This document shows, piece by piece, positions 1 through 64,000 of a DNA stretch of 64,000 bases. The notes under the pieces were generated by a model, which saw nothing but the letters and a program-made list of their open reading frames with translations, ran no database searches and was not told the DNA's origin. Position numbers and translations under genes: made by a program. Source of the DNA: Acinetobacter sp. GTDB lineage: Bacteria; Pseudomonadota; Gammaproteobacteria; Pseudomonadales; Moraxellaceae. The stretch covers positions 1 to 64,000 of the forward strand of contig JAITLL010000047.1 of NCBI GenBank assembly GCA_031277915.1, in the 5' to 3' direction. How positions within the stretch are numbered: position 1 is the first letter of the stretch; every line of letters starts with the position of its first letter.

Positions 1-227
1 TGCTAGGTTATATTACAATTGGAAATTCTATAATCTCATTATCAAAAATATCAGAAAGAATTTTTGATAAGTTAGGTTTTGAAAACCCTAAAAGTCAGGA
101 CTTTTTCCAAAAAAGTTTACTTGATATGGATGGTATGCATGCTAGTGTCATGGAATATCGAAAAAATTTAAAAGGCTCAGATCCATACCCAGAAGATTAC
201 TTTAGTAAGAATACAACAAGCGAATAA
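1..227 (+). CDS. 3' end of unknown protein, truncated by window start
   Basis: An open frame runs in from the window edge (first whole codon at 3) and stops with TAA at 225-227, leaving about 74 residues. The tail is hydrophilic, with a met-rich segment (SLLDMDGMHASVMEYRKNLK) and an acidic/aromatic end (DPYPEDYF). No signal peptide, membrane segment or family motif is visible in this part. It lies upstream of the T6SS cluster on the same strand, but 800 bases of remnant and A+T-rich DNA separate them, so membership in that cluster is not shown. I do not recognise the family. Confidence 0.6.
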   Translation, partial: LGYITIGNSIISLSKISERIFDKLGFENPKSQDFFQKSLLDMDGMHASVMEYRKNLKGSDPYPEDYFSKNTTSE

Positions 228-241
228 GTAGTGGAACTTAA

Positions 242-427
242 ATTATTCAGGGTCCAATCCACTCTCTAGAAAAAGCCAAATCTACAATACCGGTAAATCA
301 GAACGTGGGTGGCATTGCAGCAGGTATCTCTTTTACGGGCGCATTTTCTGGGAGTAGTTCGTCGCTTACCCATGATTCTAGTTTATCAATATCGTTTAAA
401 ATTAAAGATAACTGGGTACTTTTTTAA
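242..427 (+). pseudogene. start-less coding remnant
   Basis: Reading from 242 gives about 61 sense codons up to TAA at 425-427, with no usable start codon. The composition is protein-like, with a Gly/Ser-rich stretch (GGIAAGISFTGAFSGSSSS) followed by alternating polar and hydrophobic residues (SLSISFKIKDNWVLF), like a beta-rich protein end. It follows the stop of the upstream partial gene by 14 bases. The best reading is the decayed 3' end of a gene whose 5' part was lost. It could also be a chance open frame. Confidence 0.35.
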
Positions 428-515
428 TAGAAACTCATAATCTATGAAAAAAACATGCGAAGTATAGAATTTACCTAGAATGCAGATTTTCATCATCTTT
501 TGATGTCAGTATTCG

Positions 516-542
516 AGAAGATACATAAGTATCTTCTTTTAT
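516..542 (+). terminator. Rho-independent terminator
   Basis: A perfect 9-bp stem (AGAAGATAC / GTATCTTCT) with an ATAA loop is followed by TTTATAAAT on the + strand. It would end transcription from the remnant region and insulate the T6SS leader. Confidence 0.6.
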
Positions 543-1046
543 AAATATTAATTTTAGGTGTATTAAAAAAATTATCAAACTAAAATAAATAGACAGATTA
601 GTCTTGACAATTTTACTACTTTTATGTATTGGGTGGTTTTTTGTAAAATGAGTTGATTTGTTACTAACCAAATAGAATTAACATTAATGTCATCTAGGAT
701 TAAATATTCTTAAGAAATTGTTTCATAAGATATAAGAAATTAATATTTAAAATAAATTTTAATAATTTTATTTACATAAAAAATCTTTATATATCATTAA
801 TTTAATTTTTATTACAAAAAATAACAATATTATTTTTTTGTTAGAAAAACTTTATTAAGCTATATTTTATAAGCATCTTAACTATTCATTTTTAGTTTAA
901 TTTGATATGATTTTTATATAAAATATGTTTAATCGTATGATAAACTGCATTTAAATTTTTTGAATATAAGGTTTAAAGCTGATTTTTTAATATTTATAAA
1001 ATGTTAATTTTTTAGTAAAACCTTGATTAAATAAGAAGATAGAGGA
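543..1046 (+). other. A+T-rich leader of the T6SS cluster, no gene seen
   Basis: These 500 bases are extremely A+T-rich, with long A and T runs, and hold no credible ORF. The T6SS promoter should lie here, but so many TATAAT-like hexamers are present that no single promoter can be chosen. Such DNA suits silencing by H-NS, which is an inference from composition only. Confidence 0.4.
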
Positions 1047-1736
1047 ATGAAAGTTGTGTTAAAGCAGAGTGTTTTGATACTTTTTTTAATTGGTAACTAT
1101 GTTGGTTTATCTTGTGCACAAGCTGCAGAATTAGAACCTGTAAAACTAAAGAAAAGTTGTATTAAGAAAAATCCTATAATTGAAGGTCAGACTGATCCTG
1201 AATTGTTAAATCTTTTTAAACAAGTATGTGATACAGATAATTCTACTCAAAAGAACGATTTATTAGCTAAAGCAGCGATGAGGTTCTATCAGACCAATCA
1301 ACCTGTTAAAGCATTAAATTTAGCTAATCAATTGCAGAGCCAAAATATTCGTGGTTCATTATTAACAGATGTATTGTTTTTATCTAGTGTAAGTATTGCT
1401 AATAGCTCACTGCAACAAATGCGCGGTCAGGAAATGCGATATTTAACGAATGACGTAACATATCCTCCTGCAAAGCAGTTAATCGAAAATATTCATACCG
1501 CAATGCCAGCTCCTGATCCGTCGAGTTTCAAAACTAACTCGGAAAATAATTCAGCTGATAATGAAAAAAGAAGTTATAGAAAACAAAATGTAGTACGTAA
1601 TCGAGTTTCTACTCCTCGAACCACAATTAAACATACAGTAGCTCCAGTAAAAACACCTGCAGTTAAACCAAAAACTACGCCTGTTGCGAGTGTTAATAAA
1701 TCAAAAAGTTCGCCTTTTGACCCTTTAACTAAATAA
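1047..1736 (+). CDS. asaA: T6SS-associated periplasmic protein AsaA
   Basis: This is the first gene of the T6SS cluster, in the position of asaA, which is reported in Acinetobacter as a periplasmic factor helping T6SS assembly at the TssM level. The 229-residue product begins with a Sec signal peptide (hydrophobic residues about 7-22, likely cleavage after AQA). A mostly helical middle follows, then a Lys/Pro/Thr/Val-rich linker (about 165-220) and a C-terminal SSPFDPLTK. AGAGGA sits directly against the ATG, so an in-frame GTG at 1056 with a 9-base gap may be the true start. tssB follows after 16 bases. The name rests on synteny and architecture. Confidence 0.75.
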   Translation: MKVVLKQSVLILFLIGNYVGLSCAQAAELEPVKLKKSCIKKNPIIEGQTDPELLNLFKQVCDTDNSTQKNDLLAKAAMRFYQTNQPVKALNLANQLQSQNIRGSLLTDVLFLSSVSIANSSLQQMRGQEMRYLTNDVTYPPAKQLIENIHTAMPAPDPSSFKTNSENNSADNEKRSYRKQNVVRNRVSTPRTTIKHTVAPVKTPAVKPKTTPVASVNKSKSSPFDPLTK

Positions 1737-1752
1737 TCTGGGATAGAACCTT

Positions 1753-2256
1753 ATGGCTAAAAGAGAAAGCGTACAAAAGAAGCTTCAACGAATTCGACCT
1801 CCTCGTGTTCAGCTTACATATGATGTTGAAATTGGTGATGCAAAAGAAGCGAAAGAACTCCCGTTTGTTGTTGGTGTGATGGGTGATTTTTCTGCAGCAT
1901 CTGAGCTTGAACGTACAAAGTTAAAAGATAAAAAATTTATCAATGTAGATTTAGATAATATCGATGAAGTAATGGAGTCGTTGTCTCCAAGAGCTGCTTT
2001 TCAGGTAGATAATACGCTGACTGAAGAGGGTGGAAGAATGGCTGTTGATTTAACATTTAAGTCAATGGAAGATTTTCGTCCAGAAAATGTTGTTCAACAA
2101 GTTGATCCATTAAAGAAACTAGTTGAGGCACGTGAACGTTTAACTGATTTAAGAAACAAAATTTCTAACAGTGAGCGTTTAGAAGATTTACTTGATGAAG
2201 TTCTTAAAAGTACTGATCAGATTCGTAAATTAAGTGCGGAGGCTGATCATGAATAA
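1753..2256 (+). CDS. tssB: T6SS contractile sheath small subunit TssB
   Basis: TssB (VipA/ImpB) pairs with TssC to form the contractile sheath around the Hcp tube in the cytoplasm. At 167 residues it has the family length. The start (SVQKKLQRIRPPRVQLTYDV) and the segment LPFVVGVMGDFS are typical, as are the later DFRPENVV and a helical C-terminus. It has no signal peptide. The 3' end overlaps tssC by 8 bases, suggesting coupled translation of the two partners. Confidence 0.96.
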   Translation: MAKRESVQKKLQRIRPPRVQLTYDVEIGDAKEAKELPFVVGVMGDFSAASELERTKLKDKKFINVDLDNIDEVMESLSPRAAFQVDNTLTEEGGRMAVDLTFKSMEDFRPENVVQQVDPLKKLVEARERLTDLRNKISNSERLEDLLDEVLKSTDQIRKLSAEADHE

Positions 2257-3730
2257 TACTCAATCAGCAGCGATGCCACTTGTTGAAAATGAAGAAGTTA
2301 ATCTTTTAGATTCGATTGTTGAGCAAAGTCGTATTGCACGAAATGACGAAGAGCATACGCGTGCTAAAAGTCTAATTGGTGAGCTTGCTAAAGAAGTAAT
2401 GGCTGGTACCATTACCGTTTCTGAAAATATGACGTTATCAATTGATAAACGTATTGCAGAAATTGATGCGCTGATTTCAAACCAATTAAGTCAGATCATG
2501 CACAATGAACAATTCCAAAAAATTGAGTCAACTTGGCGTGGTCTTTATTACTTTTGTCAAGAAACACCATCAAATCCGCTCATTAAAATTCGTATGTTAA
2601 ATACGACAAAAAAAGAGTTGGTAAAAGATTTTCAGGGTGCTACAGATTTTGATCAAAGCACTTTATTTAAGAAAATTTATGAAGAAGAGTACGGCTCTTT
2701 TGGTGGTGCACCGTACTCAGCATTAATTGGTGATTTTGAATTTGACCGTACCCCATCTGACATGTATTTGCTTGAACAAATTTCTCATGTGGCAGCAGCA
2801 GCACATGCACCATTTGTTTCAGCAGCTAGTCCAAGCATTTTAGGTCTTGAGTCATTTACAGATATTGATCGTCCTAGAGATGTTTCAAAAATCTTTGAAA
2901 CGGCTGAATATGTACAATGGCGTTCGTTCCGTGACAGTGAAGACTCACGTTATGTTGCATTAACCTTGCCGCATGTTTTAGGTCGTCTCCCATATCATCC
3001 AAAAGAAGGTACTGCGACAGAAGGCTTTAATTTTATTGAAGATGTTTCTGGTGAAAACCACAATGAATATTTGTGGATGAATGCAGCTTACGCTTTTGGT
3101 ACCCGCTTAACAAATGCATTTGATATGCATGGTTGGTGTGCTGCCATTCGTGGTGTTGAAGGTGGTGGTTTGGTTGAAGGTTTACCAGTCCATACATTTA
3201 AGACACAAGATGGTGAAGTCGTATTTAAATGTCCAACTGAAATTGCGATCACTGATCGTCGTGAGAAAGAGCTAAGCGATCTAGGCTTTATTCCTTTGGT
3301 ACATTGTAAAAATACCGATTACGCAGCTTTCTTTGGCGCGCAATCAACTCAAAAACCTAAAAAATATGACAACGATACTGCCAATGCAAACTCGGCATTA
3401 TCAAGTCAAATTCAGTACATCATGGCTGTTTCACGTATTGCACATTACTTAAAAGCAATGATGCGAGATAAAGTGGGTAGTTTTGCTTCTGCTGGTAATG
3501 TGGAAGCATTTTTAAACGAGTGGTTATCACAGTATGTATTACTTGATGATGGCGCTTCTCAAGAAGCAAAAGCTCAATACCCGTTGCGTGAAGCATCTGT
3601 AAAAGTTGTAGAAGATCCTGCTCAACCAGGTCACTACAAATCTGTGGTTTTCTTGCGACCACATTTCCAGCTGGATGAGTTGTCGGTTTCTTTACGACTT
3701 GTCACTGAGTTACCTCAGTCCTCAAATTAA
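2249..3730 (+). CDS. tssC: T6SS contractile sheath large subunit TssC
   Basis: TssC (VipB/ImpC) is the large sheath subunit and carries the C-terminal element recognised by ClpV for disassembly. The 493-residue product shows the family core: ESTWRGLYYFCQ near residue 97, SALIGDFEF, VSAASPSILGLESF, and a glycine-rich GGGLVEGLPVHTF block. I chose ATG 2249, behind GCGGAGG at 2236-2242, over an upstream non-ATG start because its spacing is good and it overlaps tssB by only 8 bases. hcp follows after 49 bases. Confidence 0.97.
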   Translation: MNNTQSAAMPLVENEEVNLLDSIVEQSRIARNDEEHTRAKSLIGELAKEVMAGTITVSENMTLSIDKRIAEIDALISNQLSQIMHNEQFQKIESTWRGLYYFCQETPSNPLIKIRMLNTTKKELVKDFQGATDFDQSTLFKKIYEEEYGSFGGAPYSALIGDFEFDRTPSDMYLLEQISHVAAAAHAPFVSAASPSILGLESFTDIDRPRDVSKIFETAEYVQWRSFRDSEDSRYVALTLPHVLGRLPYHPKEGTATEGFNFIEDVSGENHNEYLWMNAAYAFGTRLTNAFDMHGWCAAIRGVEGGGLVEGLPVHTFKTQDGEVVFKCPTEIAITDRREKELSDLGFIPLVHCKNTDYAAFFGAQSTQKPKKYDNDTANANSALSSQIQYIMAVSRIAHYLKAMMRDKVGSFASAGNVEAFLNEWLSQYVLLDDGASQEAKAQYPLREASVKVVEDPAQPGHYKSVVFLRPHFQLDELSVSLRLVTELPQSSN

Positions 3731-3779
3731 TCAAGGTCAGCTAAAGAATAACTTTAAATTAAAAATAGGAAAGTTCTAA

Positions 3780-4283
3780 ATGAAAGATATATACGTTGAG
3801 TTTCGCGGTAAATACAAAGTTGATGGAGAGTCTCGTGACGCTGAGCACAAGGGCTGGTTAGAAGTTAACTCTTGGTCTCATAACATTCGTCAACCAAAAT
3901 CTGCGACTTCAAGTAGTGTAGGTGGTCATACTGCTGAACGTGTTGAACATTCTGACATGGTTTTCGTGAAAGACTTAGATGCTACTAGCCCGAAACTATG
4001 GGAAGCATGTTCAGCTGGTTATACATTTGATGAAGTACAAATCGACTTTTATCGTGCAAATGGCGATAAACGTATCAAGTACTTACAAATCAAATTGAAG
4101 CATGTTCTAGTTTCTAGCGTGACTCCAACTGTTAACGAAGAAGGCGTTCCTACAGAAGCATTTGGCTTGAAATATGCTGCTGTTGAGTGGACTTATAACC
4201 AACAAGATATTAACGGTACTGCTAAAGGTGCTGTTACTAAGAAATGGTCACTTTCTAATAATACAGCTTCTTACGCAGCGTAA
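3780..4283 (+). CDS. hcp: T6SS tube protein Hcp
   Basis: Hcp (TssD) forms hexameric rings that stack into the expelled tube, and it carries small effectors. The 167-residue product has the family start (DIYVEFRGKYKVDGESRD), the HKGWLEVNSWS segment and the conserved C-terminal KYAAVEWTYNQQD. AGGAAAG lies about 8 bases before the ATG. The gene has its own small 5' gap and is followed by a strong hairpin, fitting its need for far more copies than the baseplate genes downstream. Confidence 0.97.
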   Translation: MKDIYVEFRGKYKVDGESRDAEHKGWLEVNSWSHNIRQPKSATSSSVGGHTAERVEHSDMVFVKDLDATSPKLWEACSAGYTFDEVQIDFYRANGDKRIKYLQIKLKHVLVSSVTPTVNEEGVPTEAFGLKYAAVEWTYNQQDINGTAKGAVTKKWSLSNNTASYAA

Positions 4284-4305
4284 TTATTTAAGTGAATATT
4301 TGGTG

Positions 4306-4328
4306 GAGGCTGACATAAAGTTAGCCTC
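4306..4328 (+). promoter_or_regulatory. hairpin between hcp and tssE
   Basis: GAGGCTGAC and GTTAGCCTC form a 9-bp stem (one G-U pair) around the loop ATAAA. No U-run follows, so it is unlikely to be a full terminator. It could protect the hcp mRNA 3' end or partly reduce readthrough into tssE. Confidence 0.5.
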
Positions 4329-4362
4329 TGCTGTCTCTAAATCTGCTTTGTCGTGAACTCGA

Positions 4363-4839
4363 ATGAACTTAGATCGGCTTTATCCATATGGATTTCGTTC
4401 AACTTTATTTGATCGCTTAATTCCAGAAAGTGAAGATTATGCAAAAGGTCTTTCTATTCAACAATTAAGAGAATCTGTAGCTAAGGATTTAGAAGACTTG
4501 CTCAATAGTCGGGTAGCAAAATTAGATCATATGGTTGATGACTATCCGCTTGTAAAAAAATCGATACTTCAGTTCGGGATTATTGATTTTGTGGGGCTTT
4601 CTACAGCTAATCCTTTGGATCGAGATAAAATTTGCCAATCGATTGAGCAATCAATAGCAGCTCATGAACCTCGGCTAAGACAAATACGGGTAGAGATGTT
4701 GTTAGATGGACATAATATGGGCGCATTATGTTTAAGTATTCAGGCTTATCTAAATATTCACCCTCTATATGAACCTGTTGTATTTGATGCATTGTTAAAA
4801 CCAACAACGCAGCAATATGTAATTTCAGCGAGAACTTAA
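4363..4839 (+). CDS. tssE: T6SS baseplate protein TssE
   Basis: TssE is the gp25-like (lysozyme-related but non-enzymatic) baseplate wedge protein. At 158 residues it has the expected length. It begins with the RLYPYGFRSTLFDRL segment, has a helical N-terminal part that includes SVAKDLEDLLNSR, and ends with a beta-rich part in which EPRLRQIRVEMLLDG is the gp25-type signature. The start has only a weak ribosome site, and its 79-base gap from hcp holds a hairpin, so expression is probably lower than for hcp. tssF starts 17 bases after the stop. Confidence 0.92.
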   Translation: MNLDRLYPYGFRSTLFDRLIPESEDYAKGLSIQQLRESVAKDLEDLLNSRVAKLDHMVDDYPLVKKSILQFGIIDFVGLSTANPLDRDKICQSIEQSIAAHEPRLRQIRVEMLLDGHNMGALCLSIQAYLNIHPLYEPVVFDALLKPTTQQYVISART

Positions 4840-4855
4840 GCGTAGTGGGTGTGTT

Positions 4856-6667
4856 GTGATAGAAGAGCTTTTACCGTTTTATGAAAAACAATTACAAGAG
4901 TTTGGCCAGCAATCTCGAGAATTTGCCCAAAAATATCCAAAAATTGCTCAGCGCTTATCTTTAAATCAAGAGCAAATTGACGATCCCCATATTGAACGCC
5001 TCATTCAGGCTTTTTCGCTTATAGCCGCTCGAATCGATAAAAAGCTGACAGACAGCTATGATGTTTTTACTCGCTCTTTATTTGAGGTAATGTTTCCTCA
5101 ATATTTACGCCATTTTCCTGCTTGTTCAGTGGTTAGTTTTGAAGATATTAATAAGATTAAACAACTGACAGAGCCCCACCTTGTTCCAGATCATACAGTT
5201 TTGAAATCTCGCAGTTTCAAAGGGGTCCAGTGTGAGTTTAATACCACTCAAGATGTTAAATTATTACCTATTAATTTAAGTGGTCTAGATTTTAAAACTA
5301 CACCTAGTGCACATATGCACTTAAATCAAAATGCGACCTTAAGTTTTAAATTTGAAATTTTTAATAATGCTCATACATGTTTAACCCATGAGACACTTCC
5401 TATTTATTTAGATGCAATCTCTAACTTCCCTCTACAGGTACTTGATAGTATTTTCAAAAAGGGGACTAGTTTTGCGGTTAAACATGGCCAAACGATTATA
5501 GAATTGGGTAAAAATCCATTTGATTTAATCGGCTTCTCTGAAGAAGAAACTTTATTACCTCTGGATCAACACACGCATCACGCTTATCGGTTGTTGATGG
5601 AGTATTTTTGTTTTCCAGAAAAATTTAACTATTTAAAACTTGATTTAGATTTTTTGAAACGCGTACCTCAGCATGTATCCGAATTCGAGCTTTTAATCCA
5701 TTTTAAATTAAACTTAAACGATCAAGCAATTGTTCGAAACTATTCTGAATTGAATATTGCAAACTTTAAATTGTTTAGTACACCAGTAATTAACTTATTT
5801 GAAAAATATGCTGAGCCTCAAAAAATAGTTCATAAACAATTAGAATATCCATTGATTACGGATGCACATCATCCTGAATTTTATCAGGTGTATTCAATAC
5901 TTGAGATGAATATGGTGCGTGAAAAAACCAATCAGGAAGAAAGCTATGTTCCTGTTTTGCCTTTTTTTGCGATGAGTCATTATCACAATGACACAGCTCG
6001 CTTTTTTTACTCAGTGAATTATCAGAAGCTCCAAGCTAATTTTGTTGAAATGGGTTATTCCATTATTTCTAAAAACTTAAATCCATTTTCAACGCGTTCT
6101 GATTTTATTAGCACCAAATTATTATGTTCAAATCGTGACTTGCCTCATGAAGCGTTAGGGCAGTCTAATAACGTATTAAATTTAAATGATAGTAGCTTGG
6201 CGAGACGTGCCATTGTTTTAAAGCGACCTACAAAGCCTTATAAGTTTGAACAAGGCCAAAGCGAACAATGGCGTGTAATTTCACATCTTTCATTAAATAG
6301 CTTAGCGCTGATGAAAGGTGATGCTGTTTCTCATATTAAAGAGTTACTGGCTTTATATAACTTACCGCAGTCAAAAGAAAATTATTTAATTATAGAATCA
6401 ATAAAAAAATTGGAATTTTCACTCACCCATAAACTTGTAGATGGTAAACCATTTCCAATGTTTGTAAGGGGTGTTAAAGCTGAATTACAAATTGATTCAT
6501 CAGTATTTAGAGGACATAGCTTATATATTTTTAGTCAATTATTAAGTCGTGTTTTTAATTTAAAGGTTCAAATTAATAGTTTTGTTGATTTGGTGGTTAA
6601 GGATTATTCATCTCAGCAGGAGTTATACCAATGCAGTCAGAACGTTGGTGGCAAGACTCTTCTATAA
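4856..6667 (+). CDS. tssF: T6SS baseplate protein TssF
   Basis: TssF (ImpG/VasA) forms the baseplate wedge with TssG, TssE and TssK. The 603-residue protein opens with LLPFYEKQLQEFGQQSREFA followed by KYPKIAQRL and DPHIERLIQAFSLI, all hallmarks of the family. The translation start is GTG at 4856. The gene overlaps the 5' end of tssG by 37 bases, which fits the obligate TssF-TssG complex. No membrane segment or signal peptide is present. Confidence 0.95.
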   Translation: MIEELLPFYEKQLQEFGQQSREFAQKYPKIAQRLSLNQEQIDDPHIERLIQAFSLIAARIDKKLTDSYDVFTRSLFEVMFPQYLRHFPACSVVSFEDINKIKQLTEPHLVPDHTVLKSRSFKGVQCEFNTTQDVKLLPINLSGLDFKTTPSAHMHLNQNATLSFKFEIFNNAHTCLTHETLPIYLDAISNFPLQVLDSIFKKGTSFAVKHGQTIIELGKNPFDLIGFSEEETLLPLDQHTHHAYRLLMEYFCFPEKFNYLKLDLDFLKRVPQHVSEFELLIHFKLNLNDQAIVRNYSELNIANFKLFSTPVINLFEKYAEPQKIVHKQLEYPLITDAHHPEFYQVYSILEMNMVREKTNQEESYVPVLPFFAMSHYHNDTARFFYSVNYQKLQANFVEMGYSIISKNLNPFSTRSDFISTKLLCSNRDLPHEALGQSNNVLNLNDSSLARRAIVLKRPTKPYKFEQGQSEQWRVISHLSLNSLALMKGDAVSHIKELLALYNLPQSKENYLIIESIKKLEFSLTHKLVDGKPFPMFVRGVKAELQIDSSVFRGHSLYIFSQLLSRVFNLKVQINSFVDLVVKDYSSQQELYQCSQNVGGKTLL

Positions 6668-7629
6668 CGGCTGAGTTACTTCAACGCCCTAAATCTTTTG
6701 AATTTATTCAAGCAACACGGTTATTGCGTCATACGCCAGCTAATGATGCTTCATTGTCGTGGTCTGATCATTTTAAGTTTGAGACCTCATTTAACTTAAA
6801 TTTTCCAGCCACTGAAATTGAAAGTTTAGAATTAGTAGAAGAGCGTGTTCACTTAACCAATCTGATCGTTGGCCTTACAGGTATACAAGGTGCATTACCC
6901 TATACCTATACCAATAAAATTAAGCAGGCTCCAAGGCAGCAACGAGCTGAAACTAAAGAGTTTTTAAGTTTATTTAATCACAAATTAACTAGTCAGTATG
7001 TCGAATCAAGTATTGCTTATAACTTGCCTATTCGATATGAAATAGAAAACCAAAATAATTATTTGGATATTCTGCATGCTTTGAATGGTTATGTTCGATC
7101 ACAACATCAACAACAAGATTTGGATGAATATTTTGCCGAATTTTCAGGCTTAATGCAGGGGCAAAATAATACCGTTCACGCATTAAAGACCATGTTGAGC
7201 TGTATTTTTAAGCATGAAATTACAATTAAAGAGTTTATACAAGAGTCGTTTAAGTTGGCGAATGATCAATTAACAACTTTAGGCGGAAGTCAGCCAAGTT
7301 TACTTGGTATTAATACGTTCTGTGGTGAAACCATTCAACAAATTGATGGAAAAATTGAGATTCAAATTGGTCCCCTCAAACGTCAACAGTATTTAAAATT
7401 TTTACCTCATCAAGAGCTTAGTTTAAAGCTCAAAAAAATTGTAGAAACATGGTGCAGTCCAACTCTATCAATCGATTTAAGATTGATATTGGATGAGTCA
7501 GAAATACAATCTGTTCGCCTAACTCAAAGTCAGGAAAGTGGCTTAGGGCAGGGTGCTTTTTTAATGTCTCGTAAGCCTAATACGCATAATCATGAAACAT
7601 GTTATAGCCTTATTGGAGAGCAAATATGA
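6631..7629 (+). CDS. tssG: T6SS baseplate protein TssG
   Basis: TssG (ImpH) is the TssF partner in the baseplate. The 332-residue product starts with SERWWQDSSITAELLQRPKS and contains the typical FEFIQATRLLRH, the LTGIQGALPYTYT segment (family: GLxGxxGxLPxxYT) and the later LGGSQPSLLG and GPLKRQQYLKFLP. It overlaps tssF by 37 bases, and its stop overlaps the next gene's ATG (ATGA). This copy is a single intact frame. Confidence 0.94.
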   Translation: MQSERWWQDSSITAELLQRPKSFEFIQATRLLRHTPANDASLSWSDHFKFETSFNLNFPATEIESLELVEERVHLTNLIVGLTGIQGALPYTYTNKIKQAPRQQRAETKEFLSLFNHKLTSQYVESSIAYNLPIRYEIENQNNYLDILHALNGYVRSQHQQQDLDEYFAEFSGLMQGQNNTVHALKTMLSCIFKHEITIKEFIQESFKLANDQLTTLGGSQPSLLGINTFCGETIQQIDGKIEIQIGPLKRQQYLKFLPHQELSLKLKKIVETWCSPTLSIDLRLILDESEIQSVRLTQSQESGLGQGAFLMSRKPNTHNHETCYSLIGEQI

Positions 7630-9038
7630 TTAAAAAAATATTACTCTCATTCATCGCTATTTTTACTGTTGTTAGTGGATTGATTATTTTCTACTGGCGT
7701 GATGTTCAATATAATCCAGATAAAGGAGATTTTTTCCTCTATTTTCTATTGTTGCCAGCAATTATCACATTGGCAATCTTGTCGCCTTGGCTAATCTATA
7801 GTGCTTATAAAAGCTACAAAGAAAAGAAAGAAAAAGCTGCAAATCAAAGCCAAGATGATGATAGTCAAAAACAAACAACTACACCTGATCAGCCTCTAGA
7901 ACAGTTAGATTTTCATATTTACTCTGCGTTTGCTATACATGCATTAGGTGAGAATGAAGCTATTGTTCAAGAAATACAAGATTTCAAAAGCCCAGATCTT
8001 GATGACCAGTTGTTAAACTCTTATGGATTACCTCTTTTATCTTATCGAATTAAAGATTTAGCTGAGTCGAGTGAAGAGGATTTTCAATACGTTGCTTCGC
8101 CAAGACAGATTCGTATTATGTCTTTAATAAGACATCAATTAGAACAAAATATAGAGAATCTGTACCATTTGGCTGAGCATTTAAAGCGTTCAATTTTATT
8201 TTATGAATCGCATCAGATTCGCGAATATCACATGCATCCTGCATGGGTAGATCCAAATTCTGAATATGACGATACAGAAACCCCTGTAGTTGAAGTACAT
8301 CGTTTAAATCGACTGAATTTACACATCCTTCTTCCAGAAGATTTATTGCATATATGGAATGATGAGCAAAGTAATGATTTGATTTTAGAGTTCTTTACCG
8401 AAATTGGCATTATCTCTCAGAAAGTTCATATCGAATATCACTTTTTGGGAGAACGTGTGGCTTATCAAGAATTTATTCATTTATTAAAACGTATTCAAAA
8501 GAAAGAGCATGAAGTGTTTCTCATGCTTGCTGTTGATTCAGAAATCGATCAAGACCTGATTGATGAAAAGTCTTGGATGGTCAAGGACTATATTCCGGCG
8601 GAGTTCGCTACAAGCTGCCTTATTGCAGATCCCTCTTTAAAAATTGAAGAACTTGAACCCGCTAAAAACTTAAAAATTGTGATCGGTCAAGAAAAAACAG
8701 CAAAAGTTCTTAATACTCTGAACTTAAATGAATTACCACAGTACGCGGGGGAAGAGCCATATGTACTTGTTGTTTCAGACCAGACAGATATAAAAGCAGC
8801 GAAGCATTTGCAGCAGCAAATTACACAAACTTCTGTTGAACCACATCACTTTATTTATGTGAAATCTTCATTGGGGCATACCCAGCATTTAGTTGATATT
8901 TATGGCTTTATGCTCAGTATGCATTTTCCTGAACATATCGTTCCTTTTGTCTTTGGAGAAAATACAGTGTCAGCACATACCTTTGTGCAGAGTGTCACTG
9001 AAAATTCAGAAGATGATGCGATGGTGTTGAATAGCTAA
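7626..9038 (+). CDS. T6SS-associated inner-membrane protein, Acinetobacter-specific
   Basis: The 470-residue product has two N-terminal membrane segments (about residues 5-24 and 36-60), a short charged linker rich in Lys/Gln, and a large soluble domain with no motif I know. Its position between tssG and tssM, joined to tssG by an ATGA overlap, makes a role in the membrane or trans-envelope complex likely. In Acinetobacter this slot holds one of the asa genes (asaB in my memory, not certain). No catalytic signature was seen. Confidence 0.8.
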   Translation: MIKKILLSFIAIFTVVSGLIIFYWRDVQYNPDKGDFFLYFLLLPAIITLAILSPWLIYSAYKSYKEKKEKAANQSQDDDSQKQTTTPDQPLEQLDFHIYSAFAIHALGENEAIVQEIQDFKSPDLDDQLLNSYGLPLLSYRIKDLAESSEEDFQYVASPRQIRIMSLIRHQLEQNIENLYHLAEHLKRSILFYESHQIREYHMHPAWVDPNSEYDDTETPVVEVHRLNRLNLHILLPEDLLHIWNDEQSNDLILEFFTEIGIISQKVHIEYHFLGERVAYQEFIHLLKRIQKKEHEVFLMLAVDSEIDQDLIDEKSWMVKDYIPAEFATSCLIADPSLKIEELEPAKNLKIVIGQEKTAKVLNTLNLNELPQYAGEEPYVLVVSDQTDIKAAKHLQQQITQTSVEPHHFIYVKSSLGHTQHLVDIYGFMLSMHFPEHIVPFVFGENTVSAHTFVQSVTENSEDDAMVLNS

Positions 9039-9068
9039 TTTAAACTTTGAACTTAGAACGAGAATAGA

Positions 9069-12000
9069 ATGCATACAATTTTAGGCTACTTGTGGCAGTA
9101 CATCACGAATCCTAAAGCAATTATCGCCTTGTCATTGTTCGTGGCATTGATGTCTTCCTATACTTCAATTCCTCGCCATATATTTTGGGCTTTAGCATCT
9201 GCATATGCTTTAGGGCTCATTGTTTATGGAATTTATTGGCTAATTCAGCGCAAAAAGCATGCCGTTCAAGGTGAAGAGCTTGCTGAAGCAATTGAAAAAG
9301 ATACTCAAGCAGAGTACGGCAAAAATAAAGATAAAGAAGAGCTGCAACTTATCAGCCAACAAATGAAAGAATCTATTCAATTGATTCGTAAGTCAAAGTT
9401 AGGTGATAAGAAGGGTAATGCAGCATTATATGAATTGCCGTGGTATATGGTTATTGGTAACCCAGCCGCTGGTAAAAGTTCCGCAATCTATAATTCTGGT
9501 TTAAAGTTCCCTTTTGAAGAAACACATCAAAAAATGGTTTCAGCCGGTTTAAGTGGTACGCGTAATTGTGACTGGTTCTTTTCTACAGAGGGTATTTTAT
9601 TAGATACGGCTGGTCGTTATTCGGTATATAGCGAAGATCATTCAGAGTGGTTAGGTTTTTTAAATATATTAAAGAAGAACCGTTCTAAAGCTCCGGTAAA
9701 TGGCTTAATTCTTATTGTAAGTATTGCTGAACTGGTGAGCCAAAGTCCTGAACATTCATTGAAGCTCGCTAAAAACTTACGTGCTCGTATTCAAGATTTA
9801 ACTGAGCGTTTAGAAGTTGTAGTACCTGTTTATTTAGTCTTTTCAAAAATGGATTTGATTGCGGGTTTTACCGAATTTTTCGAATTCTATGAAGTACAAG
9901 AATATAATCAGGCGTGGGGTGCAACACTACCGTATGAGCAGAATTCTTCTCATAATGCTGTAGATCTTTTTGAGAAACATTACAATATTCTTTACGATGG
10001 CTTAAAAGGCGTAAGCTCGACCCACCTTAGCCGTCGACATTCTCAAAATATTTCACCGAGTGTGATGACTTTCCCACTAGAATTTAAAACATTAAAACCT
10101 GCACTTAAAAGTTTTATTGCAACATTATTTGAAGATAATCCTTACCAGTTCCAGCCGGTTTTCCGTGGTTTTTATTTCACAAGTGCCTTGCAAGAAGGTG
10201 TGATAGAAAGCCCAATGACTGAGCAAATTGCACAAGAATTTCAGCTTTCTCAAATTGCTCAAAATGATGTAAAAGATCAATTAAAAACAACACCTAACCA
10301 TGGTTATTTCTTAAAAGGCTTATTTTCAGATGTTATTTTAAGAGATAAAGATTTAGTTAAACAACATGTAAATACTGGCAGAAAACGTCAACGCTACATT
10401 GCATTTATTGGTGCTTTAGCGGGTGTTTCAATTATTCTTGGTGTATGGGTTTGGTCATATCGCAATAACCAACAACTTATTGCTGAGGTTCAAGCTGATT
10501 TAAATAAAGTTGTTCAGTTAGAGAAGGGTTCAAGCCAACAATTATCGACTCAATTGGAGGCCTTACTTATTTTACAAAGACGTCTACAACAATTAGACGA
10601 GTTTGATGAAAATAGGCCACTTAAGTTTAGTTTTGGTTTGTACCAAGGTAATGAGTTACGTGAAAAACTAAAAGCTGAATATTTAAAAGGTGTTAAACAA
10701 ATTGTTTTAACTCCGACCCAGCAAAATATTGCTCAATATTTGCAACGTGTAAAAAATAATGAAGCAACTTTAAAAGCAAATCATACCAATGTTGAGATTA
10801 AACAAACTGCTCAAACTCAGCAATATTTAGAGCCATCCGATACCAACCCGCAAGATGCTTATAATGCATTAAAAGCATATTTGATGATGAGTAATCCACA
10901 GTATATGGATGCAAGTCACTTAAGTGATCAGGTAACGCGTTTCTGGCGTTCTTGGCTTGATGCTAATAAAGGGCAAATGCCACGTGCAGATATGATTCAG
11001 GAAGCTGAACAGATCTTATCGTATGCAATGACATTGGCAAATGACAAGCAGTTCCCGATTTTGGATGCTGACTCTCAAACAGTAGATCAGACACGTCAAG
11101 TATTGCTCTCTGTCATTAGAGGTATGCCAGCGCGTGACCGTGTTTATAACGAAATAAAAATGCGTGCTGCTGTACGTTTCCCAGCTTTGACTGTAAGTCA
11201 AATTGTTGGTGAGGCAAATAAAAATGTTGTATTGGGCAGCTATGCATTACCAGGTGTATTTACTCAAAAAGCTTGGAATGACTACGTAGAAAAAGCCATT
11301 GAGGAAGCAGCAGACAAACCTACAGATAGTAAGGACTGGGTGCTTAATAGTCGTCAATCTGATGACTTAACTTTTTCGGGTAGTCCCGAGCAAATTAGAA
11401 AGCAGCTTACTGCACTCTATAAGCAAGAATATATTGCGGAATGGAGAAAGTTCTTAAGTGGTGTTCACTATGCAAAAGCAACTCAATTTGCTCAGCAAGT
11501 TAAAAATATTGATGTATTAGGTGAACCACAAAATTCGCCAATTCGTATACTTATTGAACGTGTTGCTATTGAAACAAATTGGGACAATCCGGTTGTTCAA
11601 GCAGAATTAGCTGCACCTCAAAAAGGATTTGTTGCATGGTTCAAACGTAAAGTCTTAAACCGTGATGATAAACAATTAGCAAATCAATCAGTTACCAATG
11701 CTCAAGGCGCTATTTCTCAAGAATATCAAATGTTCTATCAGTTGGTTCGCAAACGTGATGATCAACAAGGTAAATCTTTACTTGATGAATATATGACGAA
11801 TCTGGCTTTAGTACGTAGTAAGTTTAATGAACTTAAAAATGCGGGTGAAGTTGGACCGAGTGCAATGACATTGGTTAAACAAACCTTGAATGAGCAGACA
11901 TCGGTATTTAATCAGACTCAAAAAATTGTAGATGAAAAAATGGCGGTTGGTTTTAGCGAAATTGATCAGCAACTTCTACAAAAGTTAGTGGTAAGTCCGC

Positions 12001-12905
12001 TTACACAAGCCTTTGAAAGTTTAATTACACCTACACAAGATGAAATTAATAAGCTTTGGGTCATGCAAGCGTATCAGCCGTTTATTACAAATCTTGCTAA
12101 GAAATATCCATTTAACTCATCAGCTTCTTTACAAGCGACAAGTAGTGAAATCGGTCAAATTCTTGGCGAAAATGGTAGTATTTCCCGTTTTGTAAAAGAG
12201 AGCTTAGACCCGTTTGTTATTCGTCGTGGCTACACTTTAACTTCAAAAACATGGAAAGACTTGGGTATTAGTTTAAATCCTCAATTTGTGATGAATTTCC
12301 AACGTTATGTTGCACCTACAAATGGTATGGCAACTGGTGAGTTAAATAGTCAAGCGCCAGCGGCTCCAGCATCGAATCAGTCTAACTTCCAGTTCTATCC
12401 AATTCAAAACCCGCAATTACTTTCATATACCGTTGATATTGATGGTCAACGTATGACTTATGAAAATGGCGTGCAGCAATGGGTTAACTTTATTTGGCCA
12501 AATCAAGGCAGTATTCCGGGTGCGCGTATTACGGCTGTAGATTTACAAGGTCAGACACATACAATTTTTGATGAACCAGGTGAATATGGTATTAACCGCT
12601 TAATTGATAGTGCACAGCGTAAAGAGCAGAACGGTGGTTTTGAAATGCTGTGGCGCAGTAAGACGGAACCATCATTGTTTGTGAAAATGAACTTCCGTCT
12701 TATTAGTAGTAATTCAGGCAGTATTGGTTCAAGTCGCGGTTACTCTGGTATGCAATTGGTTGACAAAGTTACCGCTGATAAAGCTGTCCGTGTTGTATCG
12801 GCGCAGCAAGCACCAGCTCAGGCTGCTCCTGCGAAAACTACAAATCCAGTTGCTGCATTAACTCAACCTGCTGCAACTCAACCCGCTGCGGGAGTTAAGC
12901 CATGA
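9069..12905 (+). CDS. tssM: T6SS membrane complex protein TssM
   Basis: TssM (IcmF) spans the envelope and, with TssL, anchors the baseplate. The 1278-residue protein has two N-terminal membrane segments (about 15-65), a cytoplasmic NTPase-like domain with Walker [10 protein letters not shown] (about 130-138), DTAGRY and SKMD, a third membrane segment near 446-466, and a long periplasmic region. The intact Walker motif suggests nucleotide binding, though this is dispensable in some systems. The C-terminus ends in an Ala/Pro/Gln-rich tail. tagF follows after 37 bases with a strong AAAGGAGGAGG ribosome site. Confidence 0.97.
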
Positions 12906-12942
12906 CAGGGAAAGTAACCTCAACATTAAAGGAGGAGGTCTA

Positions 12943-13902
12943 ATGCATACATTAAAAACAACTCCTCTGTATTACGGGAAAAGTCCTGCTCGCGGCGATT
13001 TCTTAAAGACAAAGGGTCAATATGCCTTAATACAGGTGCTTGACCAGTGGATTACAGAAGCACTGGAATATGCGATGCAATCAAGCATGTTCAAAGAAGC
13101 ATATAATACATTGCCTCCATTGGACTTCTTTATTGCAAACCCAAAAGAAAATATGTTTTTAGCTGCTAATTTACTGGCAAGCGAAGACAGTTCAGGCAGA
13201 GCTTTTCCGATGGTACTCAGTCATTTACTTGAGATTGATCTACCTTACGAAAATTTATTATATGCACCTTATAGTTATAAGCATGTTTTAGTTGATTTAT
13301 TTCAAAATAATCGTGCTTTAAGAGGTATTAAAGATTCTGACTTATTATTTGGTAAGTTAAATCACCTACCAAATCAAATTCAGGTCTTATCGGAACGTGA
13401 ATGTATTGGTTTTTATGAAAATCATACCATGCATTCATTTGCTCAGTTAATGAAACTGAATGTTTATGAGTTAGCTCAAAGCATGATTGGGCTAGGGTTA
13501 TTACTACAGCCAATTTTACAAAATGGAACTAGTCGCTTAAATAAGGTTCTAATTTTGCCAATTAATAATCCTGCTTATTCTTATGAAATAGCAGCGTTCT
13601 GGGTGAGTATCATTTGTCGTTTTTTAAAACAACATAATACTGAAGTGTTGATTGGATTGTTACATCGAGAGCAGCCAGTATTATTCTTTGGTTTTCAGGG
13701 GGCTGATATTTTAGCCCTTAGCGATATTTTTACTCAGAATATGGATAGTAAACATTGGGTTTCTTTAATAGAAGCTCAATGGATTGATACTTATTTGGAA
13801 CAAAATGCTGGTTTAGCTACGCTAGAACAATCTTTATGCCAACGCCAATTAAGTTTAAATCAAGGTTTAAAACTATTTAGACAGACTTTTTTGGGTGAAT
13901 AA
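12943..13902 (+). CDS. tagF: T6SS accessory regulator TagF
   Basis: TagF (ImpM) proteins act as post-translational repressors of T6SS in systems with threonine phosphorylation. The 319-residue product opens with the family signature [16 protein letters not shown] and [12 protein letters not shown], then [10 protein letters not shown] and the [10 protein letters not shown] segment. No kinase or phosphatase (PpkA/PppA) or Fha gene is seen in this cluster, so TagF here probably works without that pathway. An exceptionally good ribosome site (AAAGGAGGAGG) precedes it. Three bases separate its stop from the next gene. Confidence 0.9.
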
Positions 13903-13904
13903 CA

Positions 13905-14672
13905 ATGAATCAAAAATATCAAATTAAACTCTCACAATTTATAAAAGGCTGTTTTATCTATGCTATTGCGAATTATGCTTTAGCACAGCCAATTGTTGTA
14001 GAAGGTGTCGTGCCAAATGAAGCGAGTAAGCAGGCTATTTTAATGAAAATGCAGTCTGTTTATGGTGCAGATCAGGTGGTAGATAAAATACAAGTTCGAC
14101 CAGTAGCAGCTCCAAATGGCTGGAGTGATTCTGTAACGCGAGTGATTACACCGGATCTTAAAAAAGTTTCTCAGGGTAAATTAAGTGTTAATGGGACACG
14201 ATTTGAACTGAGTGGCAAAATGCTAAATCCTACAGAAATACAGCCAACTATTCAGACTTTTCAAGGTTTAGTACAGCCACCATACCAATTATTTTCACAG
14301 CTTTCTGTAAATCAGGCCGAGCAGAAAGTCATTGATGATGCTTTAAAAAATCGAATTATTGAATTTGAATCTGGTAGTGCCGTATTAACAGATGCAGGCC
14401 AAAAAATTCTTGATGAAATGGCGGTTGCTCTAAATAAAGTTGGTGGTAAGAAAGTCAAAATTGTGGGCCATACTGATAGTTCTGGCGATGCGACCAAAAA
14501 CTTAAAACTCAGTCAAGACCGTGCATTAGCAGTTAAAAACTATTTGGTGAGTAAGAACATTCCTGCTGATCATTTATCTGCTGAGGGATTAGGTTCGACC
14601 AAACCTGTAGCAGATAATACTTCTGCTGAAGGTAGAAAGAAAAACCGTCGAATTGAGTTCACCGTTTTATAA
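13905..14672 (+). CDS. tagN: T6SS-linked OmpA-like peptidoglycan-binding protein TagN
   Basis: The 255-residue exported protein has a signal peptide (cleavage near ALA-QP), a BON-like N-terminal part and a C-terminal OmpA-like domain from about residue 140. The latter includes EFESGSAVLT, GHTDSSGD, LSQDRALAVKNYL and NRRIEF, with the Asp and Arg that bind diaminopimelate. It lies between tagF and the PAAR gene. Because TssL in this cluster lacks its own peptidoglycan-binding domain, TagN probably supplies the wall anchor. That role is inferred. Confidence 0.88.
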   Translation: MNQKYQIKLSQFIKGCFIYAIANYALAQPIVVEGVVPNEASKQAILMKMQSVYGADQVVDKIQVRPVAAPNGWSDSVTRVITPDLKKVSQGKLSVNGTRFELSGKMLNPTEIQPTIQTFQGLVQPPYQLFSQLSVNQAEQKVIDDALKNRIIEFESGSAVLTDAGQKILDEMAVALNKVGGKKVKIVGHTDSSGDATKNLKLSQDRALAVKNYLVSKNIPADHLSAEGLGSTKPVADNTSAEGRKKNRRIEFTVL

Positions 14673-14688
14673 ACATAAGGAGAAGAAT

Positions 14689-14952
14689 ATGGCTAGCCCT
14701 TATATTACGATTGGTTGCCCAACCACAGGTGGAGGGCAAGTTATTTCTGGTAATAGTGCATTTTTAATAGATGGAATTGCAATTGCATGCGTAGGTGATA
14801 AGGCAACTTGTCCGGCGCATAAAACGGTTTCTACGATTATTTCTGGAGATCCAAATATGCAAGTCATGGGAAAATCAGCAGCAAGAGTAAATGATTCATT
14901 ATCTTGTGGTTGTAAATTATTACCAAAACAAAGTTTGGTTAATCAAGGATAG
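14689..14952 (+). CDS. PAAR-domain spike-tip protein
   Basis: PAAR proteins sharpen the VgrG spike and carry effectors. This is a short, stand-alone 87-residue PAAR with no toxin extension. PAAR-type repeats are visible as TTGGGQVISGNSAFLIDGI, VGDKATCPAH, IISGDPNMQVMGKSAARV and SCGCKLL, with the Cys and His residues expected to bind zinc. ATG 14689 lies behind AAGGAG with 6-base spacing. The longer upstream start would overlap tagN and lacks a ribosome site. Confidence 0.93.
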   Translation: MASPYITIGCPTTGGGQVISGNSAFLIDGIAIACVGDKATCPAHKTVSTIISGDPNMQVMGKSAARVNDSLSCGCKLLPKQSLVNQG

Positions 14953-14958
14953 CAAAGG

Positions 14959-14998
14959 ATATATCTTTTCACTTAAACTATTAAGCGAAAAGATATAT
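14959..14998 (+). terminator. long hairpin after the PAAR gene
   Basis: ATATATCTTTTC pairs with GAAAAGATATAT, and an inner CTTAA / TTAAG extends the stem to 17 bp with one mismatch and an ACTA loop. No clear U-run follows, so termination may be partial. It divides the cluster into two halves ahead of a 170-base gap. Confidence 0.5.
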
Positions 14999-15089
14999 GT
15001 ACTAATTAAATGTTCTTAATGATATTAGATTTTTTATATAGAGATAAGAAATCGAACAAATCATATTAATGATTGTGATGCTGGGTTAT

Positions 15090-15119
15090 TTGTCGGATAA
15101 CACTAAATTTTGGTAATAT
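15090..15119 (+). promoter_or_regulatory. possible sigma-70 promoter for clpV
   Basis: TTGTCG (15090) and TAATAT (15114) are separated by 18 bases in the 219-base gap before tssH. The match is weak. The gap and the upstream hairpin make an internal promoter here plausible. Confidence 0.3.
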
Positions 15120-15171
15120 ACGGGCATTATGATTTTAAGTATTAAATTATTTAAAAATATTGAGAGTAATG

Positions 15172-17850
15172 ATGAGTAGTTTAAAAATTTTAATTACAAA
15201 ACTTTCCACAGTTGCGCGTACTGCTTTAGAAAAATCTGCTAATGCTTGTGTGCTTCAGCAAAACTATGAAATTGAAATTGAACATTTATTTTTAGAGTTA
15301 CTTAATCAGCCTTTAGAAAATGATTTAAAAATTTTATTAAAAAAATATAAAATCTCAGTTGACGCTTTGGCCGACGATTTAAAAGAGACAATATCTCAAT
15401 TACCAAAAGGTAATACACGTACTCCAATTTTTGCTAAATCAATTGTTCGTTTGTTTGAACAAGCATGGTTATTGGCTTCAGCAGAACAAAACCCGGTCAT
15501 TCGTAGTGGTCATTTATTAGTTGCATTATTAACTGCACCAGATTTATATCAAATTGCAACAAGAGCTTCTAGTTTATTTGATTTATTACCAATAGATTCA
15601 ATGAAACATAAATTTCTTGAGATTTGTGAAAAGAGTGTAGAACAACAAGAAGGAATAGAAACATCTTTACAAGAAGATAAGCTAGAACAAGCAGCTACCC
15701 CAACTGTAAAAACTCAAAAAACACCAGCGTTAGATCAATATACGATTAATTTAACTGAAAAAGCGAAGAATGGTGGAATTGACCCTGTGATTGGGCGTGA
15801 ATTTGAAATTCGTTTAATGCTCGACATTTTAATGCGTAGACGCCAAAACAACCCGATTTTAACAGGCGAACCAGGTGTAGGTAAAACTGCTGTAGTTGAA
15901 GGGCTAGCTTTAAAAATTGCTCAAGGTTTAGTGCCTGAAGCTTTAAAAAATGTACATTTGCATGTTTTAGATATGGGCCTTTTACAAGCAGGCGCAAGTG
16001 TTAAAGGTGAGTTTGAAAACCGTTTAAAACAAGTTATTCAAGAAGTTCAGGCTTCGGCTCATCCTATTATTTTATTTATTGACGAAGCACATACGCTTAT
16101 TGGTGCAGGTGGACAAGCAGGACAAAACGATGCTGCTAACCTTTTAAAACCTGCGCTTGCACGTGGTGAGTTACGGACAATTGCTGCAACGACATGGGCT
16201 GAATATAAACAGTATTTTGAGAAAGATGCTGCGTTAAGCCGCCGTTTTCAGGTGGTAAAGGTTGAAGAACCGACTGAAGAAGTTGCTGTTGATATGTTGC
16301 GTGCAATGATTCCAGTGATGCAGAAACACTTTAATTTGCAAATTGATGATGAAGCGATTGTAACCGCTGTACATGCTTCTCATCGCTATATCAGTGGTCG
16401 TCAACTCCCGGATAAAGCAGTAAGTGTTCTTGATACTGCGGCAGCACGTGTTGCGTTGACCCAAAATGCACAGCCCGTCAAACTTGATCAATTAAAGGCA
16501 CAAGAGCATAACTTAAAGCTTGAGCAGCAAATTTTGGAAAATGAACATCGTCAGATTCCAATACATCATGAACGATTAGAGAACCTGAAAAATCATTTAG
16601 AGTCTTTACAAAATGAGATTCAAGAAACTCAGGAACAATGGCAAAAAGAATTAGAGCTAGTTCATAAAATTCAGGAAATAGATGCACAGAGTCATGTTAA
16701 TGAATCTGAGGCTTATGATCAGATTAATTTACTGCGTAAGAGTCTTGCAGATATTCAAGGCCAACAGCCATTAGTTTTTGAGCGAGTAAACCCTCAAATC
16801 ATTAATGAAATTATTTCTGATTGGACCGGTATTCCTGTTGGGAAAATGGTAAATGATGAAATTAAGCAAATTTTAACGCTTGAAGATAAATTGGGCGAGC
16901 GTGTAATGGGCCAAGATTATGCACTTACACAATTGGTGCAGGGAATTAAAACATCAAAAGCTAAATTAGAAGATCCAAATAAACCTCAAGGTGTATTCCT
17001 TTTAGTTGGACCTAGTGGTGTCGGTAAAACTGAAACTGCTCTAACTTTAGCAAATGAGTTATATGGCGGTGAACAGCATTTAATCACGATTAATATGTCT
17101 GAATATCAAGAAGCACACACGGTATCTTCACTTAAAGGTGCACCTCCAGGATATGTAGGGTATGGTCAAGGTGGTGTGTTAACAGAAGCAGTGCGCCGTA
17201 ATCCTTATAGTGTTGTACTACTCGACGAAATTGAAAAAGCACATAGTGATGTACAAGAGCTGTTCTATCAAGTATTTGATAAAGGTACTTTAGAAGATGG
17301 TGAAGGTCGCGTTATTGATTTTAAAAACACAACAATTTTATTAACTTCAAATGCAGGTTCAAGTGCAATTATGCAGGCGTGTTTAAATCAGCCTGTTGAA
17401 GAGTGGCCTACAGCAGAAGATTTAATTGAGCATTTAAAACCAAGTCTATATAAGCAATTTAAACCAGCCTTTTTAGGGCGTATGAGAGTCGTGCCATATT
17501 TCCCGTTGCATGACGATTTATTGGTTCGAATTATTAAACATAAATTAGGCAAAATTACCACTCGAATCGAAAAACAATATGGAACAGAAGTCCAATATTC
17601 TGATGACTTGGTTGAGTTGTTACTCAGCCGTTGTACTGAAGTGGATAGCGGTGCCCGTAATGTTGATAACATCTTAAATTCGACAGTTTTACCTGCTTTA
17701 GCTACTGAAATTTTAGTGGCTTTAGCAGATCAAAAATTGCCGAAAGTGATCATGATTGATGCGAAAGATGATGAAATCCAATATTTATTAGATCCAGCGG
17801 CGAAGCCTGCCAAAAAACGGACTAGTAAAAAGTTGAAATCAGAAGTTTAA
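15172..17850 (+). CDS. tssH: T6SS sheath-recycling AAA+ ATPase TssH/ClpV
   Basis: ClpV unfolds contracted TssB/TssC sheath so it can be reused. The 892-residue product has a Clp N-domain (about 1-150), a first AAA+ module with GEPGVGKT (about 231) and LFIDEAHTL, a coiled-coil middle domain (about 440-540), and a second AAA+ module with GPSGVGKT (about 613) and VVLLDEIEKAH. Both ATP sites look intact. I chose ATG 15172, preceded by GAGAG at 5-6 bases. ATG 15169 and TTG 15160 are possible alternatives. The C-terminus is Lys-rich. Confidence 0.97.
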   Translation: MSSLKILITKLSTVARTALEKSANACVLQQNYEIEIEHLFLELLNQPLENDLKILLKKYKISVDALADDLKETISQLPKGNTRTPIFAKSIVRLFEQAWLLASAEQNPVIRSGHLLVALLTAPDLYQIATRASSLFDLLPIDSMKHKFLEICEKSVEQQEGIETSLQEDKLEQAATPTVKTQKTPALDQYTINLTEKAKNGGIDPVIGREFEIRLMLDILMRRRQNNPILTGEPGVGKTAVVEGLALKIAQGLVPEALKNVHLHVLDMGLLQAGASVKGEFENRLKQVIQEVQASAHPIILFIDEAHTLIGAGGQAGQNDAANLLKPALARGELRTIAATTWAEYKQYFEKDAALSRRFQVVKVEEPTEEVAVDMLRAMIPVMQKHFNLQIDDEAIVTAVHASHRYISGRQLPDKAVSVLDTAAARVALTQNAQPVKLDQLKAQEHNLKLEQQILENEHRQIPIHHERLENLKNHLESLQNEIQETQEQWQKELELVHKIQEIDAQSHVNESEAYDQINLLRKSLADIQGQQPLVFERVNPQIINEIISDWTGIPVGKMVNDEIKQILTLEDKLGERVMGQDYALTQLVQGIKTSKAKLEDPNKPQGVFLLVGPSGVGKTETALTLANELYGGEQHLITINMSEYQEAHTVSSLKGAPPGYVGYGQGGVLTEAVRRNPYSVVLLDEIEKAHSDVQELFYQVFDKGTLEDGEGRVIDFKNTTILLTSNAGSSAIMQACLNQPVEEWPTAEDLIEHLKPSLYKQFKPAFLGRMRVVPYFPLHDDLLVRIIKHKLGKITTRIEKQYGTEVQYSDDLVELLLSRCTEVDSGARNVDNILNSTVLPALATEILVALADQKLPKVIMIDAKDDEIQYLLDPAAKPAKKRTSKKLKSEV

Positions 17851-17871
17851 AATTAATAGAGCTAAAATTAG

Positions 17872-18966
17872 ATGAGTATTGATATTTCTGAACTACTTAA
17901 ACCCATTAATGATAGCTTGCTTTGTGGAGAGGATTATTCATTTTCTAATGAATTTCATGAAATAAAGAAAGCCAGAACTCAAGACGATCTATTATTAGAT
18001 CAGGGGGATTGGGTTGCTGAACGGAAACAGGCAGATTGGGATTTTGTTGCAAAAAGTGTGAGCACTTTGCTTACAGAAAAAACCAAAGATATCCGTCTAT
18101 TAACATGGTTAATAGAAGCCTGGACTCATCTAAATGGCTTTGACGGTATGGTAAAGGGTTTAACTTTAACTCATACCGTGCTGAACCAATACTGGCAGGA
18201 TATTCATCCGATTATTGAAGATGATGATTTGGATCAACGTATTGGTTTGTTGCAAGGTTTAATTAATCAGTTGCCCGGGTTGTTGAAGAAAGTATCTTTA
18301 ACGAACACAGCGCCTTATTACAATTTGCTTGATTACGATAATTTTTTATATCACGAAAATATTCGTCGTAAGCAAACTGAAGAGTACGACAGCCAGTCAG
18401 GCCCATCTGAATTGGAACAATTTGATCAAGCGATCTTTAATACGTCCAAAACCTTTCAATATTCAAATTATCAAGACTTTACTTCAGTTCTAACTGAGTG
18501 GAATGTTCTAAAACAGACGCTTGATCATTTAATGGGATTGGATGCACCAAGTTTTGCTGCAATTGATTCTGCATTTGAAACAATTCACAGCACCTTACGC
18601 AAGATTTATAAAGCAGAGGCTTTTGGTACTGGGCTTGCACAAACCCAAGAACAGGCCGCTGTTATCACGACTCCATCTATGGAAAATCAAGTGCCTGTAC
18701 AAATCGTATCAGAACAGCCTATGTTTCAACCTCAAACACAGACTCACTTGGCTAACCGTGAGCAAGCAATGAAAGTATTGCAGGAAATAGCCGATTATTT
18801 TCAGGCAAATGAGCCTCATAGCCCTGTGAGTTATATGCTTCAAAAAACCATTAAATGGAGTCAAATGCCATTACATGAATGGTTGGCACAAGTCATTAAA
18901 GATGAGCATCCATTGCAAATGGTTCAGGAAATGTTAGGTGTACAACCTAAAAATGAATATGAATAA
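17872..18966 (+). CDS. tssA: T6SS baseplate/tail-assembly protein TssA
   Basis: TssA starts and coordinates tube and sheath polymerisation. The 364-residue protein has the ImpA N-terminal domain (residues about 1-130; LLKPINDSLLCGEDYSFSNE, DWVAERKQADWDFVAK, WLIEAWTHLNGFDGMVKGL). A variable linker follows, and a C-terminal helical region contains REQAMKVLQEIADYFQANEP and PVSYMLQKTIKWSQMPL. This C-terminus resembles the short TssA class rather than the VasJ-like extended form. It lies 21 bases after tssH and 16 before tssK. Confidence 0.93.
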   Translation: MSIDISELLKPINDSLLCGEDYSFSNEFHEIKKARTQDDLLLDQGDWVAERKQADWDFVAKSVSTLLTEKTKDIRLLTWLIEAWTHLNGFDGMVKGLTLTHTVLNQYWQDIHPIIEDDDLDQRIGLLQGLINQLPGLLKKVSLTNTAPYYNLLDYDNFLYHENIRRKQTEEYDSQSGPSELEQFDQAIFNTSKTFQYSNYQDFTSVLTEWNVLKQTLDHLMGLDAPSFAAIDSAFETIHSTLRKIYKAEAFGTGLAQTQEQAAVITTPSMENQVPVQIVSEQPMFQPQTQTHLANREQAMKVLQEIADYFQANEPHSPVSYMLQKTIKWSQMPLHEWLAQVIKDEHPLQMVQEMLGVQPKNEYE

Positions 18967-18982
18967 AGATTGGTAAAGATAT

Positions 18983-20347
18983 ATGTTTAAAGCTGAAAAA
19001 GTCCTGTGGGGCGAAGGTTTATTTTTAAGACCTCAACATTTCCAAATTCAAGATACTTATCATGAGCAACGTTTAAATCATACGGTTCGTGCTGTTGTAC
19101 CATTTTCATATGGTGTTCAAAAATTACGTTTTGATGAAGCACAGCTCAGTACGCATATTCTTACGCTTGAGTCGGTAGAAATGATCTGGCAAGACGGTGA
19201 AATATACCAAGCACCTGCTTATGACTTATTACCTGAACCAATTTTGCTTGATGAACTTAATTTGCGTGGGGAAATGGTTATCTATTTAGCATTACCATTG
19301 CTACAAGCCAATAAACAGAATTTAATTGATCAAAATCAATCGCAAAAGGGACGTTATCAATCGCATCTTGTTGAGACCCATGATCTTTTTACAAATGCGA
19401 CAGAAGCTGATATCAATTTATTACGCCGTCGAGCTGTATTTAAGTTATTAGATGCAAATAGCAACCCTGACCATAATTTGGATGGTTTCCTTTATTTGCC
19501 AATAGGTAAAATTAAGCGTCAAAGTTCAGGTGCCTTTGAAATTGATCGCAAATTTATTCCACCCATTTTGCATGTCGATGCATCTGAAACTTTAGTTTCG
19601 AATTTAAAAAGAACGCTCAATGTGATTAGGGCGAAAATTAAAACCATTCAAACCAATAACCGAGAAAATGAACAGAAATTAATTGAATTCCGTTCAGGTG
19701 ATATCGTTTCGTTTTGGTTGGTGAATGCTTTAAACACTGCCCATGCTGGCTTGAACCATTTCTTGCAATATCCGCAAATTCATCCAGAACGATTATTTTT
19801 TGAATTACTACGTTTAGCAGGTTCATTATTAACTTTTTCGACAGCTTATGAAGTTGATCAATTACCTGCGTACAAGCATCATAACTTACAAGAAAGCTTT
19901 ACTCAGCTTGATACGATTTTGCGTGATTTACTAGACACGATTATTTCGAGCCGTTACATCAGTATTGCGCTTAAAGAGATTAGACCTTCATATTGGGTAG
20001 GAAGTCTGGAGACAGATAAGATTACTCGAGATACCAGACTTTATATTGCTGTATCAAGTACTGCAATGCAGACGCATGAGTTGATTCAGATCGTACCTCT
20101 ACGTTTTAAAATCGGTAGTACTTTAGATGTTGAACAGCGTGTTGTTGCAGCCTTACCGGCGATTCCTTTACATCATTTAATTCAAGTTCCAACGGCTATT
20201 CCTGTACGTTCTGGGGTGAGCTATTTTGAAATCGAACCACATCATGAACTCTATCAACGCATGCTAGATTCAGAGACCATCTGTATTTATATTCCGGCTG
20301 GTTTCCAAGATATCAGTATCGAGCTGATTGCGGTTATGAACGCTTAA
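18983..20347 (+). CDS. tssK: T6SS baseplate protein TssK
   Basis: TssK (ImpJ/VasE) links the TssF/G baseplate wedges to the TssL/TssM membrane complex. The 454-residue product begins with the strongly conserved KVLWGEGLFLRPQHFQIQD, and later shows GFLYLPIGKI, the Arg/Lys-rich RKFIPPILHVDASETL segment, and HPERLFFELLRLAG. It is soluble, without a signal peptide. It sits directly upstream of tssL, its membrane-side partner, as in most T6SS clusters. Confidence 0.97.
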   Translation: MFKAEKVLWGEGLFLRPQHFQIQDTYHEQRLNHTVRAVVPFSYGVQKLRFDEAQLSTHILTLESVEMIWQDGEIYQAPAYDLLPEPILLDELNLRGEMVIYLALPLLQANKQNLIDQNQSQKGRYQSHLVETHDLFTNATEADINLLRRRAVFKLLDANSNPDHNLDGFLYLPIGKIKRQSSGAFEIDRKFIPPILHVDASETLVSNLKRTLNVIRAKIKTIQTNNRENEQKLIEFRSGDIVSFWLVNALNTAHAGLNHFLQYPQIHPERLFFELLRLAGSLLTFSTAYEVDQLPAYKHHNLQESFTQLDTILRDLLDTIISSRYISIALKEIRPSYWVGSLETDKITRDTRLYIAVSSTAMQTHELIQIVPLRFKIGSTLDVEQRVVAALPAIPLHHLIQVPTAIPVRSGVSYFEIEPHHELYQRMLDSETICIYIPAGFQDISIELIAVMNA

Positions 20348-20363
20348 AATAAAGGAGAGAAAA

Positions 20364-21170
20364 ATGTCACAATCTACAGGTGCTCCTTCTTTATTTGATG
20401 ATGGGCAAATCGGGACAGGGGGAAATAATAATAGCCAGTCCCAAGCAAAACTACAGGCGATTAATCTTATTGATTTATTGCATGATGGTTTTTATTTAAT
20501 CTTTTTAATTCGAAATCAATATGTCCCAGCTGATCCACAACGATTTCGTGAAAAAATTTTAGATTTGCTTAATCGATTTGAACAGCAAGCTAAAAAGTTA
20601 CAGTTTTCAGCAGATGATATTCATGATGCTAAATATGCATTTTGTGCGTTGATTGATGAAACAATCGTGACCCAACAAGCCCCAAGTTATTTTAATTTAC
20701 AGAATGCTTGGTTGATTAGTCCATTGCAATTGAGCTTATTTGGTTCTCAATTGGCAGGTTATCGTTTTTTTGAAATATTGGAACAATTACGTAGTCGAGG
20801 GAAAGAACGTCTCGCTGCCCTTGAAGTATTTCATTACTGCCTATTATTAGGTTTTCAAGGTAAATATCGAATTGAGTCTATTGAAAGCCTGAACCATTTG
20901 GTCGCACGAGTCGGTGATGAAATTGATTATTTGAAAGGGAAAAAGGTTGCTTTCTCACCATTTTCGGCAATTCCAGATCAGATACGAAATATTATCCATC
21001 GTGAATTACCTTTCTTCTGGATTTTAATTTTTTTATTGATTTTTGCATTGCTTACCTTTGTGGGTTTAAGATTTATGTTGAATAATCAAAATGATAAAGC
21101 ATTATCTGGCTATCAAAATGTGATTTCTGCTCCTCAAGAGCAAGCACATATTACAATTTACTTACCTTGA
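20364..21170 (+). CDS. tssL: T6SS membrane complex protein TssL (short DotU form)
   Basis: TssL is a tail-anchored inner-membrane protein whose cytoplasmic domain contacts TssK. The 268-residue product has a cytoplasmic helical domain with FRLLxLL-like LINLIDLLHDGFYLIFLIR, the DAKYAFCALIDETI motif typical of DotU, and one membrane segment near residues 212-235. Only about 30 residues follow it, so the C-terminal OmpA-type domain found in some TssL proteins is absent. A separate OmpA-like gene (13905) may compensate. AAAGGAGAG gives a strong ribosome site. Confidence 0.95.
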   Translation: MSQSTGAPSLFDDGQIGTGGNNNSQSQAKLQAINLIDLLHDGFYLIFLIRNQYVPADPQRFREKILDLLNRFEQQAKKLQFSADDIHDAKYAFCALIDETIVTQQAPSYFNLQNAWLISPLQLSLFGSQLAGYRFFEILEQLRSRGKERLAALEVFHYCLLLGFQGKYRIESIESLNHLVARVGDEIDYLKGKKVAFSPFSAIPDQIRNIIHRELPFFWILIFLLIFALLTFVGLRFMLNNQNDKALSGYQNVISAPQEQAHITIYLP

Positions 21171-21182
21171 TGATGGAATGAA

Positions 21183-21785
21183 ATGGCTCAGGAAAAACCA
21201 ACTTCTATTCGAGTTTTGCAATCGAATAAAAAAAAGGCGAGATCACCAGTAATCTATATCGTCATTGGTATTATTGCAGGCGTGTTTGTAAGCATCTCAC
21301 TGTTCCTGTTCTTGTCTCAACCTTATTCGTCAGACCCTACAACTGTTGAGAATAAATCAAATCCAGATCAGGAACATGATCAAGTATTGATGACGAATCC
21401 TTCAGTACATGGGCAAGTGGTAACTGATCAGCAAGAACAACCTGATTCGATGAATCATGAAGGCTTTGAGCAACCTAAAGAAAATGAATTAAGTGGTATT
21501 TTTAAACCTGCGCCGCATAAAGCTACGACGACGAGTCAGCAACGTGTTTCGCCTTTTGATGCTCAGTTAACAGGTGAGAAGGTAGTAGCACCTAAGCAGA
21601 CGGTTGTGGTTAAACCTAATCAACCAACACCAGCAGTTCAACAAAAACCTGTGATTCAGCCTAAGGTAGCTCAAGTTAAACCTGCTGAAGTTAATAAGGC
21701 TCCAGTTGAGCCGGAAGCTGAAGTCGAGCCACCAAAAGCATCGGTTGACATTAAAATTACTCGTAGTCCGTTTGCAGTGAATTAG
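21183..21785 (+). CDS. T6SS-associated single-pass protein with Pro/Lys/Val-rich periplasmic tail
   Basis: The 200-residue product has a basic N-terminus, one membrane segment (about residues 20-45) and a long low-complexity tail rich in Pro, Lys, Val, Gln and Glu, probably periplasmic. It ends with TRSPFAVN and also holds VSPFDAQL near residue 121. The first gene of the cluster, asaA, ends in a similar SPFD motif. The position between tssL and tagX corresponds to one of the Acinetobacter asa genes, but I am not sure which letter. Its function is unknown; the tail resembles wall-spanning linkers. Confidence 0.75.
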   Translation: MAQEKPTSIRVLQSNKKKARSPVIYIVIGIIAGVFVSISLFLFLSQPYSSDPTTVENKSNPDQEHDQVLMTNPSVHGQVVTDQQEQPDSMNHEGFEQPKENELSGIFKPAPHKATTTSQQRVSPFDAQLTGEKVVAPKQTVVVKPNQPTPAVQQKPVIQPKVAQVKPAEVNKAPVEPEAEVEPPKASVDIKITRSPFAVN

Positions 21786-21792
21786 TAATTTC

Positions 21793-22746
21793 ATGATGAT
21801 TTTTCTAATTTTCTTTTGTTTTGCCTGCCTTGCTATAGGGCTGGCATTTTTAATGTCTTATGAATTAAGAAGTAAGGGGAGAACATTTGTTCTATCTTTA
21901 CTGCCTCAAGGGCGGCGGCAACTGAATCAAGTACGGCAATTTGCTCAGACTATGAATCAGGCAGCCGCACCTGAAAAATTACAATCGCATTGGCATTTGC
22001 AACAATGGTGGATTGTAATTGCAGGATTTTTTTTATTTGCCAGTATTTTAGTTTTTGCTTTTACTCGTCCGATCAGCTCAACTCGGATTGAAGCTGAGTA
22101 CCTTAAAAAAACTGATCCGCAAATTTATGCGCTGTTAAATGGGGAAATATTAGCGCCACCACCCGAAGTTGATGAAAGTCTGATTGAAGCTGCAATTGTT
22201 GAAGCAACTCAATTAGAACAACAATATGCTTCACAGGAACCTACCGCTATTAATTCTTCACCTATTGATAAGGTAAGTTTTGATGGTCGTGCCATTTTAG
22301 ATACCAATATGGTCAATCGTAAGTGGGATAAAATGAACCCACGCTATAAGCAGCGTTTGCTTATGGTCTTTAAAATTATGAAAGAGCAATATGGTTATGA
22401 ACTTGTTCTACTTGAAGGTTACCGTAGCCCAGGACGCCAGAATATGTTAGCAGGTAATCCAAATACCACTAAAGCAAAAGGCTATCAAAGTTATCATCAA
22501 TTTGGTTTAGCGGCGGATGTGGCATTTAAGCGAAATGGTAAAGTTGTCATTTCTGAACGTGACCCGTGGGCTATGCAAGGGTATCGTTTATATGGGCAAG
22601 TTGCTGAATCAGTCGGGCTTACATGGGGGGGGCGCTGGAAGTCTATACAAGATTATGGGCATACAGAATATAGAATGCCAGGGTTGAGGAAAACTCAGGA
22701 AATGGCAGAAAAATTGATTGCTGAAAGTTTAAATGAAATAAGTTAA
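21793..22746 (+). CDS. tagX: TagX, membrane-bound peptidoglycan L,D-endopeptidase of T6SS
   Basis: TagX is the peptidoglycan hydrolase reported to open the wall for T6SS assembly in Acinetobacter. The 317-residue protein has two membrane segments (about 1-21 and 74-92) and a C-terminal M15/VanY-type metallopeptidase domain (about 180-300). Zinc-site features visible are SYHQFGLAADV (family SxHxxGxAxD) and GHTEY near the end. It is the last gene of the cluster, 7 bases after its neighbour, and lies tail-to-tail with a LysR gene 4 bases away. Confidence 0.92.
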   Translation: MMIFLIFFCFACLAIGLAFLMSYELRSKGRTFVLSLLPQGRRQLNQVRQFAQTMNQAAAPEKLQSHWHLQQWWIVIAGFFLFASILVFAFTRPISSTRIEAEYLKKTDPQIYALLNGEILAPPPEVDESLIEAAIVEATQLEQQYASQEPTAINSSPIDKVSFDGRAILDTNMVNRKWDKMNPRYKQRLLMVFKIMKEQYGYELVLLEGYRSPGRQNMLAGNPNTTKAKGYQSYHQFGLAADVAFKRNGKVVISERDPWAMQGYRLYGQVAESVGLTWGGRWKSIQDYGHTEYRMPGLRKTQEMAEKLIAESLNEIS

Positions 22747-22750
22747 ACGC

Positions 22751-23602
22751 TTATGAGTTTGATTGGAAACGCTCATGTAAAACAGTAGTCATCTTATCAA
22801 CAAGCTGGGAAATTAACCCAGCTTTTTCCCATGTATAAATTGAAACGACCATAGGAGTAGCTTCACCTAAAGATATATTTCTGCGAACACGGCGCCCTTT
22901 TGTAGTAATTACAGGGAGTAAAGATATTCCTAAACCTGTTTCAACACTCACTAAAATACTTTCTAAACTACTGCCTGTAAAAGCAATATACCAACGTCTC
23001 CGTTCGCGCTCTAAGGTTTCAAACATTTCGTCTCGGTAAAGTCCATCTTGGGGGAAAGTGACTAGACTAATCGGATCAGATAGTAATGTAATCGTATTTT
23101 CACTTTCAAACCATGCCATTTCTTCTTGAAAAAATGCATGGCAATCGGCACTGGCAGCTGGTTCTTTTACAATAATAATATCCAGTTCACCATTTCGATA
23201 ACGTTCTGTTAAGTTACGGCTTAAGCCTGAAGTTACATCTAATCGAATAGAACGATTTTCTTGTGCGAAGACCCCAAAAACTTCTGCCATAGCAGTACTC
23301 ATCATATCTTCAGGTAACCCAATCCGAATAGGAATACTGCCTGCTGGATCTTTTAGAATGGCCTCAGCTTCTTGTTGAAGCATCAAAATTCTTTGAGCAT
23401 AACCAATTAAATATTCCCCTGAAGTCGTTAACTTTAATGGTCTTGCGGTGCGATCTATAAGAGAATGACCTACTGATTCTTCAAGTCGTGCCAACTGCTG
23501 ACTAATCGTTGATTGTGTTAGATGTAATTTATCAGCGGCAGCTGTAAAACTACCACTTTCGAAAATAGTCACGAATGCACGAAGAAGACGAGGGTCAAAC
23601 AT
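22751..23602 (-). CDS. LysR-family transcriptional regulator
   Basis: The 283-residue protein has the LysR N-terminal winged HTH (residues about 1-60; RAFVTIFESGSFTAAADKLH, STISQQLARLEE) and an effector-binding domain from about 90. I prefer ATG 23602 to the upstream TTG, since MFDPRLLRAF is the usual start. It faces away from the ankyrin/deaminase/MFS genes, with a 150-base shared upstream region, so control of those genes is possible. The effector cannot be told from sequence. Confidence 0.9.
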   Translation of the reverse strand: MFDPRLLRAFVTIFESGSFTAAADKLHLTQSTISQQLARLEESVGHSLIDRTARPLKLTTSGEYLIGYAQRILMLQQEAEAILKDPAGSIPIRIGLPEDMMSTAMAEVFGVFAQENRSIRLDVTSGLSRNLTERYRNGELDIIIVKEPAASADCHAFFQEEMAWFESENTITLLSDPISLVTFPQDGLYRDEMFETLERERRRWYIAFTGSSLESILVSVETGLGISLLPVITTKGRRVRRNISLGEATPMVVSIYTWEKAGLISQLVDKMTTVLHERFQSNS

Positions 23603-23752
23603 AAGAATTATCACCGACAATGCAGAGAGAAGAATGCTTAAGTATTTATAATCTTAATACAATTGATTAAATAATTTAATTTCCAAATACTTTTAAGCAC
23701 GCTTATTCTAGTTCCAAATTGTTCTGCTATTAAAGTTTATTTGGAGTTTTTC

Positions 23753-24415
23753 ATGCGTAAGTCTCTCATATGGATCAATCTGATCGTTGCAATGGGGGCT
23801 TCAAGTTTTACAAATGCAAAGGATGATGAGTACCCTTTGCATATGGCAGTTGTAAATGATGATATCCAATTAATAAAACGCATTTTGTCTAAAAAGGCTT
23901 TCATTGATGAGCGCGATGAAACTGGTTCAACCGCTTTGATGGTCGCGACAAAAGCAAATAATGTACATGCTGCCTATATGCTGATTGAGGCAGGTGCAGA
24001 TGTAAATGCGAAGGACAATATTCAAGACAGTCCCTATTTATATGCAGGTGCACAAGGATATTTAAAAATTTTACGCATGACCCTTATGCATGGTGCCGAT
24101 TTAAAAAGTACCAATCGATATGGTGGGACTGCACTTATTCCAGCAGCAGAACGAGGCCATGTAGAAACTGTTCTTACCTTAATTGCTGCTGGCGTAAGTG
24201 TAAATCATGTCAATAGTTTAGGTTGGACAGCTTTATTAGAAGCAATCATTTTGGGAAATGGTAAATCCAATTATCAGCATATTGTGGCGCTTTTATTAAA
24301 AGCTGGTGCCAATCCAAACTTGGCAGATAGAGATGGGATTTCGCCATTACAGCATGCGTGTACAAGAGGATACCGTGAAATTGAAAAGTTACTTCTTTTA
24401 GCAGGCGCAAAGTAG
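23753..24415 (+). CDS. exported ankyrin-repeat protein
   Basis: The 220-residue product has a signal peptide (residues about 1-22, ending TNA) and five to six ankyrin repeats. Examples are DETGSTALMVATKANNVHAA, AGADVNAKDN, NRYGGTALIPAAERGHVE and DGISPLQHACTRGYREIEK. Ankyrin repeats bind proteins, and small periplasmic ankyrin proteins in gamma-proteobacteria are sometimes linked to oxidative stress defence. The partner is unknown here. ATG 23753 has TTGGAG 6 bases upstream. The deaminase gene follows after 11 bases, suggesting one transcript. Confidence 0.88.
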   Translation: MRKSLIWINLIVAMGASSFTNAKDDEYPLHMAVVNDDIQLIKRILSKKAFIDERDETGSTALMVATKANNVHAAYMLIEAGADVNAKDNIQDSPYLYAGAQGYLKILRMTLMHGADLKSTNRYGGTALIPAAERGHVETVLTLIAAGVSVNHVNSLGWTALLEAIILGNGKSNYQHIVALLLKAGANPNLADRDGISPLQHACTRGYREIEKLLLLAGAK

Positions 24416-24426
24416 ATTGAGGATAA

Positions 24427-24915
24427 ATGATGAAAGAAAATCAAATGTTTTTACGCCAAGCCATTGAGCTTGCTTATAACAATATTGAAAAAGGTGGCAG
24501 ACCATTTGGAGCCGTAATTGTAAAAGAGGGTAGAGTAATTGCTTCGGGTGTAAACCAAATTTTAACCACCAATGATCCAACAGCTCACGCTGAACTACTT
24601 GCGATTCGTGCAGCTAGCCAAGTTTTAGGATCTGCTAACTTAGAAGGTTGTTCGGTATTTGCAAGTGGGCATCCATGTCCTATGTGTATGGCAGCGATGC
24701 GTTTAGCTGGAATAAAGGCAGTTAGCTATGCTTATTCAAATGGGGACGGAACACCATTTGGTCTATCTACAGCTGAAATATATGCCGATCTTGCAAAACC
24801 ATTTGCTGAGCAGTCTATGAAAATTGAATATGTACCAGTTCGTTTTGAGAATCGTACTGATCTGTATACGCATTGGCAAAACTATCAAGCACATAAGTCG
24901 GTTTCAAAGTCATGA
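24427..24915 (+). CDS. cytidine/guanine-deaminase-like nucleoside deaminase
   Basis: This zinc deaminase of 162 residues has the CDA-fold signatures HAE (in PTAHAELLAIRAA; zinc His and catalytic Glu) and PCPMCMAAM (PCxxC, two zinc Cys). The sequence VLGSANLEGCSVFAS and the C-terminal helix pattern are closer to guanine/nucleoside deaminases than to tRNA adenosine deaminase TadA. The substrate is not settled. Its stop overlaps the start of the MFS transporter (ATGA), suggesting that the transporter moves a related base or product. Confidence 0.88.
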   Translation: MMKENQMFLRQAIELAYNNIEKGGRPFGAVIVKEGRVIASGVNQILTTNDPTAHAELLAIRAASQVLGSANLEGCSVFASGHPCPMCMAAMRLAGIKAVSYAYSNGDGTPFGLSTAEIYADLAKPFAEQSMKIEYVPVRFENRTDLYTHWQNYQAHKSVSKS

Positions 24916-26093
24916 AACAGACTGAAAGTCTTCTGAGTCGTCCCATGCTTATGGTGACAGTTGCTCTGGTTGGACTCAATTTAAGACCTTTTATGACGAG
25001 TATTGGCCCGTTAGTGTCAAAGATTCGATTAGGAACTGGTTTAAGCCTACAAGGAATAGCTTTACTGACTTTATTACCCATGATGCTTATGGGGCTCATT
25101 GCATTTATTGGCCCCATAGTGCAGAGCATGGTAGGTGAGCGCAGAGTTGTTTTAGGAGCTTTGCTTACGATTTGTATGGGTTGCGCTTTTAGATTTTTAT
25201 TTCCTACAGCTGAGGGTTTAATTACCAGTGCAGTTGTGATTGGTTTAGGCGTCGCCTTAATACAAGCAGCTTTTCCAGGCATTATTAAAAGAGAGTTCAG
25301 TCAACATATTGGACCTATGCTGGGGCTTTATTCTGCCATGCTTATGGGTGGCGGGGCTTTAGGTGCATGGTTGGCACCTATAATGACCCATGTAACTGGT
25401 CTATGGTCACTTGGGCTCGCATGCTTTGCAGTACTTGCTGTGTTGGCATTGATATCAGCATTTATTTTTTTACCCTCAATTGTAAGTTCATCGGTTCATC
25501 TGTCACCCGTAAAAAGTTTATTAAGGCAACCTAGAACATGGTTATTAATGCTTTGTTTTGGGTTAGTAAATGGGGGGTATTCCTCGGTTGTTGCTTGGTT
25601 GGCGGCTTCTTTTCAAGAACATGGTTGGAGCAGTATACAAAGCGGAAAATTACTCGCTTTACTTGCTTTGAGCCAAGCTGGTTCCGCTCTTATTTTGCCT
25701 ATCTTGGCAAGACACTATAAAGACAGACGACCTTGGCTATGGTTGACCTTATTGATGCAAGTCATAGGTTTTTCTGGTCTCGCATTTATACCTGAGTTTG
25801 CATCTATTTTATGGGCAATTTTTTTAGGAGCAGGCTTAGGGGGGTGCTTTGCCTTAACACTTATAGTTGCACTAGATCATTTTGAAGAGCCTGCACATGC
25901 GGGTGCTTTGTCGGCACTTATGCAAGGTGGAGGTTTTTTACTTGCAGCAATACCACCTTGGCTTGTAGCTGCATTGCATGACTTTACAGGAACTTATCAG
26001 GCAGGATGGACTTTTCATTTATGTAGTGTGATCTTGGTGGTTGTTTTAGTTGGTCGGCTGGCGCCAAAGAGTTATGGCAGAATTCGTCTGTAA
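24912..26093 (+). CDS. MFS transporter, CynX/NimT family
   Basis: The 393-residue membrane protein has about 12 predicted transmembrane helices. The start (LLSRPMLMVTVALVGLNLRP) with the motif GLNLRPFMTSIGPL is typical of the CynX/NimT group, which includes cyanate and 2-nitroimidazole transporters. A glycine-rich GAGLGGCFALTL segment lies in the second half. Translational coupling to the deaminase upstream hints at purine or pyrimidine-derived substrates. The substrate is not identifiable from sequence. Confidence 0.9.
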   Translation: MKQTESLLSRPMLMVTVALVGLNLRPFMTSIGPLVSKIRLGTGLSLQGIALLTLLPMMLMGLIAFIGPIVQSMVGERRVVLGALLTICMGCAFRFLFPTAEGLITSAVVIGLGVALIQAAFPGIIKREFSQHIGPMLGLYSAMLMGGGALGAWLAPIMTHVTGLWSLGLACFAVLAVLALISAFIFLPSIVSSSVHLSPVKSLLRQPRTWLLMLCFGLVNGGYSSVVAWLAASFQEHGWSSIQSGKLLALLALSQAGSALILPILARHYKDRRPWLWLTLLMQVIGFSGLAFIPEFASILWAIFLGAGLGGCFALTLIVALDHFEEPAHAGALSALMQGGGFLLAAIPPWLVAALHDFTGTYQAGWTFHLCSVILVVVLVGRLAPKSYGRIRL

Positions 26094-26224
26094 AACTGTA
26101 ATAAATAGAGAATATTATTTTCCCTAAAAGAAATGCAATTTTGAGACGAAGAATGTTAAAGAATAATGGTAGGATAATACTGAAATTTTAAGACTCTAAA
26201 TGAATACAACAATATTTGACTTTT

Positions 26225-27382
26225 ATGACTTCTTCTTTGAAAAAGATCGCCTTATTGAAACAGGGCTTAGGAAAAATTAGTCCATTTACAAAAGGTGTAG
26301 ATGGAACTTTACAGGCGATTGAGCATTTAGGATATGTGCAGATTGATACCATATCTGTCGTTGAACGTGCTCATCACCATATATTATGGAATCGAGTGCC
26401 TGAGTATGATTTAAGCCATTTAAATACTTTAGTACGTGAACGTCAGATTTTCGAATATTGGTATCATGCAGCGTCTTATCTTCCTATGAAAGATTATCGC
26501 TATGCACTACCTGCCATGATGTTGGTTAAGAACGGGGAAAGTCGTTATTCTAATAGAGGTGATCAGCACCTTATGAATGAAATACTTGCTCGTGTTCGTG
26601 CTGAGGGGAAAATTCGTTTAAGGGATATCGATAAGAAAAATAAAAAGAGTTTAGGGAGTTGGTGGAATACAGGTCCGAGTCGCCGTGCTTTTGAGCAGTT
26701 ATATATGCAGGGTGATCTGATGGTCTGTGAGCGTAATGGCATGGAAAAGATCTTTGACCTGACGGAGCGGTGCCTACCTGAAAATATTGATTTGAGTATG
26801 CCGACGCTTTATGAATATGCGCAGTATTTATTTAATAATACGCTTCGAGCACATGGCGCATTTACATGGAAGCAATTGGTTCATTTAAAGAAAAATGATT
26901 TAAAAGAAACGATGCGTATTGTTCTGAATGAGCAGATTGATGCAGGTGTTATCTCAGCGATTAAACTTACCGATGGTCAAATCTTATATGTTGATGTCAC
27001 TGCAATAGAACAAAAGGTTACTACTGATTTTGTCTTAAAAATACTGTCACCTTTTGATAATTCTCTTATACATCGTGACCGCTTAACTTCTTTATTTGAG
27101 TTTGATTATCGGATCGAATGTTATGTACCAGCAGCCAAACGGGTATATGGATATTTCTGTTTACCTATTCTTTATCAAGATGAGTTAGTTGGCCGAATTG
27201 ACTGTAAAGCACATCGGAGTGTGAAAGAGTTGGAGGTAATTAGTTTGCATCTGGAAAAACCAGTGAAAGATAAAGAGCATTTCTTTTTTGAATTAGATCA
27301 AGAACTCCGGCGCTATGCAGAGTTTAATCAATGTTTAACTGTTAATGACAAAGTAAGTCAGCTTATTCGCAGCAAGATGTAA
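26225..27382 (+). CDS. alkX: DNA interstrand-crosslink glycosylase AlkX (YcaQ-like, HTH_42)
   Basis: This is a 385-residue HTH_42 superfamily protein of the YcaQ/AlkX branch, which unhooks alkylated interstrand DNA crosslinks by cleaving the glycosidic bond. The catalytic QxD motif is present as Q39-I-D41 in GYVQIDTISVVERAHHHI, followed by the conserved LFEYWYHAA-type segment (IFEYWYHAASYLP). Later parts hold the winged-helix modules and the LSPFDNSLIHRDR block. ATG 26225 is preferred to TTG 26216; the ribosome site is weak. An A. baumannii AlkX has been reported to support infection; equivalence is from memory. Confidence 0.85.
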   Translation: MTSSLKKIALLKQGLGKISPFTKGVDGTLQAIEHLGYVQIDTISVVERAHHHILWNRVPEYDLSHLNTLVRERQIFEYWYHAASYLPMKDYRYALPAMMLVKNGESRYSNRGDQHLMNEILARVRAEGKIRLRDIDKKNKKSLGSWWNTGPSRRAFEQLYMQGDLMVCERNGMEKIFDLTERCLPENIDLSMPTLYEYAQYLFNNTLRAHGAFTWKQLVHLKKNDLKETMRIVLNEQIDAGVISAIKLTDGQILYVDVTAIEQKVTTDFVLKILSPFDNSLIHRDRLTSLFEFDYRIECYVPAAKRVYGYFCLPILYQDELVGRIDCKAHRSVKELEVISLHLEKPVKDKEHFFFELDQELRRYAEFNQCLTVNDKVSQLIRSKM

Positions 27383-27410
27383 ACAAAAAGCTATTCTAGG
27401 TTTAAAAATA

Positions 27411-27450
27411 AAACACCAAAAGATTTAAAACTTTTGGTGTTTTTGCTTTT
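27411..27450. terminator. bidirectional Rho-independent terminator
   Basis: ACACCAAAAG (27413-27422) pairs with CTTTTGGTGT (27431-27440) around an ATTTAAAA loop. A T-run lies on the + side and an A-run on the other, so it can end both the alkX and the converging GNAT transcripts. Confidence 0.8.
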
Positions 27451-27905
27451 TAAGTTAAAGACATTCGGTATTCAATAACACCAGGTTTTTGTGCAATCCA
27501 GTCATAGAGTTTTTGAGCAGTGTGATTGGTTTCTTGGGTGTGCCAATATAAACGTTCGCAATGATGTTCATTGGCTTGCTTCTGTACATATTCGATGAGC
27601 TGTTTCCCAATGTGTTGACCTCGAGCTTCAGGTGAAACATAGAGATCTTCTAAATAACAGTAATTATTCTCTGCCCATGTTGAACGATGAATAACATAAT
27701 GCACAATTCCTAAAACATGTTCGCCTCGTTTGGCAACAGCACAATAAATAGGTTCCTTTTCATTAAAAAAGCGATTCCAAGTCACTTTCGTGACATGAAG
27801 GGGTAAATTAACCTGATAAAAATTTTGATAGGCAAGCCAATACTTTTCCCACTGTGAATAGTCTTGTTGCTGAACAGGGACAATTTGAATATTTTGATTT
27901 TGCAT
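27450..27905 (-). CDS. GNAT-family N-acetyltransferase
   Basis: The 151-residue product has the GNAT fold. The acetyl-CoA pyrophosphate loop is visible as LYVSPEARGQHIGKQLIEYV (Q/R-x-x-G-x-G/A pattern), followed by HHCERLYWHTQETNHTAQKL and YDW near the C-terminus. I chose the internal ATG at 27905 (MQNQNIQIVPVQ) because the longer frame runs through the promoter of the divergent MocR gene. Acceptor unknown. The divergent arrangement with the MocR regulator suggests that regulator controls it. Confidence 0.87.
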   Translation of the reverse strand: MQNQNIQIVPVQQQDYSQWEKYWLAYQNFYQVNLPLHVTKVTWNRFFNEKEPIYCAVAKRGEHVLGIVHYVIHRSTWAENNYCYLEDLYVSPEARGQHIGKQLIEYVQKQANEHHCERLYWHTQETNHTAQKLYDWIAQKPGVIEYRMSLT

Positions 27906-27979
27906 AAAAACACACTCTATTTTTAAAGTAACGGAAAATTGACAACTCGAGTGTAGTTTTGAAAGTGGTATTTTTATAA

Positions 27980-28008
27980 GGTACACTTTTGATATTTTTT
28001 ACAGTACC
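27980..28008. promoter_or_regulatory. possible MocR operator between GNAT and MocR genes
   Basis: GGTAC at 27980-27984 and its inverted copy GTACC at 28004-28008 are spaced 24 bases start to start, about two helical turns. They lie just before the MocR start codon. Long-spaced half-sites suit dimeric MocR proteins. This is an inference from pattern and position. Confidence 0.35.
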
Positions 28009-28017
28009 AGTTTTGTT

Positions 28018-29493
28018 ATGGCTACTCCAATTTCTGCGCCTTTTCCACATTTGATTTTGCCAGAGGGCCAGATTAAAGACGGACTATATTCAGCTCTACG
28101 TGATGCTATTTTAGATGGAAGACTCACTGCTGGAACAAAGTTACCCTCAAGCCGTGCTTTAGCAGACATGATGTCGATTTCACGAAATTCTGTTTTGGCG
28201 GCACTTGAACGTTTACTCGATGAAGGATATTTATTTACTAAACCGAGTTCAGGGACTTACGTTGCTGAGGTTGTACCAGATCAACTAATACATATTCAAG
28301 AAATTTCAAAAAAAACGACAACAAGTAAGCCTCATGCCTTAAATATTAATCCGAATCTGGAAGCATTATTGGCTTCATGGCGAGAGCAGTCATCGTCAAG
28401 TCAAAAGAAAAAAATGTTTCATGTGGGAGTGGGGTGTGTTGATTTATTTCCGCATCAGCTTTGGGGAAAGCTATTAACTCAAGCTTGGAGGCAATCTTAT
28501 TATCAACTAGGGCAATTTCATGACCCTCGTGGCTATTTACCTTTACGTCAAGCGATCTGTGAATATGTGCGCTCAACCCGTGGGCTGAATTGTAATGAAC
28601 AGCAAATCATCATTGTAAATGGAACACAGCAGGCCATTCATTTGACTGCATATGCCTTACTTCAAGCAAATGATGAAGTGTGCCTAGATGAGCCGGGGTA
28701 TGATGCAGCTTTTAATATTTTTCGAAGTTTTGGGGCTAAGGTCAATTTAATCGAAAGTGATGAAGAGGGGATGCAAGTCTCTGACATTACCAATCATTAT
28801 TTAAAAAGCAAACTTGTTTATACAGCACCTTCGCATCAGTTTCCTTTAGGGGGGACTTTAAGTTTAGCTCGCCGTTTTGCTTTATTAGATTGGGCGAACA
28901 AAGCAGAAAAATGGATTTTTGAAGACGATTATAATAGTGAGTTCCGCTATGGTACTCACCCAATCCAGGCTCTACAAGGCTTAGATCAGCAACAACGTGT
29001 GATTTACTCTGGTACTTTTAGCAAAATGATGTTTCCCGAATTTCGCTTAGGGTTCATGGTTGTACCTGAAGCATTAATCGAAACCTTTAGTGCTGCTAAA
29101 TACTATACCGATGTGCGAAGTTCATACTTAGAACAAGTTGCTCTGGCACTATTTATACAACAAGGTCACTATGCCAGGCATGTACGTAAAGTTCGAAAAG
29201 CATGCTATGAGCGTCAGCAGGTATTAATTAAAGCGATTAATGAACATCTTTCGGACATCGTTGAGGTTCAACCTACAGACTCGGGCATTCATCTGATAGG
29301 TTGGTTAAAAGGCACATGGACTGAGCAGGATTTTATAAATCATTGTTCGGCTTTGGATTTAGCAATTCAGCCCTTATCCAGATATTGCCAAATTACGATG
29401 AAAAAAACTGCTATTTTGTTGGGCTACGCTGCACATCAACCTGAAGAAATTATAGAAAATATTAAAAAACTCGCTCTCATTCTAAAAAAATAA
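28018..29493 (+). CDS. MocR-type regulator (GntR wHTH fused to aminotransferase fold)
   Basis: The 491-residue protein joins an N-terminal GntR winged helix (about 17-85; LPSSRALADMMSISRNSVLA, RLLDEGYLFTKPSSGTYVAE) to a fold-type-I aminotransferase domain (about 130-491). PLP-site features visible are FEDDYNSEFRY and SGTFSKMMFPEFRLGF, with the Lys of SKM as the expected Schiff-base residue. Such proteins are PLP- or amino-acid-responsive regulators (PdxR, GabR, TauR). It is divergent from the GNAT gene and is probably a local regulator. The effector is unknown. Confidence 0.92.
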   Translation: MATPISAPFPHLILPEGQIKDGLYSALRDAILDGRLTAGTKLPSSRALADMMSISRNSVLAALERLLDEGYLFTKPSSGTYVAEVVPDQLIHIQEISKKTTTSKPHALNINPNLEALLASWREQSSSSQKKKMFHVGVGCVDLFPHQLWGKLLTQAWRQSYYQLGQFHDPRGYLPLRQAICEYVRSTRGLNCNEQQIIIVNGTQQAIHLTAYALLQANDEVCLDEPGYDAAFNIFRSFGAKVNLIESDEEGMQVSDITNHYLKSKLVYTAPSHQFPLGGTLSLARRFALLDWANKAEKWIFEDDYNSEFRYGTHPIQALQGLDQQQRVIYSGTFSKMMFPEFRLGFMVVPEALIETFSAAKYYTDVRSSYLEQVALALFIQQGHYARHVRKVRKACYERQQVLIKAINEHLSDIVEVQPTDSGIHLIGWLKGTWTEQDFINHCSALDLAIQPLSRYCQITMKKTAILLGYAAHQPEEIIENIKKLALILKK

Positions 29494-29690
29494 AATAGTT
29501 GTTTTTTTAAATTTTATATAAAAATATGGTTTAAATTAATTTTAAATTAAGAAAGTAAAATATTTAATGTTTCAGTGTTTTATAATTATTTAAAATAAAT
29601 AAAAATATTTAAATTAAAAAAATTATTAATATTATTTTAAGCTAGATTAATTATTCTAATAACATCAAAGCTCACTTAAGTACACCTTTT

Positions 29691-29718
29691 AGCCACATTC
29701 TCCAGATGTGGCTCTTTT
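29691..29718 (+). terminator. Rho-independent terminator
   Basis: AGCCACAT (29691-29698) and ATGTGGCT (29706-29713) form an 8-bp stem with a TCTCCAG loop, then CTTTTTAT. It lies about 200 bases after the MocR stop, in an A+T-rich gap (29494-29780) that otherwise shows nothing. Confidence 0.7.
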
Positions 29719-29780
29719 TATGTAGGGTTAAAAAATGAGAAATATAATTAAATAGTTATTTTTAAATAACTATAAGATTT

Positions 29781-30440
29781 TTAATCTTCTTCCATGGCAT
29801 TACTATAAAATTTAACACCCAGTTTAATGCGATCTCGCCCATTATTCATACGCCAGCGATTAGTGTCGCGTAAAGAATATACACAACCACAATATTCCTG
29901 TTGGTAAAATTCTTCACGTTTACTAATTTCAATCATACGACTAGAACCGCCATTTTTCCGCCAGTTATAGTCCCAGTACTGGAGTTCAGGGTAGTGAGAA
30001 GCAGCACGAATCCCGCAGTCATTGATTTGTGCCATATTTTTCCATCTTGAAATACCTAAAGAACTGCTGATTAAACTAAATCCGTGTTCAGAGGCATATA
30101 AAGCGGTACGTTCAAAGCGCATATCAAAACACATGGTACAGCGAATACCACGTTCAGGTTCATCTTCCATTCCTTTCGCACGTGCAAACCAATTTTCCGT
30201 GTCATAATCTGCATCGATAAATGGAATATTATGCTTTTCTGCGAAGCGAATATTTTCTTCTTTACGAATAATATATTCTTTTACTGGATGAATATTGGGA
30301 TTATAAAAGAATATAGAAAAGTTTATACCAGACTCAATTAATGCCTCCATGACTTCTCCAGAGCAGGGAGCACAGCATGAGTGGAGTAATAACTTATTAT
30401 GTCCTGATGGGAGCTCGAGTTTTTGACGTTGAGTGGTCAT
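29781..30440 (-). CDS. queH: epoxyqueuosine reductase QueH
   Basis: QueH reduces epoxyqueuosine to queuosine in the tRNA wobble base, in place of the cobalamin enzyme QueG. The 219-residue protein carries all family cysteines: C22/C23 in HSCCAPC, C101 and C104 in RCTMCFDMR, and the C184-G-C186 pair, which together serve an Fe-S cluster, a nearby metal and a redox disulfide. [14 protein letters not shown] is also typical. The gene stands alone on the minus strand with no operon partner nearby. Confidence 0.93.
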
Positions 30441-30852
30441 AATTAAAAATTAGGTTATATTTTTATATATTTTAAGTTTTTTAACTCTTTGGGGAGATGA
30501 ATTCTTTTCAATAAATGATGAAAATATTTAATTATTGTTTATAGGAATAATTTTATTTTTATATTTTTTATAATAATATATATATTGTTTTTATGTAATG
30601 TTATGGGGCTGGTCTTTAATTTTTAATGTTTAAATAAAGTACAACTAATTAAAAATGAGAATGGTTATATTTTATGTAACTATTTGTCTTTTATATATTT
30701 GTTTTTTATATTCTGACTGGCTTTTACTGTGATAGAGGTCTCAAATAAGTATTATTTTTAAATTTAATTATTTTTTAGATTTATGTTTTCATTAAATTTA
30801 TACTAAAACAGTTATGATATTTTTCTAATTTGAGTATGTGATATTTTAAGGT
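30441..30852. other. A+T-rich intergenic region, nothing identified
   Basis: About 410 bases of very A+T-rich sequence separate queH from the divergent small gene. Promoters for both should lie here. No ORF, clear hairpin or repeat was seen. Confidence 0.4.
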
Positions 30853-31140
30853 ATGGAAGATTGGCAATGTAAGTATTGTAATGGTTACATTATGGTTAAT
30901 CATTCAAGAATAAAAGTCGGGGAAAAAGTTTACTTTTTGGTATATAAATTTGATGCAAAAAATGAAAGAAAAAAATTATATAAAAAAGGAACAGTGATTG
31001 CTCGCTACGATAATATTTTACATATCGAATCAAGAAAAAAGACTTATAAAATTGAAGAGATTAAAGTCTATCCTTTAGGTGCACCTATGCCATTTGTTTA
31101 TAACATGTTCTGGATATGTGGCTGTGAAAGAAGACAATAG
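30853..31140 (+). CDS. small hypothetical protein with paired cysteine motifs
   Basis: The 95-residue product starts with CKYCNGYI and ends with WICGCERRQ, so a CxxC pair and a CxC pair lie at opposite ends and could form one zinc site. The middle is very Lys-rich and predicted to be mostly beta (KVGEKVYFLVYKF, KKGTVIARYDNILHIE), like an SH3 or KOW-type barrel. There is no signal peptide. TAAGG precedes the ATG. I do not recognise the family. It lies between queH and soxR with no obvious partner. Confidence 0.65.
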   Translation: MEDWQCKYCNGYIMVNHSRIKVGEKVYFLVYKFDAKNERKKLYKKGTVIARYDNILHIESRKKTYKIEEIKVYPLGAPMPFVYNMFWICGCERRQ

Positions 31141-31276
31141 TATTTTATAAGTCTCAATAAAGTCCTATTTTTAAAAAATGTGTGTTTTTTAAGCATTTTA
31201 AAGTTAATATTTTTATTACATTTCTCTTATTATAAATAATCTTAATAAATGAATAAGTAAAATTTATGATTCTCAT

Positions 31277-31305
31277 TTGACAAAATTTTAGTATCCTTTT
31301 ATAAA
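31277..31305 (+). promoter_or_regulatory. consensus sigma-70 promoter of soxR
   Basis: TTGACA (31277-31282) and TATAAA (31300-31305) are separated by exactly 17 bases, close to the ideal sigma-70 promoter. The start point should fall around 31312, inside the palindrome at 31305-31326. Confidence 0.8.
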
Positions 31306-31326
31306 ATCTCAACTAAAGTTGAGATT
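31305..31326. promoter_or_regulatory. SoxR-box-like palindrome overlapping the soxR start point
   Basis: AATCTCAACT and AGTTGAGATT form a 22-bp palindrome with only the central AA unpaired. It matches the soxS-type SoxR box core CTCAA...TTGAG. Here it lies at and after the -10 rather than between -35 and -10, which favours repression of soxR by its own product. Confidence 0.65.
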
Positions 31327-31333
31327 AGTAAAA

Positions 31334-31807
31334 ATGAGTGAAACGAATCAAAGCCGTTTGTTGACTGTTGGTGAAGTTGCAAAACGCAGTGGTGTTGCAG
31401 TTTCAACGCTTCATTTTTATGAATCAAAAGGCTTAATTAAAAGTATTAGAACCAATGGTAATCAACGCCGTTTTACTTTGGTGGTGCTACGTTACATTGC
31501 TATTATTAAAATTGCACAGAAGGTTGGCATTCCCTTAGATGAAATTAAACAAGCTTTAAGTAAATATCCGATGGGATCGAAATTAACTGCACAGCAATGG
31601 AATGAATTATCTAGTGATTGGCGGAACAATTTGAATGACCGTATTCAAAAGCTTACACGACTCAGAGATGAAATGGATTGGTGTATTGGCTGTGGATGCT
31701 TGTCATTAGAACAGTGTCCATTAAGAAATCCAGATGATGTATTAGGACAAGATGGCGTTGGAGCACGTATTTTAGAAAGACCCATAGATCAAGAATCTAT
31801 AACTTGA
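31334..31807 (+). CDS. soxR: redox-sensitive MerR-family regulator SoxR
   Basis: SoxR senses redox-cycling compounds through a [2Fe-2S] cluster. The 157-residue protein has the MerR HTH ([20 protein letters not shown]), a dimerisation helix (about 80-113), and the cluster cysteines C117, C120, C122 and C128 in [15 protein letters not shown] 31334 is preferred to TTG 31319, which lies inside the operator. No soxS neighbour exists, as usual outside enterics, so targets are probably efflux or redox genes elsewhere. Confidence 0.96.
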
Positions 31808-31947
31808 TCTTCTTTATATTAATTTACCGCTTGGAATAATGAATTGTTTTGTAAGTTGCTATCTATAAAGGTTTTTTATTGTAAATGAGTCATATAAAAC
31901 ATGAGTTTTTTTGATATCTTTAGCTTTTTTAGTAAGAAGTAAAATTT

Positions 31948-32382
31948 ATGAAAAAAATTATCTTTCTTGGTTTAGCACTTGTTTCGTTAACGGCTTGTTC
32001 AGCCATACAGCATAAAGATACAACTCCACCAAAAATTGGTTCACCAAATCCAGCAAGCCAATATTGTGTTGAGCAAGGTGGAAAGCTAGAAATTAGAAAT
32101 GAAGCAAATGGTCAGGTCGGATACTGCCATCTGCCAAATGGTCAAGTTGTAGAAGAGTGGAAATTATTCCGCGCTAGTCAAGCAAACTGTGTAGCAGAAG
32201 AAGCTCAAAAATTAGTGGGTCAACCTGCTTTAACGGATGATCAAATTAAACAAAAAACGAAGTCGGAAATTGTACGCAAAGTTGCTCCAGGCCAGCCGAT
32301 GACGATGGACTACCGTTCAAACCGAGTTACTGTCACTATTGATCCCGCTACTAAAAAAATTACCAATGCTAACTGCGGTTAA
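31948..32382 (+). CDS. lipoprotein with DUF333 and I78 inhibitor-like domains
   Basis: The 144-residue product has a lipobox (LTAC, Cys17) and is probably outer-membrane or periplasmic. Residues about 33-70 (PNPASQYCVEQGGKLEIRNE, GYCHLPNGQVVEEW) match the DUF333 (hemolysin-like) motif. The C-terminus (about 82-144; LVGQPALTDDQI, VAPGQPMTMDYRSNRVTV, ITNANCG) matches the peptidase-inhibitor I78 family. The pairing in one small lipoprotein suggests protection of the envelope against proteases, which is inferred. A terminator follows directly. Confidence 0.8.
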   Translation: MKKIIFLGLALVSLTACSAIQHKDTTPPKIGSPNPASQYCVEQGGKLEIRNEANGQVGYCHLPNGQVVEEWKLFRASQANCVAEEAQKLVGQPALTDDQIKQKTKSEIVRKVAPGQPMTMDYRSNRVTVTIDPATKKITNANCG

Positions 32383-32404
32383 TTTTTTAATTAAAAATTG
32401 AATC

Positions 32405-32437
32405 AGAAAGCCTGTCAAATGATGGGCTTTCTTTTTA
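32405..32437 (+). terminator. Rho-independent terminator of the lipoprotein gene
   Basis: AGAAAGCC (32405-32412) pairs with GGCTTTCT (32425-32432), followed by TTTTAGG. It ends the transcript from 31948. Confidence 0.75.
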
Positions 32438-32521
32438 GGTATGCTAAATAAATTATTAAGTTTAATCACATAATTTTTAATAATGCACAAAAAATTGTTA
32501 AACCTTATTCAAAAGAAAAAT

Positions 32522-32663
32522 AAAAAAAAGCCCCTAGCGGACTAGAGGCAGAAAAAACATCAGATGCAGGTAACAGGTGAATTTGCATCTGAGTTAAGTA
32601 GGTTGTATCAAACCATGTAGAGCACTTTACCAGTAAAAATGAGTAAAAATAGGGATGTGCGAC
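32522..32663 (-). ncRNA. candidate minus-strand small RNA
   Basis: Read on the minus strand, this 140-base stretch has a possible promoter (TTGAAT at 32698-32693, 17-base spacer, TATTAG at 32675-32670). It then has a 9-bp hairpin (TCAGATGCA / TGCATCTGA, 32592-32560) and an 8-bp terminator stem (32549-32530) followed by eight U residues. The terminator stem is complete only on the minus strand, where a G-U pair replaces a C-A mismatch. No ORF is present. The 557-base gap 32383-32939 is otherwise empty apart from the lipoprotein terminator and the sdaA promoter. Confidence 0.5.
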
Positions 32664-32848
32664 TAATGGCTAATAGGTTGTGTTTGTTATTTATTCAAAT
32701 TGTCGTATTCATCTAGCTTAGGAATAGTTTTATAACTGCTAGATAGGGCTATAAAAAACTACAGGGCTTATGATTATAGAACAAACTAATTTAGAGTGAT
32801 TGTTCAACCGTTGTCTTTTTGTGCGACTCTCCAAGCGTTATTCGTGAT

Positions 32849-32878
32849 TTGTACCCGGCTTAATGATAATTTTATAGT
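32849..32878 (+). promoter_or_regulatory. probable sigma-70 promoter of sdaA
   Basis: TTGTAC (32849) and TATAGT (32873) are 18 bases apart, about 60 bases before the sdaA start codon. The spacing and the -10 are good; the -35 is moderate. Confidence 0.45.
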
Positions 32879-32939
32879 TATCCGAAAGGACACAATAACG
32901 ACGAACATACGAATAATAATGAATCTAAGGTAGGACCAC

Positions 32940-34319
32940 GTGTTTATTAGTGTATTTGATCTTTTTAAAATTGGTATTGGCCCATCTAGCTCCCATACAG
33001 TCGGACCCATGCGAGCGGCATACGGTTTTGTGGATGATTTATTGAAGCAAAACGATTTACAAGCAACTGTTAGAGTTCAGGTTAAGTTATATGGTTCGCT
33101 CGCAGCAACTGGTGTTGGGCATGCGACCGATAAGGCGGTTTTGTTAGGCTTAATGGGCTTTGATCCTGAACATATTGACACTCAAGTAACTTCAAGTTTG
33201 ATTGACGATGTTATTGAAAATAAAGTAATCCAGCTTAATCAGCAAAAGACTATTTCTTTTGACTATAAGCGTGATGTGCTTTTTTTAGATGAATCTTTGC
33301 CTTATCACCCCAATGCAATGGAGCTGATTGCGTACAGTGAGGCTGAAGAAATTTTATATGAAGAAACCTATTACTCAATTGGTGGTGGTTTTATTGTTAG
33401 TCAAAGACAATTAACACAAACCCAATCTGAAACCAGTGATATCAAAGTTCCATATCCATTTCATAGTGCGGCTGAACTTTTACGCTTATGTAAAACTCAT
33501 CATTTAACAATAAGTGAGTTAATGCTTGAAAATGAAAAAAGCTGGCGTAGCGAAAATGATATTCGCACCCAAATTATGGATATCTGGAAAGTGATGCAGC
33601 AGTGTATTCACAATGGATTAATTAATGAAGGAATATTACCGGGTGGATTAAACGTAAAACGTCGAGCCAAAAAAATTCACGATAAGTTATTAAATAAGAA
33701 AAATTCAAACCTGATTGTGACAACTTTTCACGCCATGGAATGGGTCAATTTATTTGCCTTAGCAGTAAATGAAGAAAATGCTGCTGGTGGTCGAGTAGTG
33801 ACGGCTCCTACAAATGGCGCAGCAGGGATTATTCCAGCAGTTTTATATTACTACGTGACTTTTTCTAAAGATTTTTCTGAAGACAAAGTAGTTCGCTTTT
33901 TTCTAAGTGCGGCAGCAGTCGGCATTTTATGTAAGCTCAATGCATCTATTTCTGGTGCAGAAGTGGGATGTCAAGGTGAAGTTGGCTCAGCATGTTCGAT
34001 GGCTTCGGCTGGTTTAGCCGAGATTTTAGGTGCATCACCTGAACAAGTGGAACATGCGGCCGAAATTGGTCTTGAACATAATTTGGGTTTAACGTGTGAC
34101 CCGATTGGTGGCTTGGTTCAGGTGCCTTGCATTGAGCGAAATGCAATTGCAGCTGTAAAAGCCATTAATGCAGCACAAATGGCACTTCATGATGAGGGTG
34201 AGCATTTTGTGACGCTCGATAAAGTTATTCAGACCATGAAGGAAACAGGTAAAGATATGTCTGAGAAATATAAAGAAACTTCAAAAGGTGGCCTCGCTGT
34301 TAATGCAATTGAGTGCTAA
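32940..34319 (+). CDS. sdaA: L-serine ammonia-lyase (serine deaminase), single-chain
   Basis: This iron-sulfur enzyme converts L-serine to pyruvate and ammonia. The 459-residue single chain begins with the beta-domain motif [19 protein letters not shown] and carries the alpha-domain catalytic region [20 protein letters not shown], with the cluster cysteines in [23 protein letters not shown] and VPCIERNAI. Translation starts at GTG 32940 behind AAGGTAGG. It lies tail-to-tail with paaZ and is not part of the paa pathway. Confidence 0.96.
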
Positions 34320-34325
34320 ATGATA

Positions 34326-34349
34326 AGATGGGGACGAGGTGCCCCATCT
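34326..34349. terminator. hairpin between convergent sdaA and paaZ
   Basis: AGATGGGG (34326-34333) and CCCCATCT (34342-34349) form a perfect 8-bp G+C-rich stem. Moderate T-rich tails lie on both sides, so it probably serves both genes. Confidence 0.65.
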
Positions 34350-34360
34350 CATTTTAAACA

Positions 34361-36463
34361 TTAAGCCTCACGAGCAACCAAGGTTAAAATGTCGTAAGTT
34401 GCGACAAGTTCACCACGTTGGTTTTTGACTTTAATATCCCACACCACAACCCCATGTGCAGGTTGAGATGAGTCTTTTTGTGGTTTAGGTGTTTTTTGTT
34501 TACAGGTAAGTTCAACCTGAATTGAGTCACCAATTTTAACTGGTTCAACAAAGCGTAAGTTGTCCATACCGTAGTTGGCAATAACAGGACCTTGAGCTGC
34601 ATCTACAAATAGACCAGCTGCGGCAGATACAATGAAATAGCCATGTGCAACACGTTCACCAAAGAAAGACTCGGCAGCTGCAATTTTGTCGGTATGTGCG
34701 TAGAAGTAGTCACCACTTAAACCTGCAAAGTTAACAATATCTGCTTCGCTTACGGTGCGACGCGCCGTTAATAAACGTTCACCAATCACTAATTCATCAA
34801 AAGACTTTTTAAATGGATGTACGCGGTCTTCATTGACTTTCGAGCCAGCAGTCCACGAGTGGGTAATTTGCGTCAGACTATTTGGAGAACCTTGAATTGC
34901 GGTGCGCTGCATGTAGTGTTTAACGGCGCGAATACCACCTAACTCTTCACCGCCACCTGCACGTCCAGGGCCGCCGTGTACAAGATGAGGCAGTGGTGAA
35001 CCATGTCCTGTACTTTCTTTTGCCGACTCTGCATCGAGTACATGTACACGGCCATGCCAAGGTGCAATTTTTTGAATAATCTGTTCAATATTCTCATCGT
35101 TATTTTTAACGACTGAAGCCACTAAGCTACCTTCGCCACGTGAAACAAGGTCAACAAGTTCTTCAATGTTGCTATATGGCATGAGGGTACATACAGGACC
35201 AAATGCTTCTGTGGTATGCACATGTGTTGCTTGTAAAGGCTGTTCGCAGAGCAATAAAGTTGGAGCGAAGAAAGCACCTTTTTCAGCATGATCTGCATTA
35301 AATGTAAAGGACTCGCTGCCACCAAAAACAATTTTTGCATCTTTGCTGAGTTCAGCAACTTTTTCTGCAACGTCATGTTTTTGTTTAATGCTCGCTAAAG
35401 CGCCCATAGTGGTTTCTTCTTTTTGCGGGTCACCCACCACAACTTTAGCAAGTTTGGCAGTTAGCTTCTCTTGCACTGTCGCTAACAAATTTTCAGGAAC
35501 GAAAGCACGACGAATCGCAGTACATTTTTGGCCTGCTTTTGTGGTCATTTCACGGAAGACTTCACGCACAAATAAGTCGACAGTTTCTTCATTTGCCTCA
35601 GGGCTTAAAATTGCACTGTTTACCGAGTCGGCTTCCATGCTAAATGGAATCGAATATTTATTGAGGTGAGGGTGATTACGTAGTTTTTGGCCTGTGTAAG
35701 CAGAACCTGTAAACGTAACGCAGTCTTGTGGGCCTAAGTGGTCGAACAAGTCATACGTTTGGCCACAAATGAGTTGTAGCGAACCTTTTGGTAATACATG
35801 TGCTTCTTCAATGGCTTTTACAACAGCTTGAGTTAATTGAGAGCCATCGGTTGCAGGTTTCACAATACATGGCACACCTGCAAGTAGCGTTGGTGCAATC
35901 TTTTCAAGCATTCCCCAAATTGGGAAGTTAAAAGCATTAATGTGAACTGCAACACCTGCTTTAGGACTTAAAATGTGTTTAGCACCAAAAGTTCCATTTT
36001 TAGATAATTGAATCCAGCTATCTTCAGTAATAATTTTTTCATCATTGAGTTCACGACGAACCAGACTCGAATAAGCAAATAATGTCTGGATACCGCCTTC
36101 AATATCAATCCATGCATCTTTACGAGTTGCACCTGTCGCATAGGCAAGTTTGTAGAAGTCTTCCTTGCGTTCAAGTAAATATTGGGCAATTTGTTTTAAT
36201 GCATTTGCACGTTGGTGAAATGTCCAGTTAGCCAGTTCTGAACCATTTTGTTTGGCATATTGAACAACACGTTTCATATCAATGCCATGACTACTTACGG
36301 CATAAATCGATTCACCTGTAATGGCATGGTAAACAGGACGTAGTTCTTCGTCAGACGAATGCCATGTTCCATAGACATAAGAAGCAAGATGAGACAGTTG
36401 ATGCTCAGGCTGCTGAAAATCTGTGTCAGTTGAGGTTCCTTCTAGGTGTGCTTGTTCAAGCAT
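34361..36463 (-). CDS. paaZ: oxepin-CoA hydrolase / 3-oxo-5,6-dehydrosuberyl-CoA semialdehyde dehydrogenase PaaZ
   Basis: PaaZ opens the oxepin-CoA ring and oxidises the resulting aldehyde. The 700-residue protein has an N-terminal aldehyde dehydrogenase domain (about 1-530; FNFPIWGMLEKIAPTLLAGV, TFTGSAYTGQKL, catalytic Cys in AGQKCTAIRRAF). The C-terminal MaoC-type hydratase (about 560-690) contains the DYFYAHTD and FGERVAHGYF segments. ATG 36463 has AGGAG 8 bases upstream; the TTG two codons earlier is less likely. It is divergent from paaA, with a 265-base shared control region. Confidence 0.96.
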   Translation of the reverse strand: MLEQAHLEGTSTDTDFQQPEHQLSHLASYVYGTWHSSDEELRPVYHAITGESIYAVSSHGIDMKRVVQYAKQNGSELANWTFHQRANALKQIAQYLLERKEDFYKLAYATGATRKDAWIDIEGGIQTLFAYSSLVRRELNDEKIITEDSWIQLSKNGTFGAKHILSPKAGVAVHINAFNFPIWGMLEKIAPTLLAGVPCIVKPATDGSQLTQAVVKAIEEAHVLPKGSLQLICGQTYDLFDHLGPQDCVTFTGSAYTGQKLRNHPHLNKYSIPFSMEADSVNSAILSPEANEETVDLFVREVFREMTTKAGQKCTAIRRAFVPENLLATVQEKLTAKLAKVVVGDPQKEETTMGALASIKQKHDVAEKVAELSKDAKIVFGGSESFTFNADHAEKGAFFAPTLLLCEQPLQATHVHTTEAFGPVCTLMPYSNIEELVDLVSRGEGSLVASVVKNNDENIEQIIQKIAPWHGRVHVLDAESAKESTGHGSPLPHLVHGGPGRAGGGEELGGIRAVKHYMQRTAIQGSPNSLTQITHSWTAGSKVNEDRVHPFKKSFDELVIGERLLTARRTVSEADIVNFAGLSGDYFYAHTDKIAAAESFFGERVAHGYFIVSAAAGLFVDAAQGPVIANYGMDNLRFVEPVKIGDSIQVELTCKQKTPKPQKDSSQPAHGVVVWDIKVKNQRGELVATYDILTLVAREA

Positions 36464-36728
36464 GACCAAACTCCTTTTTTATGTGATACATCAATTATAA
36501 AAATTGCAAAAATATGATTCATAATTTCAGATTAATTTGTCTAAAAGTCAACTTTATTTTGATTTGTAAAAGTAAAAATGTTTTTTGTTTTTAATTAAAT
36601 TTAATTTATTTCAACTATTTATTGTGTTTTTGTGGGTCTAATTTAATTTGATACTAAAAAAGTGGTTGACTTTGTTTTTGGTGTATCGAAAAATAGATTT
36701 AAGGGTGATACCTACAGGGAATGAAAGA
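36464..36728. promoter_or_regulatory. divergent paaZ/paaA control region
   Basis: This A+T-rich gap must hold promoters for both transcripts. TTGACT at 36665 is a possible -35 for paaA, but no convincing -10 follows at the right distance. A TGATTC at 36515-36520 equals the known PaaX half-site of E. coli, but its inverted partner GAATCA is not present at the usual spacing. Confidence 0.35.
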
Positions 36729-37667
36729 ATGGAAAACAACTACCAGAAATTTGAACAAAATATTGCCAATGAAATTACGATCGAGGCTAAGGATCAAATG
36801 CCCGATGCCTACCGCAAAACATTGATTCGTCAAATCGGGCAACATGGCCATTCTGAAATTGTAGGTATGTTGCCTGAAGGGAACTGGATTACTCGTGCAC
36901 CAACATTAAAACGTAAAGCGGTTTTGCTCGCGAAAGTACAAGATGAAGCAGGTCATGGTTTGTATTTGTACAGCGCGGCAGAAACCTTAGGTGCTGACCG
37001 TGATGACATGATGGAAAAGTTGATTGATGGAAAAATGAAATACTCATCAATTTTTAACTATCCAACTTTGACTTGGGCAGATGTCGCTGCAATTGGTTGG
37101 CTTGTCGATGGGGCAGCTATTGTGAACCAAGTTGCGCTTTGCCGTACCTCATATGGGCCATATGCACGTGCGATGGTACGTATTTGTAAAGAAGAAAGTT
37201 TCCATCAACGCCAAGGTTTTGAAGCCATGATGGCTTTGGCAGGTGGTACACCAGAGCAAAAACAGATGGCACAAGATGCAGTAAATCGCTATTGGTGGCC
37301 AGCACTGATGATGTTTGGTCCAAGTGATGAGCATTCTCCAAATAGCGCACAAAGTATGGCGTGGAAAATCAAACGTTTTAGTAACGATGAGTTACGTCAA
37401 AAGTTTGTTGATAACACTGTGCCGCAAATTTTACAGCTTGGTCTTGAAGTACCAGACCCAGATTTAAAACTGAATGAAGAAACAGGTCACTATGAGTTTG
37501 GCGAGATCGACTGGCACGAATTTAATGAAGTGATTGCCGGACGTGGACCTTGTAATCACGAGCGAATAGAAGCACGCCGTAAAGCATGGGAAAACGGCAA
37601 ATGGGTTCGTGATGCAGCAGTGGTCTACGCGAAAAAACAGCAGCTTGAAGCGAACAAAGTGGCTTAA
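36729..37667 (+). CDS. paaA: phenylacetyl-CoA 1,2-epoxidase catalytic subunit PaaA
   Basis: PaaA is the di-iron subunit of the PaaABCE mono-oxygenase, which turns phenylacetyl-CoA into its 1,2-epoxide. The 312-residue product shows the ferritin-like iron ligands in [17 protein letters not shown] (ExxH) and [18 protein letters not shown] (ExxH). The first in-frame start of the open frame is 27 codons upstream, but ATG 36729 with AGGGA and the start [10 protein letters not shown] fits the family better. It is the first gene of the paa operon. Confidence 0.97.
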
Positions 37668-37699
37668 CAAGATTTATGGAAAAATTTGAGGAAATCAAA

Positions 37700-37990
37700 A
37701 TGGAAGATAAAAACAACTGGTCGCTCTACGAAGTATTTGTACGTAGTAAACAAGGCTTAAGCCACCGTCATGTAGGCAGCTTAAGAGCACCCGATGATGA
37801 AATCGCATTACAACATGCTCGTGATGTTTATACACGCCGTAATGAAGGGATTAGCATTTGGGTCATTCGTTCGGAAATGATTAGATCTTCACAACCAGAT
37901 GAAAAAGCAGAATTTTTCGATCCGTCATTAGATAAAGTGTACCGCCACCCAACTTTCTACCATATCCCAGATGGCATTGAGCATATGTAA
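37700..37990 (+). CDS. paaB: phenylacetyl-CoA epoxidase subunit PaaB
   Basis: PaaB is a small bridging subunit of the epoxidase. The 96-residue product (from ATG 37700, with AGGAAA at good spacing; ATG 37676 lacks one) has WSLYEVFVRSKQGLSHRHVG, RDVYTRRNEGISIWV and the C-terminal YRHPTFYHIPDGIEHM, nearly the same as the enteric protein. It sits between paaA and paaC in the operon. Confidence 0.96.
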   Translation: MEDKNNWSLYEVFVRSKQGLSHRHVGSLRAPDDEIALQHARDVYTRRNEGISIWVIRSEMIRSSQPDEKAEFFDPSLDKVYRHPTFYHIPDGIEHM

Positions 37991-38002
37991 GGAAGAATGG
38001 AA

Positions 38003-38758
38003 ATGAATAATACAGTTTTATCTAAATTCTTATTACATATTGGCGATAGTCAACTGGTTTTATCGCAGCGTTTGGCCGAATGGTGTGGGCACGCGCCTGA
38101 GCTTGAAATTGATATTGCTTTAGCAAATATCGGTTTGGACTTGTTAGGTCAGGCGAGAAACTTTCTGACTTTAGCTGGGCAATATGACGAAGCTAAACGT
38201 GATGAAGATCAGCTTGCGTATTTCCGTACAGAACGTGAATTTCTAAACCTACTGTTGTGCGAACAACCCAATGGGGATTTTGCACAAACGATTGTACGCC
38301 AGTGGTTGATGGATCATTACCATCTTCATTTATTGACTGGTTTAACGCAGAGCTCGCTTCCAGAAGTAAGTGCGCTTGCTGTCAAATCTTTAAAAGAAGT
38401 GAAATATCACATCCGTTTTTCGACAAGCTGGATGGAGCGTTTAAGTTTAAGCACAGATGAAGCACATCAACGTGTGCAAGACGGTTTAAATAATTTATGG
38501 CGTTTTACCGCTGAATTATTTGAACTTAATGCAGACGAACAAGCATTAGTTGCACAAGGCGTGATTCCAGATTTTTCAAATGAAAAAGAACAATGGAACC
38601 AAACCATTGCAGATGAGCTTAAGCGTTTTGAATTAAATGTTGCTGTGAACGGTGCTTATCGCCGTGGTGCAAAACAAGGATTGCATACCGAGCATTTAGG
38701 TTATTTGTTGGCTGAAATGCAAAGTATTCAAAGAACTTATCCGGGCATGACCTGGTAA
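38003..38758 (+). CDS. paaC: phenylacetyl-CoA epoxidase structural subunit PaaC
   Basis: PaaC is the structural partner of PaaA and has a ferritin-like fold without the iron site. The 251-residue product shows LVLSQRLAEWCGHAPELEID, ALANIGLDLLGQARNFL and the end KQGLHTEHLGYLLAEMQ. AGGA at 37990 sits 9 bases before ATG 38003, against only 3 before ATG 37997, so the later start is preferred. It lies 12 bases after paaB. Confidence 0.96.
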   Translation: MNNTVLSKFLLHIGDSQLVLSQRLAEWCGHAPELEIDIALANIGLDLLGQARNFLTLAGQYDEAKRDEDQLAYFRTEREFLNLLLCEQPNGDFAQTIVRQWLMDHYHLHLLTGLTQSSLPEVSALAVKSLKEVKYHIRFSTSWMERLSLSTDEAHQRVQDGLNNLWRFTAELFELNADEQALVAQGVIPDFSNEKEQWNQTIADELKRFELNVAVNGAYRRGAKQGLHTEHLGYLLAEMQSIQRTYPGMTW

Positions 38759-38774
38759 GACAAGGAGGTGAGCC

Positions 38775-39275
38775 ATGCAAATGATTCGTCATTGCATCGA
38801 CCAATGTTGGGATGTTCTACAAACGGTAAGTGACCCTGAAATTCCGGTTTTATCTGTTGTGGATTTGGGCATGATTCGCGGTGTAGAGATTAACGATCAA
38901 CAAGAAATCATTGTTCGTCTAACTCCGACATATAGCGGTTGCCCAGCAACAGATATGTTGAAAGCGCAAATTGCTGAGGCATTTACCGCAGAAGCTCTGA
39001 CACCGGTCAAAGTGATGGTCGATTTGTCTGAAGCATGGACCACGGACTGGATGTCTGAAGCGGGTAAAAAGAAACTGCAAGTCTATGGCATTGCACCACC
39101 TGAGGGATTGGCGCATCAATGTGGGACTCACGTTCATTTAAAAGATGGTGTCGAGTGCCCACGTTGCAAAAGCCGACATACCCGACTGTTAACCGAGTTT
39201 AGTTCTACTGCCTGTAAAGCACTTTATAAATGTCAGGACTGTCTTGAGCCTTTTGATTACTTCAAATGTATTTAA
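38775..39275 (+). CDS. paaD: epoxidase maturation factor PaaD
   Basis: PaaD is an Fe-S cluster assembly-type factor needed for epoxidase activity, probably for loading PaaE. The 166-residue protein has a DUF59/MIP18 domain (about 10-90; VSDPEIPVLSVVDLGMIRGV, TPTYSGCPATDML). A C-terminal Cys-rich part follows, with HQCGTHVHL, CPRCKSRHT, FSSTACKALYKCQDC. AGGAGGTGA gives an excellent ribosome site. Confidence 0.94.
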   Translation: MQMIRHCIDQCWDVLQTVSDPEIPVLSVVDLGMIRGVEINDQQEIIVRLTPTYSGCPATDMLKAQIAEAFTAEALTPVKVMVDLSEAWTTDWMSEAGKKKLQVYGIAPPEGLAHQCGTHVHLKDGVECPRCKSRHTRLLTEFSSTACKALYKCQDCLEPFDYFKCI

Positions 39276-39298
39276 GTCTTTAGATAAGGAAATCAGCC

Positions 39299-40360
39299 AT
39301 GAGCCAATTTGTACCATTAAAAGTAAAAAGTATTACGCCGCAAACCGATCAGGCAATTTGTATTGCATTTGACGTTGTACCTGAACAACAAGAACAATTT
39401 CAATTTCAACCAGGGCAACACTTAACCATTCGCCATTTAACCGAAGCTGGTGAAATCCGCCGTTGTTATTCAATTTGTAGCTATGCAGCAAAAGAAGATA
39501 TCAGTATTGCAGTTAAAAAAATTGATCAAGGACAATTTTCAAACTGGGCAAATGACCATTTGAAAGTAGGTGATGTGCTTGAAGTGATGCCACCACAAGG
39601 TGTGTTTTTTCAAAAAGCAGCCAAGATGGGCGGACAAAACTATTTAGGTGTTGCTGCGGGCAGTGGTATTACGCCAATTTTATCGATTGTTAAGCAAGTT
39701 TTATTTGAACAACCTGAAGCTAAATTTACGTTGCTCTATGGCAATCGTTCATGGAAACAAACCATGTTTGCCGAGCAAATTATGGATTTGAAAGATCAGT
39801 TTAAAGAACGTTTTCAGCTCATCAATATCTTTTCTCGTGAGTTCAACGATAGTGAACTAATGAACGGTCGTATTGATGAAGAAAAGCTTAAACGGCTTTT
39901 TGATTTTGATGTACTTGAAACAAGTTTTGACCATGTTTTTGCCTGTGGTCCAGATGAAATGATGAACGCTGTAGAAAGCACTTTGCCAAACTATGGTATT
40001 GCAAAAGAAAAAATTCACACTGAACGTTTCCACATAGGACAAGCGCGTAAACGTAGCGCTGAAGCGGATGCAAATCGTAAAGAAGAAAAAGTAAACATCA
40101 TTTTAGATGGCCGTGAACTAATTGTTTCTGTGGCTCAAGACGATGAAAGTATTCTTGATGCGGCTTTACGTGCGGGTGCTGACTTACCATATGCCTGTAA
40201 AGGCGGGGTGTGTGCGACGTGCCGTTGTAAAGTTGTTTCTGGTGAAGTTGATATGTTCCTTAACTATAGCCTTGAAAAAGATGAAGTTGAAAAGGGCTAT
40301 GTGCTTAGCTGTCAAACCTTACCGAAAGGCTCAAATGTTCGTTTGAGTTTTGATGAGTAG
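39299..40360 (+). CDS. paaE: phenylacetyl-CoA epoxidase reductase PaaE
   Basis: PaaE passes electrons from NADPH to the PaaAC di-iron centre. The 353-residue protein has an FAD/NAD reductase module (about 1-240; RRCYSICSYA, GVAAGSGITPILSIV, FACGPDEMM) and a C-terminal plant-type ferredoxin. The [2Fe-2S] cysteines appear in YACKGGVCATCRC and the later LSCQT. It lies 23 bases after paaD with AAGGAAA upstream. Confidence 0.96.
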   Translation: MSQFVPLKVKSITPQTDQAICIAFDVVPEQQEQFQFQPGQHLTIRHLTEAGEIRRCYSICSYAAKEDISIAVKKIDQGQFSNWANDHLKVGDVLEVMPPQGVFFQKAAKMGGQNYLGVAAGSGITPILSIVKQVLFEQPEAKFTLLYGNRSWKQTMFAEQIMDLKDQFKERFQLINIFSREFNDSELMNGRIDEEKLKRLFDFDVLETSFDHVFACGPDEMMNAVESTLPNYGIAKEKIHTERFHIGQARKRSAEADANRKEEKVNIILDGRELIVSVAQDDESILDAALRAGADLPYACKGGVCATCRCKVVSGEVDMFLNYSLEKDEVEKGYVLSCQTLPKGSNVRLSFDE

Positions 40361-40368
40361 AGGCTGTC

Positions 40369-41142
40369 ATGCAAGAGTTAATCAAAGCCAGCACAGCAAC
40401 TGACGGTGTTTTGTTATTAACCCTAAACCGTCCAGAAAAAAGAAATGCTTTAAACAATGCAACATTGCAGTATTTATGCGAGTTGCTCGAAGAAGCTGAA
40501 CATAATGCTCAAGTCAAAGCAGTGGTTTTAACGGGTAACGCTCAATGCTTTGCGGCTGGAGCAGATCTTAGCGAGCTGGCTGCAATGGACGCCGTAACTT
40601 TGCAACTTGATATTCGTCCGAAGCTTTGGCAAAAAATTGATGCGTTTAGTAAGCCACTGATTAGTGCAGTCAATGGCTATGCCTTAGGCGCTGGGTTTGA
40701 GCTGGTTTTACATTCGGATATGGTGATTTGCGGTGAAAATGCCCGTTTTGCGTTACCTGAAATTGGCCTTGGTATGTTACCGGGTGCAGGTGGAACACAG
40801 CGTTTAGCTCGCTTGGTTGGGCAGCAACTTACCATGCGCTGGGCCATGACAGGTGAGATGATTTCGGCAAAACAGGCAGAGCAACACGGTATTTGCAGCC
40901 AAGTGGTGCCGACTGAATTAACTGTTGAATATGTGGTTCAACTTGCAGCCAAAATTGCGAAACAAGCGCCATTAGCGATTCGCGTGATTAAACAATCAAT
41001 TAAAAGTATTCATGAAACGACTTTAAGTCAGGGACTCAAGTTTGAACGCCAAAACTTTGTCTGGCTGGCGGCTACAAAAGATCGAAACGAAGGGATTAAT
41101 GCTTTCTTTGAGAAAAGAAAGCCAGTGTTTAGAGGTGAGTGA
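40369..41142 (+). CDS. paaF: 2,3-dehydroadipyl-CoA hydratase PaaF
   Basis: PaaF is a crotonase-fold enzyme that hydrates 2,3-dehydroadipyl-CoA. The 257-residue product has the oxyanion-hole segments CFAAGADLSELAAMD and NGYALGAGFELVLHSD, and the catalytic Glu region LPEIGLGMLPGAGGTQRL. Of the two adjacent crotonases, this one has the standard hydratase motifs; the other carries the Asp typical of PaaG. Its stop overlaps the paaG start by 4 bases. Confidence 0.93.
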   Translation: MQELIKASTATDGVLLLTLNRPEKRNALNNATLQYLCELLEEAEHNAQVKAVVLTGNAQCFAAGADLSELAAMDAVTLQLDIRPKLWQKIDAFSKPLISAVNGYALGAGFELVLHSDMVICGENARFALPEIGLGMLPGAGGTQRLARLVGQQLTMRWAMTGEMISAKQAEQHGICSQVVPTELTVEYVVQLAAKIAKQAPLAIRVIKQSIKSIHETTLSQGLKFERQNFVWLAATKDRNEGINAFFEKRKPVFRGE

Positions 41143-41933
41143 TGGACTATCAAAATATTATTGCTGAAGAAAAAAATGGTGTTGGCTACCTGACATTTAA
41201 CCGCCCAAAAGCACTGAATAGCTTTAACGTTGATATGCATCGTGAAGTGGCTGAGGTTTTAAACCAGTGGACCAAAAATCCAGATGTTCGCTGTGTTGTG
41301 ATTAGTGGCGAAGGCCGCGGCTTCTGTGCAGGACAAGATTTAGGGGACCGTGTAGTAGACCCAAATGCTGAAGCTCCAGATTTAGGATATTCCATTGAAA
41401 CTTACTATAACCCGCTCATTAAAACGATTGTAAATATGCCAAAGCCAGTCATTTGTGCTGTAAATGGCGTGGCAGCAGGTGCAGGGGCAAATATTGCACT
41501 GGCATGTGATTTAGTGATTGCAGCCAAATCGGCAAACTTCGTACAAGCATTTTGCCGCTTAGGTTTGGTTCCAGATTCTGCGGGTACATGGTTTTTACCA
41601 CGTGCTGTAGGCCATGCGCGTGCGATGGGTTTGACGTTGTTAGGTGACAAGCTCCCAGCAGAAACCGCAAAAGAATGGGGCATGATTTGGGATGTGGTTG
41701 AAGACGCCGAGCTTAAAGAAAAGGTGACTAAACTTGCAGAGCATTTAGCGAAACAGCCTACTTTTGGTCTATCTCTTATTAAAAAAGCCATTCATCAATC
41801 AAGCAACAACACCTTTGATGAGCAAGTGCTATTAGAGCGTGATTTACAACGTATTGCTGGTCGTTCAGAAGATTATCGTGAAGGTGTACAAGCCTTTATG
41901 AATAAACGTGAACCAAATTTTAAAGGGCGCTAA
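41139..41933 (+). CDS. paaG: 1,2-epoxyphenylacetyl-CoA isomerase PaaG
   Basis: PaaG isomerises ring-1,2-epoxyphenylacetyl-CoA to oxepin-CoA and also shifts a double bond later in the pathway. The 264-residue crotonase has GEGRGFCAGQDLGDR, NGVAAGAGANIALACD and RLGLVPDSAGTWFLPR, where Asp replaces a hydratase Glu as in PaaG. It is translationally coupled to paaF and is followed after 2 bases by paaH. Confidence 0.95.
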   Translation: MMDYQNIIAEEKNGVGYLTFNRPKALNSFNVDMHREVAEVLNQWTKNPDVRCVVISGEGRGFCAGQDLGDRVVDPNAEAPDLGYSIETYYNPLIKTIVNMPKPVICAVNGVAAGAGANIALACDLVIAAKSANFVQAFCRLGLVPDSAGTWFLPRAVGHARAMGLTLLGDKLPAETAKEWGMIWDVVEDAELKEKVTKLAEHLAKQPTFGLSLIKKAIHQSSNNTFDEQVLLERDLQRIAGRSEDYREGVQAFMNKREPNFKGR

Positions 41934-41935
41934 GC

Positions 41936-43474
41936 ATGACAGATTTAGATTTATCTCGTGCTCGCATTGCCGTCATTGGTTCTGGCACCATGGGCATTGG
42001 CATTGCCCAGTTAGCTATCGTAAACGGGCACTCGACCATTTTATATGATCTGGACGCTCAAAAAGCGCAACAAGCAGTTGAGGGCTTAGGGCAGACGTTT
42101 AAAAAGCTGGTTGAAAAGAGCAAGCTCACAGAGCAGCAAGCTGATGAAGCCTTAGCGCGTTTAACTGTCGTTAATCAAATTGAAGCACTACGTGATGCTG
42201 ACTTGGTCATTGAAGCGGTGGTTGAGAAAAAAGAAGTTAAACAGTCTTTATTTAAACAGCTCGCTGAAATTTGTAGTGCGCAAACCATTTTTGCTAGCAA
42301 TACCTCTTCAATTTCTGTGACGGCAATTTCGGCGGGCATTGCTCACCCTGAGCGCGTAGTGGGTTTACACTTTTTTAACCCTGCGCCAGTCATGAAACTG
42401 GTTGAAGTTGTACAAGGCTTAAAAACCCCAAACAGCTTATGTCTGGCTTTAAAAAACTTGATGTTGAGCTGGAAAAAAATTCCCGTACTCACCAAGTCGA
42501 CTCCTGGTTTTATTGTTAACCGAATTGCACGTCCGTTTTATGCAGAAGGCTTTAGAGCACTGCAAGAACAGGTCACCAGCTACGACCAGCTAGATTATGC
42601 ATTAAAGCAATGCGGCGGTTTTGCGATGGGGCCGTGTGAACTCACAGACCTCATTGGCCAAGATGTTAACTTTTCGGTAACCCAAAGTGTTTATCAAGAA
42701 TTCTTTTATGAGCCGCGCTACCGTCCAAGCCTAATTCAAAAAGAATTAGTCGATGCTGGAGCTTGGGGTCGTAAGTCAAAACAAGGCTTTTATCGCTATA
42801 ACGAAAAAAATCAGTACGAGACATTCCAGCCTCAAGCCGTAATTGCCAAACCACTCGATTCTCATATTCAGCTAAAAGGGACTTGGTCTCAGCTACCTAC
42901 TTTTTTAACGCGTTTAGGTTTAAAAAGCGGATCTGCGAGTGACGACAATATCCTTCAAATTGATGATATCGACTTACGTTTAAGCCAAGGTGAGTCTGCC
43001 AATATTCATTACCTAAGCCGTAAAGTGGTTTTAATAGATTGGCATCATGATTTTGAGCAGGCGCATGCTTTAGTACTCAGTCATAACGAGCTTTGTGAAG
43101 CAAGTGACCTCGCTAAAGTTGAAGCTTATTTTGCACAGTTTGGTATCAGCGTGATGTGGATTAAAGACCATCCGGCACTATTAACCTTACGCACCATCGC
43201 TTTACTCATTAATGAAGCCTGCGAAGCAAGTTTACACGGTGTTGCGAGTCTGGAAGATATTGATAATGCCATGAAATATGGAGTGAATTATCCTAAGGGT
43301 CCTTACCAGTGGTTGACACAAATGGGCGGTGCTTATGTGCTCCAAACCTTAAATAACTTATATGCACTGTATGGAGAGGAAAAATATCGCGCGAGTATCT
43401 ACCTCAAGCAATACGTAGCGAAAACTCAAAACATTGCTACTCAATATTCACGCGATATGACCGAATTTGCATAA
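41936..43474 (+). CDS. paaH: 3-hydroxyadipyl-CoA dehydrogenase PaaH
   Basis: PaaH oxidises 3-hydroxyadipyl-CoA with NAD. The 512-residue protein has an N-terminal Rossmann motif (VIGSGTMGIGIAQLAI), the catalytic His region GLHFFNPAPVMKLVEVV, NRIARPFYAEGFRAL, and two C-terminal dehydrogenase domains, the second ending in YGVNYPKGPYQWLTQMGG. The long form with duplicated C-terminal domains matches PaaH rather than the 280-residue Hbd type. Confidence 0.95.
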   Translation: MTDLDLSRARIAVIGSGTMGIGIAQLAIVNGHSTILYDLDAQKAQQAVEGLGQTFKKLVEKSKLTEQQADEALARLTVVNQIEALRDADLVIEAVVEKKEVKQSLFKQLAEICSAQTIFASNTSSISVTAISAGIAHPERVVGLHFFNPAPVMKLVEVVQGLKTPNSLCLALKNLMLSWKKIPVLTKSTPGFIVNRIARPFYAEGFRALQEQVTSYDQLDYALKQCGGFAMGPCELTDLIGQDVNFSVTQSVYQEFFYEPRYRPSLIQKELVDAGAWGRKSKQGFYRYNEKNQYETFQPQAVIAKPLDSHIQLKGTWSQLPTFLTRLGLKSGSASDDNILQIDDIDLRLSQGESANIHYLSRKVVLIDWHHDFEQAHALVLSHNELCEASDLAKVEAYFAQFGISVMWIKDHPALLTLRTIALLINEACEASLHGVASLEDIDNAMKYGVNYPKGPYQWLTQMGGAYVLQTLNNLYALYGEEKYRASIYLKQYVAKTQNIATQYSRDMTEFA

Positions 43475-43486
43475 TCAGGAGTCAAC

Positions 43487-44695
43487 ATGGAAGACGTTTT
43501 AATTTGCGATTTTATTCGTACCCCAATTGGACGATATGCAGGTGCCTTAAGTGCAGTACGTGCAGATGATTTAGCTGCATTGCCCATCAAATATTTAAAA
43601 GATAAACACCCGAACCTACCGTGGAATACTGTAGACGAAGTGTTTTTAGGATGTGCTAACCAAGCAGGTGAAGACAACCGTAACGTTGCACGCATGGCAA
43701 TACTCTTGGCAGGTTTACCTGATACAGTGCCAGCGATGACGGTCAATCGCTTATGTGCCTCTGGCTTAGATGCGGTAGGACTTGCGGCACGCTCAATTAA
43801 AGCAGGTGAAGCGCAGTTTGTGTTGGCAGGTGGTGTTGAGTCAATGAGCCGTGCGCCATTTGTACAAGCTAAACCAACCGAAGCCTTTAGCCGTACACCT
43901 GAAATTTATGACACCACTATTGGCTGGCGCTTTGTAAATAAGCAACTTAAAGCACAATACGGCACCGACAGCATGCCGGAAACTGCCGAAAATGTAGCTG
44001 AAAAATACCAGATTAGTCGTGAAGACCAAGATGCTTTTGCATTGCTTAGCCAACAAAAAACGGCTGCCGCACAACAAAACGGTTTTTTTACTGACGAGAT
44101 TTTGCCTGTCGAGATTGTAGACCGTAAGAAAAACGTGAATGTTGTTAATCGCGATGAACATCCGCGTGAAACAACACTTGAAGCACTCGCAAAACTAAAA
44201 GCACCTTTTAGAAAAGAAGGTGGCTCGGTGACTGCCGGAAATGCCTCTGGTGTAAATGATGGCGCCGCGTGTGTGCTCATTACCAACCGTACATTTGCAG
44301 ACACACATGGTTTAAAACCGTTAGCACGAGTGATTGGCATTGCAAGTGCAGGGGTTGAACCCAAATATATGGGTATAGGTCCTGTTCCTGCTGTACAGAA
44401 AATTTTAAAGCAAACAGGTTTAACGCTAGATCAGATGGATGTGATTGAGTTGAATGAAGCATTCTCAGCCCAATCTTTAGCTTGTATGCGTGAACTTGGT
44501 CTAAAAGATGACGATGAACGCGTGAACCCAAATGGTGGTGCGATTGCGTTAGGCCATCCGCTCGGTATGAGTGGTACACGTTTAGTGATTACCGCAACAC
44601 GTGAGCTAAAAAAACGAGGTGGACGTTATGCACTTTGCACGATGTGTGTGGGTGTGGGACAAGGCGTTGCACTGATTTTAGAAAATTTAAATTAA
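43487..44695 (+). CDS. paaJ: 3-oxoadipyl-CoA / 3-oxo-5,6-dehydrosuberyl-CoA thiolase PaaJ
   Basis: This thiolase releases acetyl-CoA twice in the pathway. The 402-residue product has the active Cys in [26 protein letters not shown], the catalytic His in [17 protein letters not shown], and Cys in [10 protein letters not shown]. It is the same family as PcaF of the beta-ketoadipate pathway; its place in the paa operon supports PaaJ. A 40-base gap separates it from paaK. Confidence 0.94.
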
Positions 44696-44735
44696 TTTAG
44701 ACGGTTTTAAAAATTACATAATGAGGAGATAGGCG

Positions 44736-46025
44736 ATGGACAGCCTTACAACGGATAATGTTGAGCAATTAACACTTGCAGAGCTTAGAGAGCTGCAAAC
44801 GAAACGGTTAAAACAAACCCTGACTTTTGTATATGAAAATAGTCCGGTCTATAAGAAAAAGTTCGATGAAGCGGGTGTACATCCTGATGACTTTGTCACT
44901 TTAGACGATCTGGCGAAGTTTCCATTTACAACCAAACAGGATTTAAGAGACAACTATCCGTTTGGAATGTTTGCCGTACCACAAGAGCAAATTGTGCGTT
45001 TACATGCTTCATCAGGCACAACGGGTAAACCGACGGTGGTGGGTTACACCCAAAAAGATATTAATACGTGGTCAGACATCGTTGCGCGTTGCTTACGCAT
45101 GGCAGGTTTAACTGCTAAAGATATGGTTCAGGTTGCTTATGGCTACGGACTCTTTACAGGTGGTTTAGGCGCACATTATGGTGCTGAGCGCTTAGGTGCA
45201 ACGGTTATTCCAATGTCTGGTGGGCAAACTGAAAAGCAAGTTCAGCTCATTCAAGACTTTAAACCGACTGCAATTATGGTTACGCCATCGTATTGTATCA
45301 GTATTATCGAAAAGCTTGAACAACAACTGGGAACTGCACGTAATACGTCTTTAAAAGTCGGTATTTTTGGTGCCGAACCTTGGACTAAAGAGCTTCGCCG
45401 TGAAATCGAAGAACGCCTCAATATTAAAGCGCTTGATATTTATGGTTTGTCTGAGGTGATGGGTCCGGGCGTTGCGATGCAATGTCTAGGTGAGGGCGAA
45501 GGGCTAACCATTTGGGAAGATCATTTCTACCCAGAAATTATTAACCCTGAAACAGGTGAAGTCTGTAAAGATGGCGAACTTGGTGAGCTAGTCTTTACCA
45601 CTATTACTAAAGAAGGCTTACCAATTATTCGTTACCGTACCCGTGATTTGACCCGTTTACTTGCGGGAGAAAATCTGGCAATGCGTAAAATGGATAAAAT
45701 TGTGGGCCGCAGTGACGACATGCTGATTATTCGCGGTGTGAATGTTTTCCCAACTCAAATTGAAGAGCAAATTTTGCAAGTTCCGAATTTAGTTCCAAAT
45801 TATGAAATTTTGGTGACTAAAAAAGGACATATGGATACTTTGCATATTCGTACAGAGATGTGTCATAACTGTAATATACAGGCCAATCAACTTGCTCAGG
45901 AGTTGATGAAACGTATTAAAACCATGATTGGGATTAGCGTTACTGTAGAAGTTGTTACAGAAGCGACCTTACCTCGTTCGGAAGGTAAGGCAAAGCGGGT
46001 AATCGATATGCGTCAGATTGCTTAA
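44736..46025 (+). CDS. paaK: phenylacetate-CoA ligase PaaK
   Basis: PaaK activates phenylacetate to its CoA thioester using ATP, the first step of the pathway. The 429-residue adenylate-forming enzyme shows the P-loop-like LHASSGTTGKPTVVGYT, YGLSEVMGPGVAMQC and the hinge region KIVGRSDDMLIIRGVNVFPT. GAGGAG lies 8 bases before the ATG. It is the last catabolic enzyme of the main run; a palindrome separates it from the regulatory tail paaX-paaY. Confidence 0.96.
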   Translation: MDSLTTDNVEQLTLAELRELQTKRLKQTLTFVYENSPVYKKKFDEAGVHPDDFVTLDDLAKFPFTTKQDLRDNYPFGMFAVPQEQIVRLHASSGTTGKPTVVGYTQKDINTWSDIVARCLRMAGLTAKDMVQVAYGYGLFTGGLGAHYGAERLGATVIPMSGGQTEKQVQLIQDFKPTAIMVTPSYCISIIEKLEQQLGTARNTSLKVGIFGAEPWTKELRREIEERLNIKALDIYGLSEVMGPGVAMQCLGEGEGLTIWEDHFYPEIINPETGEVCKDGELGELVFTTITKEGLPIIRYRTRDLTRLLAGENLAMRKMDKIVGRSDDMLIIRGVNVFPTQIEEQILQVPNLVPNYEILVTKKGHMDTLHIRTEMCHNCNIQANQLAQELMKRIKTMIGISVTVEVVTEATLPRSEGKAKRVIDMRQIA

Positions 46026-46037
46026 CATCAAAATCAT

Positions 46038-46062
46038 TCAGGGTATAGAATCTATACCCTGA
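46038..46062. promoter_or_regulatory. 25-base perfect palindrome between paaK and paaX
   Basis: The arms TCAGGGTATAGA (46038-46049) and TCTATACCCTGA (46051-46062) are perfect inverted copies with one central A. The site starts 12 bases after the paaK stop and ends 16 bases before paaX. There is no U-run for termination. It could be a protein operator (for example of PaaX) or a processing hairpin. Confidence 0.6.
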
Positions 46063-46078
46063 GACTAAACGCCAAGAC

Positions 46079-47044
46079 ATGAGTATGAGTGCAAAAATAC
46101 AGCAAATAATTGATTCTGTTGTAAAGAATGAAACCTTAAGTGGAACTTCGCTTATTTCAACAATTTTTGGAGATTCAGTACTTCATCGGGGCGGAAATAT
46201 TAGCCTTGCAAGCCTGATTCAGTTATTAGAGCTGTTTGGTTTTAATGACCGTGCTGTAAGAACCTCTGTTTTTCGTTTAGTTAAAAATGATTGGTTATGT
46301 TCGGACAAAATCGGCAGAACCAGTTTTTATCGAATTACCGATTCAAGCCGTTCGACTTATTTGCAGGCCGAGCAACGCATTTATAACGACCAGATGAAAG
46401 AGTGGGACCATTATTGGGATCTTATTCTGATGTCTAGCCTCGATACTGAAAATAAAGCGTTGTTAAAGAAAGAACTCGAATGGTTAGGGTTTGCCAATAT
46501 TTCGACAAACTTAATGGCTTATCCGGGGTGTAACCGTATTGAACTGCAACGCTTGTTGGTCGACTTAAATATGAGTGAGCAAGTGGTGGTGTTTAAAGCC
46601 GAAACCTTGCAGCTCTTTAATAATTCGGTCGATACCATTGGTCGTATGCTCAGAACCAACTGGCCAATCGATGAATTACGCCAAAGATATTTACAGTTTC
46701 TCGATATTTTTAGAGAAATTGGCGTGTTGCTGATGCAAGAAAACGAACAACTTGAACCTGTTCAGGCCTTTCAAATTCGAACGTTGCTGATTCATTATTA
46801 TCGACGGATTTTGTTGAAAGACCCTGCATTACCGCTTGAGTTGTTGCCTACAGACTGGCCTGCGATTAGTGCACGAACCTTATCAATGAATATTTATAAA
46901 AAAGTATTTGAACCTGCCGATGAATACTTCTTGTCTGTTGCCGCAACAGCAGAAGGACCAATGCCAAATGCCACAGCACACTATTGGCGCCGTTTCGGAG
47001 GTTTGGTTGCGACAAATGAGAGGTTAAATCATGCCTTGTTATAG
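46079..47044 (+). CDS. paaX: phenylacetic acid catabolon repressor PaaX
   Basis: PaaX is a phenylacetyl-CoA-responsive repressor of paa promoters. The 321-residue protein has the PaaX winged-helix signature ([38 protein letters not shown]), a middle Cas2-like domain and a C-terminal domain. Starts at 46079 and 46085 are both possible; neither has a good ribosome site, which would keep the repressor level low. It overlaps paaY by 14 bases. Confidence 0.93.
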
Positions 47045-47636
47045 TATTGATGGTGTTATTCCAGTAGTAAGCCCAGATGCTTTTGTACACCCAACGGCTG
47101 TTTTAATTGGTGATGTGATTATTGAAGCGGGTGTATATGTGGGGCCATTTGCTTCATTGCGTGCCGATTTTGGCCGAATCCATATTAAGCAAAATGCCAA
47201 TGTACAAGATAACTGCACCATACATGGTTTTCCGCAAAGCGTAACTTTAGTTGAGGAAATGGGCCACATTGGGCATGGCACAACTTTGCATGGCTGCCGC
47301 ATTGGTAAAAATGTTTTGGTTGGCATGAACAGCGTAATTTTGGACTATGCCGAAATTGGTGAAAATACCATTATTGGTGCAAATAGCTTGGTTAAAACTA
47401 AAGATATTATTCCGGAAAATGTACTGGCAATGGGCAGTCCTGCCAAGGTTGCACGTGAGTTATCAGAACAAGAAAAAAAGTGGAAAACCAGAGGCACGCA
47501 AGAATACATCGAGCTTGCACAGCGATGCTTAAATTCAATGCAAGAAGTTCAGCCTTTAAGCTCAGAGTTGGATGACCGCCTGACCTATAAGGACTTTAGT
47601 TCTTCAAACTATCAAATTAAACAAGATAGTGTTTAA
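47031..47636 (+). CDS. paaY: PaaY, gamma-carbonic-anhydrase-like hexapeptide thioesterase
   Basis: PaaY is a left-handed beta-helix protein that helps the paa pathway by hydrolysing dead-end CoA esters. The 201-residue product shows hexapeptide repeats ([57 protein letters not shown]) with histidines in the zinc positions of gamma carbonic anhydrases. It overlaps paaX and so is made with the regulator. Confidence 0.93.
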
Positions 47637-47714
47637 CGGCTATTCATAAGTCGATTTCAATATACATAGTTTTATAACACTTAAGGAAATACTCGAACGA
47701 GTAGGGAGACGTTT

Positions 47715-48098
47715 GTGCAAAAAATGGAAAATACTGCGGTTGATCAATTCGCAGAACTATTGGGTGTTCAAGTGCTGCATCGCAGTTTTGATGAAGCGCG
47801 TTGTCAGCTTAATGTAAAAGATGAGCATATGAATGCCTTGGGAGGCGTGCATGGTGGCGTCATATTTTCTTTAGCCGATATTGCTTTTGCGATGGCTTGT
47901 AATGCAGGGGATGCGCCATATACAGGCCTACAGGCTGATATTCGTTATATGAGCGGTGCGAAAGATAAGGTGTTATTTGCTACGGCAACTAAGGTTGGAA
48001 GTAGTAAAAAATTCGCGCATTATGAAGTGGTGATAACAGACGGTTTAAATAATAGAGTCGCTTTATTTACATCGACCTGTTACAGACTTGCGCCGTAA
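47715..48098 (+). CDS. paaI: hydroxyphenylacetyl-CoA thioesterase PaaI
   Basis: PaaI is a hot-dog-fold thioesterase that rescues CoA from dead-end intermediates. The 127-residue product has HMNALGGVHGGVIFSLADIA with the catalytic Asp, and VALFTSTCYRLAP at the end. GGGAG lies 6 bases before the GTG start at 47715; ATG 47724 has no such site. The last 17 codons and the stop are repeated, with silent changes, 4.2 kb downstream at 52264-52314. Confidence 0.94.
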   Translation: MQKMENTAVDQFAELLGVQVLHRSFDEARCQLNVKDEHMNALGGVHGGVIFSLADIAFAMACNAGDAPYTGLQADIRYMSGAKDKVLFATATKVGSSKKFAHYEVVITDGLNNRVALFTSTCYRLAP

Positions 48099-48133
48099 GA
48101 TATGGTTGTTTGATGGTTAGAGCCTGAGCAAAA
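48048..48133 (+). repeat. left copy of direct repeat (paaI 3' end plus flank)
   Basis: The last 51 bases of paaI match 52264-52314 at 47 positions. After a 12-base length difference, GTTAGAGCCTGAGCAAAA (48116-48133) matches 52320-52337 at 16 of 18. The repeat flanks the effector cargo. Confidence 0.85.
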
Positions 48134-48228
48134 TTTAACTAAATAAAAGATCTGTTACATCTTTTTAGATGCAGAGTAGCTTGTCCCTGATTTTGGAACT
48201 TGCCAAATCTTTGATGAACCATGGTGTG

Positions 48229-48924
48229 TTATTGAATCCATGACTCTTCTAATGGAAGTTTTTCAAATCGTTCTGCTGGAAGTAATATGCCTTTACTTGT
48301 TTTTCTATTGTGAAAATAAAAGTCGATATGGTGAGAAATAAGGTCATCAAATTTAAGTTGTTTTTGCCAAATGTATTTTATGAGGTAGACATGATAGCTA
48401 AAAAAATCTTCAAACTTTTTAAAATCATTTGAAGAACGTAAATAGCTTCCCATTTCATCCCAAAATTTTTGATCAGGATTCATATTTGCCATCAATGCGA
48501 CAAGGTTCATTGAATCAACTTCTTGAATTTTTATATGTTGAAAGTCGATATTGATTTCTAAAATCGCATCTTTGGTAGTTTTACCATTTTGATTAAACTC
48601 TTTTGCAATTAATAAGATGGTTGTCATTTCTGAAAAATGGCAAACGTCTTTTAAATTACAATATCTATAGTAGGTATTTTCTAATATCTGATCTAAATTT
48701 CTTTTATGTGATGTCTCTGTCATACATTCAATATAAAAACATTCAGCTATGAGGTAGTCGCCTGCTGAGGCAAAGAAACCAAAAGGAATTTTTCTCAGTT
48801 TTTGATAGTTGTCATCTATTTTTAAGATAATATTTTCCTTTTTATTGCCATAATGTAATACACCTCTTCTATCTGTTGCTAGAATGGCAAAATCATTTAG
48901 ATTAAAAGCTATAACTAAAGACAT
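48229..48924 (-). CDS. unknown protein with proteasome-beta-like (Ntn-hydrolase) N-terminus
   Basis: The 231-residue product begins M-SLVIAFNLNDFAILATDRRG. If Met is removed, Ser is residue 1, Asp 17 and Arg 19, the same spacing as Thr1/Asp17/Arg19 in proteasome beta subunits. GFFASAGDYLIAECF then resembles the proteasome GTMAGG...D...F block at the same distance. A Lys matching Lys33 is not clear (K28 or K34). The remaining 150 residues are Phe/Tyr-rich and unassigned. No signal peptide. It is divergent from the effector cassette. A self-processing or amidase role is speculation, and a non-catalytic fold relative is possible. Confidence 0.6.
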   Translation of the reverse strand: MSLVIAFNLNDFAILATDRRGVLHYGNKKENIILKIDDNYQKLRKIPFGFFASAGDYLIAECFYIECMTETSHKRNLDQILENTYYRYCNLKDVCHFSEMTTILLIAKEFNQNGKTTKDAILEINIDFQHIKIQEVDSMNLVALMANMNPDQKFWDEMGSYLRSSNDFKKFEDFFSYHVYLIKYIWQKQLKFDDLISHHIDFYFHNRKTSKGILLPAERFEKLPLEESWIQ

Positions 48925-49000
48925 AATAAGTACAAATATTTTTTTAATATATAATATAATTTAGCAAAAAATTAAGCACTTGATAAATAGAGAATTTAAA

Positions 49001-49417
49001 ATGGGCGGAAAATTTGTAGTTAGAGCAGGGCAACATAAGTTCGAAAGCGGTGAAAAAATTGTTTCACCTATGAATATATTACCTACTGCACCCAATAATT
49101 ATAGCCATAAAGTAAATTATAAGTTTGAATATACAGATGAAAATGGTCAAAAAATTGATCCACCTGAAAATTTTCATAAACAAGTGTTTGTTATAGAAAC
49201 AGATACTAAGAAGTTACTTGTACAAAGAAATCTTAATAATTCTAATGAGGACACAACACTACGATTTTATACAGCGGAGGCAAAACCATTTAAAGCATTA
49301 TTATTCAATAGTGAAAATATAAGAATGGATAAACCTGATGACATATTTTTTAATGAAGATGAAGTCGATAATACATCATCATTTGATGGTATTTCTGTAA
49401 CTGATAGTGATGAATAA
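49001..49417 (+). CDS. small acidic protein at head of the effector cassette
   Basis: The product from ATG 49001 (138 residues) begins GGKFVVRAGQHKFESGEKI, has a central beta-rich segment with YKFEYTDENGQKIDPPENF and ends in a strongly acidic Asp/Glu/Ser tail. The YTDENG turn recalls the transthyretin-like domains of T6SS spike and effector proteins. It lies 5 bases before the GH19 gene. A loading adaptor or chaperone role for the effector is an inference from position. I do not recognise the family. Confidence 0.65.
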   Translation: MGGKFVVRAGQHKFESGEKIVSPMNILPTAPNNYSHKVNYKFEYTDENGQKIDPPENFHKQVFVIETDTKKLLVQRNLNNSNEDTTLRFYTAEAKPFKALLFNSENIRMDKPDDIFFNEDEVDNTSSFDGISVTDSDE

Positions 49418-49422
49418 ACACA

Positions 49423-50835
49423 ATGGCACTAACTGAATATAAAATTAAAGTTGTTGATGCTAGCAACAAGCCTTTGCTGAACTTTCCTATGGCAACACGC
49501 TATGTTGGTGGGGATAAAAAAAATAATAAATTAACAAGTGATACTGAAGGTATTTTAACTTTTCAATCTGATGGTCGAGCCGTAGAAGTATTTGTGCTAG
49601 CGCCTATTGATAAAAATGGTCAACCAGATATGACCAAATTTAAAGAAGATAGCGACAATGATAATGCCTATTATCAAATTACGACGCTCAATGTGTTGAG
49701 AGAATTACCGTCTATCATTAAGTCACCTTATTTTTTGACTGACTATGGTATAGCAAAGACAAAATTCATATTTTATGAAAATGAACAAGACAAGAAAGTT
49801 TATTCATTACCTCTTACAGTGAAAGTTTCTTATTTAGTTGGTGAAGCTAAAAATTCTCCGCAGTTTATTGAAGTTACTCGAGAAGTAAAAAATGGTGAAT
49901 TAAATATTACGTCTATTTTACATAGTCGAATACAAGTTCACCCATTTAAACCTGATAATACTCCTTTTAAAACACCTCAAGGGTATACACCTCGATCAAC
50001 TACGCCAATAACTTTATCGGTTTACTTTGATATTAAAAGTAATAACTCGACTACTGAACCTGATGAGCCAGATTTATCTGTAAAAGTTCCGGAGGTTGGT
50101 GATATAAAATGCCTGACTTGTGGTAAATCATTGAAAATTGATCTTGATTTTATTATAAAGGTGGCTCCGAAAGCTAAGAAAGATTTTCAACAGGCTTTAC
50201 TAAACTTACCTAAATTCCTTAAGAAATATTCTAGTAATACTTGTAAAGATTTAGTACATATTTTGGCTCAAGGGAAAATTGAGACAGAAGAATTTAAAGC
50301 TTTAATTGAAAGTATGATTTATACCACTCGATCATACACAGGTAAGTCTCTATATAATATGATGAAAACAAATTTCACGAATGCTTTTAAAAGACATGGT
50401 ATGGAAAAGCTTACATTAGAGCAGAGGTACAAATATGTAGAGAAACATTTCTTATCAAATGATCCAGCGATTGCTCAATTCCTTTATTCAGTTCCTGAAT
50501 ATCCAAACAAAAACTATAGAGGACGAGGTCTAATTCATTTAACACACTTTGCAACATATGTTCGTTGTGCTAAAGAGACAGGTTTAGATATAGAAAAAAA
50601 TCCTGAATTATTACAAACTGATTATAATGCTGCTATTGAAAGTGCTACGTGGTTTTGGAAAGATAATAATATCAATAACATTACAAAGAAAGATAATAGT
50701 AAAATTAATGATGAAATACTTACGAATAAAGTAACTGTAGTTGTCAATCCTGGAATGAAAAAGGCAAAAGAAAGGCGAGAGGAAAAGTTAAAAATAGCAA
50801 CAGAATTTATAGCTAAGTATGGAGAGTGTAAGTGA
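49423..50835 (+). CDS. probable T6SS effector with GH19 (lysozyme/chitinase-like) domain
   Basis: The 470-residue protein has an N-terminal transthyretin-like domain (about 1-65; YKIKVVDASNKPLLNFPM), a second beta-rich part, a CLTCGK motif near 230, and a C-terminal GH19-type domain (about 260-450). GH19 features are ILAQGKIETEEF with Glu287 at the catalytic position (family HET/HES), NYRGRGLIHLTHFATY near 365, and the helix AAIESATWFWK. GH19 enzymes cut the glycan of peptidoglycan or chitin. There is no signal peptide, fitting T6SS export. The next gene overlaps it and encodes a secreted SH3-type protein, the usual immunity layout. The window holds no VgrG. Confidence 0.78.
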   Translation: MALTEYKIKVVDASNKPLLNFPMATRYVGGDKKNNKLTSDTEGILTFQSDGRAVEVFVLAPIDKNGQPDMTKFKEDSDNDNAYYQITTLNVLRELPSIIKSPYFLTDYGIAKTKFIFYENEQDKKVYSLPLTVKVSYLVGEAKNSPQFIEVTREVKNGELNITSILHSRIQVHPFKPDNTPFKTPQGYTPRSTTPITLSVYFDIKSNNSTTEPDEPDLSVKVPEVGDIKCLTCGKSLKIDLDFIIKVAPKAKKDFQQALLNLPKFLKKYSSNTCKDLVHILAQGKIETEEFKALIESMIYTTRSYTGKSLYNMMKTNFTNAFKRHGMEKLTLEQRYKYVEKHFLSNDPAIAQFLYSVPEYPNKNYRGRGLIHLTHFATYVRCAKETGLDIEKNPELLQTDYNAAIESATWFWKDNNINNITKKDNSKINDEILTNKVTVVVNPGMKKAKERREEKLKIATEFIAKYGECK

Positions 50836-51545
50836 AAAAATATATATGGATTCTATTTGTATTTTTATCTTTTAATGTATATGCCGATACAAATAAGTGT
50901 ATTAATTTTAAAAAGGATTATAGTCATTATAATGATGAAAATATGTATGATTTAGATGCTTACCTAACTGATTGTCATCAGAAATCTAAAAAAATAGAAA
51001 CTTTTGGATATTTTGGAGATAGCCCTAAAGTAAATTATTACTTTTTTCAAAAAATAGATGGCATTAATCGTTTATTTATTTCTACTTATGTTTTAACAGA
51101 TCAGTATGAAGAAAATCCTAAATACGTATATGAAGATGGTAAGTATAATTTCATGAAAGTATTTGATTGTTATGACTTTACTTGTAAAGCTAATAAAAAG
51201 ATGACTGATTTTTTTGGTGATGGGGCAAATTTAGTCGAAGTTAAAAGCTATAAAACAATGTGGAAATATCCTTATTCAGTTGCTAATGAAGTAAAAAAAG
51301 ACCTAAATTCCAATTTTTTTAAAAACTGGTGGAGTAATCAGTTAAAGTCCGGTGTTGTGAGAAATAAAACTGAAATTTATAAAGAGGCTGGGCTAAACTC
51401 AGAAAAATCTGGTTATCTTATTTCTGGTGACAAATTTAGTATTTCTGGTGTTTACTCTAGATGGTTAAATATTTCTTATGTTAATAAGAATCATAAAACC
51501 ACAACTGGTTGGATTCGTTGTGAAGATACGAATATTTGTAGTTGA
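50832..51545 (+). CDS. probable periplasmic immunity protein with SH3-like C-terminus
   Basis: The 237-residue product (GTG start, 4-base overlap with the GH19 gene) has a signal peptide (about 1-18, ending YA-DT), a Tyr/Asp/Lys-rich middle and a C-terminal SH3b-like segment (about 180-237; EIYKEAGLNSEKSGYLISGD, WLNISYV, TGWIRCEDTNIC). Periplasmic location and tight coupling to a wall hydrolase make it the likely immunity protein for that effector. Cysteines may form disulfides. No enzyme motif was seen. Confidence 0.72.
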   Translation: MKKYIWILFVFLSFNVYADTNKCINFKKDYSHYNDENMYDLDAYLTDCHQKSKKIETFGYFGDSPKVNYYFFQKIDGINRLFISTYVLTDQYEENPKYVYEDGKYNFMKVFDCYDFTCKANKKMTDFFGDGANLVEVKSYKTMWKYPYSVANEVKKDLNSNFFKNWWSNQLKSGVVRNKTEIYKEAGLNSEKSGYLISGDKFSISGVYSRWLNISYVNKNHKTTTGWIRCEDTNICS

Positions 51546-51698
51546 TTTTTAAGAATAATATAAATGGCTTGAAGCTTTTAAAGTGGCTAGGTCTGCTTTA
51601 AAAGCTTATCTTGTGAGTAATAGGTTTACAGTTTTTTATAATTCTAATTGATAGATTATGCTAATTTATTCCATGTTAAATTTTTAAAATATAAAAAG

Positions 51699-52196
51699 AT
51701 GTTAAATATTGAGATTAAAATTTTAAGTATCAACGAGCTTAAAGATTTCAGAACTATCAGGCTTTCCGCTTTAGAAAAATCACCAAAAATGTTTGGATCT
51801 ACCTATACCGCAGAGGTAGATAGACCTTCAATGTTTTTTGAAGCTTGCTTATCAAACTCAACAGTATTTGGTGTGTACCATAAAAATGAAATAATAGGTT
51901 TAGCCACATTAACACAAGAGATTGGAGCAAAATTTTCTCATAAAGCATATTTGTCGAGTGTGTTTATTGAGCCTAGATTTCAAAAAAAAGGTATTGCAAA
52001 TCGTCTACTTAATGCAGTCATTGAATATAGTAAAAAATATGTTGAACAAATTTTACTTACCGTTGCAGAAGACAATAAAGCAGCAATTCACCTTTATAAA
52101 AAACTTGGTTTTCAAATCTATGGACTTGAAGAAAAAGCACTAAAAGATAATGACGAATATATTGATGAAATTTTAATGAAGCTTTTTGTGATCTAA
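51699..52196 (+). CDS. GNAT-family N-acetyltransferase
   Basis: The 165-residue product has the GNAT acetyl-CoA site as SSVFIEPRFQKKGIANRLLN and the later VAEDNKAAIHLYKKLGFQIY, both typical of ribosomal-alanine or small-molecule acetyltransferases. ATG 51699 is preferred to the TTG 17 codons upstream; both have weak ribosome sites. It is A+T-rich like the rest of the cargo and lies just left of the second paaI end, so it probably arrived with the island. Acceptor unknown. Confidence 0.85.
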   Translation: MLNIEIKILSINELKDFRTIRLSALEKSPKMFGSTYTAEVDRPSMFFEACLSNSTVFGVYHKNEIIGLATLTQEIGAKFSHKAYLSSVFIEPRFQKKGIANRLLNAVIEYSKKYVEQILLTVAEDNKAAIHLYKKLGFQIYGLEEKALKDNDEYIDEILMKLFVI

Positions 52197-52263
52197 TTTT
52201 TTACTATTTCGAAAAAACTAATTTCTGACTTTCATTGTAAAAATTTGCATATTACGAAGTGTT

Positions 52264-52337
52264 AATAACAGAGTCGCTTTATTTACATCTACCTGTTACA
52301 GACTCGCGCCGTGATAGGCGTTAGATCCAGAGCAAAA
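52264..52337 (+). pseudogene. paaI: second, diverged copy of the paaI 3' end
   Basis: Bases 52264-52314 encode NNRVALFTSTCYRLAP plus stop, the same peptide as the paaI C-terminus, but with AAC for AAT, TCT for TCG, CTC for CTT, and TGA for TAA. No upstream paaI sequence is attached. Homology continues in the flank (52320-52337). It marks the right end of the inserted segment. Confidence 0.85.
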
Positions 52338-52432
52338 CTTATCAGGTACTTAACTTATAACCAAAATGATTAAGGCATAGGTTAATTCCGTTAAGTGAGT
52401 AGTCCGTACAACCTTTATGAATGCACTTCAGT

Positions 52433-53014
52433 TCAATAAGTAAAAATCTGAGTATTTCTAATTGGTTGATCAACCAAGTTGTATCTAAACTGCTGCATTA
52501 AATCTTTTGAAAGTGGTTGAGCTTGCTGTATCTGCATCATCAAAAGCTGTAAAAATTGTCCATGGCTAAACACAGCCAAATTCTCTTGGACATAATTTTC
52601 AGCCAATACCTTTAACTTCTCATGGAAAGCTTGAACCCGTATATATAGATCTTCAAAAGATTCTGCATCATCGGCATCTTTATGCTGATAATCCATTTTA
52701 TCCCAATAAGCATCTACCCAAACTTTACGGTCATCCATATTGGTATTGGCACACTTACGCTCAGACAAATAGCTAAACTCATGCAAATACTCATCTACTT
52801 CATAAGCGAGATTATATTTTTCCAAGAGTGGGGCAGCAGTTTGATGAGTGCGTAAATATTGAGACACAATCACATGATCAATTTCAGGCAGTTTTGAACA
52901 CAGTGCTTGCGCTTGTTTATGCCCATGTTCACTTAAAGCAATTGAAGCATGCGACAGGGTTTTTCCATTGATATTGGCTTCACTTTCAGCATGTCGGATT
53001 AGAAAAACACTCAT
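52433..53014 (-). CDS. histidine phosphatase family protein
   Basis: The 193-residue protein has the phosphoglycerate-mutase-like catalytic motif FLIRHAESEAN (His8 as phospho-acceptor), LSEHGHKQAQAL, SQYLRTHQTA (the Arg of the phosphate pocket) and the second His in VFSHGQFLQLL. The substrate is unknown; small members act on sugar phosphates or phosphoproteins. It is the first gene right of the island and converges on it. Confidence 0.9.
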   Translation of the reverse strand: MSVFLIRHAESEANINGKTLSHASIALSEHGHKQAQALCSKLPEIDHVIVSQYLRTHQTAAPLLEKYNLAYEVDEYLHEFSYLSERKCANTNMDDRKVWVDAYWDKMDYQHKDADDAESFEDLYIRVQAFHEKLKVLAENYVQENLAVFSHGQFLQLLMMQIQQAQPLSKDLMQQFRYNLVDQPIRNTQIFTY

Positions 53015-53259
53015 ATTAATTCTGTTGAACTCTGATCTCTTTGGATCACTATATCTAAATGATGAAATAATAATCGTACAAATTTAAAGGATAGATAATG
53101 GTAAAACACATTATACAAAGAATAAGTATTTTTTAAAGTTGATTTTATATAGTTAAAAATAGAAATGATTAGAGCGTCAAAGTATGGCGTTAAGTACTGG
53201 AATTATTATTTTTATTAATTAATAATTATACAACTTGCAAATAAAAAATATGAGGAATT

Positions 53260-54048
53260 ATGGCATTAATTGATACTTCTGGCCTAGAACCATTTGCAGA
53301 TCTAATAAAAGAAATTTATGGAGATTTGGCTAAACCTGGCGTACAGAATGTGGGTGTTGCTTTAGGTGCTGTATTAGGGTTAGGCGTAACACTAATGTGG
53401 CCTATTATGTGGGCAAATGCGCGAGCTAAGATAGCTTTAGAAGAAAATCTTGAAGCATATAGAGATCGTATAAAAGACGTCCCTCCTGAGCAAATTTCTA
53501 TAGCTCCTCCAGAGGTTGCAATGCCTATTCTTGAAAAAATTGGTTATGTAACAAATGAAGAGTTAAGAAATCTTTATATTGAGCTTTTAGCGAAAGCTTC
53601 AATTAAAGATTTAAATAACCAAGCGCATCCAAGTTTCGTGAATATTATTAATAATCTATCTCCAGATGAAGCTAAGCTTATACAGCATTTAATTCCTATA
53701 AATAGCATACCTTTTATTAAAATACGTCTTAATCTACCAGATGGTAAAGGTGGTGTAGATATAGAAAGCTTAGTTGTTATAGTGTCTAATTTATCACTAG
53801 ATTTTCCAGAAAACCTCGATGCTTATATTAGTAATTTAGTAGGAGTGGGCCTTTTGCAGGTAAAAGAGGGTACTTATTTGACAGATGAGACTAAGTACCT
53901 TGCCCATATGGAATATTTTGAAAGTAAAAAACCTATTTACGACATTACTTATCGAAATATTGAAAAGGCGAATGAACCTTATGATGTAGAAAAAGGAATG
54001 ATCCAAGTAACTAAATTAGGGCATATGTTTTTTAAAGCAGTATATTAA
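53260..54048 (+). CDS. Abi_alpha (DUF4393)-like protein
   Basis: The 262-residue product has a hydrophobic segment near 30-52 (VALGAVLGLGVTLMWPIMWA), a charged helix with IKDVPPEQI, then the block PPEVAMPILEKIGYVTNEEL, LYIELLAKASIKDL, AHPSFVNIINNLSPDEAKLI. This order (PPEIAGPxLE, EELREMFAxLLA, HPSFVxIIxQLSPDEAxIL) is the signature I associate with DUF4393/Abi_alpha, a family named for abortive infection. Direct antiphage activity is not shown. It stands alone, closed by a strong terminator. Confidence 0.75.
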   Translation: MALIDTSGLEPFADLIKEIYGDLAKPGVQNVGVALGAVLGLGVTLMWPIMWANARAKIALEENLEAYRDRIKDVPPEQISIAPPEVAMPILEKIGYVTNEELRNLYIELLAKASIKDLNNQAHPSFVNIINNLSPDEAKLIQHLIPINSIPFIKIRLNLPDGKGGVDIESLVVIVSNLSLDFPENLDAYISNLVGVGLLQVKEGTYLTDETKYLAHMEYFESKKPIYDITYRNIEKANEPYDVEKGMIQVTKLGHMFFKAVY

Positions 54049-54093
54049 TAATCATTTATAAAATGAATATATTGCCTTATTTTATCCCCCAAT

Positions 54094-54120
54094 AAAACAG
54101 CCTCTCAAGGCTGTTTTTAT
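54094..54120 (+). terminator. Rho-independent terminator of the Abi_alpha-like gene
   Basis: AAAACAGCC (54094-54102) and GGCTGTTTT (54109-54117) pair around TCTCAA, followed by TAT. It lies 46 bases after the stop codon. Confidence 0.85.
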
Positions 54121-54430
54121 TTCTCAACTTAACAATAACCCCTTCATTATTAAGCCTTACTTTCTTAATGATTTAATTTAAAACAAATGTCATTTTGTGT
54201 GCTTGACTGCAAAAGGGTTGGGCACTATTCTTTGCCTGCTGGCCACATTGCCAGCCGGTCGTCGCGGACCGATTACAACAACATCAGAATTATTCCTTTC
54301 TGAGGGATAATTCTGTGTGAGCATCTCCTCGTCTCCTCCCGTAGCGGTAGGACGGGAGAGGGACACCTTCGGGTGTGCTGGTTGTTGTACCAGTCCGCGA
54401 ACCCTCTTCCGTTCTGCCACCCTAATTTTA

Positions 54431-54523
54431 ATGTCTGGCAGAACTCCCAATAAAAAGGAGTTGGCTTTGCACATCCATTATTTCTTGGCTCTCAATGCCA
54501 AAAGCTATAACGACACAGCTTAA
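54431..54523 (+). CDS. possible 30-residue ORF inside the antisense-RNA locus
   Basis: ATG 54431 opens a 30-residue frame (MSGRTPNKKELALHIHYFLA then LNAKSYNDTA). Its first codons lie inside the 3' arm of the GTTCTGCCA/TGGCAGAAC hairpin, so translation could be controlled by RNA structure. In phage P1/P4-type loci a small ORF of this kind is regulated by the antisense RNA. Coding is unproven and no ribosome site is evident. Confidence 0.35.
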   Translation: MSGRTPNKKELALHIHYFLALNAKSYNDTA

Positions 54524-54530
54524 AAATTAA

Positions 54531-54570
54531 AGCAGCTTGAACGTTCAAAGGTGTTCAGGCTTTAAGTCTT
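54531..54570 (+). terminator. terminator of the antisense-RNA locus
   Basis: GCTTGAAC (54535-54542) pairs with GTTCAGGC (54553-54560, one G-U pair), and AAAG/CTTT extends the stem. TTAAGTCTTTTTTA follows. A perfect 12-base palindrome TTGAACGTTCAA (54537-54548) sits inside it. Confidence 0.6.
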
Positions 54571-54712
54571 TTTTATTTAAAACTTAGCAACAACAAAACT
54601 TGAGATGTGCCAAGCACTGTCTTTGCGGCTTTGCTGTGCCTTTTTTTCTCCCAAAAAGGGCACAGGCTTTTTATCTCATTTAGAAACAACAAGAATTTAA
54701 AACGGTAAAACT

Positions 54713-55276
54713 ATGTCACATTTAGAAATCTCTTCCAAAAAACTACATGTCGTTCAAACGGCTATATGCCTATTTACAACAAACGGTTTTCACACCGCGG
54801 GTGTCGACTTGATTGTAAAAGAATCCGAAATAACCAAAGCCACTTTTTATAACTACTTTCACTCAAAAGAAAAGTTCATTGAAATGTGCATCGCTTTTCA
54901 AAAAAGCGTCATTAAAGACGAGGTGTTATCCATTATTTATTCAAATCGTTATTACTCCTCAAGTGACAAACTCAAAGAAATTGTGCGTTTACATGTCTGT
55001 TTTAATAGCTTATATCACTTATTACTCAAAGCCATTTTTGAAATTAGAGTCGTGTATCCGCAAGGCTACAGCATGGCGGTTGAATACCGAAAGTGGCTGC
55101 GCCATGAAATTTTTGATCTGATTTTTAGCGGAGAAATCCGCGAGCCAAAATTCGATGCCCACATGGTGGTAAACCTGATCGATGGTTTACTGCTACAGGT
55201 TTTAGGCTCGAACAGTTTGGAGGAAAGAGATGTGGTGTTGGATTGTTTTCTAAATGGTTGTGGTTTGCGTAAGTAG
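54713..55276 (+). CDS. TetR/AcrR-family regulator
   Basis: The 187-residue protein has a TetR N-terminal HTH (about 8-55; VVQTAICLFTTNGFHTAGVD, ESEITKATFYNYFHSKEKFI) and a helical ligand domain with no recognisable specificity. It starts 140 bases after the C4-like locus on the same strand. No divergent partner exists; the target may be its own gene or genes elsewhere. Confidence 0.9.
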   Translation: MSHLEISSKKLHVVQTAICLFTTNGFHTAGVDLIVKESEITKATFYNYFHSKEKFIEMCIAFQKSVIKDEVLSIIYSNRYYSSSDKLKEIVRLHVCFNSLYHLLLKAIFEIRVVYPQGYSMAVEYRKWLRHEIFDLIFSGEIREPKFDAHMVVNLIDGLLLQVLGSNSLEERDVVLDCFLNGCGLRK

Positions 55277-55448
55277 CCATTGCGACAAGTCGATATGTAA
55301 TGGCGACTTTGGGGTAAAGCGATAGGCACTTACGGTGCCTTGATCGCTGGAGCCAAGTACTGATTAATTATTTACAAAGCCGCGCACATACCTTTACTTT
55401 TACCACTGTTATAGAGAATAAGAAGGTGGTAGGAATTGATGGGGCGGC

Positions 55449-55802
55449 TTAAGGGTTGATCTTGCCACGCTGTGCATCCACAACATAATTGCCATCCACA
55501 CAATTGATTGATAGCAGATTGCCGCTGTCATCAATATAGTTCGCATTCAAAACCGAAGTACATGGGTGTTGTTGCGATCTCAGCGCACTAGCCACTACCG
55601 CTAATATTTCGGGCTGAGTTGCAGCACGCTCGGTGGGCATCTGTGGCATTTCAGCTATTTGATTAGCATTAAAATAAACATTTTGAGCAAAACCGAGTAG
55701 TTGACCAAGTAACGGAGGAGGCAATTCTGGTTGTGTCTGTGCATTAACATTGCTAATCAGCATTGCTGAAACAAACCAAAACAGGCAAATGCGCGATTTC
55801 AT
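55449..55802 (-). CDS. small secreted protein, tandem paralogue B
   Basis: The 117-residue product has a signal peptide (ending VNA-QT), a Pro-rich start, and a C-terminal half with AEMPQMP, a helix EILAVVASALRS, and two cysteines in HPCTSVLNANYIDD and INCVDGNYVVDA that could form a disulfide. Its C-terminal 65 residues align with the gene just upstream (ADMPQFP, NCNSVVDARALDAN, VKCAGGESYQV). The two overlap by 4 bases, so they are one operon and arose by duplication. Function unknown. Confidence 0.8.
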   Translation of the reverse strand: MKSRICLFWFVSAMLISNVNAQTQPELPPPLLGQLLGFAQNVYFNANQIAEMPQMPTERAATQPEILAVVASALRSQQHPCTSVLNANYIDDSGNLLSINCVDGNYVVDAQRGKINP

Positions 55803-56149
55803 TTACCTTTAACCTCACCTGTTAGAGGCAACACTTGATAGCTTTCCCCACCAGCACACTTCACTGATATTTTTGAACCATTGGCATCTAGCGCGCGAGC
55901 ATCAACCACACTATTGCAGTTTTTACCACGAACTCGAACACCAGCCGCCACACCATTATAAAGTTCAGCTTTCGTCAACGGATGCCCTTTAGGAAATTGA
56001 GGCATATCCGCTGCTTTTTTTATACCTACAAATGCATTATATACAAAAGCTCTCAAGCCCAAGTGAGTTGCATCCATAGGGGCTTCCTCGGCGTGAGCAG
56101 TAGAGACCAATAATAAACCTGTAAGCAAGGCGATAACGTTATATTTCAT
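55799..56149 (-). CDS. small secreted protein, tandem paralogue A
   Basis: From ATG 56149 the 116-residue product starts KYNVIALLTGLLLVSTAHAE, a clear signal peptide cleaved after AHA. The longer frame would put the signal peptide inside the protein, so this start is preferred. The mature part has HLGLRAFVYNAFVGIKKAAD, MPQFPKGHPLTKAELYNGVA and two cysteines. It is the first gene of a two-gene operon with its paralogue. No known family recognised. Confidence 0.8.
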   Translation of the reverse strand: MKYNVIALLTGLLLVSTAHAEEAPMDATHLGLRAFVYNAFVGIKKAADMPQFPKGHPLTKAELYNGVAAGVRVRGKNCNSVVDARALDANGSKISVKCAGGESYQVLPLTGEVKGK

Positions 56150-56364
56150 ATAAATAATTCTTGTAAAGTGAGTTGAGTAAATACTCACATAAACGCTTTT
56201 TAGTGTCAAGAAAGTTAACCATCACCTTATTATTTTTCTTCTAATAAAAGAATAACTTAATAGGTATTCAAGTGCGCTGCATGGTGAAGAGATAGGGTTG
56301 AAAATTTGATTGAGAAGATGAGGCTTATTAAAGCCTGATTCTTCATGTTAAGGCCTTATTTACT

Positions 56365-57276
56365 CTAAGCTTGTTTGTTCAGTTCAGGGGGTAAATGCTG
56401 CGCTAAATAATCAATTGCAAGACGGGTTTTGAGGGGCATAAAAGGCAGTGTAGGCCACACCAAATGAATCGGAAAAGCAAGGCTCGACATGGTTTCTAAC
56501 ACTTGCAAAAGCGTACCATCCTGTAATTCATTTTGAATGAGCCAATCGGGTAGCCAAGCAATACCTGCTCCGGCAAGCGTTGCATTTTTAATGGCTTGTA
56601 AGTCATTTAAAAGAAGTTTTGCTTTCGGTTTAATAAATAAAGGCTCTGCATTTTCCCTTTGTAGCCGCCATTTTTGCATTTGACCAAAATGCGGATCGGC
56701 AATAGTGGCGTGATGGTCTAAGTCTTCAATATTTTCTAGGGGGCCTGCTTCATTTAAATAATCAGGTGAGGCACAAAGTAGCATTCGATGCTCACCAATC
56801 GGTTTGGCAACCAACTGAGTAGTGTCAGGCAATGCCCCAATTCGTATACATAAATCAAAACCTTCTTCGACCAAGTCTACAGTCCGATCATTAAATGAAA
56901 TTTCTAGCTGCAAGTCCGAATGCTGTTGAGCAAATTTAACCATGAGCGGGGCAGCAAAGACTTGTCCAAACAGCACTGGCACAGACATTCGTAAACGCCC
57001 CGTTGCGCTGATTTTTCTTTGGTCTAATAAAGCAGCCGCATTTTGTATTTCACTTAACGCTCGGCGGCTGTGCTCATAAAACAAAGCACCTTCATCAGTC
57101 ATACTGAGCGAACGTGTTGTTCTTTTAAATAGAACGACACCAAGCTGCTCTTCAAGACGGGCAATATTTTTACTAATGGCTGAGCGAGTTAAATGCAATT
57201 GCTCGGCAGCTTTTACAAAACTGCCAGCTTCAACCACAATCACAAATATGGAAATTGCATTTAGCTCATGTTGCAT
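56365..57276 (-). CDS. LysR-family regulator, divergent from azoreductase
   Basis: The 303-residue LysR protein has the HTH (VVEAGSFVKAAEQLHLTRSA, ISKNIARLEEQLGVVLFKRT) and the RTTRSLSMTDEGALFYE segment of the CrgA/PecT-like group that often controls quinone or aldehyde detoxification genes. It is divergent from the azoreductase gene with a 98-base gap, so it is probably its regulator. The inducer is unknown. Confidence 0.92.
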   Translation of the reverse strand: MQHELNAISIFVIVVEAGSFVKAAEQLHLTRSAISKNIARLEEQLGVVLFKRTTRSLSMTDEGALFYEHSRRALSEIQNAAALLDQRKISATGRLRMSVPVLFGQVFAAPLMVKFAQQHSDLQLEISFNDRTVDLVEEGFDLCIRIGALPDTTQLVAKPIGEHRMLLCASPDYLNEAGPLENIEDLDHHATIADPHFGQMQKWRLQRENAEPLFIKPKAKLLLNDLQAIKNATLAGAGIAWLPDWLIQNELQDGTLLQVLETMSSLAFPIHLVWPTLPFMPLKTRLAIDYLAQHLPPELNKQA

Positions 57277-57374
57277 GATTGTTGCCTAAAAGGAACCAAT
57301 AGAAGTAAATAATATCACCACTGTTGAATTTATTGTAAGAGTAAGATGTCTCTATCGAAAACGTGGAGACAGTC

Positions 57375-57971
57375 ATGGCTAAAATATTGGTATTAAAATC
57401 CAGCATTATGGGTGAGGGGTCACAGACCAATCGCCTAATCGATATCATGCTTGAACATCGAAAAGACCAAGGTTTGCAAGATGACATCACCATACGCAAT
57501 TTAGCTGAAATGAACCTGCCTGTATTAGATCTGGAAATTTTTCAGGCGCTTCGTGGGGCTGAAAATATAAATCAAGACATTCAGCAAATCGTTGCTTTAT
57601 CTGATGAATTAATTGCCGAATTAAAAAGTACTGATTTATTGGTGATTGGTGCGCCGATGTACAACTTAAATGTCCCAACTCAACTCAAAAACTGGTTTGA
57701 CTTGGTGGCACGAGCACGACAAACATTCCGCTACACCGAAACTTACCCTCAAGGTCTGGTTGAAGGGGTAAAAGCGGTGGTGCTAAGTAGTCGGGGCGGT
57801 ATTCATGTAGGCCAAGAAACTGAGGCAGTCACGCCTTATCTCAAGGCGGTGTTAGGGCTAATGGGCATTCATGAAGTTGAATTTATCTATGCAGAAGGCT
57901 TAGATATACAGGCCTATCGCAGCAATGCTTTAGATCTGGCAAACCAGCAAGTTAAAGAATTCGCCATTTAA
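57375..57971 (+). CDS. azoR: FMN-dependent NADH-azoreductase
   Basis: AzoR reduces azo dyes and quinones with NAD(P)H through bound FMN. The 198-residue flavodoxin-fold product has the FMN-phosphate loop SSIMGEGSQTNRLID, the GAPMYNLNVPTQLKNWFD segment and SSRGGIHVG. ATG 57375 has GGAGACAG 6-8 bases upstream; the GTG four codons earlier overlaps that site. Control by the divergent LysR gene is inferred from layout. Confidence 0.9.
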   Translation: MAKILVLKSSIMGEGSQTNRLIDIMLEHRKDQGLQDDITIRNLAEMNLPVLDLEIFQALRGAENINQDIQQIVALSDELIAELKSTDLLVIGAPMYNLNVPTQLKNWFDLVARARQTFRYTETYPQGLVEGVKAVVLSSRGGIHVGQETEAVTPYLKAVLGLMGIHEVEFIYAEGLDIQAYRSNALDLANQQVKEFAI

Positions 57972-57982
57972 AATGATGAGTT

Positions 57983-58018
57983 GAAACTCTTGTATCATAT
58001 ATAGATAACAAGAGTTTC
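57983..58018. terminator. hairpin between convergent azoR and pobR
   Basis: GAAACTCTTGT (57983-57993) and ACAAGAGTTTC (58008-58018) form a perfect 11-bp stem around a 14-base loop. T-rich sequence follows on the + side. It can serve both genes. Confidence 0.7.
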
Positions 58019-58027
58019 TAAGTTTAT

Positions 58028-58843
58028 TTAAATCACATTTCTGAGTTCATTTGCCGTATTTCGCAGCAATGGCAATATTTGCTGAACCAGATAATCTTCT
58101 TGTACTCGGTTGATTTGAGACATGCAGTTAAGTGCTGCCACGACTTGACCTTGTGCGTTAAAAACGGGAACTGCAATCGCAATTACGCCAAGCTCATGTT
58201 CTTCTTTGGAAAGACAATAATCCGATAACGTAATGCCCTTAAGCACTTCAAAAAACTTGGACTCATCTACTATGGTAAAAGGGGTTAAGCGCTTTAAACC
58301 GTAAGTTTTGATCCACGCATGCTGAGCTTCTTCAGACAGTGCTGCAAGCAATACTTTACCTGTAGATGTTGCATGGGCGGGGAGTCGGTTTCCTAAATGC
58401 ATGCCATAAGGGCTAACACGTAAGTTATCTTGCTGCGGTAAATAGCTACGGGCAATTGGCACCACTTCGTTATCGTCCAAAACCACAATCGAAAAAGTTA
58501 GAGACGTCTGTGCAGACAAAAGATTTAAAAATGATTGAGCAACTTTAGGCAGGTGGGCGGAGCTTAAATAAGAGCTTGAAAAGCGCAGTACGCGATGAGT
58601 GAGCCAAAAGTAATGCTCATCGGTTTCTAAATAGCCTAAGTATTTTAAAGTTTTTAGATAACGCCTTGCCGCTGTACGGCTAATACCAGTTCGCTCAGCC
58701 ACTTGAGTCACATTGAGCCGTTGCCGATCTGTTCCAAAAGCTTCGAGTAAAGCCAAGCCTTTTGCTAGACCTGCAATGTAGTCATCCTGACGAATTTTCT
58801 CATGCGAGTTCGGGTGCTCTAAAAAAGCATCGAGAGAAGGCAT
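58028..58843 (-). CDS. pobR: IclR-family activator PobR of 4-hydroxybenzoate catabolism
   Basis: PobR activates pobA when 4-hydroxybenzoate is present. The 271-residue protein, the same length as I recall for A. baylyi PobR, has an IclR HTH (about 20-85; LNVTQVAERTGISRTAARRY, LKTLKYLGYLETDEHYFWLT) and an effector domain with [13 protein letters not shown] and IAIAVPVFNAQGQVVAALN. It is divergent from pobA across 141 bases, the arrangement known in Acinetobacter. PcaU-type regulators are close relatives, but pobA next door decides the name. Confidence 0.93.
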   Translation of the reverse strand: MPSLDAFLEHPNSHEKIRQDDYIAGLAKGLALLEAFGTDRQRLNVTQVAERTGISRTAARRYLKTLKYLGYLETDEHYFWLTHRVLRFSSSYLSSAHLPKVAQSFLNLLSAQTSLTFSIVVLDDNEVVPIARSYLPQQDNLRVSPYGMHLGNRLPAHATSTGKVLLAALSEEAQHAWIKTYGLKRLTPFTIVDESKFFEVLKGITLSDYCLSKEEHELGVIAIAVPVFNAQGQVVAALNCMSQINRVQEDYLVQQILPLLRNTANELRNVI

Positions 58844-58872
58844 CCATTCATTCCTGTTATTTTGCTTGTTTC

Positions 58873-58889
58873 TGTCCGCTATTCGGACA
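58873..58889. promoter_or_regulatory. inverted repeat in pobR-pobA gap, likely PobR operator
   Basis: TGTCCG (58873-58878) and CGGACA (58884-58889) are perfect inverted repeats with a CTATT spacer, about 95 bases before pobA and 30 before pobR. Position suits a PobR site that controls both genes. Confidence 0.5.
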
Positions 58890-58969
58890 AACTAGATGAT
58901 AAGCGGTTATTTTCGTCTTGCATACATAGTGAACAAAACTTAAAGCCAGTAATTTAAAAGTCAGGATGA

Positions 58970-60199
<1,230 letters not shown>

Positions 60200-60214
60200 A
60201 GGTTAGGTAAAAAT

Positions 60215-60243
60215 AAAAAGGGCATGAGAATGTCCTTTTTATA
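60215..60243 (+). terminator. Rho-independent terminator of pobA
   Basis: AAAAAGGGCAT (60215-60225) pairs with ATGTCCTTTTT (60230-60240, one G-U pair) around GAGA, 16 bases after the pobA stop. Confidence 0.85.
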
Positions 60244-60374
60244 TATAAAAAACTAGATGGAACAAATTAGCTTAAGAGTCTGTTTTGCTTAAAAAATCAG
60301 CATTAATAAAAGCTTTTGTCACATTTTTTCAGTATATTGCTATTAATTTCTTTATTTATAAATTCTAAGTTTGT

Positions 60375-61097
60375 ATGGAACAGGACCAAGCACGTATACC
60401 TAAATATATTCCTATCCGCGATGCAATTGCCCATGATATTGAATCTGGTGTATTAGAAGCTCACGTAAAACTCCCTTCGGAAAGGGTACTTTCTGAGCAA
60501 TTCCAAACCACTCGAGTTGCTGCGCGAGAAGCTTTGTTGGCTTTGGAAACTGATGGTCTGATTTATCGATTAGATCGCCGTGGTTGGTATGTTCGTTCAC
60601 CTCGTATTATTTATCACCCGCAATCTACAAAGAATTTTAATCAATTTGTGATTGAACAAGGCTATGAACCTTCTACAGAAGTGATTTCGAGTGAACTGAC
60701 GCACGCAACTTCTTGGGATGCCAAGCATTTAAAAGTTGAAAAAGGGCATCCGATTTATTCAGTTTGGCGACGTCGTTGTATTAATGGACGACCTGTGTTG
60801 GTTGAACATTTACGTGTAAATGCCGAGCTTTTCCCTGAGTTTTTAACTCATGATCTCAAGCAGTCCATTACGTTACTGATGGCAAATCAATATAACTGCC
60901 ATATCACTAGAGCAGACATTAACCTGTATCCAACAGCTTTATCTGAGCAACAGGCCAAAGCACTGTATGTCAATGTGGGTGCGCTTGGCTTATATATTCG
61001 CCGTAGTAATAGAAATGAACAAGGTGTCATTACTGATGTTGACCAAGAATATTGGCTACATGATGTTTTAGATTTGCATTTCGAAGCGCGAGCATAA
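60375..61097 (+). CDS. GntR/HutC-family regulator with UTRA domain (phosphonate type)
   Basis: The 240-residue protein has a GntR HTH (about 12-75; LPSSER-like KLPSERVLSEQFQTTRVAA, LLALETDGLIYRLDRRGWYV) and a C-terminal UTRA ligand domain (about 95-235). It lies directly ahead of an ABC transporter of the 2-aminoethylphosphonate type, so it probably senses that compound or a product. A palindrome just after its stop codon (61104-61123) is a likely binding site. Confidence 0.88.
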   Translation: MEQDQARIPKYIPIRDAIAHDIESGVLEAHVKLPSERVLSEQFQTTRVAAREALLALETDGLIYRLDRRGWYVRSPRIIYHPQSTKNFNQFVIEQGYEPSTEVISSELTHATSWDAKHLKVEKGHPIYSVWRRRCINGRPVLVEHLRVNAELFPEFLTHDLKQSITLLMANQYNCHITRADINLYPTALSEQQAKALYVNVGALGLYIRRSNRNEQGVITDVDQEYWLHDVLDLHFEARA

Positions 61098-61103
61098 AAA
61101 TTA

Positions 61104-61123
61104 AATCTGGTTTAAACCAGATT
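61104..61123. promoter_or_regulatory. 20-base perfect palindrome, likely GntR operator
   Basis: AATCTGGTTTAAACCAGATT is perfectly palindromic and contains TGGT-N4-ACCA, the core seen at HutC/PhnF-type GntR operators. It lies between the regulator and the transporter operon, 65 bases before its first start codon. No U-run follows, so an operator is more likely than a terminator. Confidence 0.6.
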
Positions 61124-61188
61124 AATCAAACTGTCATATAAACCTGTTGAAATACGATCATCAAATAATTGCATTCGATGGTTTGCAG

Positions 61189-62226
61189 ATGAAACAGTAC
61201 GTTCAACAGACAATTAAACTTGGCACTGCATCAGTTTTAGGTGTGGTAGTCGCTATTCAAATGGGATGTTCATCGGCAACATCAAAACAATCAGAAGAAA
61301 TTACAGTCTATACGGCAGTGGAAGCCGATCAGCTTAAACAGTACCAAGAAGAACTACATAAAGCCTATCCAGAACTCAAAGTAAAATGGGTACGTGATTC
61401 AACAGGTATTATCACCGCTAAACTTTTAGCAGAGCAGAAAAATCCTCAAGCGGACGTGGTTTTTGGTGTGGCTTTAACCAGTTTGCTGGTCATGGAAAAG
61501 AAAGACATGCTTGAGCCTTTTAAACCTGAAGGTGTACAAAATTTAAAACCAGAATTTGTAAGTCAAAAACCTGTACCGACTTGGACAGGTATGGATGCAT
61601 GGGAATCTGCAATTTGTGTCAATAAAATCGAATTAGAAAAACGTAAATTACCGATTCCAAAAACTTGGAAAGATTTAACCAACCCGATTTATAAAAATCT
61701 GATTGTGATGCCAAACCCGGCTTCAAGTGGAACAGGCTATTTAGATGTCACGGCTTGGATGCAAATTTGGGGTGAAAAGCAGGCGTGGGATTATATGCAG
61801 GCTTTAAATAAAAACATTTCACAATATCCTCACTCGGGTTCAAAACCTTGCAAGATGGCAGCACAGGGTGAAATTCCAATTGGTGTTTCTTTTGGTTATC
61901 CGGCATTTAAGTTAAAAGCAGAAGGTGCACCTTTAGAAGTGGTTTATCCAACTGAAGGTTTAGGCTGGGAAATGGAGGCATCAGCAATCGTAAAAGGAAC
62001 TAAAAAATTAAGTAGTGCCGAGAAATTTATAAACTGGTCTGTCAGTAAAGCGGCCAACGAAGCTTATGCACATAACTTTTCAATGGTCGCGTATAAGGGC
62101 ATTGAAAATACAACCATGGATTTCCCGAAAAACCTTCCTCAAATGCTGGTAAAAAATGATTTTTATTGGGCGGCTGAACAGCGTGAACGTATTTTGGCTG
62201 AATGGTCAAAGCGTTTTGAAAAGTGA
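61189..62226 (+). CDS. ABC transporter substrate-binding lipoprotein, 2-aminoethylphosphonate type
   Basis: The 345-residue product has a signal peptide with a lipobox ending GC (QMGCSS, about residue 25) and a type-II periplasmic binding fold. ITVYTAVEADQLKQYQEE, WVRDSTGIITAKLLAEQKNP and DVVFGVALTSLLVMEKK match the Fe(III)/2-aminoethylphosphonate binding group. ATG 61189 is used because the earlier TTG would bury the signal peptide. The GntR-UTRA gene upstream favours the phosphonate over iron. The next gene starts 22 bases on. Confidence 0.82.
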   Translation: MKQYVQQTIKLGTASVLGVVVAIQMGCSSATSKQSEEITVYTAVEADQLKQYQEELHKAYPELKVKWVRDSTGIITAKLLAEQKNPQADVVFGVALTSLLVMEKKDMLEPFKPEGVQNLKPEFVSQKPVPTWTGMDAWESAICVNKIELEKRKLPIPKTWKDLTNPIYKNLIVMPNPASSGTGYLDVTAWMQIWGEKQAWDYMQALNKNISQYPHSGSKPCKMAAQGEIPIGVSFGYPAFKLKAEGAPLEVVYPTEGLGWEMEASAIVKGTKKLSSAEKFINWSVSKAANEAYAHNFSMVAYKGIENTTMDFPKNLPQMLVKNDFYWAAEQRERILAEWSKRFEK

Positions 62227-62248
62227 TCTTTTGGATAAAGGCCTCATT

Positions 62249-63451
62249 ATGCAAATTCCTTCGTCATTGCAATCATCGCTACTTGGCCAAAACCAAAAGG
62301 CAGATTCGGCAGGGTATTTATTGTCGACATTAACGACCTATAAATACCCTGAACATGATTCATCGGTTTTGGAAGTGGTGGATATTCAAAAAAAATTCCA
62401 ACATTTTCAGGCCCTAAGTCATATTAACTTAGATCTTAAAGCTGGCGAGTTCGTTAGTTTTTTGGGGCCTTCTGGATGTGGTAAAACTACATTGCTACGC
62501 ATTATTGCGGGTCTGGAAAAACCTGATTATGGAAAAGTCATTAAAAAGGGAACAGATATTACTTTGCTGAGTGCTGAAAAGCGTCACTGCGGCATTGTGT
62601 TCCAGAACTATGCGTTATTTCCAAACTTAAATGTCGAAGAGAATATTGCTTTTGGATTAGACAAAAGAAAATGGGATAAAGCACAACGTAGTCAACGGGT
62701 TCAGCAGTTATTAGAACTGATTGAGTTGCCTAATATTGCAAAAAAATATCCAAACCAATTGTCGGGCGGGCAGCAACAACGTGTTGCGCTTGCTCGGGCA
62801 ATTGCGCCGAATCCGGATATTCTACTGTTGGATGAACCATTGTCTGCACTTGATGCTCAGGTACGTTTGAACTTAAGACAAAAGATTCGCTCAATTCAAT
62901 CACAACTTAATTTGCCAACTATTATGGTGACACACGACCAAGAGGAAGCATTAAGTATTTCTGACCGTGTGGTAGTTATGAATCATGGCGTCATTGAGCA
63001 AATTGATACGCCGCATAATATTTATTACAAGCCACAAACGTGTTTCGTTGCCAAATTCATCGGCACAATGAACTTTATGGCAGCTAAGTGTTCGCAACAT
63101 GACCAGCTTGATGTTTTAGGCTTTATCCATCTAAATTTGGAGCAGCAAAAGCTAAAAACTGGACAAAATTACACTATTGGTTTTAGACCTGAAGCTGTCG
63201 AGTTGGTAGATGATTTAGGCAGTGATAAAGAGTCGTTGTATTTACCCATCAAAGTCTTAAGTACCGAATTCTTGGGTGCGAAGCGCCGTTTATTTTGCAC
63301 GATTAATATTGATGGAGTGGAGCAGGCAGAACATGTATTGCAAATTGAAATTGAAAATATAAAGTTCAAATCTCTACAAGAATTCATGTTTATTAAAGTG
63401 CCTAATCAGCTCATTCATGTTTTTGATGAACAAGGGTATGCACTATGTTAA
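62249..63451 (+). CDS. ABC transporter ATP-binding protein, 2-aminoethylphosphonate type
   Basis: The 400-residue ATPase has Walker A GPSGCGKTTLLR, Q-loop VFQNYALFPNL, signature LSGGQQQRVALARAIA, Walker B DILLLDEPLSALDAQVR and H-loop VTHDQEEAL, then a C-terminal TOBE domain. About 45 residues precede the ABC domain, longer than usual for PotA-like proteins. ATG 62249 has AAAGG 7 bases upstream. It overlaps the permease start by 7 bases. Confidence 0.9.
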   Translation: MQIPSSLQSSLLGQNQKADSAGYLLSTLTTYKYPEHDSSVLEVVDIQKKFQHFQALSHINLDLKAGEFVSFLGPSGCGKTTLLRIIAGLEKPDYGKVIKKGTDITLLSAEKRHCGIVFQNYALFPNLNVEENIAFGLDKRKWDKAQRSQRVQQLLELIELPNIAKKYPNQLSGGQQQRVALARAIAPNPDILLLDEPLSALDAQVRLNLRQKIRSIQSQLNLPTIMVTHDQEEALSISDRVVVMNHGVIEQIDTPHNIYYKPQTCFVAKFIGTMNFMAAKCSQHDQLDVLGFIHLNLEQQKLKTGQNYTIGFRPEAVELVDDLGSDKESLYLPIKVLSTEFLGAKRRLFCTINIDGVEQAEHVLQIEIENIKFKSLQEFMFIKVPNQLIHVFDEQGYALC

Positions 63452-64000
63452 ATGAAACTGCTTCAGCGGTTTTAAAAACACAGCCGCGTCAAAAAACTGA
63501 ATATTCATTAAGATCGAACATTGCCTTGTTTATTGTGGCGATTGCTTTGACCTTAGCCATTATCGCACCATTAATTATGCTGTTTCAAAGTGCTTTTTTT
63601 GATGAAAATCAAAATTTTGTCGGCCTTGAAAACTTCTATAATTATTTTGGAAGTCCAGCTTTACTGAGTTCTGTATTTAACTCTGTATGGATAGCGTGTG
63701 CTGCCACTGTCATTACAGTATTTCTTGCCAGTATTTATGCTTTTGCTCTGACCAATGTCAATATGAAAGGAAAAGGCTTCTTTAAAGTGGTGGCTTTTTT
63801 ACCGATCTTAGCGCCGTCACTTTTGCCTTCTTTGGCACTGGTTTATTTATTTGGCAAGCAAGGGGTGTTCAAGCCTTTATTGGGCGATGTGCAGATTTAT
63901 GGCCCACTCGGTATTTTAATCAGTTATTGCTTTTGGTTGTTTCCTGCCATTTTGATGTTAATGATTGTCTCTTTTCGCAGTGTCGATCAGCGTTTAATTG
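63445..64000 (+). CDS. ABC transporter permease, 2-aminoethylphosphonate type, cut by window end
   Basis: From ATG 63445, overlapping the ATPase stop, the frame stays open to the window end (185 residues). It has a cytoplasmic N-terminus, a first membrane helix (about 26-48), the NSVWIACAATVITVFLASIY helix and further helices, typical of BPD-type permeases with the FLPILAPSLLPSLAL segment. The usual EAA loop would lie beyond the edge. The remaining part and probably phosphonate-degrading genes should follow. Confidence 0.85.
   Translation, partial: MLNETASAVLKTQPRQKTEYSLRSNIALFIVAIALTLAIIAPLIMLFQSAFFDENQNFVGLENFYNYFGSPALLSSVFNSVWIACAATVITVFLASIYAFALTNVNMKGKGFFKVVAFLPILAPSLLPSLALVYLFGKQGVFKPLLGDVQIYGPLGILISYCFWLFPAILMLMIVSFRSVDQRLI

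Follow-up and report, generated by a model that had tools for sequence, protein, structure and literature searches.

The stop codon of paaI is best read as the edge of a hypervariable chromosomal interval of the Acinetobacter calcoaceticus–baumannii (ACB) complex, in which predicted antagonism and defence genes would be swapped. This interval runs from paaI to a block carrying a C4 antisense-type RNA and a TetR gene. Across 17 genomes (loci) of the complex, sampled as one genome per species and providing 16 intervals, 109 of 120 interval pairs were less than 10% alignable, and no ORF cluster common to the intervals was found. As an internal control, the 10 kb to the left of paaI were at least 99.9% alignable in 45/45 pairs from 10 genomes. 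The boundary between core and variable DNA at paaI is abrupt, and non-homologous cargo with defence genes lies between conserved flanks, as in core-gene-bordered defence hotspots.

The window (the whole stretch of 64,000 nucleotides that was analysed) contains two successive paaI ends. Its relevant features are listed below; 'c31' is a cluster name coined in this analysis (full length 146–148 aa in L076, L077 and L083).

47715–48098, plus strand: intact paaI, encoding a hotdog thioesterase and bordering the hypervariable interval on the left (1.8e-23 to the NCBIfam PaaD/PaaI model, under its equivalog cut-off)
48099–48148, plus strand: paaI downstream flank (blastn, 87% to L077 853–898, 83% to L074)
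48229–48924, minus strand: Ntn-hydrolase-like cargo protein (4e-4 to the PF09894 connectase N-domain, under the cut-off; L077 of A. nosocomialis GNU001, 93%)
48989–49417, plus strand: VgrG C-terminal tail standing alone, cargo (alignable to the C-terminal region of VgrG ORFs, at 30% in L269 and 36% in L271)
49423–50835, plus strand: predicted T6SS effector with C-terminal GH19 lytic domain, cargo (PF00182, 1.1e-7; PHROG endolysin, 8e-29; PDB GH19 enzymes, best 3.7e-8)
50832–51545, plus strand: predicted periplasmic immunity protein, 237 aa, cargo (PF08239, 0.0016, below cut-off; SH3-like C-terminus; gene overlaps the effector gene; 95% in L077)
51648–52196, plus strand: GNAT acetyltransferase, cargo (PF00583, 2.4e-18; 90% in L080)
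52204–52243, minus strand: 3' tail of a truncated c31 gene (40–67-nt match in L076, L077, L078, L079, L080, L083, L084 and L091)
52237–52243, no strand: GTAAAAA microhomology at the joint of c31 tail and paaI remnant (also at 48004–48010 in intact paaI; read from the sequence)
52237–52314, plus strand: paaI 3' remnant, start at nt ~290, 16-nt internal deletion (repeat search, blastn, gapped alignment)
52315–52440, plus strand: flank that follows the old paaI end and runs on as in the A. seifertii allele (L083 860–985, 92.9% over 126 nt)
52433–53014, minus strand: histidine phosphatase, part of the second allele (PF00300, 2.3e-27; adjoins paaI in L083)
53260–54048, plus strand: Abi_alpha/PDC-S47 candidate defence protein (PF14337, 2.7e-44; PADLOC PDC-S47, 2e-102)
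54128–54718, plus strand: conserved ~600-bp block, right border of the interval (80–91% in 17/17 ACB genomes)
54340–54424, plus strand: C4 antisense-type RNA (RF01695, 62.3 bits against an Rfam gathering cut-off of 45; fold z = -4.9)
54713–55276, plus strand: TetR regulator downstream of the C4 RNA (PF00440, 2.3e-9; 41–77% at the amino acid level to the TetR at the equivalent place in other genomes)

The duplication of the paaI end is confirmed. Intact paaI is 95–100% identical across the 17 ACB genomes, and a repeat search recovered 54 nt at 91% with a spacing of 4216 (E = 3.6e-15 by blastn against a small database of fetched loci). The initial annotation had described this recurrence (48048–48098 and 52264–52314, 47 of 51 bases equal), with four changes that are indeed silent or stop-to-stop (AAT/AAC, TCG/TCT, CTT/CTC, TAA/TGA), and a similarity of the flanks that we also recovered (48116–48133 and 52320–52337, 16 of 18 bases equal). 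The repeated piece, counted there as 17 codons plus stop, has 16 sense codons and the stop, and the duplication starts further upstream than had been described: a gapped alignment matches paaI from nt 293 to the sequence starting at 52239, with 16 nt deleted in the second copy, which comprises ~78 nt plus flank. This second end has diverged, as stated earlier, and resembles an allele from another strain. In A. seifertii NIPH 973 (L083), an allele lacking the window cargo reads on like the second copy, which it matches at 91.7% over 763 nt including the phosphatase. An assembly artefact is unlikely because two A. calcoaceticus assemblies, DSM 30006 and ANC 3811, have the same joint between the gene tail and paaI nt ~290.

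The cargo is A+T-rich, in agreement with the initial annotation (G+C ~0.26–0.33 vs 0.37–0.45 in the paa genes), and it includes a module that looks T6SS-like, with a detached VgrG tail, a GH19 enzyme and a predicted periplasmic immunity protein. The effector–immunity pair proposed earlier was recovered: the toxic domain and the signal-like N-terminus of the immunity protein (judged by eye) point to matching compartments, and the two genes overlap. A relative of the effector (35% over its length) lies directly behind a full vgrG in L269, and an N-terminally related effector, also with vgrG, occurs in L271; in the window module, vgrG is represented solely by the detached C-terminal tail. TssB is found in the window at 1786–2244. 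Once delivered by the T6SS, the predicted effector would probably cut the peptidoglycan of neighbouring bacteria and so kill them. With one effector and one immunity gene, the window does not hold an immunity array of the sequential-displacement kind. An orphan immunity gene with the end of a displaced effector is seen in L077, where a 63-nt stretch matching the end of the window effector and the overlap of the two genes comes before the retained 95% immunity gene; L266 and L267 suggest the same arrangement.

Alleles without this cargo and alternative alleles had been predicted, and both exist: the A. seifertii allele that lacks the window cargo and many other cargos among the 16 intervals, with related cargo at another place within the interval in A. 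nosocomialis GNU001. The two-ended state of paaI, also predicted, was found in part of the sample, with broken paaI pieces in 7/17 genomes and no paaI fragment in 10/17. The proposal of a docking site for T6SS effectors fared less well. Clear defence families were present in 5/16 intervals (Lamassu, Avs4, CBASS-type SMODS, OLD/Gabija-like and Abi_alpha/PDC-S47), a GH19 effector relative in 2/16 (by similarity to the window effector, so that unrelated effectors could be missed) and an Rhs protein in 1/16. This mixed cargo makes a dedicated T6SS dock unlikely, and the locus is, judging from its predicted gene content, a general antagonism and defence hotspot.

Tyrosine integrases (PF00589, E <= 1e-6) were found in or beside the element, where an integrase-mediated genomic island would have one, at 0/17 loci, consistent with the absence noted initially; the same 17 genomes hold 104 PF00589 matches, the nearest on a chromosome-sized contig being 133 kb off. 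Insertion of a phage or ICE via a tyrosine integrase is accordingly unlikely. The earlier argument against phage-type insertion, that the repeat extends past the gene, does not itself exclude an integrase, as there are integrating phages whose replacement gene ends are long. The absence of integrase combined with the differing joints is the better argument.

Four left joints were identified among the broken paaI pieces, at nt ~290, 288, 206 and 44. Those at ~290 and 288 lie within ~5 nt, but their left partners differ; this could mean that the site is preferred or that a single old joint later received a new partner on its left. The window joint (7-nt GTAAAAA) recurs in L078 and L079, the two A. 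calcoaceticus genomes, and because it is common to three genomes it is no evidence of a recent local event. Beyond the stop, paaI similarity ends at varying distances among loci. L078 and L079 differ by a Lamassu–C4–TetR segment, both ends of which fall within ~30 nt of the paaI stop position, and they differ again, over ~3.5 kb, at a place further to the right. In L077, c31 (~435 bp) is duplicated on both sides of 5.1 kb, forming a second flank duplication around cargo. A distal paaI pseudocopy in DSM 30006 was considered as an ectopic transfer; the sequence to its right matches that normally found to the right at the paaI locus, making a large insertion or a rearrangement equally likely.

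We consider it probable that two alleles were stacked, with recombination in paaI at one end of the insert and joining at a microhomology at the other end. The left allele would consist of the paaI end, the Ntn-like gene, VgrG tail, GH19 effector, immunity gene, GNAT gene and c31 tail, and the right allele of the old paaI end, histidine phosphatase, Abi_alpha, C4 RNA and TetR. An incoming fragment of a relative's DNA would have paired with the recipient in paaI (the homologous side), and its other end would have joined at GTAAAAA inside paaI (the illegitimate side). Such homology-facilitated illegitimate recombination would leave a truncated second paaI end, and later ordinary recombination across paaI and the C4 block would have moved alleles between species. 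The initial preference for homologous exchange over phage-type insertion holds with respect to the missing tyrosine integrase, but exchange alone does not suffice: one insert end must have been joined illegitimately, because homologous exchange alone cannot leave a second truncated paaI end. No donor tract was recognised for the paaI side, the paa genes being 90–98% identical per kb and about equidistant from 10 named genomes.

An ordinary double crossover, in paaI on the left and the C4 block on the right, would instead make the remnant a chance tandem duplication followed by deletion. Flanking homology exists on both sides, and homologous exchange is several orders of magnitude commoner than illegitimate joining, according to the accessible text of PMC5361080. 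Nevertheless, both the microhomology joint and the c31 duplication around the L077 cargo are left unexplained, and we judge this scenario unlikely. The variety of joints bears on another explanation, in which an integrative element or phage satellite integrated site-specifically at the 3' end of paaI, supplied a replacement end and lost its integrase, the old paaI end being the right attachment remnant. In its favour, attachment sites classically lie at gene ends, the insert makes paaI complete again, and two paaI joints nearly coincide. We find this quite improbable given the lack of tyrosine integrase at all 17 loci, left joints spread over nt ~290/288, 206 and 44, similarity past the stop that ends variably, and intervals without a common ORF cluster.

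Insertion sequences (IS) are common in Acinetobacter, and an inverted repeat (47995–48013 and 52195–52213, 17/19 bases) brackets the window insert at both ends, a level reached by 3/300 random pairs of nearby 120-nt stretches. That IS or transposon activity moved the cargo and gene ends is still highly improbable: a transposase domain was not found in the window cargo, and L078 and L079, which have the same joint, do not keep the inverted repeat (13/19, about the random mean).

At the right border, the C4/TetR block was present in 17/17 genomes, on the paaI contig in 16 and on a separate contig in G093; the conserved ~600-bp block is split in G070. In L088 other sequence interrupts the C4 block itself, and therefore not all insertions lie to its left. 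The TetR gene was rejected as a fixed right anchor, its protein being 41–77% alike between genomes vs 80–91% for the C4 block.

The ~20 C4-RNA/TetR units per ACB genome might act as shared homology islands for cassette swaps, perhaps between sites, a tentative idea that we regard as rather doubtful. If true, a regulatory RNA family would also serve as recombination arm for a distributed system of cassettes (~600 bp alike, unrelated flanks), with the paaI locus as the clearest such C4 site. The view of all C4 sites as hotspots was partly borne out by a survey of three genomes (54 C4 loci with tandem copies merged, 45 reciprocal locus pairs). Near C4, 134/260 genes were shared within 3 kb to the left and 117/266 at 1.2–4 kb to the right, vs 290/441 at 3–9 kb left and 290/450 at 4–10 kb right. 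This dip is not clean because the outermost bins were equally low (128/249, 171/303 and 139/333), at least partly since stretches end there. Seven of the 54 loci had no partner, and some were conserved on both sides. The TetR genes behind many C4 RNAs may be TTTRs.

In V. cholerae, T6SS effector genes are sequentially displaced, with arrays of immunity genes, and homology-facilitated illegitimate recombination was proposed by the authors (PMC5361080). As far as that account is accessible, the paaI locus resembles it in the leftover gene ends beside new modules and in the immunity gene and 63-nt match of L077, and differs in that the scar derives from the 3' end of a core gene of metabolism, defence families occur in 5/16 intervals and a full vgrG is lacking. 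The T6SS effector loci of A. baumannii, found through vgrG at seven genomic positions (PMC6833914, accessible text), likewise have differing effectors at a fixed site and orphan immunity genes. Unlike them, the paaI module has a VgrG tail only, would escape a vgrG key and would therefore be overlooked by vgrG-anchored surveys.

Defence hotspots of Acinetobacter were reportedly described by Yi in 2025. Core defence hotspots of P. aeruginosa are reportedly bordered by core genes (PMC10250203). The paaI locus shares with this type diverse defence genes between fixed core genes; in contrast, its right border is one copy of a C4-RNA unit present in 16–26 copies, and broken copies of the border gene mark stacking. 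Group 1 C4-like sRNAs (PMC5320573) likewise belong to the C4 RNA family, with about 20 copies per genome, and TTTRs are a family of TetR-type regulators (PMC9802203); the accessible text of these two papers contains neither a link between them nor a border role for variable DNA.

The paaI locus provides a sharply defined, testable example of apparently integrase-free exchange of weapons and defences, set between the end of a core gene and a multi-copy regulatory RNA unit. The order of events is preserved in its scars (paaI ends that are broken, c31 that is broken or doubled, and tails of effectors), and it ties the C4 RNA family to TetR regulators and variable DNA.

The variable DNA of this locus starts abruptly at paaI. 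Searching 176 Acinetobacter genomes, we found paaI matches of 95–100% in 17 genomes of the A. calcoaceticus-baumannii (ACB) complex, including that of the window. The species represented included A. lactucae (2), A. nosocomialis (2), A. calcoaceticus (2), A. pittii (2), A. seifertii and A. sp. WC-141, with ACB sampling at one genome per species. We compared the flanks of ten genomes (the window and nine other loci; the truncated L055 was excluded). The 10 kb left of paaI were at least 99.9% alignable in 45 of 45 pairs, and the 10 kb right of it were on average 15% alignable (range 6–44%). The right border of the variable DNA is a block of ~600 bp (window 54128-54718) containing a C4 antisense-type RNA (54340-54424). 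It was found in all 17 ACB genomes, on a separate contig from paaI in G093 and split in G070. From the paaI stop to this block, the 16 intervals measured 3.0–9.3 kb (G093 was excluded because its contig ends behind paaI). They were less than 10% alignable in 109 of 120 pairs and less than 50% alignable in 116.

Chosen interval proteins were scanned with Pfam and PADLOC, and several matched no family.

Matches among proteins of the paaI-to-C4 intervals (Pfam/PADLOC)
Window: Abi_alpha
G110: Rhs protein and ResIII-type helicase
G062: OLD/Gabija-like ATPase
A. calcoaceticus ANC 3811: Lamassu LmuB
A. lactucae NRRL B-41902: Avs4/PD-Lambda-4
A. pittii ANC 4050: NACHT, weak match below the cut-off
A. 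pittii ATCC 19004: CBASS-type SMODS nucleotidyltransferase
WC-141: JmjC and ABC transporter
NIPH 2119: LysR
G106: MFS
G111: DUF4238 protein

Five predicted defence families are clear: LmuB, Avs4, SMODS, OLD/Gabija-like and Abi_alpha/PDC-S47, all called by profile match. A literature search of titles and abstract openings found no prior mention of the paaI site, which is weak evidence of absence.

The window's cargo includes a putative effector whose C-terminal part is a GH19 lytic domain. The 142-residue protein ahead of it aligns with the VgrG C-terminal tail at two vgrG loci (L269 and L271). The next gene overlaps the effector gene, and its product, with a signal-like start (judged by eye), is the predicted immunity protein. 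Effector relatives occur in 7 of the 176 genomes (E <= 1e-8) and immunity relatives in 8 (E <= 1e-5), the window included in both counts. Among the 16 intervals, the GH19 effector relative is present in two, those of the window and A. nosocomialis GNU001. GNU001 retains a 95% immunity gene behind a different GH19-type effector, and a 63-nt match (92%) covers the old effector's tail and the gene overlap. The arrangement at L266 (G154) and L267 (G120) resembles that of displacement arrays: each has the C-terminal remnant of a broken effector immediately ahead of a 72% immunity gene. The cargo also encodes an Ntn-hydrolase-like protein (48229-48924) with weak similarity to connectase and distant relatives in nine Acinetobacter genomes besides GNU001. 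A T6SS TssB (VipA) lies ~45 kb left of paaI (1786-2244).

The initial annotation had reported a second paaI end behind this cargo. The repeat is real (47 of 51 bases equal, spacing 4216), with 16 codons plus stop instead of the 17 counted originally. In a gapped alignment the second copy is longer, starting at paaI nt ~290 (52237), lacking 16 nt and continuing beyond the stop into the flank. Because E = 3.6e-15 in a small database of extracted loci, a chance origin is excluded. In A. seifertii, where the order is paaI, histidine phosphatase, c31 (a 146–148-aa gene) and onward, the sequence behind paaI matches that of the window's second copy without a break (92.9% over 126 nt; 91.7% over 763 nt). 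The second paaI end is therefore part of an allele that occurs elsewhere without the window's cargo. To its left lies a 40-nt c31 tail, broken off at GTAAAAA, which c31 and paaI share. The identical cut occurs in A. calcoaceticus DSM 30006 and ANC 3811, where the left neighbor is an aspartyl-protease-like gene instead of GNAT; the joint is therefore old and was passed around while its neighbors changed.

At least one broken paaI piece was present in 7 of the 17 genomes and not detected in 10. Pieces start at nt 288 in NIPH 2119, at nt 206 in ANC 4050, A. lactucae NRRL and A. lactucae KCJK9025, and, for a second piece in DSM 30006, at nt 44. The latter, near-complete but broken (L089 10206-10556), lies 141 kb from the intact paaI. 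Next to it are a gene resembling serine dehydratase and an ORF resembling reverse transcriptase (both identified by eye), as well as a further C4-TetR unit. In GNU001, c31 is doubled around the effector cargo (L077 2134-2567 and 7664-8098, ~435 bp each, flanking 5.1 kb). At the paaI stop, ANC 3811 has a Lamassu-C4-TetR segment that DSM 30006 lacks at this position; the two differ by another ~3.5 kb further right.

Homologous pairing on one side with an illegitimate joint on the other would produce the broken paaI pieces, the doubled c31 and the Lamassu-C4-TetR segment at the stop. The same combination was proposed for V. cholerae immunity arrays (Kirchberger et al., PMC5361080). The positions of two of the broken-paaI joints within paaI nearly coincide, which counts against such stacking of alleles. 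Transposon activity gains from an inverted repeat (47995-48013/52195-52213, 17/19) that brackets the window's insert and was equaled by 3 of 300 random pairs, but this repeat is not preserved at the same joint in DSM 30006 (L078) and ANC 3811 (L079). The integrase search covered one family. The donor of the paaI side was untraceable when paa genes were compared with ten named genomes, which also counts against stacking. Because the inverted repeat brackets the insert, we slightly lowered our confidence in the stacking of alleles by homologous pairing and an illegitimate joint, which we still consider the probable origin of this locus.

C4 RNAs number 16–26 copies in each of the 17 ACB genomes versus none in any of 14 control genomes. 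G105 carries three head to tail (G105:C1:3346721-3347302), with a fourth ~240 nt further on. A TetR match was nearby in 29 of 30 C4 loci of an earlier set. Across 54 loci from three genomes (L123–L176), a full-length TetR match starts 213–397 nt behind the C4 start at 41. At 12 of the other 13, that place is taken by an ORF of 94–127 aa, all of one type encoding a small, Cys-rich protein that resembles a lipoprotein (judged by eye); two gene families thus follow C4 RNAs, with one exception. TetR pairs from two species at matched loci (L127/L157, L125/L148 and L132/L149) share only 41–46% identity, a pattern that would fit an exchange of regulators. At the paaI site, TetR proteins are 41–77% alike versus 80–91% for the ~600-bp block, as would be expected with crossovers inside the block. 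Beyond this site the signal is noisy only, and the outermost bins are also low; for the latter reason we give less weight to the wider, rather doubtful idea that C4-RNA/TetR units may act as shared arms for cassette swapping at many sites.
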